64,000 nt of DNA, taken from Branchiostoma floridae. Lineage: Eukaryota > Chordata > Leptocardii > Amphioxiformes > Branchiostomatidae. Both the position numbers and the translations under genes were made by a program. The notes under the pieces were generated by a model. The model did not search any database. It was not told the origin of the DNA and saw nothing but the letters and a program-made list of their open reading frames with translations. The stretch covers positions 2,380,569 through 2,444,568 of the forward strand of contig NC_049987.1 of NCBI RefSeq assembly GCF_000003815.2, in the 5' to 3' direction. Every line of letters begins with the position of its first letter. The first letter of the stretch is position 1. Of this stretch, positions 1 through 64,000 are shown one piece after another.

Positions 1-1293
1 TAGATACTTGGTAACAAGATTCAAGTAAAATTTTTGACATAAACAACTTTAAAATGATTAATTTTGGCACTTTTCTGAGGGGAAATTTGTTTTCTTTTGG
101 CCTCCTTACGTGACCTTCCGTGACCCCGCACAGAGCCACACCTGTGCGCGTCAGCCGGAGAGTTAATTGAATCAAAGACCTAGCCAATCAGCGAAGAGGA
201 GGCCAAAGGCTAATTAATATTCATAAGCGGGGCCTCATGATCCCGCATATAGCAGTGTTCCCGCCAGGGGGAGCGAAGCCCGCCTAAGGCTCTCGCATTT
301 TAGACTATTCAGAAGGCTTTATATTGTATCAGTTCTTTAAGGGCATATCTATGATAATCGCAGCAGTCACTTAACTTCTCTTCAGGAGTTTAGCGTAACA
401 CTATTTCAGGTCAAACCGTCAAAGGCAACTAAAAACAAACTTTAACGTTTAATACTGAGTTCAACAATACTTATAACTTGTTATCCGAAGTTGAAACGCT
501 AGCGATGGTATTTTCGCTGCGCTGTTAGCTCCGAGCGACTGTTGTTGACGGTCTTATAACGGTATATTTTGCACCCCTGTACCCTGGTATGAGTAACATT
601 TGGTATAGATAGGCATAAGATAGTTGGTAAAATGATCCAAGTGAAATTTTTGGCATAAAGTACTGTAAAAGGCTTAATTACAGCACTTTTTTGGGGGGAA
701 ATTGGTTTTCTTTCGTTCTCCATGCCATGACCTTTCGGACGTTCACCCCACAGAGCCGACATCTGCACCTGCGTCTAGCCGGCAGGAAGAGTTAATTCAA
801 TTAATGGTTCAGCCAATCAGCGAAGAGGAAAGCGAAGGCTAATTAATATTCATAAGCGGGACCACACAATACGTTAACTTGAAGACTCAGGCCGTACAGA
901 CTTCTTGCCAGGATTTTTTCAAAGCGTCGGACAGGGGTCCGGGGGCCGCCTGGCGGGGTCCAGGGGCAGGGCCACTGTGGGGGGGACCCAGGTGGGCGAA
1001 GCCCCCCCGGAAGCTCTTGCATTTTAGACTATTGAGAAGGCTTCTTTTATCAGTTTTTTAGGGCCATATCTACGATAATCATAGCAGTCACTTACTTCTC
1101 TTCAGCAGTTTGACTTTAAAATATTTCGGGTCAAAGCTTCAAAGACAACTAAAACCTCATAAACAACAAACTTTACTTAGCTCAACAGTATACAAAAATA
1201 TTGTACGGGTTGCCATCCTTAGTTGAAGCGCTTATTTATAGCGCTAATATCTTCGCTGCGCCGTTAGCCGCCGTGCGACTTTTGTTGACGGTC
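1..1293. repeat. Tandem duplication of a ~0.6 kb AT-rich unit
   Basis: Two diverged direct copies lie side by side, about 1-555 and 615-1293. Matching blocks occur in the same order in both: a start with 'aagtgaaatttttggcat'-like text, a CCAAT-containing block (AGCCAATCAGCGAAGAGG at about 184 and 812), the block GGCTAATTAATATTCATAAG, then a ~270-bp stretch ending near GTTGTTGACGGTCT. The second copy carries a GC-rich insertion around 930-1010. No open frame of note runs through either copy. The CCAAT plus AT-rich motif recurs in the foldback MITEs at 19,570 and 44,747 in the opposite sense, so this may be a dispersed element rather than a promoter. Confidence 0.7.
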
Positions 1294-4240
1294 TGATATC
1301 CCTACGTCGCCGCCTCGCTGATATTCCCACGGACATGTTTCAAGAAAAATACCCAGCAAAAAATGCTGTTCTGCGTCAAATTCTATTCTATAAAACATGT
1401 GGGACTCAGTGTTACAGTCTAAATATTTTGTAGAAGCACCGCTGTAGGAAAGAAGGTCCAAGCAATGTAAAACATCACGTAGCATGAAGTTCGCTGTCAA
1501 CTGGCACACAGCACATGACTGTTTGAAACTCTAAGTCTAATCAACAGCCGTGTTTGATTGATAGCCGGCGGTCCTTTGATGAAGTCGGCGAAAGGTGCGT
1601 TAGTTAGAAAATCTGCGTTTAGTTTTGATACGTAATTATAAGTTAGACAGTGGCGAGAATGATTATTTTCTCATCAATATTTCTCTTCAGAATTATTTGA
1701 ACTTAATTGTACATCTAAACAATTGGCTTACCTGTGCAATGTTTATATGATTAATGATCAGTGTACTGAAATCATGTGTAACGTATGGCTCCTAGTCAAT
1801 AGATCAGCATTTTCTCTATAGTGACCACCTGTCTATAGTGGCCACATTTCCTAGTGCTGTTGTTGTTTGACATAAACTTTGAACATTTAAATTGTAAGTA
1901 ACTTTAAACTGCCAGAGTTTCAGCCCAATAAAACACTCTCAGCGCCAGGGTATGAACAGACTGACCAGACAGACGAAAATAAATCCTCGAACAAGGTTCA
2001 ATCGTATCTTCCGGGTCTGGCAGGAAGTTGTTAAACTAAAATAAGAATAGGCTCGATGGCTGATTGCATACAAAGTAAAACAGTTTAACAGTTTTACAGC
2101 TTGAAGAAAACAAACGCTCCTACAGTACCTGCACCTGCTTGATAATTATTAAATCGTATGCCCTACTTGAATAAAAAAAGTTCACTGCAATAATAAATGT
2201 ACCCACATCACAAGGAGCTTATACTTTTTTAAACTTACACCTAGTTATCGTACTGAAAATTGTTAATGACATTACATGAAGTCATTCAACAATTTTCAGT
2301 CATGATGAAAAATTTCTGAATGGAAGGTGTGATTATTGTCATTTTCTGAAAAATAGAAGCAAGCTCTGTTTTTACCTGGAATCAATTCACAATACCAGTC
2401 CACTTTGGGGGATAATGTACTGTTAAGAGGATGTTCCATTTTTGCGCAGGGGTGATTTGGAACAGTCCAATGTTGCGTGGAAAGGGGTATGGCTGAAATA
2501 TGCTGTATTTGCTCTTAAGCAAATGTCGGCCTTTCTAGTTACCACTTGTGTCCTTGTTGTGACCTATATACTCTACATTACATCGCTTGGAAAACAAGAC
2601 ATAAAAGTATAACTTCCATTTTGGGCTTGCGACTTGGAACTCATTGAAATTCTGACATGACCCCGTGTCTCTTGCCCAAACGTTCTCGCCACATATCAGT
2701 ACAATTGGCCGTGCCGTGGCGGGAACGCTTTATCCGCCCGCACGGGGCTTGTCAGTCAATAGGACTATACGCCTCGCGACACCTTTTCTGTCCGGGATAA
2801 CATAAAACATGCATAATTTCTTCCTTGGAAGAGAGACCAAATGCTTATCCCGACAAGAAATTTGTCCAATTTCAGCAGGTAGGATAACAAATCCACCGCC
2901 GGAAGCAAATGTATCAATGGTTGCAACAATGATGATGTCGTAACATTCTTTGTTTCACAATGCAGTCCACTACATTGTGTATCCCATATGTCTAATGTAA
3001 ACTCCCTATAAACAATCTCATCAATGACTGCAAGTTACTGTGAAAAACAAACCCTGCTTTGTTCATCAGTGTATTGTACCGGTAGTAACTGTTACATGTG
3101 CAACCCTTTTAAAACGTGTAATACACGCCCCTGTATACAATATCATCATTGCCCTTAGTCTACAGATTATCAAATCTTATGGGGAACATGCACACCCCAT
3201 CATGTATAATGTACTGTCCCTATAAACCATTTTCTCTATTGCGCAACTATGACCTTTGGAATCACTTCCTGTTGGGACGGGGTAAGCATGAAGCCCATCG
3301 GCATGACGTAATATCACATAAATATAGCACGATTGCGTAATACCCACGATTGCGTAATACCTACGATTGCGTAAAACCCATTTTCCACCTACAAACATCC
3401 CCTGCAAAACCGTCAAAAGCCACTAAACGATAAAACGCCACGTACGTTTCTTCACTGTCTCAAGAGCTACCCACATACCAAATATCAGATCAATCTGTCC
3501 AGCCGTTCATGAGATTTTCTGTCCACAGACACGTACCCTACAACGGTTTGCACACATACCTATTGCATTCTGCTAATTACCTCCTAATTTGCATAATAAT
3601 CATACAATTATGTACATCACTACCTAAGCTATCTGCATACCTACAGTCATTCCGATCCATCGACCCCTGCTTCCATAATTCCTTCTCAAAACCTAACACA
3701 AGAATGACTTTCACCGCCCCAGCAAAACCCCTAAGTGGCCAAAACTTACACACCTTACTATTCATTTACACAGCTACTTACCACTTAAAAATCATCACCC
3801 AAACATGTCCCGAAAAAAAATATCAAAACCGGAAGTTCTGCTGCAGTACAATAACACTCCGCTAGAGCGCCCTGCCGTAACGCAATTCCTACCATTCCTT
3901 CGTCATGTCTAACCCTACCCACATACCAAATATCAAAACAATCCATCCATGCCTTCCCCAGTTATCAGGCTGACAAACGTCCCTCTCACAAAAAACAGCA
4001 CTCAAAACAAACCCTTCGTTTCACGAAGGGAAATAGCATTTACAATAGCATGACATTGTATCCATTTGATGCCATCCTTATTTCTTATATACATATGTTT
4101 AATTGGTAGAAAAGATTTCTTTTCTTAAAGGCTTCTCACAATTGCAGATCATATTTCTAACAACTTGCAACATTACAAATAATATAAAATTCTACAGGCC
4201 TGAATATGGTTGTAGACACTTTTTCTATACACTGTATTAG
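1294..4240. other. Non-coding stretch with repeats, no gene seen
   Basis: I find no convincing exon on either strand. It holds an inverted repeat at about 2,660-2,745 (arms begin with CCCCGTG and end with CGTTC-CGCCAC), a three-copy ~18-bp tandem repeat at about 3,329-3,380 (unit around ACGATTGCGTAATACC), and two loosely similar segments near 3,475-3,500 and 3,920-3,950. Open frames here lack family features and look like repeat sequence. Confidence 0.6.
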
Positions 4241-4328
4241 CATTATATACACACTTTACTTCAACTCCGGGCTGGACGTTTTTAAAAATATGCTGCACAA
4301 GTCCTAATTTTCATATTTACTTATTCGT

Positions 4329-4622
4329 ATGGCTGACAAAGCTTCAAAGTCTTCAAGTAAAACGCATCTTGCAGATCTTAAGAAAGCTGCTATAGGGACC
4401 AAACTAGGGTCCCTTTCTCCTGATTACAAGAGCTACATGTATACATCACCCAAAACTTGTGATATCAAACCTGCAGTACCCAAAATGTATAATTATTTTG
4501 CAAATTTGACGTCTTATCAAGAACTAGCCGATTACCAAATTTCAAGACACTCCTTCAGGCCATTGAGTTATCATGTTCATAGACACACACGAATGCTGCA
4601 AAGAAATAACATTCTTGGGTAA
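4329..4622 (+). CDS. Small hypothetical protein, 97 aa, possibly intronless
   Basis: I do not recognise this protein. The frame runs from ATG at 4,329 to TAA at 4,620-4,622. It is basic and hydrophilic, begins MADKASKSSSK, is rich in Lys, Ser, Tyr and His, and has no membrane segment or signal peptide. A TATA-like TATATAC lies about 80 bases upstream (near 4,246) and an AATAAA lies at 4,904-4,909, which would make a compact intronless transcript. The last bases also fit a splice donor (TTGG|GTAAGG), so it could be an exon of a larger gene. Small basic Tyr-rich proteins of this type include ciliary microtubule inner proteins, but that is only a guess. The frame could also be chance. Confidence 0.35.
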   Translation: MADKASKSSSKTHLADLKKAAIGTKLGSLSPDYKSYMYTSPKTCDIKPAVPKMYNYFANLTSYQELADYQISRHSFRPLSYHVHRHTRMLQRNNILG

Positions 4623-4903
4623 GGTAATGATACCTTCAAATCAGTGTAATATATTCCCTATGGCCACACTATGTCAAGTAGCAGTGTTTGACAGTTAACT
4701 AAATTTCGTATAAGGGGTAAAGCTGCGGTTTTATGTTTGCTCTGTTTCTCTGCGCTTTTATAACCTGATTACTTTAATCATTCAGCAGCAGTCATTTTAT
4801 GACTTTTCAGTAAATTGCAATTGAAAACCCCTGCCTCATTACCAACTACACAATCAATCTAACCCCACTTTCTTCATTTTTTTTGCCAGAGAAATCAAAA
4901 AGT

Positions 4904-4909
4904 AATAAA
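4904..4909 (+). promoter_or_regulatory. Candidate polyadenylation signal
   Basis: AATAAA about 280 bases after the stop of the small ORF at 4,329-4,622. Its relevance depends on that ORF being real. Confidence 0.25.
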
Positions 4910-5093
4910 TTTAAAAAGGCACTTGGTCCAAATACAACATATTCATACTTGCTTCCCTCATAAATTTTGATTGTCATGACTGATAATAATAGACAAACTG
5001 CATGTCCAATCAAAGTAACAATAATTGCTCTATGGTTGCTAAATAAAGATATGTTCTTTTTAAAGTCTGTGATACTTGGTACTAGCCTACTAC

Positions 5094-5282
5094 TAGGGTT
5101 GGGTACCAGTAAACAACATCCAGGTTCAGGTACGGTCCAGGTCCAGAGGATCAGGTCCAGGTTCGGACCTGAATTGGTCCAACATCTGATTCACCGATTT
5201 TTTGTCAGGTCCGTTTTTTCTGGACCGGTCCAAGAAGAAAATATGGTTCTGTACCAGTAGACTGTACTAGTACCCACCCCTA
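5094..5282. mobile_element. hAT-type MITE, short copy
   Basis: Begins TAGGGTTGGGTACCAGTA and ends with the inverted form ...TACCCACCCCTA. The interior is rich in reiterated CAGGTCCAGGT/ACCTGGACCTG-type words. It belongs to the same family as 5,947-6,251 and 15,391-15,824. I see no matching target-site duplication at this copy. Confidence 0.7.
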
Positions 5283-5371
5283 CTTGGTACATATAATTAT
5301 ACTGAGGTTGGAACCATTCTGCTGAATGCAATGTGAGTACTCTAGACATTTGGTTGATTTCCCGATGGAAT

Positions 5372-8300
5372 CTAATCATTGGCCAAATCTTGTTTAAACT
5401 CCTCCCTGATGGTGTCCATCAGCTGTGATTGACAGATGACATCGATGGCCGTCATGGCCAGGGCCTTAGCCTGGTTCAGGGCGTAGGGCTGGGCCTCTCG
5501 CTTACCTGAAAATCAAACAATCATAGTCTTATAAGACAAGGTGTTTGGTATAAAATATTTTGGAAAATGATAAACCATTCACAACATATTCTAGATAGAG
5601 TCAATTATAAAACCAAGCTCCTGTTCCGTTTTGCACTTAAGTTAAGGCTATGCACCACCATACACAATATTAATGCGGTTCAATTTGCAATTCATGGCAT
5701 ATACTTACTCCTTTGCATCTGCTTGGTACCATTTACAGTATGGTTAAAAACTTTTCACGGACAAAAGTCAATGCATGTGGATTCCATCCATATAATTGAA
5801 TCAACATACATTAATTTTGTAGCCTTAGTGAGAAACATCATGAGCTCGTCCCACTTTACGTGAGGAATAACTGACTCAATGACAAAAGCATGGGCTACGA
5901 AGGCTGTTCGAGAACATTCCCTACCCCCTTTTCAACCCACTCACTCTAGGGGTGGGTATTGGTACAGAAAATTCAGGTACAGATACGGTTCAGGTTCAGG
6001 TTCAGAGCATCAGATCCAGGTCCGGACTTGAACCTAATAGTAAAAATGACTATCAACTCTCCTCTTCTTCGCTCTTGTTCTCGCCTTAAACCTGTAAGCC
6101 CCAAAACACGTAAACGACTGTTAATCTGTTAAACTTTTAAGTGGTTGAAAATTCGGTCAACTGATTTTTTTTCAGGTCTATTTTTTCTGGACCAGTCCAA
6201 CACGACAAACCTGAGTTTTGCACTGGTAAACCGTACCGGTACCCAACCCTAACTCACACTGGAAAAGACCCCTACCCTTTTCCGTAAGTGTGGTGTTATG
6301 ATAAGCTACACATCCTAACTAGTTGAATACCTTAGGTTTGCAACTAGAATTTAAATTAGGACAAAACAAAATGCCTGCAGTACCAGCTTCCTCAGTGAAG
6401 TGGCGTGAGTGAATAGAAGCGTCTGTCGGTAGAGCGAACATCGGGTGGATACCGGGTACAACATGCGTGACGTTTCCCATGTCCGTTGAGCCGGAAATGG
6501 CGCCGGTTACGGACTTGTCCGGACAGTTTGTCACCCCAAGGTTTTCTGCGTTCCTCTCATACAGACTGGCCAGGGTGTTGTTCTGTATCAGGTTGGAGGC
6601 ATCTGTCTTGAAGTTGTACTCTACCTAGCAATTGGAACAGAAGCTGCAGGTTAGTCATCTACAAGTATTTGGCTGTCAATACCTTTTTCTAGAAACTATA
6701 GGTGGGAAATGTTAAAGAAATATTATATTTTACATCAATTGTTCATCCATTCTACATTAAGCCTTGAGGGATGCTATCCAATTTGTAGCAGCCCAAAGAT
6801 TCAAAAGGAACTGACTGAACTAGACTTAGGTAGGCAGATCTACATGCACAAACTATATACATGTAGTATTAGGCAATATAGAGTCTAGGACAAATAATTA
6901 GTACACATCATTAGTACACAGTCTTTATCAATACCAGCCAAAGTGCTACCCCCTAAACTTATGATGATGTCCGTCCATCGGGGGTTGATGAGGATTTTCA
7001 GATATATATATCTTAACTAGAGTTCAATGAACACATTTCTTTGCCAAATAATCATGCCTTTGTTAGAGTCCATTCCAAGTCACCATGAGGGTTTTTAGGT
7101 GAAATTTGTAATTAGTCTGAATTATTTTGAATAAAAGAACATCTAAGCCACAATAATTAAAGTCTTTTCAAAAAATTGAGAAAGAAAATACTTATCTATT
7201 TGAATTCCTTTGAATATTTTAGAAACATTTTGAAAGTAACTGTACAAAAATATCTTTATTTAGAATAATGGTGAAACCTCTGTGTGATTCTTTCACATTT
7301 ACAAGTATTTGCAAATATTTGTAAACTTTGCCAAATGGTTAACTTAGTTTATTGGCCCCATAAAAGTAAGCCCTATTGTTGCCTCTGTATATTTTTAGAT
7401 TTCACAGCTGGGCACTGGTGGATTCTTTGTGGTGGGCCATTGTTACATGGCACCCAACCATACTTTGCAAGGATGTGTGAATTGCTATCTTCCCAGCCCA
7501 CTGAACCATTTACAAAAAATGGTAGAAAATGGTAAATAATGGTAGAATACTGTTAACATTATTTAGAAACCATCAAAACTATCCAATTCCACATCATAAA
7601 TATTTCCGAAGTTTTACAGGACCAGGGAAATATTTACAAAGTTGAGACAGTATTAGAAATATTTCTGAAGTATCAAATGTCCTATACATACAATTACAAA
7701 ACTTTAAAATCAGTTCTAAACAATGGCAACAAACATCCGCACGGTGACTTGGAATGGACTCTAAGACTTTAAGGTCTTATTCAAGTATACCTAAATAGTA
7801 TCTACCCCAATAGCAAATAACTGCATGACCATGTGTTCCTCACAAACCCACAAATGCTACAACGAAAGATAACCTTCTTGGCAAACTGGTGACAATGAAA
7901 TTTTGTACACTGTTGTGATACTTTCTAGTGCAACTTTCATAGTGCTTTGTTAAAATCATGTAGTCTCTACCAGACTCCGGCCTAGCCGATTAGTAAATGA
8001 AGATAGGGGGCTTTGGACTGTGACCACAGATGACCTGGTAGCATCCCTGGTCAATCAGAATTTCATGCTTGTCAGAGGATTTTCTCAGTGTAAGGGCGTC
8101 CAGGTCACAAGGCTCCTCAGGCAAAACATCTGAGAAACAGCTGTGTCCTTAAATATAGGTCAAAATGAGCAAATTGGCAAAGATAACTATAAGGTAATAT
8201 GCAAAAAGGTTAGGAAGACAATTCTTAGTAGTTCAACGATTTCTCACGCGTGGGGTTGGGTGTTGGTTGTATCACTGGTTTGCACTTGAGCGTTTTCTTA

Positions 8301-11300
8301 GAGTGGTCAGAGGGTTTGAGAGCTTTGTTGAAGGTCCAGTTTGGATAGCCACACTTGGCCAAGGCACTTTGGAGATGTCTGTGTGCATCTTTTGTGGCTT
8401 TGTCTAAGGAAATGACTGCCCGGTGAAAAAAAATCTTATCACTGCCAGTTTGTGTTCCAAAGGGTTGTGGAAGCACAATAACACTGTATATCCATCAGAC
8501 AAGCTTACATCTTAAGCTTATATAAAGTCCAGTAAAACACTATTTTTTTATCACTTAACTGTGCAAACAACTATCAAACACATAGGAGAAAAGCTAACGA
8601 TTTACGTAGGTACCTGACATCCTGTAGCCAAGGCAGCAGCCTCCACACAGCCGACCACACGTTTCTCCAGCTTCTTTAGTTCAGTCTCTGAGTGAGCCCG
8701 GAGGTAAAATATCAGCTTGGTCTCGGAGGGGATGATGTCAGGATGGGTCCCTCCGTTTTGTATGATACCTGCAGCAAGACCAAAGTATCCTGTTACACTT
8801 GGCCACTTTTACCTTATGTTTTCCACAACAAGACAAACAACACAGGAACTAAATTACAATATCTAAGTCATATCACAGACTTATGTATAAGGTTCATAGA
8901 CTTATTCAACAAAAATGGATAACTTGACATCACATATTAGTGTTACTACTATACACCTAGAACTGCCAAAGCATCTGAAAGTGCAGATACACTGTTGCAA
9001 CTACATATCTCAAAGACCTACCGTGCACCTGATGGTGGGGCCTCATCTGCTGCCTGAGTACAGACATTGTTACTGGAACAAAGAAGACCTACCGTGCACC
9101 TGATGGTGGGGCCTCATCTGCTGCCTGAGTACAGACATTGTTACTGGAACAAAGAAGACCTACCATGGACCTGATGGTGGGGTCTCATCTGCTGCCTGAG
9201 TACAGAGATGTTACTGGAACAGAGAAGACCTACCGTGCACCTGATGGTGGGGTCTCATCTGCTGCCTGAGTACAGAGATGTTACTGGAACACAGAAGACC
9301 TACCGTGCACCTGATGGTGGGGTCTCATCTGTTGCCTGAGTACAGACATTGTTACTGGAACAAAGAAGACCTACCATGGACCTGATGGTGGGGCCTCATC
9401 TGCTGCCTGAGTACAGACATTGTTACTGGAACAAAGAAGACCTACCGTGCACCTGATGGTGGGGCCTCATCTGCTGCCTGAGTACAGACATTGTTACTGG
9501 AACAAAGAAGACCTACCATGGACCTGATGGTGGGGTCTCATCTGCTGCCTGAGTACAGAGATGTTACTGGAACAGAGAAGACCTACCGTGCACCTGATGG
9601 TGGGGTCTCATCTGCTGCCTGAGTACAGAGATGTTACTGGAACACAGAAGACCTACCGTGCACCTGATGGTGGGGTCTCATCTGTTGCCTGAGTACAGAC
9701 ATTGTTACTGGAACAAAGAAGACCTACCATGGACCTGATGGTGGGGTCTCATCTGCTGCCTGAGTACAGACATTGTTACTGGAACAAAGAAGACCTACCA
9801 TGGACCTGATGGTGGGGTCTCATCTGCTGCCTGAGTACAAAAATGTTACTGGAACAGAGAAGACCTACGGTGCACCTGATGGTGGGGTCTCATCTGCTGC
9901 CTGAGTACAGAGATGTTACTGGAACACAGAAGACCTACCGTGCACCTGATGGTGGGGTCTCATCTGCTGCCTGAGTACAAAAATGTTACTGGAACAGAGA
10001 AGACCTACCGTGCACCTGATGGTGGGGTCTCATCTGCTGCCTGAGTACAGACATTGTTACTGGAACAGAAAAGACCTACCATGCACCTGATGGTGGGGTC
10101 TCATCTGCTGCCTGAGTACAGAGATGTTACTGGAACAGAAAAGACCTACCGTGCACCTGATGGTGGGGTCTCATCTGCTGTCTGAGTACAGAGATGTAAC
10201 TGGAACAGAGAAGACCTACCATGCACCTGATGGTGGGGTCTCATCTGCTGCCTGAGTACAGAGATGTTACTGGAACAGAGAAGACCTACCGTGCACCTGA
10301 TGGTGGGGTCTCATCTGCTGCCTGAGTACAGAGATGTTATTATAACACAGGACGGCTGCGTCCAGGGCGTTGGTCCCTTCCCAAGTCTGGTAGGCGGGGT
10401 GAGAGGCCACACCCTTGTAAATCACCTCACCACTGCACAGGCACAAAATTCAATGAGACTTTGAGACTTTATCTTTAATCCATTAACTTAATGTACATGA
10501 ATACATAATGAGCAAGCAGTACTTCTTTCCATCATATATGACATGCAAGTAAGGAGTAGTTTTAAAAATACTGCTAAATTCTTTAAGAACATTCGAACCA
10601 GTGTTTTATCTAACACATTGCTGAGTTTCTTTAGAGTAATTCAACATGTTACTTAAGAGTTTGTTTTTGGAAGGAATGTTCTTACAATATTTTGTTTGGA
10701 CAGGAAATTTCTGCACTGGTGCAGGTAACATTAAAAATTATTTTACTGCACCAGACAAATTTTACCTGCACCACTCTGAAATGAGGAAGAATGGATCATA
10801 CAAAAATTGTTGAGAAACCATTGCTATCTTTTTCTTCTTTTAAGTTAAACTCAAAAGTTGGTAACAGTCAATGCAGCTAATAACAATCCACATACACCCA
10901 AAAACCATAGTCCATTTATGTAAAAAAAAAAACAGTACATGGACTAGTGCAAGTTAGTTGCAAGTAGACACCAGAAATAACTGCACAGCTCCAATTTTAC
11001 CTGCACTATAAACCTGCATTAATAATGCAGGTGGCATTTCGAGCCCTGATATGCTGACTTGAATCTCTATCTACAGTACCCAATATCATGTCATGCCTGT
11101 GATGCGAAAACGTTTGATACGGGTGTTCCGGACCGTGCCATAACTTCCGTATCGCACAGATTCGAAAGGCGTATCACACAGCCTTTCTTCGAGTAAATTG
11201 AACTATTTCGAGCGGGCCAAGTGTGGCACAGTTGGCGATTCGAATAACTGATTGCTGTTGCAACACTGCTGTTGCAACACTTTTTCTTCGAGGGCACCAA

Positions 11301-14085
11301 ATTTGTTCAACTTCTGGCGCATTTCGCATCAAAACATGGGTTTCTCAGGTATGACATAAATAAGATACTTATGTCATCCCACAGGTCGGGCTGGAACCTC
11401 GGATGATACGGAATACGTGTTGTATTCTATATGTATGATCGACTGCACTAGGGTTAGAACTCACGTTACGATAGCCAGACAACGCCATCTGGAAACGTTG
11501 AACGTGAAGAGATGTGCCATCATGGCGAAGTCCACGTCCTTGAAGCAGCCATCTTTGATGAGGAAAATCTTCCCACTGCCCCACTCCTCCGCTGGGGTAC
11601 CCATCACTGTCAACTGAAATATAACAGTATATAGTAGAGTGGGCTTATCCCTCAGCTAACCGACATCTATCGCACCGCAGCCATTCCTCGGTGACACATC
11701 TGGATCCGCATTGTTCAAATTTCTGAACCTTTATTCAGCCTGTCGGCTAAACCTGTTTCGTTGTGTACAACTTCTTCAGTAGCTAGAAGCTTAATAGAAG
11801 AAGTTTATTTGCAAGTTCTTGCCCGAGGGCTAATTGCAACATGAAACATACAGAGAATATAATAAACATGTATAAAATGAAATACTTTGGTATAGATAAC
11901 AATGGTGACAAGTGTAAACGAGTGACTATTCTATCAATGGTATGGACTGCTGAGAGCTACAATCTACGTATTTAGGGTTTGACTTCTTTTCTGGAAGCAG
12001 TGGAAGACGAAGTGTCCCACTTTTTCTATGATGCGTGGGTTATGTGACGTTAACAGCGTTATAGTTTTGTTTTCGTCGGTAAGCGTTTGGAAATTTTTGT
12101 GGAATTTGCATGCCTCTTCAAATAACTCCTTTCTTTCCTGATCGTTAGAGAGGCAGTTAGAAATAAAATGTATTTCGTCTTCCACCGGTTTTGCCATACA
12201 ATGGTTACAGGTTCTTTCGCCCACAGGTAGCTTTTTGTACCGCCCTCTCTCAATTTCAAGGGGGTGGGCGCTAATTCTAAGTTTGCACATTGCCGATCTG
12301 ACCTCGAATTTATCTAGTAACGTTAAATAAGTTTCCATTGAGTATCCCTTCTTTAGTTTCTTGAAAAATCTTAACTTACCATTATCTGTGGACAGTCTAT
12401 GAGAAAATGTCTGGATATATATATCTTCTAACCTTTTTCTTAACGATGTACATATATGCTTATTGTCTAGCTGTGAATTCATAGAGTTCCATAGGTAAGA
12501 GTAACCAGTATTGTCTAGAATTTCCTTTACGTGTTGTAACCAGTATTTCTTACGGCTGTTATTCGGTATAGATTGCTGACAGAGTAAAGCGTCTACTTGT
12601 AAGGGATGTGTTGAGAAGTCCAACTGTTTGAGGCGCAGCCAATACTTAACTGTACGTATGGATATATCTATGTCTATTGGGTACATTCCAAGCTCTGCTC
12701 TACTAGCTATGTTACTTGAATTTCTATGTACACCGAGAACATTTTTACAAAAACGGTTCTGTGTAATTTCTGCTGGGCAACTGTCATCTGAATAAGCTTT
12801 ACCCCAAATCTCACAACCATATAATATAATAGGTTTGATACATGTACTAAATAGTTTGAGCAGAGCCTTTGGAGACAGAGATGAATGCATCAGGGATTTC
12901 AGACTGAAAATGGCTTTGCGTGCTTTCAAGGACAGTTGTTTCTTTGCTAGAGAATAGGTACCTGAGGGGGATAACGTCAGGCCTAAGTAAGAATAGGAGG
13001 TTGCAATATCTATAGTATCTTTACCGAAAGTAAAATTCATGTTTTTGAAGATTCGTCCGAGTTTGTTGAAAATCATAACTTTGGTTTTGATTGTGCCTTA
13101 ATGACACAAGTTCGTGAAGCTCGCACTGATATACCTTTCCAGTGCATAATGCCCTGGTGTCTATCCGACTGAAATATAACAGGATACTGTGGACGCAATG
13201 TCTGGAACAACCTACCGCCAGGCACATGTACGGCCCCAAATGTGACCTGGTTTAATAAGATCTAGAGTCTCTTGAAGTAAATGACATAACCAAAATGAAC
13301 AGCCCGGACTATGAACACTGAGCTTTCGCTCTACTTTAAAGTAATGCTTCATACCATGTATATGTAGTGATATATGTTCAGAGATTTATTAGCACTCAAT
13401 TTAATCTGTATCTCTATATTCTATCTGACCCTAACCCATACTAGTTTTGAATACAACGAATACAGGTGAACTTTTTATGGTTTGCAGTTTTTATTCTTGA
13501 AACAATGACACATTTTCCCCTTGACTTTCCCATAGGATGTATTTATCACACTGGGAATTACTAAGTACCGTTGTACTACCTACCCCCCCCTCCCTCCAAG
13601 AGTTTTCCAAAAGGTTCAAACAAACAAACAAACAAACAAACAAACACATACGACAATCATCATTTGCATTTTGAGTTAAGAGTAGTTGAGACTGACATTC
13701 AAGACAAGAAATAAATGCGAAATGCAATTATTTGATTTGAACAATATAAAATCCCGCCCTTTACCTTAACCGGCTGTTTGAGATCCTGGATCGCCGCCTT
13801 GATCGCGATCCCGGCCGCCACGCCCACTTCTGCGATCAAGTTGTGTCCGCAGCCGTGTCCGATCCCGGGCAGGGCGTCATACTCACAGATCACACACACG
13901 TGCAGACCTCCCTCCTTCCCATACACCGCCCGGAACGCCGTCTCCAACTTGTAGTGTCTGTCCACACGGAACCCTTGTTTCTCCAAGAAGTCTGTCAAGA
14001 CTTTGTGCGCGTGGTGCTCCTGGAAGGCGAGTTCGGGATTCTTCCAGATCTCTTGGCTCAGATCGTAGAGATCCGAGGCGCAGGC
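5372..14085 (-). CDS. PM20D2: PM20D2-like M20 dipeptidase (5' exon not found)
   Basis: A cytosolic M20-family metallopeptidase; the vertebrate enzyme cleaves beta-alanyl-lysine-type dipeptides and repairs side products of carnosine synthesis. Exons in transcript order: 13765-14085, 11465-11613, 10290-10432, 8614-8768, 6384-6624, 5372-5505 (stop at 5372-5374); all phases agree and give 380 codons before the stop. Visible motifs are [25 protein letters not shown] (metal-binding His), GTPAEE (catalytic Glu pair), [23 protein letters not shown] and [11 protein letters not shown], matching vertebrate PM20D2 throughout. The first in-frame acceptor is at 14,086 or 14,094; an in-frame TGA lies just upstream and no ATG is in frame, so an initiator exon is missing. 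A weak candidate ATG (MSEDDLKANT) lies at 15,069. Intron 3 holds the boundary minisatellite, intron 1 a sense-oriented LINE fragment. Confidence 0.92.
5947..6251. mobile_element. hAT-type MITE in PM20D2 intron 5
   Basis: Terminal inverted repeats TAGGGGTGGGTA / TACCCAACCCTA. It is flanked by near-identical 8-bp duplications, ACTCACTC at 5,939-5,946 and ACTCACAC at 6,252-6,259, which fits the 8-bp target duplication of the hAT superfamily. Same family as 5,094 and 15,391. Confidence 0.8.
7063..7764. mobile_element. Non-autonomous DNA transposon with perfect 22-bp TIRs
   Basis: Starts with TTAGAGTCCATTCCAAGTCA and ends with its exact inverse; counting the last two bases the arms are 22 bp. The arms sit on TA, so a TA target duplication as in Tc1/mariner elements is possible. 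The ~700-bp interior is AT-rich, with reiterated words such as AAATATTT and AATGGTA, and encodes nothing recognisable. It lies in PM20D2 intron 4. Confidence 0.75.
8000..8476 (-). mobile_element. Retroelement coding fragments
   Basis: An open frame at 8,225-8,476 contains [14 protein letters not shown] followed by a basic Pro-rich tail. That signature (a helix with CGYP-W) is common just after the reverse transcriptase of Penelope-like or related elements with GIY-YIG domains; this is from memory of the family, not a search. A second short open frame follows on the same strand at about 8,000-8,145 and ends in TAA. Both lie inside PM20D2 intron 4 and look like remnants. No catalytic motif is present. 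Confidence 0.45.
9012..10336 (-). repeat. Exon-donor minisatellite, ~19 x 70-72 bp
   Basis: On the transcript strand each unit consists of 50 nt copied from the 3' end of PM20D2 exon 3 (coding [16 protein letters not shown]) and 20 nt beginning with the splice donor GTAGGT and ending in TTCCAG. The copy at 10,290-10,336 is the real exon end; 18 further copies run down to about 9,012. Units differ by a few bases (CGTGCAC/CATGGAC, CTGCTG/CTGTTG, 70 versus 72 bp). A block of several units beginning at 9,163 recurs from 9,517, which is a higher-order repeat. Read-through of the first donor meets an in-frame TAA at the unit boundary. Confidence 0.95.
10698..11046. mobile_element. MITE with GGGCTCGAAAT ends (copy 1)
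   Basis: Shares with 25,487-25,809, in opposite orientation, a terminus around GGGCTCGAAAT and internal words TGCACCAG/CTGGTGCA and ACCTGCA/TGCAGGT. The other terminus is weaker in this copy. It lies between PM20D2 exons 2 and 3. Confidence 0.6.
11820..13100 (-). mobile_element. 5'-truncated LINE, reverse-transcriptase C-terminal part
   Basis: One long open frame at 11,964-13,076 (370 codons, and open a few codons further with KTKVMIFNK) carries the region after the polymerase palm of a non-LTR retrotransposon: [15 protein letters not shown], then [12 protein letters not shown], and a C-terminal Cys/His knuckle (CNHC...DEIHFISNC). The catalytic palm is absent, so the copy is 5'-truncated near 13,100. 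The AT-rich 3' part with AATAAA-like text runs to about 11,820. It lies in PM20D2 intron 1 in the same sense as the gene. Its frame has no stops, which suggests a fairly young insertion. Related 3' fragments occur at 37,180 and 46,190. Confidence 0.85.
13615..13647. repeat. (AAAC)n microsatellite
   Basis: About eight tandem CAAA units in PM20D2 intron 1, preceded by a short C-rich tract at about 13,583. Confidence 0.95.
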
Positions 14086-14104
14086 CTGGACCGCTGCGAT
14101 GGAT

Positions 14105-15382
14105 TTTCACGGCGGTCGGTTGCTAGGGTATTCTTTCCCGTTGCTATGCGAGTTCGACAGAGTATCGGGTTACAAGAGGCCTACTATTTGCTAACCGTAA
14201 AATATTTCAAAAATAAACAAGATGTTATGACAAGGAAAATGTATTCAAAATAAGATTAAATTCGAAATTTTAGATAGTTTGAATCTTCCCGTTTGAGTTG
14301 AGATGGTTGTTTTGTTTCGATTTTGCTTCCAAAGACGATTATTCTCAGTTTCAAGGAAGGCCTTCAATTTGACCATACTCTTGATAAGATGGGCCGCAAG
14401 TGCCATGGCAAATTCTCGATTTTTATATTTTTCGTCATCTGAGAGGCAAATAAAACTTTCTGTTTTTGGGATTTTTTAATTTTTGATTTTAAGCAAAGTT
14501 ACAGTCAAAAATATGCGTAAAAATGGCATTTTTCGCACTTAATTACCAATAATTCAAAATCGAAGGCATTTTTTTAAAAATCCCAAAAACAGAAATCTCG
14601 GGAAAACCGTTGCGGTCATTTTGAGCCGTCAATAAGTTATGCTGGACTCTTCTTGGTGGAGATCTTAAACGATGTTTACACGCATATCATGCCGCACGGA
14701 GAGCGGGAGGTTGTAATTGATACCGGTGTAAACAACACTTATTATATTCAAGGTCACCAACAAAAACGCCAGTAGCTTCGTTACATATTACAGGTCCCAA
14801 ACAAAGTGAAAGCATAGATGTACTGTCCAGAAAATTGTTTATATTGGTTAAAAACTATATTTTTCGCCTGATTCAAGTTAGTTGGGGGGAAAAATGCCAG
14901 AAAGCACGGTTTTACCTGCAATGACCGCAGATGACCTAAATAGAACACGGGTTCGGTTCGAATTACGTCAGATGGAACATCATGGAAGAAGGTTCGAATT
15001 CGGCTAGACATGGGAGATTTTGAGCCCGTATTTGACCACCGTGTTTGCTTTCAGATCGTCCTCAGACATCTCAGATATGACTGACAGACGGAACCGATCA
15101 GCAAAAAGGTTGTTGTTGTTGTCCTCAGTTCACTTGAACTTTCTACTGTTACCTTTTGGCTGTGCCATTAATAAGGAAAGGGTGCATTGCTTCTCTTCTT
15201 TATATTCGTGAAAAATAGATCCATATAAAGAAAAAGGATTTGATATCAAATATTTAATACTATAATTTTGTTATGACTAATAGTAACTTTAATTCTGCTG
15301 TTAACTATTTTCTATAAATTGTATATGCTTCATTTATATTCGATAAACTTACCTTATTTTATGGTATAGTCCAAGGTGATCG
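14105..15382. other. Divergent-promoter spacer, no gene seen
   Basis: This stretch separates the PM20D2 and PPIL4 5' ends. It contains a roughly palindromic AT-rich segment near 14,450-14,600 (TCTGTTTTTGGGATTTTT versus AAAAATCCCAAAAACAGA) and a weak minus-strand ATG at 15,069 that could start PM20D2. No other exon is supported. Confidence 0.5.
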
Positions 15383-15390
15383 GTCATACA

Positions 15391-15824
15391 TAGGGCTGGG
15401 TATCGGTACAGCGTACCGGTACTTGAACCGGTTTTTCTTATTGGACCGGTCCAGAAAAACCGGACCTGAAAAAATTAGGTGGACCGGATGTTGGACCGGT
15501 TAGAAAATTAACATATTATTTCATCAGGCATTCACACGTTTTGGCGCTTGCAGGTGGAAGAAAATAACAAGAGTGAAGTAGAGTAGAGTTTATAGTCATT
15601 TCTACCAAGTTTTACAGTCAATCGTACAGGTGCAGTTAGCGTTGTAGGATTTTAAGACGCCAGTGTAAGTCTAATACTCCACCAAACAAATTTCTATGCA
15701 GTGAAATGGACCATTGGCATGAGTCATACTGAATCAGGTCCAGGTTCAGGTCCGAACCTGGACCTGATCCTCTGGACCTGAACCGGACCTGGACCTGAAT
15801 TTTCTGTACCGGTACCCAGCCCTA
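15391..15824. mobile_element. hAT-type MITE with perfect 8-bp target duplication
   Basis: Begins TAGGGCTGGGTATCGGTAC and ends GTACCGGTACCCAGCCCTA. It is flanked on both sides by the identical octamer GTCATACA (15,383-15,390 and 15,825-15,832). The TIR sequence and the 8-bp duplication point to the hAT superfamily. The interior is full of ACCGG/CCGGT and CAGGTCC words. It sits about 190 bp upstream of the PPIL4 start codon. Confidence 0.9.
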
Positions 15825-16009
15825 GTCATACAAGTTACAACCTGAATGTTACCTGCATTACGAATATGACCTGCTAGGTGTCGCTGCAGTACTGCAAGTG
15901 AAAGCTCGGATTTGCGCCGCGCGTACACGCGTGTGGGGACGAGTTCAAAATTTACACTGCCAAAAAAGCAGTTTCGTGAACATTTGAAGGCATTCGGTGG
16001 TTATGTAAG

Positions 16010-19000
16010 ATGGCAGTTATCTTGGAGACAACTCTTGGAGACATTACCGTAGATCTGCTCACAGAGGAAAGACCTAGAAGTAAGTAAACTATCATTTTAC
16101 AACAGTTTGTGTGTGTGTTGGATGGGTGGGAGGGGGGCGGAAGTATAACTTTTTGTACTGCCGACGTTTTGGTGTCGTTTTTTGCACGGTTGTATGTTGT
16201 TTTGTAAACATAGTTGGTTACTTGAATTTTCCGAAAGACAGAGACGGTTCTTCTAGTTCTATATGGATAAAAATTTATAATAATACTAGTATCGGGTGTA
16301 TTATTATGCACATGTGGACACCGTGACATCAACTGAGTGGCTTGAATATTTGAGCAAGATTATATCAAGTTCAAGAAGCTCTACCTTACATCTGCTTAAA
16401 GATGAGGCCATTTCTTATGACTACTTTTATTTTCCATTCGAAATATCCATTTTTTTACAATACGTAACCATATATTTTGATATCAATGTTTCTTACTTCC
16501 CTTGAACATTTTGAAATGAACCATTTTGATATATATGGCTATACCTATACTAGGCTATAGTGTGTAAAACTAAAAGGGCAAATGTTTGTGGTTTAAACTA
16601 TGTTTGCAGTTTTCACTGACTGCTCTACTTGTTTCTCTATTGTGTCATTACCGCAAACTTCAAGCTACTGCAAAAAATGAATCTTTTCAATAGTAAAATC
16701 ACCATGAGCAAGTTTTCTTCATACCGCGAAATGAAATCCTCACGAAACATTTCTTTTTTTACAATGACAATGACAATGATCTTTATTGCGTATTCCTGCC
16801 CACCATGGGCTAAATGCATTGGGTTGGATAACTTAAGTACTAATATACTAGTATGTGGCACATGTTACATCTTATATCATCTAAAATCTACATAGTCTAC
16901 ATAGTAGACTACAGTAATATGTTGTATTTGAATCATAACATTTCATATCTTAGCATTAATGTCCGTATTATGTCCATTTCCAGCATGTCTGAACTTCTTA
17001 AAGCTTTGCAAGATGAAATACTACAACTTCTGCCTCTTCCACTCTGTACAGGTGAGATATTTTTCATGTCTCATCAATATAATTTATGATTCATTTATGA
17101 CATCAAACTGTGACTTTTGTTTGTAGTTTTGTGGTCTTGAATTTACTTGTATGATGTTGACATATTCTTACTGACAAAAAAATTACATAGTACTGTATTT
17201 GCATATTTGGGAAACTTCTTTTGTACATTTGTCAAGAATATAGTCAATATGATAAATTTGGAACTTGACCTTCTTAAAATATTTTCAGAGAAACTTCATG
17301 GTTCAGACGGGTGATCCCACTGGCACAGGGAGGGGTGGAGAGTCCATATTCAGGTAATTATGAATTTTTTTCTAATCTAAGTATGCAAGTTCAGACGTGT
17401 GTGATTTTAACAAAATAAAGGCAAATCTTGATAGTGTTAGAGCTTTGGAACACTTTTTTGTATGTCTTGGATTTTTTGTGCGTCTTTCAGTAAAAGTTTC
17501 TGTAAAAGTTGAAAAATGGCTTGCCTCAATAACAACTTAGCCTACTAGTACGTGTAAGTCAACATAGTGTAAGAAATACCATAAATTTGTACGTATGATA
17601 TCTGGTTCAAAATGTGTTCAAGATCAGTAGAGATGATGTGTGTGTTTTATAAAAGTTTATTTGATATATTATTATTAAGGTCTTTAGGCACAACCAGGGG
17701 TACTTACTCCCAACGTTTGGATGTCTATCAGACACCATCATCAGGGTAGACTGACTGGAAACTACTTCTTGCTGCCACTTATAGCCGATGTAGGTGGCGC
17801 TGCAGCAGCATGATGTCCCAAACGTAATGTCACCTACATCAGCTATAAGTACATGTAGCAGCAAAAATTGTTTCCGGTCATTCTACACTGATGATGGTGT
17901 CTGATAGACATCGAAACGTTGGAAGTAAGTACCCCTGGTTGTGCCTAAAGAACCTTACTATATGAATAATTGCCAACCTGATGAAGTTATTTAAAGTTTA
18001 TTTGAGTTTTCACATTTTACCTTTTGGTGACTAATGGACTTCGAGATTTTAAATCCATTAGTGATGTGTTCTAATCTGTAAATTGTGGATGTGTATTTCA
18101 TGTGTGCATACATTAGTGGAAAAATACTAGATACTGATCGTTCATCCTCTTTGCTTCTTACTTCTGAACAGTAAGTTGTACGGAGACCAGGCGCGGTTCT
18201 TCGAGATGGAGACCAATCCGCGACTGAAGCATCGGAAGGTCGGCACGGTCTCCATGGTCAACAATGGCGGCAACATGCACGGGTCTCAGGTACAAGTAAC
18301 CGCGTGCAGCAAATTTGTTTTCAACAGAAAGTTTATCATTTAAACATAGCTTTCTTATCTACACAACCTTATACAAACACTACAGGGGGTACGGATTGTA
18401 CTTAGGCACGATTTAGACACAGTTTTTTCCGATAGCTTAGCAGGGGTCCCTGACAGCTTCCGCGCGCGTGTAGATGCGTTCCGACTTTGGGAGGGCGGCT
18501 CATTAGCGTATAACGCGGGCTCATTAGGCTATATATATAGCTACAAATTCAGTTTGTGATACTAGTGCTATTAGTACTGTACAGTGGTACTACTCTGCAG
18601 TTGTTTTGCCACCAAACGGTCACGTGGGGCTCCTTGCATGATGCGAGATCGAGTGGAGGTGCAGCTAGCCACCTCTGCCACGATAAGGGCAGCGAGGACG
18701 AAAGCGCGGTTGATCATAGTTGGCCAGTGTTGTCGTTCCTGATATTCTCATGTTTAAGAACACGCCAGTGAGATACAGAAAGAACATAATCTGATCTGTC
18801 ATGAGCAGAAATGCTGACCGTCGTTCTGCCGCCATTTTGAAAATCGCGCGATATGTTTATGACTGCAAGCACCATGGGTATCCCGCCCCCTACGTTCTAA
18901 ATCCCTCCCGACATCTCCACATATATCAGTAAAAACTGTGTCTAGATTGGGCCTTAGTACAGGGGTACAGACAGTGTACAGACACAACAGGGGTACTGAG

Positions 19001-22000
19001 ACTACAGTGGTTACCAACACTACATGGCATATAGAGACTGCAGGGGTATGGACACTTAAGGGGTACAGACACTATAGGATACAGACGGCTATTTACAGTT
19101 ATTATGGTCTTGCCTTTTTTGCTGCTTTTATTTTCTAGTTTCTGATCACGACAAGAGAGGATGTGGACTACCTGGATGGACAGCATACCGTGTTTGGCGA
19201 GGTTAGCGAGGGGGATGACGTGCTGGCCAAGATTAACGAAGCTATTTGTGATAACGAACACAGACCGTACCAGGACATCAGGTGATGAGTAACACGCACA
19301 AAGTTAGAACCGTTTGGATGAATGAAGGTTTGAAGTACATGTACCTTTTGCTTATAACATTATGCAGTTGTGTTATACATTGTAATGTAGAATATCTGCA
19401 CTCTTATTCCACCCACATGCCAGGGCCTGGGCACAACTGGAAAAGAGTTGCATCGTCCCTTCAGATGGGTCAAACATGAGGGAGTTTTAGGCATTTGAAT
19501 CCCTGACAGGTCCCGATGTTGTGCCCTTGGGAAAGTGACTTATACCTACATACACCTACTAGTATTTCCCATCCTCCTACGCTCGGTCCCCAACGGCGCT
19601 AGCTAACCGCCTGTGTGGGGACCCTGCTATCTGAAGGGCCACCCCCGGTTATGGACCGTCTTGCTTATAAATATTAATGAGCTTACCCTTATAATTTATA
19701 TGGGAACTAGCCAATCAGCGCCCAGTCAGGTCTTTGCGAGATCCCTTTTGTAAACTGAAAGGCCAAGAAAGGCCTATTCTCTGATTGGCTGACAGCTGGT
19801 TTGTGGCGACGCTCACAGTAACCAGGGGTGGCCCTTCAGATGGCATGGTCCCCACATAGGCGGTTAGCAAGCGCCGTTGGGGACTATGCGTAGGAGGATG
19901 GTATTTCCTAACTCCTAATCTATTCGGACATGCAACGTGTACTGTTTAGTACAAACCTGTTGTGTTCTGCAGTTTACACTTGGGAACAGTATATATGAGG
20001 TACGAACAAGGAAACCTGAACAGCGGGACATTTTTGTGTTCTTTGTAACCTTCCTCCATTTTGTTTCCCAGAATTAACCACACTGTCGTGCTGGACGACC
20101 CGTTTGACGACCCCGCGGGATTGGCCGACCACATCCCGGACCGCTCACCGGAACCTACCAAGGAACAACTGGAGGTGAGGGGGGAGGGGGGTCAGTTTTG
20201 GTTTAGTAACTTCATTGAAGTCAATTTTGGAGGCACCATTTTGCATCAAAGTTAGTACATATGCATGCTCAACAGTAGTAAGTGCTGCGTACCTTAACTC
20301 ATGTTCAGGTTTAGGTCCAGATTCATGATGTCCAGAGATTCAGTTCAACTTGTCAGGACCTGAATGGTAAGTTCAGGCTTTAACCCATGCTGTATGTGTG
20401 CTAGAAATCCTTACTTTTCTGTTACATATAAAATTGCATGTTAGCATAGACTGCCATGCAATTTGAAAATACACATGCAAAAAGCAATGTCTTTTTCCAG
20501 AGCAAATTTCAGAATCTATATAAAACAAATTATATAGAAGGTTTTAGATTGTTTAGAGCAAAAAGGAGAGTCCGTTTTACACGCCAGATTTTGATCCTAT
20601 ATCCTCTCATAAGCAAATATTGTTCTGCTTAGTAAACATCTGTTGACCATTAATTCATGTTTCAATTCATTCAAGACCACATGTTACTTTGTAAAATAGT
20701 TCAGTTACAGGTCCAGGTCTGAATTTGCACCAGACCAATTATAAATGATTCCTATACCTGTACCTGATGTAACATTTTTAGGTACACATCCCCAGGGTTC
20801 TCCCCAGAATCTTTTAGTATAGTGGAGGGGCTGGCAAAAATAACCCAAACCAACGCGCTACGCTTTCGTGAAAATAAGTTCATTTTGCATGACAGAGGGT
20901 GTCAAATACTACAAGTATAATATACTGTTGTTATTCCTTTGTTGTGAAGTGCCAAAACCACTATTGTTTTGATCATTGCCCATTCACAAGTTTTTGCAGA
21001 CAATGCCAACTGGAAAAGTGATGCCACTTGGCACAAAAATCTGTGAATTTTCATTAATTTTAGCAAAACTAACCTGGAAAATAGGGAAGAAACACATTAG
21101 ATTTCAAATGTAGCATAGTGGAGCTGGGCTGGAGTATAGTGGAGGGCCTCCCTTATTCCTTCCTTTGGGGAGGACTCTGCATCCCTCAAGTAATTACAGT
21201 TGTTTTCAAGTCACTCACTCATTCACTATCCAGTTTAGCATACGTTTTTCTTTGTCTTGCAAGGGTTGGACATTGCGGGAAGTCGTTTAGTTTTGATTTC
21301 TGATCTCCATCTGCCTCTGTCAAGGGGGTTGGCTTTTTGCAAGTTCAGTTTTTTTATATCTTCCTTAAATGCTGGCATAAGAAATTCTTGAACACCCCTT
21401 TCCCCTCCTATTGCGAAGGCAATTCCCCATAAACTTGAATCACGGTACCGTGAGTTGATACCTGTGTTCACAGAGTGGGCGGATCGGAGCTGACGAGGCG
21501 ATAGACGACACAGAAGGGCGGAGTCAGGAGGAGGTGGAGGAAATGTTACAGGAGAAGGAGGCCCAGGCTCGCACACAGATCCTGGAGATGGTCAGGACTA
21601 CTTCTTCTCTTTCTTTAAGTTTATCTAAGCACTTATGTCACTAATGACCCTGTAATACATTGTTCACGGCTTGCACACACATCATATTTAAAGGGCTTTA
21701 GTTCAGTTCAGTTCATTCTCGTAAGAGGTGCCACTAAAGGGCTTATGTAACCAATAACACTGAAATTGTTAATGGCTCACAGAAGAAGACAAACATAATA
21801 AAAGTATAATAATGTAAAGACATTTGTACAACATGTGCACTTTTTTAATGTCATTTTACATCAAAGTTTGCAAAATTTCATGCTTAATTTTAATAGATTC
21901 TTTCTGCCAAAAAGTCAAGTTAACTGACATCATAGTTTACGTTATGTGGCGTCCAAAAATAGCACTTAGTCAAGCAACTGGATATGATTGAGTTCAGTGA

Positions 22001-25000
22001 CATCATCGAATAATACCATTACTGAAGGAATAGCAACACTTTTTTTTAATTGGGAACAACCAATTATTCTCTACAGCTTACCCAAGATACATGTATAAGA
22101 TTAGGATGTCACACTGCGGCCTATTGTGTCCAGCATAGGATCTGTGACCTCTGAACTGTCAAAGAGCCTTGCTAATATCATACGGCTGTTAGACCGATGT
22201 CTCGCTAAGATCAGCATGTTGCGCCCGTAGGTGGGAGACCTCCCCGAGGCAGATGTAGCGCCCCCTGACAACGTGCTGTTTGTCTGCAAGCTGAACCCCG
22301 TCACCCAGGACGACGACCTGGAGGTCATCTTCTCCAGGTTCGGAGAGATCAAATGGTTAGTTCGTAAGGCAGTGCCTCAGGGGCGGAGCCTTATTGTGAA
22401 GCTATTACTTGTAAAAAATAGTATTAGATTTGTTTTACAAGTATTGAAAAATTTCTTTTTTTTCTTTCCCTAGATCCTGTAGATGGATTTGAATGGTATA
22501 TGGGTAAGGCAAAGGTTTCAGTCACTAAAATGTGTGATTTGGTCCCCCTTGCAGCTACATCGAGTACTACAACATAATAAAAAAAATTGTTTTTTGTATC
22601 TGAACGTGCTTGGGTCATGATCTTTACATGTGTGGCAGATACAACTGTAGCTCCTGGTTTCAGTAAGAAGTGATATTAGTGTAGTCCTGTAGCTGTAGTA
22701 GCTTTTGTTGAACTGCAGGGGCAATGAGATAAGATTGTCTCCCTAATTTATGTATCATGAATATTCATATTGTGTTGCCATGACAGCTGTGAGGTCATCA
22801 GGGACCAGAAGACAGGAGACTCCCTCTGCTATGCCTTTGTGGAGTTTGAGAAGGTACAGGTATCATGTTCTTTTTTTTTAAGTCTTGCAATCAAAAAGTT
22901 CTGTCAGGAACCAACAAAACTAGCCCCATGCTTCAGTGCTTGCTGTGTGGCCTGGGGGCTCTGATTGGGAATGGGCACTGCCCAATATGTCCATAAGGGT
23001 GGGAAGGATTTAACCTTTTGTATAATCCTTTTTACAAAACGATATGGAGTATCCTTGTACAGCGTTTGAGAAAATGCAGGGTATTTCCCTCCAAGTAATT
23101 TGTTTTTTTGTGAACCTAATCACACCCAATGCAATCCATTAGACTTACCACTGAGGTGTCATAAAAAGAAAGAAATAGTCTCTGAGGCATTACAAAAATG
23201 ACAGAAAAAGGAAGTAAGAAAAACACACCACCAAAAACAATATGTTTTCCCAAATGAAAATGACCTTTGATATGCAATACTAATATCTATGGAAGAAAGA
23301 TTCAATCAATCCATAACCCGATCACTGTTCCCCCAGCCCGAGGCTTGTGAGGAGGCGTACTTTAAGATGGACAACGTTTTGATCGATGACCGCCGTATCC
23401 ATGTGGACTTCAGCCAGTCTGTGTCCAAGGTGTGGAAAGGTGGGTTCAACAGATGTTAGCAGAGCTGCTTAGGTCCCAGATTGTGTTATGATAGTACCTA
23501 GATAATATGTTTCTTCATCTCTTAGTTAAAGATACTGTTTGTTTAAAGTACAGCAACTGTGCATTTCTATTATTGGTACGACCTCACAGGCAGAGACTTT
23601 CTATCGGAGATGGAAATGTATGTACATGACACAAGTATGTATGTGACAGGAGGTATAAGAAGTTGACTAAGTAATTTTACTGTATTTCCATACATGGATG
23701 ACCACCACATTTAAAGTATGACCAGTGTTACCAAGGCCTTCTGAAGAATTTCTCGAACACCTTAATATTTGAAGTATATATATATATGCGTACCTGAAGT
23801 ATACAATCTCTTTTTATATCATCACATCTGTCCCTAACAGGTGGCCCTAATGCACCCAAAGGTGGCCAGAAGTCCAAGTTTGAACTGAAGGATAAAACCA
23901 AGGGTGTCGGGTAAGTTGTACAAGTTTTTTGAACACCAGTGGGACTTATAAAGATTAAGGCCCATGCTTAGCCTTACCAGATTATCCTTGGTACCATCCA
24001 GATAGTAGTTCACTCCGAGGTACTACACACATTCGCTTCTCTGCTATTCTGTTTGGGAACTTGGACATCTTTATCTTCTGGAATATTAATTTCTCATCAA
24101 AATTTGGGATGAGGGCACTGATTGATCGCATCCAGGTAGTAGTTTGCTCATATGTTCCCTTCTGCTAACCAAGAAACTTGAAATGGTTAACTCATTGCTG
24201 TATTCGAACAGGTGTTGCAACGCCAGTTCGAACAAGAGCTCTAGAACCCATTCCTTAATTTGCTAATTAACTGTCGTCACCACCAAAAGATATGAATATA
24301 CAGTTCCCCAGACAATTGGCAGTAGCACACGTAGGAGCTACCCTGATGCATGGCAGCTATGCTACTGCATGACCAGTTGAAGGGCTACTATAGAATCATG
24401 ATTTTAGTTTATCTGCTAGTTGCTTCTATCTTTAGTAACCGTACCACACATTTTTGTTGTAGTTGGTTCGAAACCTCACTTCAATAGTTGAAACACACGC
24501 AGCAGAAGAATAAATATCTCCTGTGTGGATCTTCCCTTTTTCTCTATTCAGAGGGTTTCTGATATTTACCTTAGTTAGAGGATGTATATCCTTATCGCCA
24601 ATTAGAGACCAATTCCAATGTGTTTCTCTTGGATTTCATGGAAATCAATCTCTCATAGGAGGAGAGTGTGAATGACTGTGATGTATATAGAAAACAGCAG
24701 GCTGGCAGGTGTTTCTGTAGGTGGAGTAGTTGGTCACAGATATTAGCTATGTTTCCAGTGGGTTTTGCATAAGTATCCTTCCTTCAGTCATGCATTGGAA
24801 AGACAATAGAAAAGCGTTTTAGTATGTGTCTTAACTGTATAACAGAGCTTTGCAATGGCTACCATGATTATGTTTCATGTTTTCTGTAGGAAACAGTATG
24901 ACCTGATCCTGGGTGATGATGATGATGATGAAGCTGGACCCAGCAGGACCCAGGACCGGGGGAGAGGTCCCGACCCCAGCCATGACAGGAGGAGTAAGGT

Positions 25001-26199
25001 ACTGGAAACGCCTTCAACTTTGTAGGGGTGTTACAATAGTTCTTTTTTTGGGGGGGGGGGGGGGGGAGGAGGAGGAGCTCTTCACTCTGCATGTCTGAGA
25101 TCAAAGTTCTACATGTATTTCAAATAAGGCTTAAATTACAGTCAAGGAATTGTCTTCAGAGCGTAATATTTCAAATTTCAATGTTGTTTCTATTCTCCCG
25201 TGTGGGACATCTGCATGTGGCTGTGAGTTTCCTTCACTGGGGTCTGTTCTGTGCTAAAAACTGAGACACAGCCCAGGTGATCCCCATGGTTGCTGGATCA
25301 TTAGCCACAGTGCATTTCTATGTAGTTTTAGGACATCCTTGTTCCTCTTCCCTCAGGAGCCCAATGTAGAGCACCTTGATGTCATCTGACCTTCGTAGAA
25401 CATGGCCAGCCATTTCAACCATTGGAAATTTCAGTAGACGGAACAATGTCTTTGCCTCCCAGTACCGTTCTTTGTTGCTGATTAGGGCTCGAAATACCAC
25501 CTGCATATGCAGGTAAAATTGGAGCTGTGCAGGTATTTCTGGTGTTTACCTGCAACTAACCTGCACTTGTCCATGTAATGGGTTTTATACATAAATGTAC
25601 TATGATGTAGGTGTACATGGATTCTTATTAGCTGCGTCAACTGTTACCCCCTATGAAATATAATTAAAAAATAACAATGGTTCCTGAACAATTATAATAT
25701 AATCCGTAATTCCTAATATGAGAGTGGTGCAGATAAAATTTGTCTGGTGCAACTAATTTTCAATGTTACCTGCACCAGTGTCGTTATGCAGAAAAACTAT
25801 TTCGAGCCCTGCTGATGTTGACAAATGTGTTCTGAAACTGTAACCTATTTTGTTTCACAGGACACAGAGAACAGATCCAGACATGACAAGCACAAGAAGA
25901 CACACAGACGTGACAGCAGCAGTTCTGAAGACGACAGGAGACACCGCAAGAAGCATCACAAGAAGGAACGCGACCCCCACACGGACAGGCGCGGGAGGGA
26001 TGGCAGCAGCTCTGAGGACGACAGGCGACACAAGAAGCATCGCAGACACGATCGTGATTCCGATGACGGTGGCCACAAGAAACGAGACAGACACGAAAGA
26101 GACTATGACAAACCCAAGCACAGAGAACACCACAGAAGCAGGAGTAGGGAGAAAGAACATAGACACAGCAGGCACGACAAGCATAGACACAAACACTGA
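16010..26199 (+). CDS. PPIL4: PPIL4: nuclear cyclophilin with RRM, 498 aa, complete
   Basis: Peptidyl-prolyl isomerase-like 4, a nuclear cyclophilin linked to RNA processing. Thirteen exons: 16010-16079, 16984-17051, 17289-17353, 18172-18289, 19139-19281, 20072-20174, 21474-21590, 22231-22355, 22787-22853, 23337-23439, 23841-23910, 24890-24998, 25861-26199; lengths sum to 499 codons with all phases consistent. Residues 1 to ~160 are the cyclophilin domain ([42 protein letters not shown]). Residues ~235-315 are an RRM with RNP2-like VLFVCKLNP and RNP1-like CYAFVEFEK. The tail has an Asp5 run and an Arg/Asp/His/Lys-rich region with two SSSEDDRRH repeats. Length and order match human PPIL4 (about 490 aa). 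Intron 7 has a GTCAGG donor. Translation starts at the only in-frame ATG of the conserved N-terminus. Confidence 0.97.
17677..17956. mobile_element. Foldback MITE in PPIL4 intron 3
   Basis: Arms of about 65 bp face each other: the left begins CTTTAGGCACAACCAGGGG, the right ends with the inverse, and both include GATGTCTATCAGACACCATC in inverted orientation. A related half-copy (GACAGACATCGAAACGT) occurs at about 36,199-36,240 in the CHST15-like gene. Confidence 0.85.
19570..19900. mobile_element. hAT-type foldback MITE with 8-bp target duplication
   Basis: Arms begin CATCCTCCTACGCTCGG and end with the inverse, with near-complementarity over about 75 bp (including GGTCCCCA and AACGGCG). The octamer GTATTTCC lies immediately on both sides (19,562-19,569 and 19,901-19,908). 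The interior holds TTATAAATATTAATGAGC and two CCAAT boxes. It lies in PPIL4 intron 5. A rearranged relative is at 44,747-45,202. Confidence 0.9.
20305..20795. mobile_element. Degenerate hAT-MITE-like segment
   Basis: Contains scattered CAGGTCCAG, TCAGGACCTGAA and ACCTGTACCTGA words typical of the 15,391 family, in PPIL4 intron 6, but the termini are not recognisable. Assignment is tentative. Confidence 0.35.
24480..24725. repeat. Dispersed repeat, copy 1 (with 37,945)
   Basis: Matches 37,945-38,205 in the same orientation over about 250 bp: shared blocks include ATCTCCTGTGTG, TTATCGCCAATTAGA versus TTATTGCCAATTAGA, ATTCCAATGTGTTTCTC, AGGAGGAGAG and GTAGTTGGTCAC. There is no coding signal. 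It lies in PPIL4 intron 11. Confidence 0.75.
25050..25066. repeat. Poly-G run
   Basis: Seventeen or more consecutive G residues followed by GGA repeats, in PPIL4 intron 12. Confidence 0.9.
25115..25500 (-). mobile_element. LINE fragment, copy 1
   Basis: The minus-strand frame at 25,318-25,506 reads like the C-terminus of a non-LTR retrotransposon ([20 protein letters not shown] followed by a Lys/Glu-rich CPKTT end, cf. the common GHVLR...RGRPK motif). The segment matches 40,075-40,335 in the same orientation, including GGGGTCTGTTCTGTGCTAAA. Confidence 0.65.
25487..25809. mobile_element. MITE with GGGCTCGAAATA termini (copy 2)
   Basis: Opens with GGGCTCGAAATA and closes with TATTTCGAGCCC. 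Internal direct and inverted TGCAGGT/ACCTGCA words match the copy at 10,698-11,046. It lies in PPIL4 intron 12, directly before the last exon. Confidence 0.8.
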
Positions 26200-26216
26200 A
26201 TGATGTGGATATGTCA

Positions 26217-26222
26217 ATAAAA
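26217..26222 (+). promoter_or_regulatory. PPIL4 polyadenylation signal
   Basis: AATAAA 18 bases after the TGA stop of PPIL4 (26,197-26,199), giving a very short 3' UTR. Confidence 0.7.
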
Positions 26223-26393
26223 AATCATATCAGATAAAAAGAATTCCTTTCAAAGACCACAGACAGTCGATTTATTCATCGAGCTTTCCATTGTGAGAAG
26301 TTTTGATCTACATGTACTCTCATCAACTTCCGTCATTGTTAAAAACATTGAATTATAGCTAGATGTGTAAGGTGTAAAGACAAATATATTACA

Positions 26394-26578
26394 TACTGTA
26401 ATTCACTTTATCTTCACGGTACCAAACTTTCACGGTCTGAGAAAATTTTATTTGTTCTCGGAACTAAATGTTCACTGTTGTGGCAAGTGCGCATGAAAAA
26501 AGTCTGTGAATTATTTTTTATCGGTAATGATAAGTTCACGTTACAGTCGTCACCGTGAAAACCGTGAACATAACAGTA
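26394..26578. mobile_element. MITE-like element with imperfect TIRs
   Basis: Left end TACTGTAATTCAC...TTCACGGT and right end ACCGTGAACATAACAGTA are imperfect inverted repeats over about 27 bp. It has no coding content and lies just downstream of PPIL4. Confidence 0.55.
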
Positions 26579-28982
26579 CATTGAAAAAATCAGGAATTGC
26601 AGTACCACAAGGTGTCTCAATTTGGTCCAAATACCATATCACAAGGCAGCTACTGTACGTGATTTTTTCTTATTTGTTAGATAATTACTATCATATCTTG
26701 AACAACAAATACTAGTACTAAATGCGTGTGGTCAGGAATGACGTACAATGATCAGTGGGGGTTCAAATGTTATATTCCTCGGGGGCAGCCAGCCCATGGA
26801 AGAAAGTACTCCTGTAAAATAAAGAAATTGTTGTGAGAATCATTGGCTCTGACTGAAGTCTTCAACTACCTCTGCTGACTTTATTTCTTTACTTAGGCCA
26901 TGTTGATTTGATTATATGGATGACATCCGCACACGCATCAAATTTTCAAATACACTGTAAACCGTACGAAGCAGCTGTAACGTGCAAATATACACAATAG
27001 GTATAAACAAGACTGGCAATAAAAACGTTATTGCCATGGCGACGGTTGAAGTAAACATCAACACAACTCAAACTGGGAATCGCCTGGAACTTCCCTGTCG
27101 CACTATCCCTGGCACAATTCACTAGCCTACCTGTAACATAAACCTACAGTCACCAGAACAGTACTGTCCCTGATACATGTAACAGACCAGCCCTCAGGAA
27201 TGCAATGCACTGCTATCAGTACCAGCAATGAACAGTAATTTACTTACCCTACAAATAACAGGCTCTGCTGCGAGGAGTATAGTGGAGAAGAAAAGAAATG
27301 TAAGAAAGAACCAACCGTTTCCAGCACTTTTTATCTTTGAATGACTTTCTTGTACCTAATCCACTTGACTCTCCTATATACGCAGTAATCCAGTCCTTGG
27401 GATAACTTGATGGTTGAACTGTCCGCACAATAGATGTCTTCGCCACCCACAGCAATAACGGTCGATGCACGAATCTCCCTCTGGCTTTTGCCTCTGTCAC
27501 CGACACAGTATAGCATCCACTAGCTGCCCCACAAACAACCCTCTGCCTTGAAGGTCCAATGCAAGTATAAAGAATCCTCTTCTACACCAGACTACAGCTC
27601 TCTGCACCATGGCTGGACGATCCCCGAATCTCTGTAGTTGTATTTATACCGAGGTTCTGGCTTTTCTGAGATTATAGTCTACCGTTTACAGTGCTACACC
27701 GAGTAACTTACCCACAAAAGAGTTCTGAAGCTGTGCCACGTGTACATAACAAAACAACCAAGACAAGGTGATCAATTATGCAGACTTTCCCTGTCTATGA
27801 CTAGTTTCCTAGATCGAGCACATTCCTCAAGGGAGCCAGCATGACCTACATTTCACAGAGGTGGCAGTGTTGGCATTCCTGTGAAAGTGACAGTTTGGCA
27901 TTTCAGTGGCAATGTTTGAATTCCAGTCAGAGAGGCAGTGTTGGAATTCCAGTGAAGGTGGCAGTGTTGGCATTCCGATGGCAGTGTCAGAATTCCAACG
28001 ACAGATCCATTGTTGGAATTCCAACGAAAGAGGTAATGTTGGATTCGTAGCCACCTGAATTCCAGTCAGAGTAGTGTAAGAATGTGTCCCAAGAAATAAC
28101 ACATAGCAGGGTTTGAAATATTTCTCAGTATTGTAGAAGAGTATATCATCTGCTAGCAGGATGGTGTTGGGTAGCTGGCTTGCGAATTGCAATTTTGCAT
28201 GTAACCAAAAAAATATTTTGAACGCTGCGTGTGTATGTGTGTGCGTGTGTGCGTGCGTGTATCCTTCATAACATAACAATCAACACAAGGTGATCTATAT
28301 TGTGCAGAGTGTCCCTATCTACGACTATTTTCCTAAAACAGGGAGCCAGTATGATCATGACCTACATTTCGCCATTGCATTCCTGAGATACTAGTATATC
28401 CTGTATAGATCTTTTGGGGGACTTACATACCCAGCATACCTGTGGACTACTAGGATTCCTGTGGAAACATCCCTGCACAATTCCTAGAATTTTTGCAGAC
28501 TGAACACAATAATATACCACTTGGCTCGCTCCTGAGGCGTCGCCAAAAATGGCACACAAATATCCGTCCAAAACAAGATCAAACAAGCCGGCTTGTTTGC
28601 GTCGACGTGTCTCCCAGAACATAAACTGAATGCTACTGACTATTGGCCAACGTGACACATCCATTTGCAATCCTAGAATTACAAGACCAAAAACACGTAA
28701 GACGCAAGACGGGAAGAGGTACGGAGATCATCAACAATATGTTCATGGTGGGTACTTATTATTATAATACCTGTTGGCCCGATTCTGTGCAAATCAGTTT
28801 AAATCTAGTTTTATTGATTGACAATCGTGACATTCTTTAACCTGTCTTCAGTGCAAAAGTGATCCATTCATTTATAATGGCCCTGTGTGGGCCACTATGG
28901 TTTTTAGGCTTTAACTCACACTGAAAAGAGGTTTGTATATTTTGGCCCTTTCCTGCATACCCTCGAGCTTTAAGTCGCATCG

Positions 28983-29060
28983 GATAGCGTAGCGGTAGGA
29001 TGTTAGCATGATGTGGCATGGAGAGGTCCTGAGTTCGAGTACAAGGATCTGGTCTGGCGT
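28983..29060 (+). mobile_element. tRNA-derived SINE head
   Basis: A box-A-like TAGCGTAGCGG and a box-B-like GAGTTCGAGTAC are spaced about as in a tRNA, but no cloverleaf closes. This is best read as the promoter head of a degenerate SINE, not a tRNA gene. Confidence 0.45.
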
Positions 29061-29344
29061 TGTTTGCTACATTTGCGTTGACAGCACCGACAATACACGC
29101 TATCCGGTTTTGCAAAACTACCATATCCTTTTCCTGTGTTTATTGTTTTGTCTGGTTTGTCTTGAACTACAACAAAGAGCAATGAATATACATATATATG
29201 CATACGTGTGTGTGTATGTATGAGTATTAATTTACTACTTCACATATAGATATGTAAAGAGAAAGAGAGAGATGTACAGCAACGTGCCAGGCATTTTTTA
29301 AAATTCTAATATTTTACATTACAAATGTGTTTTTTCGTCCTAAA

Positions 29345-32300
29345 ATGCTGAACCAACAGCCGACCACCCGCCAGTTCTGGGGTAAAGCTCTGGTGCTTTG
29401 CGCTTGTCTCCTGACGCTGCTGTTTCTGTACGGGTACAGTTACGGGGGGTGGAACCCGCTGGAAGACCGGGGCGCGCCACGGTGGGCTGCGGTAGGTACT
29501 TCCTTACCACGTGAAGAGATAATGGACGATAGAATCATACAAGTACGTCAGAATACGTCATGGTCGGGTGAGAAGACACAGACGACACAAGCAGTAGGAT
29601 TTAACATGACGAGAGAACTGAGGAGACTGAACCAGGGAGTAAGTACTTTAATATATAGGTCTAATTTCGATTCGTTAGCTTGATCGTTAGTTATTTTTAT
29701 TTACTTGCACAGGAAAATACAGAAAACATTCAATCGGCATTCAGAAGAAAACGTGTTATTATAATTGTATCTTTAAAAGCCCTGCCCCCCTTCCCATACT
29801 ACACAAAATAAAAAGCGATAAACAATAAAGTAAAGTAACATGTAAGATGTGATAGTACATAAGGATAATCAAATAAAGAAATAAGACAAGCTAAGACCGG
29901 AACATACAAGTCTTCTACAGGGGCTAGGGTGGATTATCACATGGGGTTATGGACACTTTTAATTTCAAATGTTAGAAAATTTGTCTGGCCTGATTTAAAG
30001 AAATTTCGACAAAATTCCACAACAAAAATCCATCGATACATAATGGTGTTATCATTTGGGTTGGATGTTTTTTTGTCTAACCGCACTGAAATATATGTGA
30101 ATAAAATGTTGAGTAGATAAACAAGTACAGGAATGCAAGATTGAAGTTAAAGACGAGCTACAAGAGTTTCTGACATAATCATCTTCATGGACAACTGTCG
30201 GGAAAATAATCATTTAACAATGTATCTCTTTCGCTAAAGATCTTTTCAGCTCTCCCGAAGGAATTTCTCCCCGACTACAAGAACCCGTGTTGGTTCGAGA
30301 AGGTGCAGGGAACAGACGTGGATTCGCGGTGGCGGGAGGGACGCTCTGACAACGGGACCGGGCAATTTAGGTTGAGGTGAGCGTGTTGTCATGCTAACTC
30401 ACTCACTCACTCACTCAGCCACTCAGTCACTCATTCACGCACTCATTCACTCACCACGTCCTCACTCATCAGTCACTTTCACAAACTCACTCATCCACGT
30501 AAGCACACACTCAATCATTCACTCTCTGTCACTCACTCCATCACTCAGTCACATGCTTACTCACTCACTCATTCACTCACTCACACTATGTGTATGTTCA
30601 ATCCCTTATTCACTGAAAAATACAAACATTGACTCACATACACACACACACTCCCTTACAAAAACTCAATCAATGGAATGTTCTAGATACGCTATTTTAC
30701 GTAATGAGTTATTCACATTTCTCGAATCCAGTACAGCAGATTTCAAGAGACTCGATGTTACAGACAGATTTGTATATATCTTTAGATGCCACAACTCCCA
30801 TAATGCAAAGATAGGCAAATATATCAAAGACTGCTTTGCTATTAGAAAAAATAATGAAAGTAATGATTAGCCCAACTCCATTGTAATATTATATCAAAGA
30901 CTTGTGTTAGCCCTCATTATGTTTATTAGGATGTTAAGACTTATTCTTTATACCTATTTTTGTACTTTGTGTAATAATCGTTGCCATACTTTGTACCATG
31001 TGCAAATGTCGTGCAATAAAGTTCATTATTATCAATCAACCAACCAATCAACCAATTAATGACTCCTTCCTCTGCAGATGTTTACCGTACTTTTACATTA
31101 TCGGTATGCCGAAGTGCGGAACCACGGATCTCTACTACCGCATCAACCAACACCCGGATGTTGTCAGTGCTAGTAAAAACGAACCGAACTGGTGGACTCT
31201 GGATCAACACCAACATCTCGGTACGATTAGATGACATTTGGAAATCGCTGTATTTAATCATTGACTGGACAAAAATGTAGAGTTACCAGGTTTTAAACTA
31301 GTCTGTATAATACCCCTGTCACATTATCCACGATCTTCGGGCGTATCGATGGAAGATCGGCCATATGTAAGATCGACAGAGGGTTGCGCGTATTTTTCAC
31401 CTGAAAACCGTCCCTGTCACATATAAGCCATACTTTGTACCTTGTACAATTGTTGTGCAATAGAGTTATAATTACAAGCGAGTCTCGGTCGATGACGCAG
31501 AATAGTCGTCCGATCGATTTTCGCCAAATGTGACAGGGGTATAACACAAACTATGCTGACTATAGGGCTGTAACTGTCCCGTCCACATATAGTCTGTACA
31601 TGTACATGTGTTACACAAACTTTGCTGCCAAGGGCTGTTACTGACCCTCCCGAGGAGGCCGGTCAGATGCGAGGGCTGCCATAAGCGAGACTTAATCAGG
31701 CTAGTTTTAAACCAAAGCTCTGAATTGATATGTTCATGAGGCGAATACAAATTTACAGCCAATGCTTACTGGTACGTCTTACCATTTCCAAAATCTCGGA
31801 ATAACTGTAACCATGCGAAACTTAATTTGATGTATAATTCAACTTTCACCGACGACTTGCAATACCATTTTATTTATTTACTAAGATTCTCATAATGAAA
31901 TCTTAGACGTGTGCGCAACATGATTAGTATATCCTTCACAGGCCTAGGGCCCACACCTCCAGAGTACAGTTAAAACAATAGTATGTGTATGAGAAGGAAG
32001 CGCAAATAACTAATAGGTTGATACATTCTAAACAATGATAAAACATTCTAATCAATGACAAAAATATCAGTAATAACATTAACAACAATAATGGAATCTA
32101 CACAACCAGACGGTAAGTGAAAATCATAGAGATTGTTATTACGCATGAAGGAATAACATCAATGTTGGTGCGATGGCCTAACAAGCAGAGTTTTCGCATT
32201 GTATTTTTTTTATTGCAACAGATAAATACATAACATGATGGCGACACACTCTAGCTCAACACGCTTGTTTTGTGCCGTCATCAGAAACAAACTAAGAGTA

Positions 32301-35300
32301 CAAAAAACAACAACACTGAAACAATTACAGACAAGCAAATCATATAACAAAAGTAATGTTGTGAGTAAAAACGAAATCATAGAATATAAGAAAATACATG
32401 TATAATGTTTGCCTTGTATTTGTGTTTGTATAGTCTACTTTGGTAGGACGTGAGTTGGATCCCCGGTGAGGTCTTACCAAGACTTTTAAAAGCTAAAAAT
32501 GGTATACATTTTGCTTTCTCTGCCGAAGACTATAAGGGTAAGACAAACATATGGTAGTTAAACACACATCGCTACCAGTGGACTAACCCCTGTAATATTT
32601 GCAGTTGCGTGGCCCAAGGCTATTGAGACGGAGATGGGCACCGCTCTGTATATACACCACCTAGTGCACATGGGAAAGTGTTTGAAAGTAAACACACACA
32701 CATCACTATCAGGGTTCTAGTAATCCCCAAGTAGATCCTACAATGGCATAAGATAGTACCAAACTGGCCAAGAAGTGTAGTCAACCAACAGGTGTCCATT
32801 TGCTTTGTTTTAGCCGACTGGAAGCAGATTTAACGTGGCAAATGTACACCTCTTGGCTGACTACACTCCTTGGCCAGTTTGGTACTATCTTATGCCATTG
32901 TAGGATCTGATTGGAGATTAGCGACTAGCACAAAGTCAAGGGGCCTATGAACATTTTATCGTAACGGGCGCCGCTATAATAACCTCCATGGGCGGTTTTC
33001 CCCAAGCCGATTGAAGCTGCAAATAAATTCATAATTACAGTTTTTCATTGTTCACTGTTTTCATTGTTTTATGATTAATCACGGTTCTCTTTTAGGTAAA
33101 TATCTGGATTATTTTGATGATGCAGCCTGGGATATCTGGCACCGGACCCGGAAACGCTGGACTTCATTCGGAGAAGAAGTTGTCAGTCATGACGTCATAA
33201 CAGGTACACGTTAACAGTTTAACACGACTGCCCTCACTGTGAAAATAAACATCTGTCTGACTTCCGTTGGGGAGGTAAAATGCGGTGGAAGGAGAGCTCC
33301 TTGTCCTAAACACAGTAGATAACGACCCCCTGTCTCTAGCCCTGAAGGGTCCAAAACAGGCTTTGGCTTTGTGGGTACGTTTTGATACTTCAAAATCCTT
33401 TAATAGATAAACTCCTTTATGTGACTTTCTTCATTCCACCCAGGGTACCTGACTTCGGTTGGGGAGGTAAACGGCATTGGAAGGAGAAGAATGAGCTCCG
33501 CCGACAGCCTTCAAAACAGGCTATAGCTATGGGACTACATTTTAATGCCTTCCTAGGCCTGCCATAGATAAACATTCTTTGCGTGATTTCGCTATGCCTC
33601 GCTCCATTCAGTTATAAAATTGTACACCTGATTGGTTCGGTTGGGAAGGTAAAATAAGAGGGTTGCCACCACCTACAGCCTCTGAAATAGGCTATATGGG
33701 AATACCTTTACCATATTTGCTTTATATAGGAGACGGCGATCCCATCACAATATTTTACAACGACCACTGGAGAGAGGAACTATGGGACACTCCAAACAAC
33801 GAGCCGCCGATCCTGATAGCGGACTTGATCCGGGCTGTACAGCCAAACGTCAAGTTCATCCTCACACTTAGGAACCCTACAGATAGGTAAGGCCAAGTTC
33901 ATCCTCACACTTAGGAACCCTACAGATAGGTAAGGCCAAGTTCATCCTCACACTTAGGAACCCTACAGATAGGTAAGGCCAAGTTCATCCTCACACTTAG
34001 GAACCCTACAGATAGGTAAGGCCAAGTTCATCCTCACACTTAGGAACCCTACAGATAGGTAAGGCCGAATTCATCCTCACACTTAGGAACCCTACAGATA
34101 GGTAAGGCCAAGTTCATCCTCACACTTAGGAACCCTACAGATAGGTAAGGCCGAGTTCATCCTCACACTTAGGAACCCTACAGATAGGTAAGGCCAAGTT
34201 CATCCTCACACTTAGGAACCCTACAGATAGGTAAGGCCAAGTTCATCCTCACACTTAGGAACCCTACAGATAGGTAAGGCCAAGTTCATCCTCACACTTA
34301 GGAACCCTACAGATAGGTAAGGCCAAGTTCATCCTCACACTTATAATATATAGGAACCCTACAGATAGGTAAGGTCAAGTTCATCCTCACACTTAGGAAC
34401 CCCACAGAAATGTAAGTTTATTGTCACATTTATTAACCCCACAGAAAGGTAAGTTCATCCTCACACTTAGGAATCCCACAGAAAGGTAAGTTTATTCTCA
34501 AACTTGGGCACCCCACAGAAAGGTAAGTTTATTCTCAAACTTGGGCACCCCACAGAAAGGTAAGTTCATCCTCACACTTAGGAACCCCACAGAAAGGTGA
34601 GGCCAAGTTCATCCTCACACTTAGGAACCCTACAGATAGGTAAGGCCAAGTTCATCCTCACACTTAGGAACCCTACAGATAGGTAAGGCCAAGTTCATCC
34701 TCACACTTAGGAACCCTACAGATAGGTAAGGCCAAGTTCATCCTCACACTTAGGAACCCCACAGATAGGTAAGGCCAAGTTCATCCTCACACTTAGGAAC
34801 CCTACAGATAGGTAAGGCCAAGTTCATCCTCACACTTAGGAACCCTACAGATAGGTAAGGCCGAGTTCATCCTCACACTTAGGAACCCTACAGATAGGTA
34901 AGGCCAAGTTCATCCTCACACTTAGGAACCCTACAGATAGGTAAGGCCAAGTTCATCCTCACACTTAGGAACCCCACAGATAGGTAAGGCCAAGTTCATC
35001 CTCACACTTAGGAACCCTACAGATAGGTAAGGCCAAGTTCATCCTCACACTTAGGAACCCTACAGATAGGTAAGGCCAAGTTCATCCTCACACTTAGGAA
35101 CCCTACAGATAGGTAAGGCCAAGTTCATCCTCACACTTAGGAACCCCACAGATAGGTAAGGCCAAGTTCATCCTCACACTAAGGAACCCTACAGATAGGT
35201 AAGGTCAAGTTCATCCTCACACTTAGGAACCCCACAGAAATGTAAGTTTATTGTCACATTTATTAACCCCACAGAAAGGTAAGTTCATCCTCACACTTAG

Positions 35301-37866
35301 GAATCCCACACAAAGGTAACTTTATTCTCAAACTTGGGCACCCCACAGAAAGGTAAGTTTATTCTCAAACTTGGGCACCCCACAGAAAGGTAAGTTCATC
35401 CTCACACTTAGGAACCCCACAGAAAGGCGAGGCCAATTTCATCCTCACACTTAGGAACCCTACAGATAGGTAAGGCCAAGTTCATCCTCACACTTAGGAA
35501 CCCTACAGATAGGTAAGGCCAATTTCATCCTCACACTTAGGAACCCTACAGATAGGTAAGACCAAGTTCATCCTCACACTTAGGAACCCTACAGATAGGT
35601 AAGACCAAGTTCATCCTCACACTTAGGAACCCTACAGATAGGTAAGGCCAAGTTCATCCTCACACTTAGGAACCCTACAGATAGGTAAGGCCAAGTTCAT
35701 CCTCACACTAAGGAACCCTACAGATAGGTAAGGTCAAGTTCATCCTCACACTTAGGAACCCCACAGAAATGTAAGTTTATTGTCACATTTATTAACCCCA
35801 CAGAAAGGTAAGTTCATCCTCACACTTAGGAATCCCACAGAAAGGTAAGTTCATCCTCACACTTAGGAATCCCACAGAAAGGTAAGTTTATTCTCAAACT
35901 TGGGCACCCCACAGAAAGGTAAGTTCATCCTCACACTTAGGAACCCCACAGAAAGGCGAGGCCAATTTCATCCTCACACTTAGGAACCCCACTGAAATGT
36001 GAATTAATCCTCACACTTAGGAACCCCACTGAAATGTGAGTTAATCCTCACACTTAGGACCCCACAGAAAGATGAGGCCAATTTCATCCTCACACTTAGG
36101 AACCCCACTGAAAGGTGAGGCCAATTTCATCCTCACACTTAGGAACCCCACTAAAATGTGAGTTCATCCTCACACCTAGGAACTTTGAGGAAAATGTCTG
36201 ACAGACATCGAAACGTCAGCTAAGCTGAGATTAACTGGTTGTGTAGAGGAAAGCTCATATATCCCATAACGTTAAACCGTTTGAATATGCTTTCTCTCTG
36301 CAGGTTGTACTCCGACTATCTCTTCTGGAAGTTCTTACATGTGAAGAGGTCAAATACAGATTTCCACACGAGGGTTATTCTAACTCTCCGTATCTCAGGC
36401 NNNNNNNNNNNNNNNNNNNNNNNNNNNNNNNNNNNNNNNNNNNNNNNNNNNNNNNNNNNNNNNNNNNNNNNNNNNNNNNNNNNNNNNNNNNNNNNNNNNN
36501 GGTTCTCTGTTTCCCTAAGAGATAGAGTTGGCACCGAAACCGATCTTCCTTCATCTGGAACAGTAAGCACTAACGTTGAATTATCAAAAACTTGTCCTGT
36601 CCTATTAGACATAGTACTTTTTAATCTCGTTCTTAAATTTAGATATACTGCGTAGATTTCAATCTCGTCTCCAGGCTAAACTATGTATTTTTTTTATCTC
36701 GTCCCCGGGATAGACTACATATTTTATGAACCTCGTCCCCAGGTTAGGCTGTATACTTTTTAAAAATCTCTTCAGGCCTCTGACGCTCGACAGGATTTCC
36801 GTTCAAAATCTAGGAGACGGAAAAAATTCAGGCTGGCGAGAACTCGTCTCCAAGTTAGAAGACGTATTTTTCAATTTTGTTTATCCCGTCCCCAGGTTCG
36901 CCTGCGGCGGGGGCTGTACGAGGTGTACCTGCGGGACTGGTTGTCTATTTTCCCGCGTGACCAGATTCTCGTTCAGCGTCTAGAGGATCATGCTAGGGAC
37001 CCAAACACAACCATGACGAGGGTTCTCAACTTCCTGGATCTTGGTCAGTATTGATAATCATACTTTTATAATTTCAAGTCACTGCTGAAGGCTGAGTGCA
37101 AGTAACGCTAATTAAACTTTTTCCGTGGTGTACCCAATGTCCGTTGGTTAAGAAAACAGCACTGATTCTATTTCAAATCCAAAAGTCAACAGACGGTGGT
37201 TCAAACTGGAAACTTGTGAAAATATTGCGATTCGAAACCACTATCCGTCAACTTGATATACTAAATTGGATTCTTGGAAGCAGAGGAAGATGAAAGGCCC
37301 CACTTTTTCCACAATTTGTTTGGATTCTGCAATTTTAAGAGGAAAGCGGCTTTCTGTTCTTTCTGGGGAATGTCTTCGTGACATCTCGTGATTCTTTTAG
37401 TTTCGTTAAATCAAAACGTGTTTCGTCCCCCACTGCTTTAGATCTACACAGTATTTACTATGATTATTATTGTGTTTACTTACGCCTGGTATCCAAACCT
37501 ATTATTGTAGCTGATCATGAGTCTCTTCGCCCTTTGAGTGAAACGACCACGCAGCTATAATAGGTTTATATACCATGATATTAGAGCTTTAATAGATCTT
37601 TGAAGAGTCCTTGGTTCTTGCCATCTTACCAATAAACCAGTATTTGAACAACTTTTGTTTTAATCCACTTTACAGGACCTGTCCGAAAAAAATCCATCTT
37701 CGGCTTCCGCAAGAGAAATTCCCAGAAAAGAAAGTATGACAGCATAGGCCAGATGTTGCCGAAGACCCGGCGGATTCTGAACGAGTTTTACCGACCGTAC
37801 AACGAGCGACTTGCGGAGCTTTTAAACAATGCGGACTTTCTGTGGCAGAAGGAGAGTTCTGTCTGA
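29345..37866 (+). CDS. CHST15: CHST15-like Golgi sulfotransferase (gap in exon 6)
   Basis: Resembles vertebrate carbohydrate sulfotransferase 15, which transfers sulfate from PAPS to C-6 of 4-sulfated GalNAc in chondroitin sulfate. Exons: 29345-29638, 30240-30376, 31078-31220, 33096-33203, 33730-33886, 36304-36400 (runs into 100 Ns), 36896-37043, 37676-37866 (stop 37864-37866). Phases agree except across the gap. It is a type II membrane protein: cytoplasmic start, membrane anchor ALVLCACLLTLLFLYGY, then a luminal stem with N-T-S and N-M-T sequons. Key motifs are LPKEFLPDYKNPCWFEK, the 5'-phosphosulfate loop GMPKCGTTDLY, KNEPNWWT, the 3'-phosphate motif KFILTLRNPTDR followed by LYSDYLFW, and RLRRGLYEVYLRDWLSIF. 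I chose ATG 29,345 because an earlier ATG at 29,325 is out of frame. About 30 residues are probably lost in the gap. Amphioxus may have several paralogues, so orthology is not certain. Confidence 0.9.
30396..30600. repeat. (ACTC)n-rich microsatellite
   Basis: Long imperfect run of CACT/TCAC tetramers immediately after CHST15-like exon 2. It creates a misleading Leu/Thr/His/Ser-rich open frame. Confidence 0.9.
30670..31045 (+). mobile_element. LINE 3' fragment with tail
   Basis: The frame ending at 30,870 gives CSRYAILRNELFTFLESS, then FVYIFRCHNSHNAKIGKYI and IKDCFAIRK, the usual C-terminus of CR1/jockey-like LINE ORF2. An AT-rich 3' tail follows with TGTCGTGCAATAAAGTT and ends in ATCAATCAACC repeats. 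It lies in intron 2 of the CHST15-like gene, in sense. Confidence 0.75.
31311..31541. mobile_element. MITE with TACCCCTGTCACATT ends (copy 1)
   Basis: Starts TACCCCTGTCACATT and ends AATGTGACAGGGGTA. Its middle contains GCCATACTTTGTACCTTGTA and TTGTTGTGCAATAGAGTT, closely resembling the LINE tail at about 30,985-31,025. An inverted second copy lies at 50,231-50,461. Found in intron 3 of the CHST15-like gene. Confidence 0.85.
32733..32907. mobile_element. Short foldback MITE, 175 bp
   Basis: Nearly the whole element is two ~75-bp arms in inverted orientation: left AGATCCTACAATGGCATAAG, right the inverse, sharing GATAGTACCAAACTGGCCAA. Predicted to form a strong hairpin. It lies in intron 3 of the CHST15-like gene. 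Confidence 0.85.
33215..33700 (+). mobile_element. Three head-to-tail SINE body fragments
   Basis: Three copies (about 33,235-33,370, 33,440-33,545, 33,615-33,700) each contain a version of CTTCGGTTGGGGAGGTAAA, then GGCATTGGAAGGAGA-like text, then AAACAGGCTATA-like text. The same body occurs inverted at 56,860-56,940. They fill intron 4 between exons 4 and 5 of the CHST15-like gene. Tandem arrangement suggests local duplication rather than three insertions. Confidence 0.65.
33852..36180 (+). repeat. Exon-donor minisatellite, roughly 50 x ~43 bp
   Basis: Each unit consists of ~35 nt copied from the 3' end of CHST15-like exon 5 (coding KFILTLRNPTDR) and an 8-nt start of the intron, AG|GTAAGGCC. 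The first copy is the real exon end and donor at 33,886/33,887; the rest follow downstream without a break. Later units are shorter or diverged (for example CCCCACAGAAAGGTAAGTT, ~36-38 bp), and a block starting near 34,371 recurs near 35,201 and again near 35,731, showing higher-order duplication. Most units keep a GTAAG donor core. Reading through the first donor gives an immediate in-frame TAA (GAT AGG TAA). Confidence 0.96.
36401..36500. other. Assembly gap of 100 N
   Basis: The gap lies inside CHST15-like exon 6, about 220 bp after the minisatellite array, and removes the exon end and its donor. A fixed length of 100 suggests an unknown true size. Confidence 0.98.
36640..36900 (+). repeat. 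Degenerate reiteration of a 3' splice site
   Basis: The acceptor of CHST15-like exon 7 (CCCGTCCCCAG|GTTCGCC at 36,896) has imperfect relatives upstream at about 36,665 (CTCGTCTCCAG|GCTAAAC), 36,705 (CTCGTCCCCGG|GATAGAC), 36,732 (CTCGTCCCCAG|GTTAGGC) and 36,843 (CTCGTCTCCAA|GTTAGAA). A decayed copy of exon 7 text (GGATTTCCGTTCAAAATCTA beside AGATTCTCGTTCAGCGTCTA) lies at about 36,790-36,820. Confidence 0.65.
37180..37345 (-). mobile_element. LINE 3' fragment related to 11,820-13,100
   Basis: About 60 bp around 37,256-37,330 match the 3' end of the LINE at 11,990-12,050 (TTCTTGGAAGCAGAGGAAGA beside TTCTGGAAGCAGTGGAAGA, then CCCACTTTTTC). It lies in intron 7 of the CHST15-like gene. Confidence 0.5.
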
Positions 37867-37944
37867 GACTCTTTGTATATTTGTTTGACCAACCAGTCAT
37901 TCTCAAACCTAAGTTCGTAGATTTAAGTAGAGGGAAACACAGGA

Positions 37945-38205
37945 GAAACACACATAGCAGAAGAGGAGAATCTCCTGTGTGTATCCTCCGTTTTCCCTGG
38001 TTAGGTGGTTCCTAATGTTTGCTTTGGAGAATATATATTCGAAAGGTTTCCTTATTGCCAATTAGAAACTGTGATTCCAATGTGTTTCTCATGAGTTTCA
38101 TGGTAATCAATCACTAATAGGAGGAGAGCATAGCAACAGCATGCTGGCAGGTCCTTGTGTTTCTGTTGGTGGGGTAGTTGGTCACGGATATCAGATATAT
38201 TGATT
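37945..38205. repeat. Dispersed repeat, copy 2 (with 24,480)
   Basis: Same-orientation partner of 24,480-24,725. It begins about 80 bp after the CHST15-like stop codon, so it probably forms part of that 3' UTR. Confidence 0.75.
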
Positions 38206-38419
38206 CTTTTGCGTTTCGATAGCACTCTCTTGTAAAAATTAAACCGTAGTTTCAGGTGAAGATCTTAAATGTACATTATGAAGTGTCCATCCTCGCATGG
38301 GCCGATTTTGTTTTTAATTCGATTTTGAACAGTCCGTTTCTACATAAGGAGAAGGGCGGAGTGAAAATTGCTGAACTTGCTCATAAGCAAATACCTTTCT
38401 AGTCTAAATTCCAATTTTC

Positions 38420-38768
38420 TAAGTGTGGACACTCGTTTGGGTGCCTTGGCAATCATATGTGAAATAAGCATTTCCCAAGACATTGTGGACGCTAAATAAG
38501 TTCCTATATACTTATGAGACTTTACAGAGTTAATAACATAGTTATTTTTGTCAATTTTCTACAGTCAAACTTGGACTAAACTAACATAGGCAGTTAGTGT
38601 TGTTTATGTGAAGATAGGATACTTCACCAAACAGATTCCTTTGTAGACAAATGTATCAATGTTTTTAGTATTGCACGTTCACATACAATTAGTTCCAGTT
38701 GGACCTGATCCTCTGGGCCTGGACCGTACCTGTACCTAAATTTTCTGTACCGTTACCCGATCCTAGCA
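38420..38768. mobile_element. hAT-type MITE, 5'-truncated copy
   Basis: The right end (TTTCTGTACCGTTACCCGAT, then CCTAG) and interior words (CTGATCCTCTGGGCCTGGAC, CAGTTAGTGTTGTTTATG) match the 15,391 family. The left terminus is not visible. Confidence 0.55.
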
Positions 38769-38789
38769 CTAACCCTTTAGCAAATTTTT

Positions 38790-40070
38790 GCAAATAAAAG
38801 AAGCCCATTTCTACAAATATAAACGTTTTTATTAATCAATTTCATTTCTTAATTACTAGTAATTCTTTATTATTATTGAGGATGTTGAGTGAATGTAGAG
38901 TGTAATAGAAGGTCACGCAAACGACAATGAAAGGTTAACATGGAAATATATATAAAAACAAATCTGACATGTTTTGCATAGCTAGCAATGTTAGCGAAGT
39001 AATAAGTGTTGCAACTGCACTGAATCATTGCATTCTTCCATTCTTCCACTGAATCCTAGGGCTCAAGGCTTTTTACCACACAAGCGGTAAGATGCAAAAG
39101 AAAACGTTTGTATCCCTTTAAAACCCTATGAATTTCGAAAACTTCTCTTGAATACAAAGATGCCAATATCAGAGCGTTACATGGATCATAAATGCCCCCT
39201 AGCAGTCGATGTTAGTATTGCAGAAGAAATAACTAATAATTGCAATGACGATATGAATCGTTAGGGGTCCTCAATGACACGTGTCGAATGTCCACATGCC
39301 CCCAATGACATTTGCAAAGCCTGCAAATTTAGTTTCCAGGCTTTTCTAGAATAAATCAAGCAGAATAAATCAAAATAGATACAGGAAGTTTCAATACCGA
39401 TTTTCCACGCGTAAACAAAAAGACTTACCAGTCAACATTGAGGACGAAATATTATAATGAGTTTACCTATACTGTACTAACACAATTATCACCTAAGGAG
39501 TACCTAAGTATTATTCATATGAATCTTATGGAATTGATATGATCCATGTGCACTTCTCAGAAACATACGAGTGATACGAATTTTCTCACAATATTTTCGT
39601 CTAGTTGTATATGTTTCATAAAACCCCGAAAACTATTAATTCCGCATGTGTCTTATTTATGGATCGTATGAGCTCTGTAAAATGCGTATGTATTCCAGTG
39701 AACCCTTATTGATTCCGTAAAATTCTCTTTAATATTATAATGGTTACGAAAAAAATATACGGATTGCTAGCTGTAGGGAGTCCCAACGACACATAGCGAT
39801 TATCCACATGCTCCAATGACAACGCCTACAATTGGAGCCTCCATTCCTGTCAGTTACAAATTCAATGAAATAGAGCAAAATCAAACAAAAAAAACACACT
39901 ACAGGCGATCTGTATTTCTTATGTATTTCTTGCAATTATCCGGACGGTGCAATAGTCCAAAGTTATCGAGCTGGACCGCACCGGTTTGGGGATTTTGGGA
40001 TTCCGTGCATTTAACAGAAGTGTGCAGTTATCCGTTGTGCAAATAACCGGCTTCTACTGTATTTCAAATG
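38790..40070. other. AT-rich spacer with repeats
   Basis: No exon seen. A ~50-bp text at 39,262-39,312 (around TGTCCACATGCCCCCAATGA) recurs degenerately at 39,778-39,826. At about 39,920-40,065 the words GTGCAGTTATCCGTTGTGC and AAATAACCGGCTTCTACTG resemble the ends of pogo/Tigger-like transposons; the other end was not found. Confidence 0.5.
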
Positions 40071-40074
40071 ATTA

Positions 40075-40335
40075 AGTTTGAGCTGCAGTCAAGGAAATGG
40101 CTTTAGAGCATAATATTTTTTTTTTCAATTTTAATCATCCTTTTTATCTCGTGTGGGATATAAAGCTGTGAGTTTCCTCTACTGGGGTCTGTTCTGTGCT
40201 AAAAACTGAGATACAGCCCCGGTGATCCCTATGGCTGCTGAATCAAGTGCATCTCTATGTAGTTTTGGGACATCTTTTTTCCTCTTCCCTATTGAGCCCA
40301 ATGTATAGCACCTTATCATCTGATCTCACAATTGT
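40075..40335 (-). mobile_element. LINE fragment, copy 2 (with 25,115)
   Basis: Same-orientation match to 25,115-25,380 (GGGGTCTGTTCTGTGCTAAA, then GTGATCCC, then TCTATGTAGTTTTGGGACAT). The coding part is more decayed than in copy 1. Confidence 0.65.
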
Positions 40336-40688
40336 CCACAGTTCATTTAAGGCTGCTAATTATACCGTTTGAATTGCCAGAACACACCCGTGCCATCTGA
40401 CAAACGCTGAGAAAAGGGGCGTTCAGTAACATTGTCAGCGTAAACTGAGCTCAGATTTCAAGGACATTACCCCATACTGTGGCAAACCAAGGTGGCTAAT
40501 ATTAAATTTTATATTATTAACCTCCCTGATGAGCTGCTGTTGAAGGATTCCACCAAAGCGAAGAGTGTGCTGTAAATCCATATTAGCTTGAAAGTTCATC
40601 TGTGTTGGTAGAAGTCATTATTGAAGTAGTTTAACTGTAATATTCAACACACAAATTGGGTGAGTGGAGTTTGTTGCATACCATAGCT

Positions 40689-40717
40689 GATTGATTGATT
40701 GATTGATTGATTGATTA
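40689..40717. repeat. (GATT)n microsatellite
   Basis: About seven GATT units. Confidence 0.95.
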
Positions 40718-41053
40718 AACTAATTTAGTTCAATAATTAAATCAATATGTTAAGCATGGAGTGTTAATTTGTTCATGAGCACGCGATTCTCATGATAAAT
40801 GTTTTTATCTCTCGCTCTCGAACATACATTCTATACGCTCTAAAATATGCATTCTGATGCTATACGCAATTGGAGGTCTGTGCCCCTTACCAAACGACTA
40901 TGAAAAAAAAATGCTTGGTACCTCCAATAACGTCACTGTATGTTACACTGACGCTTGTATTCCAATCTTCAGCCCCTGGCAAGATGTGTACACCGAACAA
41001 GAAATACCTCACACAAAAACCTGTTGAAGATAGATATCATGCGAAGTGCTTTT

Positions 41054-41483
41054 AACACCCTCCAGGTTAATTTTGGACTTCCAGATTAATTCCGGACAAA
41101 CCTTAATCATTTGAAAAACGATTGACCACACATGAATTAAGATTTTCAACTATGGTCTATTAAAAGGTAATTAACATATAGATAGCAATTTGACGTCTCC
41201 AGGAAGAAAGCTTTTGGAAAATTTTGGCTTTAGGTTCCCAGAATTCTGGAGAATTCTGACTTAGGTTCCCAGAATTCTGACTCTGAGCCAGAATTCTGGC
41301 TCAGGTTCCCAGAGTTCTCCAGAATTGGCTTTGTTGCTGGAGACATCTAATTGCAATCTACATATTAATCACCTTTTAATACACCATAATTTCAAATCTT
41401 AATTCATTTGGTTAATTGTTTTTCAAATGATTAAAGTTTGTCCGGAATTAATCTGGAAGTCCAAAATTAACCTGGATGGTGTT
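41054..41483. mobile_element. Foldback MITE with ~150-bp arms
   Basis: Left arm begins AACACCCTCCAGGTTAATTT, right arm ends with its near-exact inverse; the arms continue through GATTAATTCCGGACAAAC and TAATCATTTGAAAAAC and stay paired for about 150 bp. The loop contains reiterated CCCAGAATTCTGG words, themselves palindromic. Confidence 0.9.
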
Positions 41484-41654
41484 TTTTATCTTACGGAATC
41501 CAAATCGTATTTCAGAGTTTCCACTGTTTTGCCAGTGAAGAGGAGAGGGCTTACTGAATATTGTTTGCTTAGGTCCAAACCTTATTCAATATGAGTTAAA
41601 AAGCCATATGGATGATGTCAGCACTTTCACTTATTGCCCCTTATTAGAGACGCT

Positions 41655-41892
41655 CTGCTATTGGTCAATTTTAGGCCAATTAATGTTCATTCGAGTACCT
41701 ACGTGTCACCATGACGTCAGCTTCAGACAATCACCACGCCCATATAAGTAAGACTAATCAAACCTTGTTTGTTACACTCCGCTGCGTAACGGCCACGCCG
41801 AGCTCGCACGACAAGACGACTGAGAACAGCCCTTCGTGACCTCCTTTCCAAGAGAATACAAACTGTCAATAGGCTGCCCAGCTTGAGAGGTA
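41655..41892 (+). promoter_or_regulatory. Orphan promoter-like cluster with untranslated first exon
   Basis: An inverted CCAAT box (ATTGG near 41,661), a perfect CRE (TGACGTCA at 41,712-41,719) and a TATA-like CATATAAG (41,741-41,748) are properly ordered. About 30 bp further lies a ~120-nt GC-richer stretch without ATG, ending in a strong splice donor GAGAG|GTAAGT at 41,890. No coding exon was found downstream on this strand before 43,300. It could start a non-coding RNA, a missed gene, or be the LTR-like end of a retroelement: AATAAAGGC follows at about 41,965. Confidence 0.4.
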
Positions 41893-42094
41893 AGTTTAGA
41901 GAAACGTAAGGTAGGTATATTTTCTGAATTCAAATCACCTGGTGACAAGTAATTCATATGTCGTAATAAAGGCAACTAGACGCTTCCAAAACGTTGCCAA
42001 GAAAACTTAAAGCTGCATTTGGAATTTAAAGAGCAGCATCGCTTTCAAATAACTTTCACAGGGCCAAATTATTAGAGAGAGCACTTCCTCTCCC

Positions 42095-42770
42095 ACTAAG
42101 GACTGTCATTACAGAATGTACGCGTACGGCTATAGGCACAGTCCTCACACACCATGGACTGTCAGCACAGAATTTAAGGCTATAGGCACAGTCCTCACAT
42201 ACCATGGACTGTCAGCACAGAATGGACGGCTATAGGCCCAGTCCTCACATACCATGGACTGTCAGCACAGAATGGACGGCTATAGGCCCAGTCCTCACAT
42301 ACCATGGACTGTCAGCACAGAATGGACGGCTATAGGCCCAGTCCTCACATACCATGGACTGTCAGCTCAGAATGGACGGCTATAGGCCCAGTCCTCACAT
42401 ACCATGGACTGTCAGCACAGAATGGACGGCTATAGGCCCAGTCCTCACATACCATGGACTGTCAGCACAGAATGGACGGCTATAGGCCCAGTCCTCACAT
42501 ACCATGGACTGTCAGCACAGAATGGACGGCTATAGGCCCAGTCCTCACATACCATGGACTGTCAGCACAGAATGGACGGCTATAGGCCCAGTCCTCACAT
42601 ACCATGGACTGTCAGCACAGAATGGACGGCTATAGGCCCAGTCCTCACATACCATGGACTGTCAGCACAGAATGGACGGCTATAGGCACAGTCCTCACAT
42701 ACCATCGACTGTCATCACAGAAGGTACGGCTATAATAGGCCCGGTACTCACATACTAAGGACTGTCAGAA
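42095..42770. repeat. 50-bp minisatellite, ~13 copies
   Basis: Unit contains GTCCTCACATACCATGGACT, then GTCAGCACAGAATGG and CGGCTATAGGCCCA, exactly 50 bp, with about ten nearly identical copies from 42,170 to 42,670 and decayed copies at each edge. On the minus strand every unit contains ATG|GTATGTGAG, a good splice-donor match, but no real exon could be linked to it. Confidence 0.95.
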
Positions 42771-43315
42771 TACTTATTTGGTTTTTAGAGACAGTAAGTA
42801 GTGTTATGTAATTATATTATGTAATGTCAAAAGTGCGATGTATTACCTATAATACCATTTGGTACTTGTACATTTATTCATATCGAAGCCAAGAAGGCTA
42901 GTTGTTTCTTTATCCACATTATCAATGAATAAAACTATCAAGATACCAAGTAACTGAAATTTTTATTTCTATTCTTTACAATACTCAGCAGTATCAAGCT
43001 AAACAAGATACACGCTTGACCTTGTCATCGTTTGTGTCCTACAAATTTGTTAATAAAATCTTTAGAAGATTCTGTATTGAAATGCTAACCGTAAGATTAA
43101 TATATAGTCGTATATCAAATAGAGCCTATGATCCTATGATCCACTGCTCACTGAGTCACGTGTTCTATCTGCATAACATGACGTTGCGGCAGCAGTGGAT
43201 TGTTCATTTCTTGACAAAGACTGGTGTTGTTAAGTCGAAAATTTGGGTGAGTCCAATGTTGTGTTGGATATTACAGTTAATTAGTTCAAGAAGCTTTAAA
43301 CTGATGATGCTTGTG
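42771..43315. other. Probable 3' UTR of the NRF-6-like gene
   Basis: No independent gene. The minus-strand polyadenylation signal lies at 42,962-42,967. An open frame on the plus strand at 43,016-43,447 overlaps the last NRF-6-like exon in antisense and has no family features. Confidence 0.5.
42962..42967 (-). promoter_or_regulatory. Candidate polyadenylation signal, NRF-6-like gene
   Basis: AATAAA on the minus strand (TTTATT on plus), about 350 bases after the stop codon at 43,316. Confidence 0.45.
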
Positions 43316-46300
43316 CTATTTCTTGAAGATGATCTTCTCCAGTCCCAACAATGGTGTTTCTACTGCCACAGACACCAGGAACGCCACACCGTACGACACA
43401 GCCAAGTGCCCCAAGAAGAAATAGATCTGAAACAAGAAAGCTTTTAAAAAAAGCTGGCTGGTGCGTATTTGGGGGATATTTTGAAACCGGGGGCTGGGCA
43501 GAGAATAAAGCATGTGTTTGCCGTTACGAATTATTGTTGGTAACTTAAATGTTTGATGAGTTTTTTTAGGCGTGCCTGGCTTATGGTATCGCGACGGGAG
43601 GTATTGGGTAATCGGTCAGAGGATGGGCGAATACGTTAGCCAACGAATGCGCTAAAAGTTTTGCATGTCGTCCTGGAATTTTCTTAAAATGGGCAACTCT
43701 TAAACTTTTTTGGCCAATTTTTTAGTGAAAGAGGGACTGTGCGGGCCGAAGCTGGACCGTGCGGGCCGGAGCTGGACCGTGCGGGCCGGAGCTGGAATCA
43801 GTGCGGGCCGGAGCTGGACCGTGCGAAGAAGGGCTTGATCCATCCATGCATGCATCCAAAGACCCGCTTCTCCTGTCTCAAAGCTGGTGCTACGCACCAG
43901 CAAAAAGGCATACAAATGTAAGGTGTTAAAGAGCAGTTAGCGTCTGAAGCGGGTATCTCACTGAAGCTGCGCAAGTTGGCAATGTTGCTGATTTCATTGA
44001 TAAAAAACGTGTTGTCTGTTCTGATTTGTTATTTTAGACCACACCTAATTTATTTCTTGTTTCTCGGATTTTTTTTTTCAGAAAAAAATGGACCGACAGG
44101 TCGAAAAAAATATTTTTTTTAATTAAAAAAACGGTCTGGGATGAAGATATACGGCGTAAATGACAATGAAAAAAACAAAACATTTGAGATGAGTGGCAAA
44201 CAAATGTAAGGGGCTGAGACGTAAAATAACCTATCTCAAATAAAGTACACACCCCGACTTTGGCAACAATTTGAGACACCTTTTAGATTTGTAAAAGTTA
44301 CAAATGCGTACCTTACTTAAAAGAAAATACGGTAGCTCTATAACAAGTCAAGCTGGTATCTTCCATTGCATTTTTACATGCTGTATTATAATTATAGCTC
44401 TGATTAGTACGAAATTTTACCAATTAATGTACTTCACTTTGGTATATGCAGTCACCTTAACACTTTGACAGAAGTGTATACATGTCCACTCACTATAGTG
44501 AAGGTAGAGTAGTGAATGGGGACCTCCCGGGTTAGGTGTACTGCGTACATGACTAGGATATGTACAAGGTAGGCGCAGTAGGTCAGTCGGCTCAGGGGCA
44601 CCCAGGCGTCCCAGGAGAGGATGATGTGCACCACTCCTGCAGTGAACAAAGCACATCACAACGGTCATTGGGAAATAGTGGTCCAATTGCAATTAGAAGA
44701 CTGCATCTATTGAATGAATTATAGAGTGAAGCTTCTATTTTGTACTCATCCTCCTACGCACGGTCCCCAACGGCTAGCTGACTCTGCCTATGGGGCCCTG
44801 CTATCTCATGGCCTACCCGCAGTAAGTTTCAGTTCCTCGTCGCCCTGCTTATAAATATTAATGAGCTTACCCTTATATGGGCAGTCGGCCGTTGGGGATC
44901 GGGCGTAGGAGGATGGAACCATGTAATACGTCCTGTAATACGTAACATGATTGGCTGATAAAAGCGATAGCTTCCGGAACCATGCAATACGTCCTGTAAT
45001 ACGTAACATGATTGGCTGATAAAAGCGATAGCTTCCCAGCGGCCTTTGCGAGACAGCTTGCGACAACAAAAAGCTCAGAAAAACCCTATTCTCTGATTGG
45101 TTGACAGCTGGTTTGTGGCGACAATCATAATAACCACTGATAGGGCATGAGATAGCAGGGCCCCATATGCTAACGCCGTTGGGGATGGGCGTTAGGAGGA
45201 TGTTTTGTACTATTATATACTGTTTTGTCTTGCGCTTTATGACCCCAGCTCACAGTTTTAAAAATATCGCCCTCACTTCCAGTTTAACTGTAATATTTTT
45301 GAAACTGTTCAATTAAGATTATTATCATAAATGTTGATGGAAAAGGTTAAACTATTTCTCCAAAACATTGGACTCCCTGCAATTTCGACTGAATTACTCA
45401 GCTTTTATCAGCTCTCTGGAAACGAGCCTTGCCACACGTGTGACGTAAGCAATAGATCAAAGGTTGTTGGATGCCGATGTCGCCCCCTCCCCAGTCCCAG
45501 GCAAGAGAAGGGGAGTGCATATTTTTAGTTGGAGCATAGTTTTACCTTATAATGTAATTTACTATCTCAGATAAACTTCCATGCTTGTTATGTTTACTTT
45601 CATGGAAGGGAAACATTATTTTTGCTACGTTTCTCGATCCTTTAGCACTTGCCTCTTCCCGACACCCTGTGGTGCACCATTACGTAAAGTAGTAAGTGGC
45701 AGGACATAAACTGAGCCAGAAAAATCAGGATTTTAGACCCATTGACAGGCGTTCACACGTTTGGGTGCTTATCGGTCCAACTAATAACGTGCCATTATAG
45801 TTCATAGTTTCTACAGTCCAAGGTAAAGAGGCAGTGAACGTTGTTTACATGCCCTAGCTGTACCTGAATTTTCTGTACCGGTGCCCACGCCTGCTTTTGC
45901 AAATGTCACATAGTTTTCCGTTGTTTCCTTGGATTCAAACATACATCAAGACAATCAGTTTACAACTAACCGCCGTATCCATAATAGCATGCAACAACCA
46001 TCCAGCCAACCGCCATGGCCCAGACGGTACGATGGACAGTCAGGTACAGCACGTTCTCCGACTCAGTCTGGAAAGTTGTCCCGCTGTACTGACCGTATGT
46101 TGAGTACAGCACTGCCATGGCAGAGGCAGCAGCAACGAGCCAACCGATGGGCATCAACAGGCTCAACGTCTGGTAAAAAGAGGTGTACAATTAATGAGTC
46201 ATTTATTTGCAAAGTCATGCCCGAAGGCTAATTGCATGAACATTCTCAATACAAAACGAAAGAATACATAACATTAATGTCTAATCAACTGATGGTGCAT

Positions 46301-49300
46301 GTACTGTATTCTTGGATTTAACTTCGTCTTAGAAGGCAGAGGTTAATGAACTGTCACACTCAATGATCCTCCCCTTCTCTTGACAAATTGGAGAACAGAG
46401 TTAGGTGGAAGAGTATGTTGGATCGACAGTTTATTCATAGTATTCCAACGATCCACAAAGAGGTCAAGTGATCTGATATGTGTACATTTTTACCCAATTT
46501 AGCGAAGTAAAATTCATGCTTAACAATATACACATGTTGATACGAGTACCATAGTTTTTTCTAGCTTCTTGGTATTAAAATAAGGTAAAAAGTGTAAAGC
46601 GTCCATTCTCAATTGAGGTTAAATATGACGCTTTTACACGTAGCTCAAAGTAGCACAATACTGCTTCGCATGGTAAAAATGTTGGTTTTGCTATAGTTTG
46701 TATAGTATAGTATCAAATTACTTTATGAACATATGTTTATCAGATGTCAAATGTGACATGTGACATTTGTGACATGTGACATTTATCAGATGTTAGATCT
46801 CAAATGTCTCAAATGAGGAAATCTACGTAAACAGCCACGTCAACTATTCATTTTTGACACAGCAATATTGATGTGAAAGTCGTTGACCATGTACTGGAAT
46901 GTAAGCTCATCTGTGACGGTAATCAACATTATATTGCAATTTCAAACTTTATATCCGTAAAAGAGGCCATTTACATCAGAGCCTTCCCTCATCAAACCTT
47001 CACTCAAGGTAGCAGAACACAGTATTTATCCGTGAACCCCCATGACGCGGGTACATAAAGTAGTACGGATAAAATTGTTGAAGGAGAGGTAAAAAGCCTT
47101 ATTTGAGTGGCAGCCAGATATAACCTGTGCTGCGTGGTCACAGGAGGTGTCGACTCTGAGACTGTATGGTTTGGATTGAGGAAGCTTTCTATTTCGTGTA
47201 TAAATGTGCACCATTACGCAACTGCCCTTCTGGTGTGAGTCGGCTGCAGTTATGTGACCTCCGCAGAGCGGCGTTTCAAAGTGGGCGTGAGAGGGCGATG
47301 TGCCGACAGGATTTTGTTGTTTTACAATATTTTGTGGCTTGTACCCCGAACCGTTTTCGGTATTCCAACAGTGCACCCTACTATATTTTTTTCCGCGTCA
47401 AAGCCAGTCACCTTGAGGCCCTTAACTATAGAAATCCCCATAGACCGAAAACTGTGTTTTGCTACCTCAACCGAGACTTAGGCCGATACCGACATCCAAG
47501 CACCTTTGACCCTTTGCTGACGTCACACTTCCGTGCCGGATGTGTGACTTAGGCTCTGGGTCATTTCAACTTGATAGGGATCAGAAGACTGATCAAAAGC
47601 TTGTTGGTATATAAGCGCTTTATTTTGTGTACGGATATAAAGTTTAAAATTGCGATATATCGTTGACCATGTGTTTAGGCTCACGGGCGCACCAATAAGT
47701 GAGCTCACCGTGTTTCTTGTCTCTTTCCTTCTCATCTTAGTCAGCAGCCAGCCAACAGCGACCCCTACCAGGTACGGTCCGATACGACAGTACGGCACGA
47801 AATAGTAGTGGATTTGGTCCCTGGAGAAGTAGAAAGAATGCGAATGTCCACAAAAGATGATCTTTTCTAACGGCGATTTCCAAATCCGTACAAAAGTAAA
47901 ATCACAACGAACTTTGGTAAATGATGGCCTTTGACAATGAAATCTATAACAGTGTTAAAAGACAAAGAATACACCAACATAGTACAGTGTCTCATGGAGG
48001 TAACAGGTCCGGTATGATACGTAGATTGTAACCTCTATCCATTCAAAACTACGTCTAAACAGAGTTAAAGCACAGGTAGGCTTCGAGCACAAAGGGGCAT
48101 GAATTTAGTCATATGCTTTTCTGTCTTTTACAGAAAAATATGTATTAAACGGATTTTAAAAGGTACATTATATAAAATTGATACTACATAGAAAGTAGAT
48201 GTCCCTACATACTCTTTACAGGGTCTAGCTTGAGATGGTTTCGGGAACTTAGCAGACATTGAGCAGCTTGGTTGTACAGTTCACAAACACTAGAAATAGG
48301 ACAAAATTATGCAAATATGCTGAAACGTGGTTGAATGGAACGTAACCGATGCGAAATTTCGTTCCATTTCGTTCCACTACATACTTTCTGCACAGTATAC
48401 GTAGGTACACCTTACCCAGTCGCTATGGTAAAATGATAATGTAGACAGATGATTGCTGTGGTGACGAAGCTCACCAACAGGAGGGTCAGCAACAGGGCAA
48501 TCCCCAGTTTCTTCCATCTGTGAAATAAACAAATTTACCAACAGTAAACAATAAAGACAAGATCCAAAAGCAAAGTCAGAAAATGGTGATGCATCCTAGC
48601 GAGTTACCAAACACGGATCGCCTCTGTAGTCAAAGTTACATGTATCGTTAATACTGTTGTATACTGTATACTATTGTATAACGTATATTGTAATGTTACC
48701 AGGGCTAGCCCTTGATAATAGCCTCCGGCCAGTTGGGTAGCCCTGGCTGTATTTCTCATGATTATACAGCCGAATAAATCAAATCAAAAATCAAAATCAA
48801 CATCACCTCTGGAAACTGAAAATCAGAACTAACAAAGACAAATACATGGTCGCCTGTTTTACAACAGATCTTGCCCAGTGCCAAGAAGACAGGTAGTGGA
48901 TGCCACTGAAACGTCTTACCATTTCCAAAGAAGATATGAAATTACAAGATAAAGGGAAAATCTATGGTTCGTTATACATATTCTATGCGTTTAGTCATTT
49001 GTTCAACCCTATTGACCACTGGCATAATGAGTGCAGCTTTTTTTTTCTTGGCCAAACTTTCGCACGCTTGTTTGAATAGTGAGAAATGTTTAAACAATTC
49101 GTGTTGTACTTAGGGGTTTTTGAATACGGCTATCCCCTGCGCAGTAGGCAAGACTTCACTGGCATAATGAGCGCAACTTTTTGTTTTTGCCAAACATTTT
49201 TTGCATGCTCGCATCAGTTTTGAGGTTCCAAGAGGATGCTATTCATATCATTAAATAAAATAAAATTGGCCTTAGCGATGTTTGCGCATCAGTGTAGTAT

Positions 49301-52300
49301 TTAATTGAGTCAGAATAACCAAAAAGTTACCTCTTTGTCTGTAATAATGACAATATTTAGTTATAGATTTCGAAACAATGAGGTAAAACCATCAGACACA
49401 CCTGTACACTGCATAGACGAGAGGAACTCCGATGACGAAGAACTGCATATCATTGGCCAAGTACCAGGTCCAGCCCATACACTCGAGATAAAAATATAAA
49501 ATAAACATGAAATAAATGATAAGCCATTTACATTTCTACAATCACTTTTAAGAGCCTGGGTAGGGTGTACAATATCCGTATCAAAATAATCAGATATGAT
49601 CATATCTCTAGATTTGACAACTCGCACAAAATATACGCGATACACAAAACTTCCAAGACCTCATACCTCCACTAAATAGTCTTTGCCTTTGTGACTGATA
49701 TTTATGAGTGTTTCTCACTTATAACAGCAATGAGGTCCTCATTTGCATAATGTTGTAACAGTTTATCACATCAACCTTCAAGATTGTTAAGCAATAAAAA
49801 GTTTATGTATTAATTGAGTCATACTTATCCAATCAAAAACAGGAAGTTTTTATGATTGGTATTTGTATGCCATCAAAACAAAGATATGCGTACCATCTTA
49901 TCATTGTTCACCACGTTGTTTATATACAACAGGTTCGTCCACCAGTTTTGTCCACAGTTTGGATCAATGGGAGCTGGCGGCCAGAAGGGACCAGAGAACA
50001 TATAAGGAAGTACCCACGTCCACAGCATCATGACGAACAGGTAGGTAGGTGTTAACCTGAGGTAGGCAAAGAAAGACAAAGTGATTTCTATTCAGTTTAG
50101 CTCACTGAAGAGCTTATCTTCTACTGGCCATAACAGACGCTATATGTACAGTATTTACAGGTTCACGAGGTCTTTTCGCAATTTGACAAGCACGGTGAAC
50201 AATAGACTCCGGCTACACGTCCCAATCTAATACCTCTGTCACATTTGGCGAAAATCAATCGGACGACGATTCTGTGGCAATCACCCGAGCCTCGCTTATA
50301 ATAATAACTTTATTGCACAACAATTGTACAAGTTACAAAGTATGGCTTATATGTGACAGGAATGGTTTTCATGTGAAAAATACGCGCATTGCATTTACCC
50401 TCTGTCGATCTTAAATATATGGCCTATCTTCCATCCATATGTCGATAATGCGACAGGGGCATAAGGACATCGGCATGACAGTGATTGAAAACAGACACGA
50501 TGCCTAGAATGGAGCAGCCAAAACTTTTGCTTTGTCCATTTTTTTGTGTTGGATATTGAAGTTCAACTTTAATCTAGAAAGACTTCTACCAACACAAGTA
50601 AACTAAGCTGTTTTAAGTCTTATTGTAACAACAATGCTTCTTCAATATATAGACGAACGTGTACTTTTTACGTGTGCTATTCATGTAAACATAATTTCAT
50701 GTATGTGTTTAGGAAAGTCTTTGGAATATGGTTACCTCCAATATCTGTGGAAATACAACATCCCGTACGGAATGGATTCTCCTTTCTCTATGCTCTTTCC
50801 AATCTGCCTTAGTAGAAGATATGACATCAGGAGTCCACTGGAAGAGACGGTTTAAAAAGAGGTGAACTTTCTTTCCTGTGTTCCAAAGCTATAAGAGTTA
50901 ATCTGTGGGTAATTAAGAATATATATACGTCCCGGATATGTCCCTCTTTCTAGAACAGTGTCCTTCTGGATTCGTCCCTCCTTCAAGAATCTTTCAAGAC
51001 CATTCCCCTTATCGATTCGTCCATCTTTCTAATTCTTAAAAAATTTCCTTCCGGATTCGTTCCTCTTTCTGAGACGTTATCTACAGACATTTCTTTGAAT
51101 GCTAAGAAAGAACTACGTATGCCCGGACTGGCAAAATTATATCTGCGCGTACGGTTCCTAATATTCTTGCAAACTACACACACTGTTGTTCTGTTAGGCT
51201 GGCTCCCTGAGAGCGTCGCCAAAATATAATTCTCTCACGTAATAACCATCGAGTAAAGAAAATTACCTTACCTGAGAAAGAAGAAAGAGTCTACGGAAAC
51301 GGTGGCACTTCTGATGGCTTGAAACGTAAATGATTGCATGATCTCAGAAGATTCCAGCAAGTTGTCTGGAAGTGCAGATTCAATTTGATTACAAATGGAG
51401 GGGCGTCTGGCGCAAACGTCAAGGACTTTGGCCCGTAACATAGAGGTCCTAGGTTCAAATCCGATAATATATCATCGACCTTTTGCTCTTACACGACTTT
51501 CCTCACTTCACTCAGGTGTAAATGATCATGAGTATCTAGCTTCGGTTAGTGTCACCTCTGGAGGTCCCACCAAACTTATTGAAAAGAGTAGGGAACCTTC
51601 CTGTTGTGAGTGAATGAAATAGATCTGTCCGGATACGCAGCTTGAACTCTTCAGTACTAACTTGAACAATAATAAGATAATAATAATGATAACTATAACG
51701 AAAATGAAGATATCTATCAAGAAATTATTCAGTTAACATTAGGTGCTCCAATAATAACATTACATACCTGCTTTTAGTGCCAGGCCGAAAGTTCCAAAAT
51801 AGTAGGTGTGCCCCAGTATGACCCAGGTCATACTGATGAAGCGGATGCCGTGGAGACACCTGATGCTGCCGGGCGCCTGTTTGGTGCTGAGCAGCTTCCC
51901 GATGTTGGTGTAGAGGGAGAAGCACAGGAGGATACGGACGGTCATACCTGTGGTTGATGGAACAGTTGAAGGACAGTTAATATAAAACCACACTGCTGAT
52001 ATCAATCAATCAATCAATCAATCACACGTATACTCTTCTCTCAACCCGGACGAGGGACGATCCCGACTTCCAACAACCTTTGATCCGTTGCTGACGTTAC
52101 AAGATTCCCGAGAGATTGGAAAGAAGACTAATTCATTGATTTGAAAATTCCGGTAAGTCTTTTTTTGGTTAGTTAGATTGACTTTTTCCTTAATGTAATG
52201 TTACAAAACTCAGATGACGTCATAATGTCGTCATAATTCCAACAGTATAGTATAACGTTTTTTTTTTCCACAACAGACTTACTGCTAATCATGTTTGATA

Positions 52301-55300
52301 TCATAAGAATATTTAAGACATTGTTTAGTCGCTTTACTAGATTCGACGTTAACATTCCTAAAATATTGCCTGGCATATTTTGTTTCAAAAATATGTTCAA
52401 ATGTTTGGAAAGTTAAAAAAAGTCTACCTTCTGTTGGAGCTGAAGTGAGGTCACGTGGGGTCTTGTTCACCAGCGGCGTTTTCTCGTCGGGTGCGGAAAC
52501 GTCCATGGCAATGTCATGGTCTTGTGCTTCACTCTCCTTCAAAATTGTATAAGAAATAGTATTATTACTATTAGGTGTCATTACAAAGATTTACAGCTGG
52601 AATCTCTCCTCTTATAGCTGTGTTATGTACAGTCAAGGAGCCAGAATGTGCTTGTCTTTTCACAGGACTTTCTTATGCCACAGATGTTGCACTAACTTTC
52701 TATAAATTGATATGCCAACTCCTTTACTTTATATTTAGGTTGATTTACCGTTCAACTTTCAGTTATAATGATCTGAGTTCAGGGCGATCACGCATGGTTA
52801 TTATTGTAAGTAATCTTGATTAATTGAAATTCCTTTTAATCTTAAACGTTTATTTATGTAAGTCGACCTTTTTTGTTCTCATTCTGATGCCATGTTATTC
52901 TATGTCAGTGTTCTCCCCCCCCCCCCCAAGAATCATTGAAACCCGCAAGTATGCGATATGTATGTCCTAGTGAAAGAAATAAACTGAATCTGCAAAAGAA
53001 TGAGATATCTACAGCAAATTTATCTGCAAATATCCACACTAAGGGTCGTATTTCGAAGGCGTGGGAGGGGAATTTTTTTAGGCATCCATTACTTTACCTT
53101 CTTAGCTTTGACCAACAACAGTCTTGGTTGGTGAATGATGACGTCATAAATGGTGCCACTTGTGAGGAGGAAGAGAATAACACCACAGATGCAGCTGTAC
53201 AAAGAACAGAGGAGAAGGATATGTCGGTGTGTAGAAAAAGGATATAGGTATCCATATAGTCAATTTCAAGCTATTGTAAGCCGAATGGAGAGGAAAGAAA
53301 TATTTGCACCCATTGCAGCAGTAGTAACATGCAAGGAAACGTGGTCAATTGTGCAAAGTTTCCACGTACAATGCATATGTATATCTATCGACGTCTAAAA
53401 TGCGGCCGTCCATCTTGCTAGAATAGTTTCCTTCGAATTTCGCACCTCTTTTTAGAACAGTTTCCTTTCGGATGTGTTCCTCTTGCTAAGACGTCATCTA
53501 CAGAGAGTTTCTTTGAATGCTAAAGAAAGAAATACGCATGCCCGTATAGACAAAGTGATGCCTGCGATCCCTAAAATTCTTGCAAACTGCACACATGATT
53601 ATACTGTTAGGCTCGCTCCCTGAGAGCGTCGCCAAAATATACTGGCTCACATTGCAGCAATGGTGACGCTCTGGATAGGTGGGGATTCCTGTGAATAGGC
53701 TGACGTCACCTGAAGTATTCCGTGTTGGACAAGGAAACGCCAGTAGATACCTGAAACAAAGAGACGACTTGTCATTGTTTTGAAGGCAGGACAGAAAAGA
53801 GCCACAAAAACTACAATTCAATTCTTTTTAACACAGGAATTCCTTGAGTTCATTGCGTTTTGTTGTTAAAGCCTAATTTATTATGTAATGTTACAGTAAT
53901 AAACTTCAACAAAATTTACTAAACTTCCCAAATGTACAATGACTAAAAGCCATCTAAAAGAGATTTTCAGTAATGAGGTTGTGTAATATCGCGTCATGAA
54001 TTGCGCTCATTTACGAAATTTATCAATAACAAATAGTGACATTCCAGAAAATTCGCAATTTTAGGCGACAACTTGCGAATTCCTAGCGCAATCTGGCGCA
54101 GTCCAGTGGCATACCCGCTTAGCGAAGGCACATTGACGATCTTTGACCAGTACTCACTCCCATCTAGTCTCTGAATGACGTCATGTTGACTGCAGGAGCT
54201 GGGTACACAGACGCCGAGTATTAAGTTTAGTGGCGAACCGGGCAAGATGGGCACACCCTGCAAAATAACGGCATGAGGAGTTCAATCGTTATATAGAACT
54301 CTTTACCATTGTTCAATTAATTATGGCGTAGTCTTAAATTCTTCTGTATGTACTGCCATAGAACTTGACATACATTGCATCGTTACAGTTGTCGTGCAAT
54401 AAAGATTTATTGGTTTATTGTTGTAAGAAAGTTGTAAACAAATGTCTCGCTGTCAAGGGGTATCTCCTCCCCTAGACCTTGTGGCCGTACACGTCTTACT
54501 CTAGACAGCCATTCACTTTCCTAGGACTACCGATCTGAGTTCAGAATTCTTTATCGCTTTGGAATCATGCATGGCACAATTTATATGTAATTCGACTCTG
54601 CGTATTTCGTTCCCGTTTTTCTGAATCGCACAAACGCTGAAAATCTTCAGACTTAACGAGCGTCTTTGATGTTGAGCGAACCCAAAGGGAAAAGACTGAC
54701 AAAGGAACAATAGGTCATCCTAGCACCGTTCTTCAGCGTGCATCTAGGTGAATGTTTGCACAGCATTTGACAACAGGCAAAAAGAATGTTACAGACGATA
54801 TGCATGCAGTGTTGTATTTATAAACTTTTAAGGTTCAATATAAGCATGCAGGTTACCAATGTTTAAAGACAATCATCATATAGCCAGGCGCCGCGGACCA
54901 ATCAGAAGGCCCCGTTCCACGTTGGTTATGACGCCGTAATACTTAGATTCCCGCCAGCCCGGCGTGTATCGCCCTTCTCATTGGTCAGAATGAATCGACA
55001 CCGGCGCCGGTGTTGATTCATTCTAACCAATCAGAAGGAGCGATACACAAAGCATATGAAGGCATTGGTCAATCAAAAGGAGCGAAACATATTCCAGAGC
55101 AGAGGGAATAAGTACAGACTGCAAGAAGAGGGGGATGGCTCCTTCTTTAACGTTGATAATGTTTTGTTGTTCTAAAGAGCCAATCAAAGACTACAATGTT
55201 TCGAATATTTTCTGTGGAAATTTTGGTTTCAAAATGCAATCTGTAATCTCCTTTTAAATGTATGTACCAAAGAACAAATTCGACAAAGGAATTCACGCGT

Positions 55301-57532
55301 ATGGTACCAAGGGATTTATGCGTCATACAGAAGTATATAAGTTTGTTCCTCGGTGTACATGGTGTCATAACGCCTGATCCTTTGCTATAACCACCTCATA
55401 AAACCACCTCGTTCGCTTCGCTCCCTCGGTGGTTTTATTCGGTGGTTCTAGCAAAGGACCAGGCGTTATGACACCATATACACCTCGGGGCGGGTCACTA
55501 ACCCTTAATTCAATCTCTCGAGTCTACAACTGGATAAAATTAGAAGATCACTTCCGAGCGTTTTGAGTGACATCCATCACTCTTCTTTAGCGTCACTTGC
55601 TTGTGTAAAACATGTTAGGAAGACTGATGGATGTCTCTCAAACATTCACATAAGGCCATGTGATTTAAAAAAATGTCACATAAGGTCAAGCTGTGCTGCT
55701 CACTTCTGTAAGTTGTTGAGATTGCTTTGCTTGGGGTACAGGTACCAGCGTGGCCAGGTAGAACTTCCCGTCGAAGGTGATGTTGAAGCCTTTCCTCGTG
55801 ATGTTCACGCATTGCGAGTAGCTGCCCAGCCAAAACAAGTTCCCGTTCAAGATTCCACTGGGTGGTTTTCCGCCTGAGTCCAGCACTGTAAGAGAGAGAG
55901 GGACGGAGAGGGGAGCAGAGAGAGAATGAGTGAGAGAGAGAGGGGGGAGAGAAAATGAGGGAGAGTAGCGAGAGAGGAGGGAGAGAGATAAAGAGGAAGA
56001 GGGAGAGAAAGAGAGAGGGAGAGAGAGTTAAAAAAGTTAAGAAAAATTTAGAAATTTAGAAGTTTAGAAAATATGTTTAAAAGAGTCAGAGAGGGGGTAG
56101 GAGATAGAGGGGAGAGAGTTACCAAGAGCGGAGAGAGAAGAGAGGGATAGGGAGACGGTTAGGGAGAGAGGGGATCGAGTTACAAAGACGGGAAAGAGAG
56201 GGGAGAGAGAGAGAAGAGAAAGGGGAGCGAGGGACAGAGAGAGAGAGAAGGGCTGTTATTCAAGCATTTTGCAAATAACTATGCAACATAAAACATGGCT
56301 ATATATGTCTGAACGTTCGATTCACAAAACTCATATCCAGTTCCTTGAGTATCTTTAATTTTGTTTGCAAGACCATGCAGTTGTGTCTAAAGAAATTGCA
56401 TGTCTGTAGCTATTGGTGGCGTTAATAATGGCGTGGTCATAATGCAGATAAATAACAAGTTATAACGTTAATAACGCCCCCGGGGATGTTATCCACATAA
56501 CTTAATCAATCTGCCCTAACCACTGCATGACGTCATGACCCTAAATGACTTCTCGACTATTGGAACCAAAGGTAAAAAGATCAGGCCTGTATACATTCTG
56601 CGTCTGTTGACGCTGTTCCATTTGAATGACAACTTAAATCAGTTTGTTGGAATGGTCTCAGTCCCTTTAGATTATTTCTTTGCGATTCTTTGGAGTAGAA
56701 TCCAATTAACATTTACTGTTTTAGGAAAATGCCTGAGGTACATGTGACATGTAAAGTTTGTGAACTTTGAAAGCTAGCCCCTGAGCCTTTTTTGAGGCCG
56801 TAGGGGCAGTGGGTTGTTATACGACACGGCACTGTAAGGGTGAAGCTAATTCCTTCTCTTCCGCTACCTTTTACCTCCCCAACCGAAGTCAGATGCCCAT
56901 TTTGCACCTGGATAGTCTTGTTAAGTGTCTTTCTCACAGACTCAAGGTCTATCCAGGAGTGCCGGGAAATGCAATCCATGGCTCTCGACCTCGGAACCGG
57001 TAGTCAAGTCTCTCGGTCGCTCGGGCATGTGCACATGATACACGGTCTATGATATGATAAACAAGTGCTTTAAAATAAACTGGCATTTTTCCAAGGTTTG
57101 CACGTGTGAAAGTTTTTTCTCTAGTTATTAGAATGTGCTGAAGGCAGTCAGTCAAGGGGTACTATGTGAAGCTATACTGTAATAGAAATACCAGGCAGAA
57201 CGCAAAATTATATGATGATGTAGACTTCACTTACTTTGAAGAGCGTAATTCTTCCCTTGGAACAAGTCTGCTTCGTACTGTGCAACATCTTTCTGACACT
57301 GCTGGCTGATGTTGCCGGTAGGTTGGGCGGGAATGGAGACATCCGTCCAGTTCACGGTGCTAAAACCGAGAATGGCGTCTGCAATTTTCTTCTGAAGAAG
57401 TCCATGTGATCTAAACAAAGAGTCTAGCACGTTGAACTGTGCCGTAGCGTCCGGTACACCTTGGTTCCACATTGCTTGTGACGTAGCTAGGCTAACTACA
57501 GCCGAGCAGAGGTAAATGGACAACAACTTCAT
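43316..57532 (-). CDS. NRF-6-like membrane acyltransferase, 709 aa, complete
   Basis: Nose-resistant-to-fluoxetine-type protein: NRF domain plus Acyltransferase_3 membrane domain; the C. elegans relatives affect lipid and drug handling, and the substrate here is unknown. Sixteen exons in transcript order: 57235-57532, 55746-55885, 54158-54257, 53651-53750, 53098-53194, 52428-52536, 51768-51947, 51272-51365, 50736-50837, 49894-50056, 49402-49481, 48416-48517, 47709-47820, 45971-46169, 44494-44636, 43316-43426; 710 codons, all phases consistent. Residues 1-20 are a signal peptide (MKLLSIYLCSAVVSLATSQA). The NRF part has SGGKPPSGILNGN, WLGSYSQC and LGVCVPSSCS. A membrane segment (CGVILFLLTSGTIYDVII) precedes an acidic loop. 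The acyltransferase part starts near residue 295: GIRFISMTWVILGHTYYFG (active-site-type His), VDSFFFLSGLLMSYLLLR, YFHRYWRLTP, CMGWTWYLANDMQFF, SRLTYCAYLVH, VETPLLGLEK. The exon 2 donor (CTG|GTACCT) is the least certain junction. Confidence 0.95.
43737..43828. repeat. ~22-bp tandem repeat, four copies
   Basis: Unit around GTGCGGGCCGGAGCTGGACC, GC-rich, in the last intron of the NRF-6-like gene. Confidence 0.9.
44747..45202. mobile_element. Rearranged hAT-type foldback MITE
   Basis: Related to 19,570-19,900: begins CATCCTCCTACGCACGG and ends TTAGGAGGATG, flanked by TTTTGTACT on both sides (44,738-44,746 and 45,203-45,211). Inside, an extra inner terminus (GGCGTAGGAGGATGG at about 44,903-44,919) is followed by a 57-bp direct duplication around ATACGTCCTGTAATACGTAA at 44,920-45,040. 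It lies in intron 14 of the NRF-6-like gene. Confidence 0.85.
45720..45893. mobile_element. hAT-type MITE, truncated copy
   Basis: Ends CTGTACCGGTGCCCACGCC and carries interior words shared with 15,525-15,650 (AGGCGTTCACACGTTTGG beside AGGCATTCACACGTTTTGG). It lacks the left end. Confidence 0.55.
46190..46640 (-). mobile_element. LINE 3' fragment related to 11,820-13,100
   Basis: Shares the 3' text of that LINE (TTATTTGCAAAGTCATGCCC and GGCTAATTGCA). The remainder is decayed non-coding sequence. It lies in intron 13 of the NRF-6-like gene, in sense. Confidence 0.55.
46735..46815. repeat. Imperfect palindrome of ATGTGACATGTCACAT words
   Basis: A cluster of TCAAATGTGACATGTGACAT and inverted forms between two TATCAGATGT words, able to fold on itself. 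Confidence 0.7.
48650..48795 (+). mobile_element. Non-LTR retrotransposon 3' tail
   Basis: Contains CCAGGGCTAGCCCTTGATAA, AGCCTCCGGCCAG and GAATAAATCAAATCAAA, a common style of LINE tail ending in short A-rich repeats. No coding part remains. Located in intron 11 of the NRF-6-like gene. Confidence 0.5.
50231..50461. mobile_element. MITE with TACC(C/T)CTGTCACATT ends (copy 2, inverted)
   Basis: Inverted relative of 31,311-31,541, with the same internal tail-like segment (TTTATTGCACAACAATTGTA and ACAAAGTATGGCTTATATGT). It lies in intron 9 of the NRF-6-like gene. Confidence 0.85.
50935..51240. repeat. Dispersed repeat, copy 1 (with 53,395)
   Basis: Contains reiterated TTCGTCC-TCTTTCTAG words, then TTTCTTTGAATGCTAAGAAA, then GCTCCCTGAGAGCGTCGCC. 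The order is the same in 53,395-53,660. A shorter relative of the last motif is at about 28,515-28,545. The block lies in intron 8 of the NRF-6-like gene. Family not recognised. Confidence 0.75.
51392..51640 (+). mobile_element. tRNA-derived SINE
   Basis: The head carries a clear box B, CTAGGTTCAAATCC, about 45 nt after a box-A-like TCTGGCGCAA. The body contains TCACTCAGGTGTAAATGATC and ATCTAGCTTCGGTTAG, shared with the SINE bodies at 33,215-33,700 and 56,820-57,045. Antisense to the NRF-6-like gene, in intron 7. Confidence 0.7.
51999..52023. repeat. (ATCA)n microsatellite
   Basis: About six ATCA units beside the acceptor side of NRF-6-like exon 7. Confidence 0.9.
53395..53660. repeat. Dispersed repeat, copy 2 (with 50,935)
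   Basis: Same-orientation relative of 50,935-51,240 (TTTCTTTGAATGCTAAAGAA and GCTCCCTGAGAGCGTCGCC). It abuts NRF-6-like exon 4, whose donor region begins at 53,650. Confidence 0.75.
54964..55048. repeat. Near-perfect 85-bp hairpin with CCAAT boxes
   Basis: Arms GTGTATCGCCCTTCTCATTG and inverse meet at the core ACACCGGCGCCGGTGT. Each arm contains a CCAAT/ATTGG box. A partial third arm (ATTGGTCAATCAAAAGGAGC) follows at about 55,065. It lies in intron 2 of the NRF-6-like gene. Confidence 0.9.
55349..55489. mobile_element. Foldback element, ~140 bp
   Basis: Arms of about 57 bp: left GGTGTACATGGTGTCATAAC, right the inverse, both containing AACGCCTG-TCCTTTGC and ending in AAAACCACC. The short loop holds TTCGCTTCGCTCC. 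It lies in intron 2 of the NRF-6-like gene. Confidence 0.85.
55888..56250 (-). repeat. Giant (CT)n polypyrimidine tract before NRF-6-like exon 2
   Basis: On the plus strand a GAGA-rich run, interrupted by a short AT-rich stretch at 56,028-56,085. On the transcript strand it is a ~360-nt pyrimidine-rich tract running directly into the exon 2 acceptor (CTCTCTTACAG at 55,886). Confidence 0.9.
56820..57045 (-). mobile_element. tRNA-derived SINE, inverted
   Basis: On the minus strand a tRNA-like head (CTACCGGTTCCGAGGTCGAG at about 56,980-57,005) is followed by the body CTGACTTCGGTTGGGGAGGT (about 56,870-56,890). Same family as 51,392 and 33,215. It lies in NRF-6-like intron 1, in sense. Confidence 0.6.
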
Positions 57533-59400
57533 TATTCTGAAGACAAGAGCGTTTCCTTGACCAGCATCACTTCAAAAGCACTACAGTGTGTAAAACCAAG
57601 GTAAAACTAAAACTAAAGGTGAATGGTTGCAAGATTTTGTCCCAAACAGCTGACGTAATACATGGCTTGACTTTGGACATCAAACAATCCACTGTAGAAC
57701 AACACCTTTATCTGACGTATTCAAATATAGGTAGAGTGACATAACCTTGGAGTCAACGCACGCTAGGATCGTGCCATGAGCTGTTTTGTAGTCTACTAGC
57801 AGGCTCTTCTATTTTTGTAACAACTGGCCGTTGTCATTTGATCTGTTATCCTGAAAATTTTAAATTCAAAGAAAAACTACCCGCTTGCTTCTTGTGTTCG
57901 TCCCATACTATGTACCCTTGTGTTAAGTTGATTAGCCTTATAGAACTGCATATCAATAGATGCCATGCTTTCTATTTGTATATCAATAGATGCCATGCTT
58001 TGTGCTTTGAAATTTTTTTGCACAATCAACTTACTATTAATGTTCATAAAACCACTACATAGTGTTTTTAAATGTTTAGCATGACAAAGGCCGAAGAAAA
58101 CAAGAAACAGTGTGCAAAATGTTACCTGGCCGACCCTAGTCCATTATCTTTCTTGTATATCTGTTTCATTAAAACATGATAATGATAATACAAAGGAATG
58201 TCCTCATGATCTTTAGTTTACATTATTGTATGTTGGATCAGTTAAGCCGAAATATAAAGAAAAAGAATTTCTATCTACCCTCCTTTTTAAATTAAACTAA
58301 ACACAACTAATTTTCCCTAGGCCTATAATCAACCTGCCCATACAACCAGGTTGCATTGTAGTTGACGGGGCAAAGTCTGACCAAGCTTATCGGTCATATC
58401 AGGTTATGACCGGTCATATCAGGTTATAATGTGTCTAAAACGTTGTTGATGTCATGTCCGATCCTGTCAATCAAATTAACATGTCAACCAATGGGAGAAT
58501 GGCAAGCAGTGGTCTGAACAATGAGAGGGGGCATGTCCGCCATGGCGGGGTGGGCGGGGCAACTCTCTCGTCAAATTGGTTGAACTTTTAATTGACACGA
58601 CCGGTCATTTGAACGCCTCAAACAACATTGCGTGTCATCTAGTCAACCTGACAAGGATGACGCAATCACATCATATGGAGAAAAGGACCTTTGGTTGACA
58701 TTGAAAACCACTACACGCATGGTCGCTATTCTTGCTATTCTCACAGGAAGAGATTGCAGTCAGGCCATGTTGATTTGATTATATGGATGACATTCTCGTT
58801 CGCATCAATTTTCGGGCGATTAAAAGAAATTAACCATACTGCAAAAAATTACAAAGCAGCTGTGAAATGCCGTAGATTGCAAGAACAACAACAAAATATC
58901 AGAAGCGGATACCAAAGTCAATTTTACAGTCAATGAAGATGTGAAGACTCTACTCAGTGTACCATACACTGCAATCTGCATGTTGGTGTATTCATTCGTC
59001 CAACATACCTGACCACTCATAGATTTCATAAGGAATACAACTTTATTACCTTCGCCAAGAAGGGTATCTTTTGGATAACGTGTGTATGTTTGTATGTCTT
59101 TAGAAGGCCAGCATTACTCAAGAACGCCTGGATGGATTGTATCAATATTCAAGGTCACCAATGTTAACAGGCGTCAAGCTTGGATTCTCTTGTTATGTTA
59201 AAGGAGAGAGAAGGCAGTAAATAGTGCACCGAGATTCAGTTACCTCAAAACAGAACATGAGTGTCCAATTGGCTATAGTATAACAGTTGTCACTGGAGAA
59301 TCACGTTATAGTAAATTATGGGGGGAGGGGGGTCAGGAATGCTGATTAAACGCTACCAAGATGTAGTATGGGGTATATGCCTGGTAAAGGTTTTCACATC
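57533..59400. other. Spacer between NRF-6-like and CARD-DD genes
   Basis: No exon supported. Contains a direct repeat GGTCATATCAGGTTAT twice near 58,391-58,430, the dispersed repeat at 58,760-58,870 shared with 26,893, and at about 59,045-59,110 the text TTACCTTCGCCAAGAAGGGT, which resembles a repeat common in marine invertebrates. The NRF-6-like promoter should lie just right of 57,533 but I see no clear TATA box. Confidence 0.5.
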
Positions 59401-59615
59401 GAATCATTTGGCTGCTGTTGCTGAGATGGTTTCCACGTCGCCTTTTTCTTTGCACCCGTAATCAATGAAACATGGTAAGTCTAAGTAGATATATTTCCGA
59501 TTTTAGGTTCTTAGATATGCTCACCCGTTGCATTGACTATCAGAGTAAGAGTGGATCAACAATAACTTTATGCACAATCCTACATAAATGTGCTGAAATT
59601 CAAAAGAGTTGAGTG
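59400..59615 (-). pseudogene. Degenerate partial duplicate of CARD-DD linker exon region
   Basis: The text at about 59,420-59,500 (TTCCACGTCGCCTTTTTCTT) and 59,530-59,585 (GCATTGACTATCAGAGTAAG ... ACTTTATGCA) aligns in the same order with 61,480-61,560 and 61,590-61,640 around the linker exon of the CARD-DD gene. The implied exon copy would read GAKKKATW in place of GGKKKTKRRH. No splice donor is kept, so this looks like a decayed local duplication. Confidence 0.5.
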
Positions 59616-59716
59616 AGGGTGTGCATTATCTACTATATCCGTGGAAGATGTTACTGTGCACTGAAGGATTGCCCATTACAATATATCTTTGACTCGTCAG
59701 ATTACACCTTACGAAC

Positions 59717-59739
59717 ACACACACACACACACATACATA

Positions 59740-59774
<35 letters not shown>
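59717..59774. repeat. (AC)n microsatellite
   Basis: About 28 AC dinucleotides interrupted by ATACATACTC. Confidence 0.95.
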
Positions 59775-59776
<2 letters not shown>

Positions 59777-59829
59777 GGTAGGGTTCTTTCCACGCGCACA
59801 TTTTGGAAGTTCTTGTTCACATAACCTCG

Positions 59830-60567
59830 TAGCTTAAGTACAGCACCACTGTGTATGTACTTCGTATTTTGTGTTTAATCAAAAAGCGGTATGCCATCTG
59901 TCATGTTTAGCATCTATAGGGGTTACTAAGATAGGCGATCAAAGGCAGTAATGAATTAATTTTCCCTTTATTTATTGCTGGTACCAAGAGCAAAACCTTA
60001 TTCAAAAAACATATTCTTACCATAGCTCACAATTACGTCTTGGTGATAGTGAAGAGGAGGATGGAATTCAAACAAGCCGATATTATTTGAGTTGTATTGA
60101 TTTATAACACACACAGTAACAGTGAATAAACTACCTTATACAAATCATGTCATCGAATATACATAATGAAATGAAAACAATGGTATTCCCGGCAATCAGC
60201 TTGTGTATAAAACAGACTGTAGCGTTACAACATTTTTCATTCTTTAAAATCATACGTCTATAACCAAATGTACAACAGTCTCAGCATATTTAGACAAAGG
60301 GTATAAGTCTTATAGCAGCCATTTTCTGGAAGGAAAACTCTTGCAAATCATTTTACAATATTTTGTATTTAAAAAAACATACAATATTTCAGCACAATTG
60401 AAATCACTTGTCAAGATTTTGCACTAGGCAAAAACTAAAAGACCTCTAGTGCGCATATATTTACATTGCAAATCACTTGGCTACAATATGTTCATAATTA
60501 TTTGCCATCGATACGGACGCATCTACCGCTGCTGGTTCGATCTTGTATGTGTAGGGGACTAAGTAGA
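59830..60567. other. Probable 3' UTR and spacer of the CARD-DD gene
   Basis: AT-rich, no exon. A minus-strand AATAAA (TTTATT at about 59,965) could end the CARD-DD transcript about 600 bases after its stop. Confidence 0.4.
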
Positions 60568-62156
60568 CTAGTCATCCGAAGATTCCGATGAGTCTGAAGA
60601 ATCTGAAACGACAGAATGGTGACAATGATTCACCAGAACCTATTCATAGACAAAGGCAGCCATATTCTTACGCAGTAATTAAAACAAACCAGCCATTGAC
60701 TAGAGAAGAACGTGTTTACTAATACATGCAAGTACCGAAGTGCGTACCTTCCAGCCTCTCTGCCAGATGCTTCTGTTTGATGTTGATGAGAGCCTTCTTC
60801 AGGGCCTGAAGAGTTGCAGCTTGTCCATCCCTGTTCCTCCACGTCCACAGCATCTCCCTACACCGCCTGTTTTGGTCAGGTCTCATTTCCGCTATTACCT
60901 TTATCTGGTTCTCGGTGAAGTTCAGCTTTCGGGCCAAGTCGTCCCAATCGGAACTGACGCCATCAACGACTTTGTCAAAATACGTTGACACTTTAACTGA
61001 AACAAAATACACAGTTTGGGCTCCAATTCTTGTTTACCTAGATAAGTAAAGGAGATGAGAAGACTTTAAGGTAACATACTATGTGATTCCTGCAAACTGG
61101 GCCAAGAGGACAAAAAATTCAGATATTTATCTGGTGTTCAAGGAATCAACAGATCACACATTGAGAAAACTGCACCAGGTCTGATTATGGTTCGGTAATA
61201 CTGGTAACAGCCTCTTTCATCGATAGCTAGTCTAGTGTGATGAATCTAAATCCAATTCGTTGCAAACATTTATTCAGTTGCCGATGCTGTAACAGAGCTT
61301 TCAGGTTATGAAAATGCGTTCCTTTTCATTGAATTGTTAGCGATTCGAGAGCACTGTTTTTCTTTACTGTTTTGAATAAAATATAACCATTGAAAACATC
61401 CATCATGCTTACTCGGTTAGTATGAATTTATCAATACCTTGCTTTGGTCGTTTTGCTGGAGTACCGTTGTCGCTAAGCTGGCTTCCATGTCGCCTTTTGG
61501 TTTTCTTCTTTCCACCTGTATCATGAAAGATGAAAAAGCTATAAGCAGATATAGTTCCTAGTTGAGGAGTTTAAATGGGATCTCCAGTCGTATTGACTGT
61601 CAAAATAAATCGTTGATTAACAATTACTTCATGCAGGTTCCGATGTTAATATCAATACTAATTTTTGTTATAGACCTGTGACATAATCAGCACTACTTGA
61701 GAACATTTTCTTTATGAAGTGTTTTCCTACTAATCAACAGCCATCCCCCTCAATCGAATTTGCAAGACGTCTACCCGTGTGGTTCTATCTTTAACTCCAA
61801 TACAAAAATAATAACTTTAATGAATGGTTTGAAAACCAGATCATCTATCAGTGAAAACGTGTAAGTCACCTTCTGTTGGCTCATCTTGTGTGCTTGTCCG
61901 CTTTAGTTGATCTACAATGTGTTGGTGGTCTCCTCTCGTCAAATTCTCCACAAACATCTCAGGGTACACTTTCCCTTTACAATCAGGAGATCCAGTAGAG
62001 CCTCGGCCCTGCTTTGTGTCGTTACTTTGCTCATGATGACCTGCTTGTCGGTAAAGTCCAGTTGACGTTTCTGAATGAACTGAGGGATCAGTCTTTCAAC
62101 TTGTAGTCTCTTCGATAGAAGCTCGTAGTTGTCTTTAATCAGGTCCTCTGTGGTCT
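60568..62156 (-). CDS. CARD plus death-domain adaptor (partial, frameshifted)
   Basis: A CRADD-like domain pair for death-fold signalling. Exons in transcript order: 61870-62156 (CARD), 61438-61515 (linker), 60748-60996 (death domain), 60568-60602 (acidic tail DSSDSSESSDD, stop 60568-60570). The CARD exon gives TTEDLIKDNYELLSKRL, LIPQFIQKRQLDFTDKQVI and SRAEALLDLLI, then shifts frame near 61,971; the continuing frame reads YPEMFVENLTRGDHQHIVDQ. Exon length and phases fit only if one base is missing there. The linker is strongly basic (GKKKTKRRHG...AKRPKQ), like a bipartite nuclear signal. The death domain runs VSTYFDKVVDGVSSDWDDLA to LINIKQKHLAERLE. Human CRADD has the same domain order but no such basic linker or acidic tail. 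The start exon is not found. The shift may be an assembly error, an allele or decay. Confidence 0.8.
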
Positions 62157-63336
62157 CTGTCAGTAAAGGTCAGTGAGAATGAGTAGTCATTGATTTATCT
62201 ATTGAATTTTAAAACATTGTTGAGTTGGTTCTCAAAGGCGCTGTGAGTAGCTATTGACTTATATATTTAATTTACAAACATTGTCATTGTCGAGTTTTCA
62301 AGGGCCTAAGTATCATTACCAGCCTTTGAACTGTTTGACGCAGCCGCAGAAGGCCCAATTCGAGTCCATTACAGTATTTTAGACAATTTTCGACTTGTAG
62401 CAGGAAAATGTAAGAAACATTTCATATTGGTGAGACAGTGTATGGTGCAGACATTCGGATTCGGAAAAAACAAGGTTTTGGTCAATTTTTAGGCTTGTGA
62501 TGACCCCTAATTTGAAGTGGTCAGTTCCTAAGTTGACGTCATGAGAAGCCATGATGGTGGCATATTTGACAGCTGCGATAAGTTTCGCTGGTCAGAACTT
62601 TTTTTTTTAATCAGACTTTTGGACACTCGAGATATCAGGCTACTGTTAGGTGAGTTTTTATGACCTGGAATGTTCACGGATGAGACTATGACACCATGAG
62701 CTTACTAAATTTTAAATTATTCCCAATGCAGATTTCTATTGGTGTTCACTGGCCTTTATTGCACGTGAGCGCATGCTGCTTTTATTTCTGAGTCCTCAGT
62801 GTGCTCAGTAGTGTACACTTCTGCTCTAACACTTTATAATTACTCCATAGTCGTGTGACTTTTTTTCAATACTGTAGGCCAGAGACTGAATATGAGACTT
62901 TTTGTTCACTCAGAACCATTCAATGTTTTGTTACCACCGTTAGAATAATACGGGGAAGAGGGGGTTAATGAAATAAAACTTGTGTACTGCGATGCGTCGG
63001 AAGAGACAAAAAATACCATGAAAGGCTCTTATAAAAGGTTTTCTAAAGTACTCTTTACATGATCAAAGATATGGCAGTGTAGATTTGGAAATCCAAGTGT
63101 ATTGAAACACGTTTCGTGCAGGGCCAAAAACTCACACCATACTACTCTCGTCAGTGCAACTTGTTATCTTCAGTTGGCACTGATGCTGAATCATGATAGT
63201 CATTGTTCCGGGATCCAAATCCACAAATATCACCGACATCTTTGTAGGAGATAAGCATGAGGTCAGCTATTCTATGTATCTTCCGTTCTCTCATCGTCCG
63301 TTCGTGCTAAAACGCATTCTGTACAAAGCTACTCAC
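62157..63336. other. Intron or spacer upstream of the CARD exon
   Basis: No exon supported and no clear repeat family; AT-rich with a T run at about 62,600. If the candidate exon at 63,337-63,558 belongs to the CARD-DD gene this is its intron. Confidence 0.4.
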
Positions 63337-63558
63337 CACAAGAAAACCCAACTTGGCCACACAGTTTCTGCTCGGCAACCCTGGTATTGCCTCCCGAGTC
63401 TCATTGTGATCGTGTTTATGTACAGGCTCCTGTCTGATCTTCTCTTTGGTCTGCTGTTCGTCTTGATGCAATTGTTGAGACGACCCTCCGGTTGCCGGCC
63501 GCTTGGCAGCTGGCCCGCCCGATTTATCTGTCGTTCGCTCATCCAACTTTGGTTTAGC
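63337..63558 (-). CDS. Candidate exon, hydrophilic linker, possibly of the CARD-DD gene
   Basis: On the minus strand an acceptor (CCTTAACAG|GCT at 63,559) and a strong donor (GTG|GTGAGT at 63,336) bracket 74 open codons in phase 0-0. The peptide is hydrophilic and low-complexity (KPKLDERTTDKSGGPAAKRP, then a Gln/Glu/Lys-rich run and HKHDHNETRE). The phase suits the CARD exon if that exon uses its alternative acceptor ending in AG at 62,155. No domain is recognised. It may instead belong to another gene or be chance. Confidence 0.35.
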
Positions 63559-63599
63559 CTGTTAAGGTGAGGTCCAACGTTAGCTGGGACGTATCAGAT

Positions 63600-64000
63600 A
63601 TTTTTTTCAACCTTTATTTAACCTTGATACATCATCCGGCCTGAGCTGTTTTTCAAGATTTCAAGGGTGGGGGAGGTCAGAGGTCTAAATACCTTCTAAA
63701 TACAATGCAACTTACACAAAAGATACAATTCAACATTCCATAGATCCTTTCGTATTCAACATAATATCAGTCCATCTCATAGTCCATAGTTACATAATTT
63801 CTAGTCGAGTCAAGTTCTTAAACGACGATAAAGCCTGCCTCAAGTTCTGCCTAAGACTATTCCACAGAACTGTGCCAGAGTACGTTATAGACCTTCGAAA
63901 CGCTTCTCTGTGGACCATGGGTAAGTATAGTAGGTTGGATTCGCTTTGTCGCGTTGATCTAGTTGACCTTTCCCTACAGTATGTAAACAAGTTTCTCATG
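63600..64000 (-). mobile_element. LINE ORF2 C-terminal fragment, cut by window edge
   Basis: The minus-strand frame at 63,790-63,999 reads STRSTRQSESNLLYLPMVHR, then FRRSITYSGTVLWNSLRQNL and a final FKNLTRLEIM. This is the common C-terminus of non-LTR retrotransposon polymerase proteins (P-hydrophobic-R-E-F-RSI-YSG-WN-L). The 3' non-coding part ends near TTTATTTAACCTTGATACAT at about 63,615. The 5' part lies outside the window. Confidence 0.75.

Follow-up and report, generated by a model that had tools for sequence, protein, structure and literature searches.

A mirage minisatellite at a 5′ splice site of an amphioxus sulfotransferase gene and a genome-wide excess of donor-motif triples

Introduction

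In a 64,000-nucleotide stretch of the Branchiostoma floridae genome (hereafter, the window), the end of a coding exon of a sulfotransferase gene is repeated in tandem together with its splice donor, the copies running on from the exon into the following intron. We read this array as a mirage minisatellite, that is, as a tandem duplication over a 5′ splice site that expanded into the intron and whose surplus donors are in all likelihood neutral decoys, and we put the probability of this reading at about 0.8. The array is a large addition to a kind already described in lancelets, and the scale of the genome-wide excess reported below is new; an earlier, sequence-only reading of the window was silent both on the described type and on its frequency in this genome.

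In the available text of PMC3087553, mirages are minisatellite-like tandem duplications of exon-intron boundaries in amphioxus globin genes, BflGb6 and BflGb9 among them; the type is traced there to Adh3, with somatic length change, for which its reference list gives Canestro et al. 2002. The same text mentions other mirage loci, considers a possibly more general phenomenon, and presents globin RT-PCR and Adh3 data that suggest normal splicing (PMC3087553). A mirage in PGBD5 was added, and TnC cited, in the portion of PMC3902484 at hand. A model of Rogers (1989), in which introns are gained when AGGT-bearing sequence is duplicated in tandem, is cited in PMC3087553, and a case from potato appears in the available part of PMC4974935. 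The array in the window has 55 intronic units, as compared to 6 and 3 in two BflGb6 haplotypes (PMC3087553). Unlike the amphioxus mirages as these portions describe them, it is common to three paralogs and has a private base common to exon and array; nor do the available parts of PMC3087553 and PMC3902484 contain a genome-wide count of donor motifs such as the one given here. Among the matches listed from the amphioxus, lancelet, mirage and Branchiostoma tandem-repeat literature, no title announced a genome-wide count of such arrays.

Structure of the array

The array [Table 1] begins within a coding exon and runs on into the intron, with a period of 43, 55.6 copies and 90% matches according to TRF. 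Parsing it donor by donor yielded 56 copies of the exon tail plus donor, namely the exon's own, which takes up the final 38 nt of the exon and forms the head of the array, and 55 intronic ones measuring 43 bp (n = 37), 37 bp (n = 16), 52 bp (n = 1) and 36 bp (n = 1). The parsed units extend to position 36157 and are followed by a partial unit. The sequence-only reading, which had the exon end and donor repeated some 50 times in a ~43-bp unit over ~2.3 kb, was thus confirmed. Its names for the gene, CHST15-like, and for the repeated codons, a PAPS 3′-phosphate motif, are putative. The 43-bp unit is made of GTRAG, GCCAAG and a 32-nt body, and the 37-bp unit of the same elements without GCCAAG; translated in the frame of the exon, 32 of the 56 copies read FILTLRNPTD and 11 read FILTLRNPTE. 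With 55 ordered, near-identical copies, the question of a chance origin of the repeat is moot. A 230-bp block is present three times in the array, which is the mark of a later block duplication. Intronic minisatellites generally have units of comparable size, are homogenised and form higher-order blocks; the present one differs in that its unit stems from the end of a coding exon that is still used.

Table 1. Coordinates of the array, its host gene and related features. Positions are those of the window unless a contig is named; a slash within a motif marks the splice site.
Feature	Position	Strand	Description or basis
Mirage minisatellite	33851..36148	+	43/37-bp unit, 55 intronic + exon copy; TRF and unit list
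Coding exon, 157 nt, ends ...KFILTLRNPTD-AG/	33730..33886	+	Acceptor ...TTTATATAG/ at 33729, donor at 33887, both read directly
First donor GTAAGG, frame-restoring	33887..33892	+	33886/36304 join
Array-bearing intron	33887..36303	+	Direct reading; intron of paralog L011 at same place
Next coding exon (LYSDYLFWKFLHVKRSNTDFHTRV...)	36304..36400	+	Enters 100 N at 36401-36500
Higher-order block 1, chiefly 37-bp units	34369..34598	+	Unit list
Higher-order block 2	35199..35428	+	3 differences from block 1 over 230 bp
Higher-order block 3	35728..35957	+	7 differences from block 1, 8 from block 2
Second donor mirage, 70/71-bp unit	9013..10339	-	19 GTAGGT donors: one real, 18 intronic copies
Same-strand donor arrays	C1: 221146, 222126, 229971, 238756, 408326, 823286, 1453688, 1464398, 1656948, 1810617, 1834315, 4497117		
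Opposite-strand gene boundaries (3 arrays)	C1: 231001, 244378, 822729		Acceptors at 231001 and 244378; AA/GTAAG donors at 822729

Joining the first donor to the acceptor CTCTGCAG (36296-36303) gives NPTDR-LYSDYLFW in frame, and the joined exons, with an upstream exon included and another exon possibly missing, match Pfam Sulfotransfer_1 with an E value of 7e-9. Reading through donor 1 yields AGG TAA, the immediate stop foreseen by the sequence-only reading, and any downstream donor of the array, if used, leaves an in-frame stop. Judging from the reading frame, donor 1 probably still splices to the old acceptor, so that the copies would be removed with the intron. The array spans the exon-intron boundary as a tandem repeat, and many but not all of its units carry the AG/GT splice signals characteristic of mirages, 46 of the 56 having an intact AG/GTRAG. 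The expectation of many near-equivalent sites for U1 held as well, the predicted U1 duplex amounting to -9.9 kcal/mol at donor 1 and -10.1 kcal/mol at the common 37-bp donor. Variant units had been said to keep GTAAG or GTGAG, which is mostly so (positions +1 to +5 read GTAAG in 47 units and GTGAG in 4) but fails for GCGAG (2 units), GTAAC (1), GTGAA (1) and ATGAG (1); position -1 is a T in 6 of 56. Nature thus provides dozens of near-equal 5′ splice sites in series, the frame being kept by the first alone, and the array would directly test how exon definition selects one donor among many.

The run of 100 N that starts just behind the following exon lies ~250 bp downstream of the array, as might be expected if a shorter polymorphic array had been misassembled. 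The differences between units are ordered, however, with a higher-order pattern, and related arrays of other lengths exist at two paralogous loci. An artefact is thus very unlikely.

Paralogous loci and origin of the array

A search of the genome for the exon returned six places. An array is found at the same exon end in three loci of contig C9, the window, L009 (C9:23.07 Mb) and L010 (C9:14.94 Mb), and its length differs between these paralogs, with 55, 13 and 7 intronic units parsed, respectively. No donor array was present in the stretches read of paralogs L011, L012 and L018. Exon dS, the last 36 nt being excluded, was 0.17-0.22 among the three array bearers and at least 0.45 between the bearers and the other three. 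Since the junction types GTRAG^GCCAAGTTC and GTRAG^TTC both occur in the window and in L009, and L010 has the 37-bp type plus one GTGAGGCCAAGTT at the array end, the simplest reading would be that the array originated once, before the duplications that gave rise to these paralogs. At least 16 matches to the unit were found genome-wide, of which the three paralogous arrays account for 14 and exons of additional paralogs for 2; the candidate identity of the unit as a dispersed element or introner was rejected, no copies having been seen in unrelated genes among these matches.

The paralogs also bear on the age of the intron. With tandem copies that have AG/GT at their edges, the array resembles the product of a Rogers-type intron gain, a process suggested for lancelet globins in the available text of PMC3087553, and the whole intron might on this account have been newly gained through tandem duplication of AGGT. 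In L011, however, an intron occupies the same codon position (NPTER-LYSEY) with no array at its donor, and in the window the acceptor at 36303 lies >100 bp beyond the last partial unit, behind sequence that is not part of the repeat. Given the L011 intron, gain by tandem duplication was rejected for the window intron, where we attach next to no weight to it; in other introns, elsewhere, the process may occur. At the opposite end of the same exon, L011 (C4:15.39 Mb) carries a 55-bp repeat of 4 copies (3435-3657) which crosses the acceptor (3639/3640) into the start of the exon and, by reading, appears to be an acceptor mirage.

We favor instead, for the window array, a tandem duplication over a pre-existing splice site. 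The first duplication would have taken place between short direct repeats in the exon tail and the start of the intron, and the 37-bp unit presumably derives from the 43-bp unit, one of whose two AAG repeats was lost. In L010, the array end GTGAGGCCAAGTTGATT and the exon GCCAAGTTCATC form an 8-bp direct repeat with a spacing of 43 bp. A comparable arrangement is seen at a dynein heavy-chain locus, where more complete copies of the exon tail lie inside the array or close it.

Exon and array appear to share changes. In the exons of the window, L009 and L010, the Pro codon ends in T, A and C, respectively, in each case the base that predominates at this place in the locus's own array (29/55, 9/13 and 6/7). 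At the third base of Ile, the exon matches the commonest base of its own array in the window alone (45/55), not in L009 (3/13) or L010 (3/7). Among the six paralogs, the Asp of NPTD is confined to the window exon, with Glu in its place in the other five; Asp recurs in 32 of 55 intronic units of the window, whereas all 13 units of L009 and all 7 of L010 are of the Glu type. Judged by the Pro third base, exon and array may be read as changing in concert, a pattern not visible at every site and compatible with either direction of transfer.

Constancy of the repeated donors

The abundance of intact donors could reflect selection, as the sequence-only reading had proposed alongside homogenisation. 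The donors would then be kept as a field of U1 sites, with a part in regulating splicing, damping the gene through NMD or shielding the intron from early polyadenylation. Their intactness in 46 of 56 copies of the window array and in all 14 copies of L009 points in this direction, as do the in-frame stop left by every downstream donor and the genome-wide excess of donor-motif triples. Donor conservation was assessed on 78 units from the three paralogous arrays, aligned in one fixed register and reduced to 32 distinct units, changes being counted on a tree; four units with indels were fitted by hand (a 9-bp insert was removed and gaps were placed) so that all 78 could be used. The six donor positions (-2, -1, +1, +2, +4 and +5) had undergone 1.5 changes per site (1.7 when +3 was counted) as compared to 1.2 at the 30 non-donor positions, and 79% of 100,000 random six-site draws showed equal or fewer changes (P = 0.79). 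No excess constancy of donor bases over other unit positions was thus found among these 32 distinct units, whose few changes give low power, so that weak selection would be missed. Against selective maintenance also stand L010, where just 4 of 8 donors are intact, and the consideration that a template derived from the exon would account for the intact units. Selection for many donors in the window array is not supported and we consider it unlikely; with donor bases no more constant than the rest of the unit, homogenisation is the better fit.

A second donor mirage lies in the window [Table 1], in an M20-peptidase-like gene whose flanking exons, once joined, match Pfam M20_dimer (1.7e-6). Donor positions +1 to +6 are invariant over its 13 distinct units, but as merely 11 of the 64 other positions vary there is little contrast, making this invariance uninformative on selection.

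According to the neutral reading that we prefer, unequal exchange and conversion would hold the array uniform, and the exon copy, because it is under protein-level selection, could act as a lasting template from which intact units of exon end and donor are renewed, with no selection needed on the extra donors, which would themselves be neutral. From the first to the last unit of the window array, identity to the exon declines (rho -0.46, P 0.0005). Falling identity to the exon weakly backs the idea of a template. Polarity was also considered in a set of 12 arrays, 10 of which gave a value; eight values were negative (that of L010 just -0.04) and two positive (L009 and L050), with P <0.05 in two arrays only, the window and L055. 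Given so few significant values and none for 2 of the 12 arrays, polarity was dropped as a general rule.

Donor-motif arrays across the genome

The genome was searched for triples of a donor motif, defined as three copies with gaps of 20-50, on the understanding that an array holds several triples and that long arrays weigh more. Triples of AGGTAAG numbered 3315 (1803 + 1512) genome-wide, as compared to 246 (124 + 122) for the reversed motif, a 13-fold excess, and those of AGGTGAG 3132 (1575 + 1557) as compared to 139 (92 + 47), a 22-fold excess. Since single AGGTAAG motifs are about as frequent as their reverse (79,057 vs 74,355, or 1.06x), the 13-fold excess is not due to background frequency. 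Excesses of this order suggest a class rather than a curiosity of few genes, and neutral decay alone does not account for the over-representation of donor motifs among tandem arrays. Among the matches listed, some 100 places per motif corresponded to 11 arrays each, within the first 4.5 Mb of contig C1 for AGGTAAG and the first 1.5 Mb for AGGTGAG; rough extrapolation from these arrays suggests some hundreds of donor-motif arrays genome-wide. For the acceptor heptamer TTGCAGG, 182 triples stood against 94 reversed (2x), a comparison with the donors that is inexact, acceptors being more degenerate; by this single heptamer, acceptors as equal seats of minisatellites came out the weaker candidate.

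Arrays with an exact AGGTRAG are nevertheless a minor part of all minisatellites in the genome, since a random sample (8 of 60 drawn places, all on C4) had 6 arrays with a period of at least 12, at least 3 copies and a length of at least 120 bp in 80 kb, and none of the 6 held the motif. In the window, two of the three arrays that pass this filter are mirages, and the window is therefore perhaps untypical. The third is a 50-bp minisatellite of 12.8 copies (42126-42768), for which no adjoining exon was recognised, one 60-aa open frame lying at its edge.

Splice boundaries beside other arrays

The flanks of the 22 arrays listed on C1 were read, partly on one side only. A splice boundary was present at 15 of them, some judged by the open frame only; at 12 arrays, a same-strand open exon has the repeated AGGTRAG as its donor, and in 3 the boundaries belong to a gene on the opposite strand [Table 1]. 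For the remaining 7, flank reading gave no link to a splice site (C1 51062, 449669, 685155, 689246, 746276, 1470026 and 2710896). Exons beside an array matched Pfam TALPID3 (7e-8; 408326) and dynein AAA_8 (6e-10; 238756), and exons joined across the array intron matched dynein AAA_7 (3.6e-15; 229971 and 231001) and CMIP6 (1.5e-18; 1656948). The remaining array genes are open frames with no Pfam match above the cut-off, one of them with a weak TPR match (0.002); by resemblance, they may include kynurenine monooxygenase, borealin and parts of dynein.

The dynein heavy-chain-like parts at C1 220-245 kb (L019, L022, L027 and L050) are inferred from position and strand to be one gene. Five of its exon ends bear a donor array, namely those at 221146, 222126, 229971 and 238756 and the one in L027 with its three GTATGT donors. 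Acceptor arrays stand at two exon ends (231001 and 244378), and one intron has both kinds.

The 7 arrays without a splice-site link and the 3 whose motif is opposite to the gene strand would suit a different explanation, in which AGGTRAG is in excess as a DNA motif, bound by a factor that promotes breaks or recombination, and the excess owes nothing to splice-donor identity. Position -3 is a C in 15 of the 22 arrays, which adds to this case, CAGGTR being what we take for an E2-box-like motif. Mirages occur with other donors, however, such as AAG/GTATGT (L027), CACG/GTAGGT (the window), AA/GTAAG (L054) and AAG/GTGAG (the paralogs), and we regard a motif of this kind as an improbable cause. A bolder and more tentative proposal, which we hold possible but short of probable, is that minisatellites in this genome favor 5′ splice sites as their seats, that the exon end, held constant by selection on the protein, serves as a permanent master copy reseeding the array, and that exchange in both directions allows the array to introduce amino-acid changes into the exon, in this case Glu to Asp in NPT[E/D]R. 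Whether splice sites are where minisatellites arise, or only where they survive by having a selected exon as template, is now testable.

Three loci on C1 have features of their own. In L054 (C1:822000-825200), a presumably borealin-like gene with no Pfam match, donor mirages stand at two successive exons, with AAAG/GTGAGG and AA/GTAAGG. The TALPID3 gene (L051, C1:407900-409300) has a 23-bp donor mirage whose unit, GTGAGTTTTCTTCTCACACTCAG, resembles a tiny intron. Finally, the minus strand of a long array in L041 (C1:744776-747863) looks by eye like a short exon together with 26 nt that resemble an intron and contain CTTAAC and CAG.
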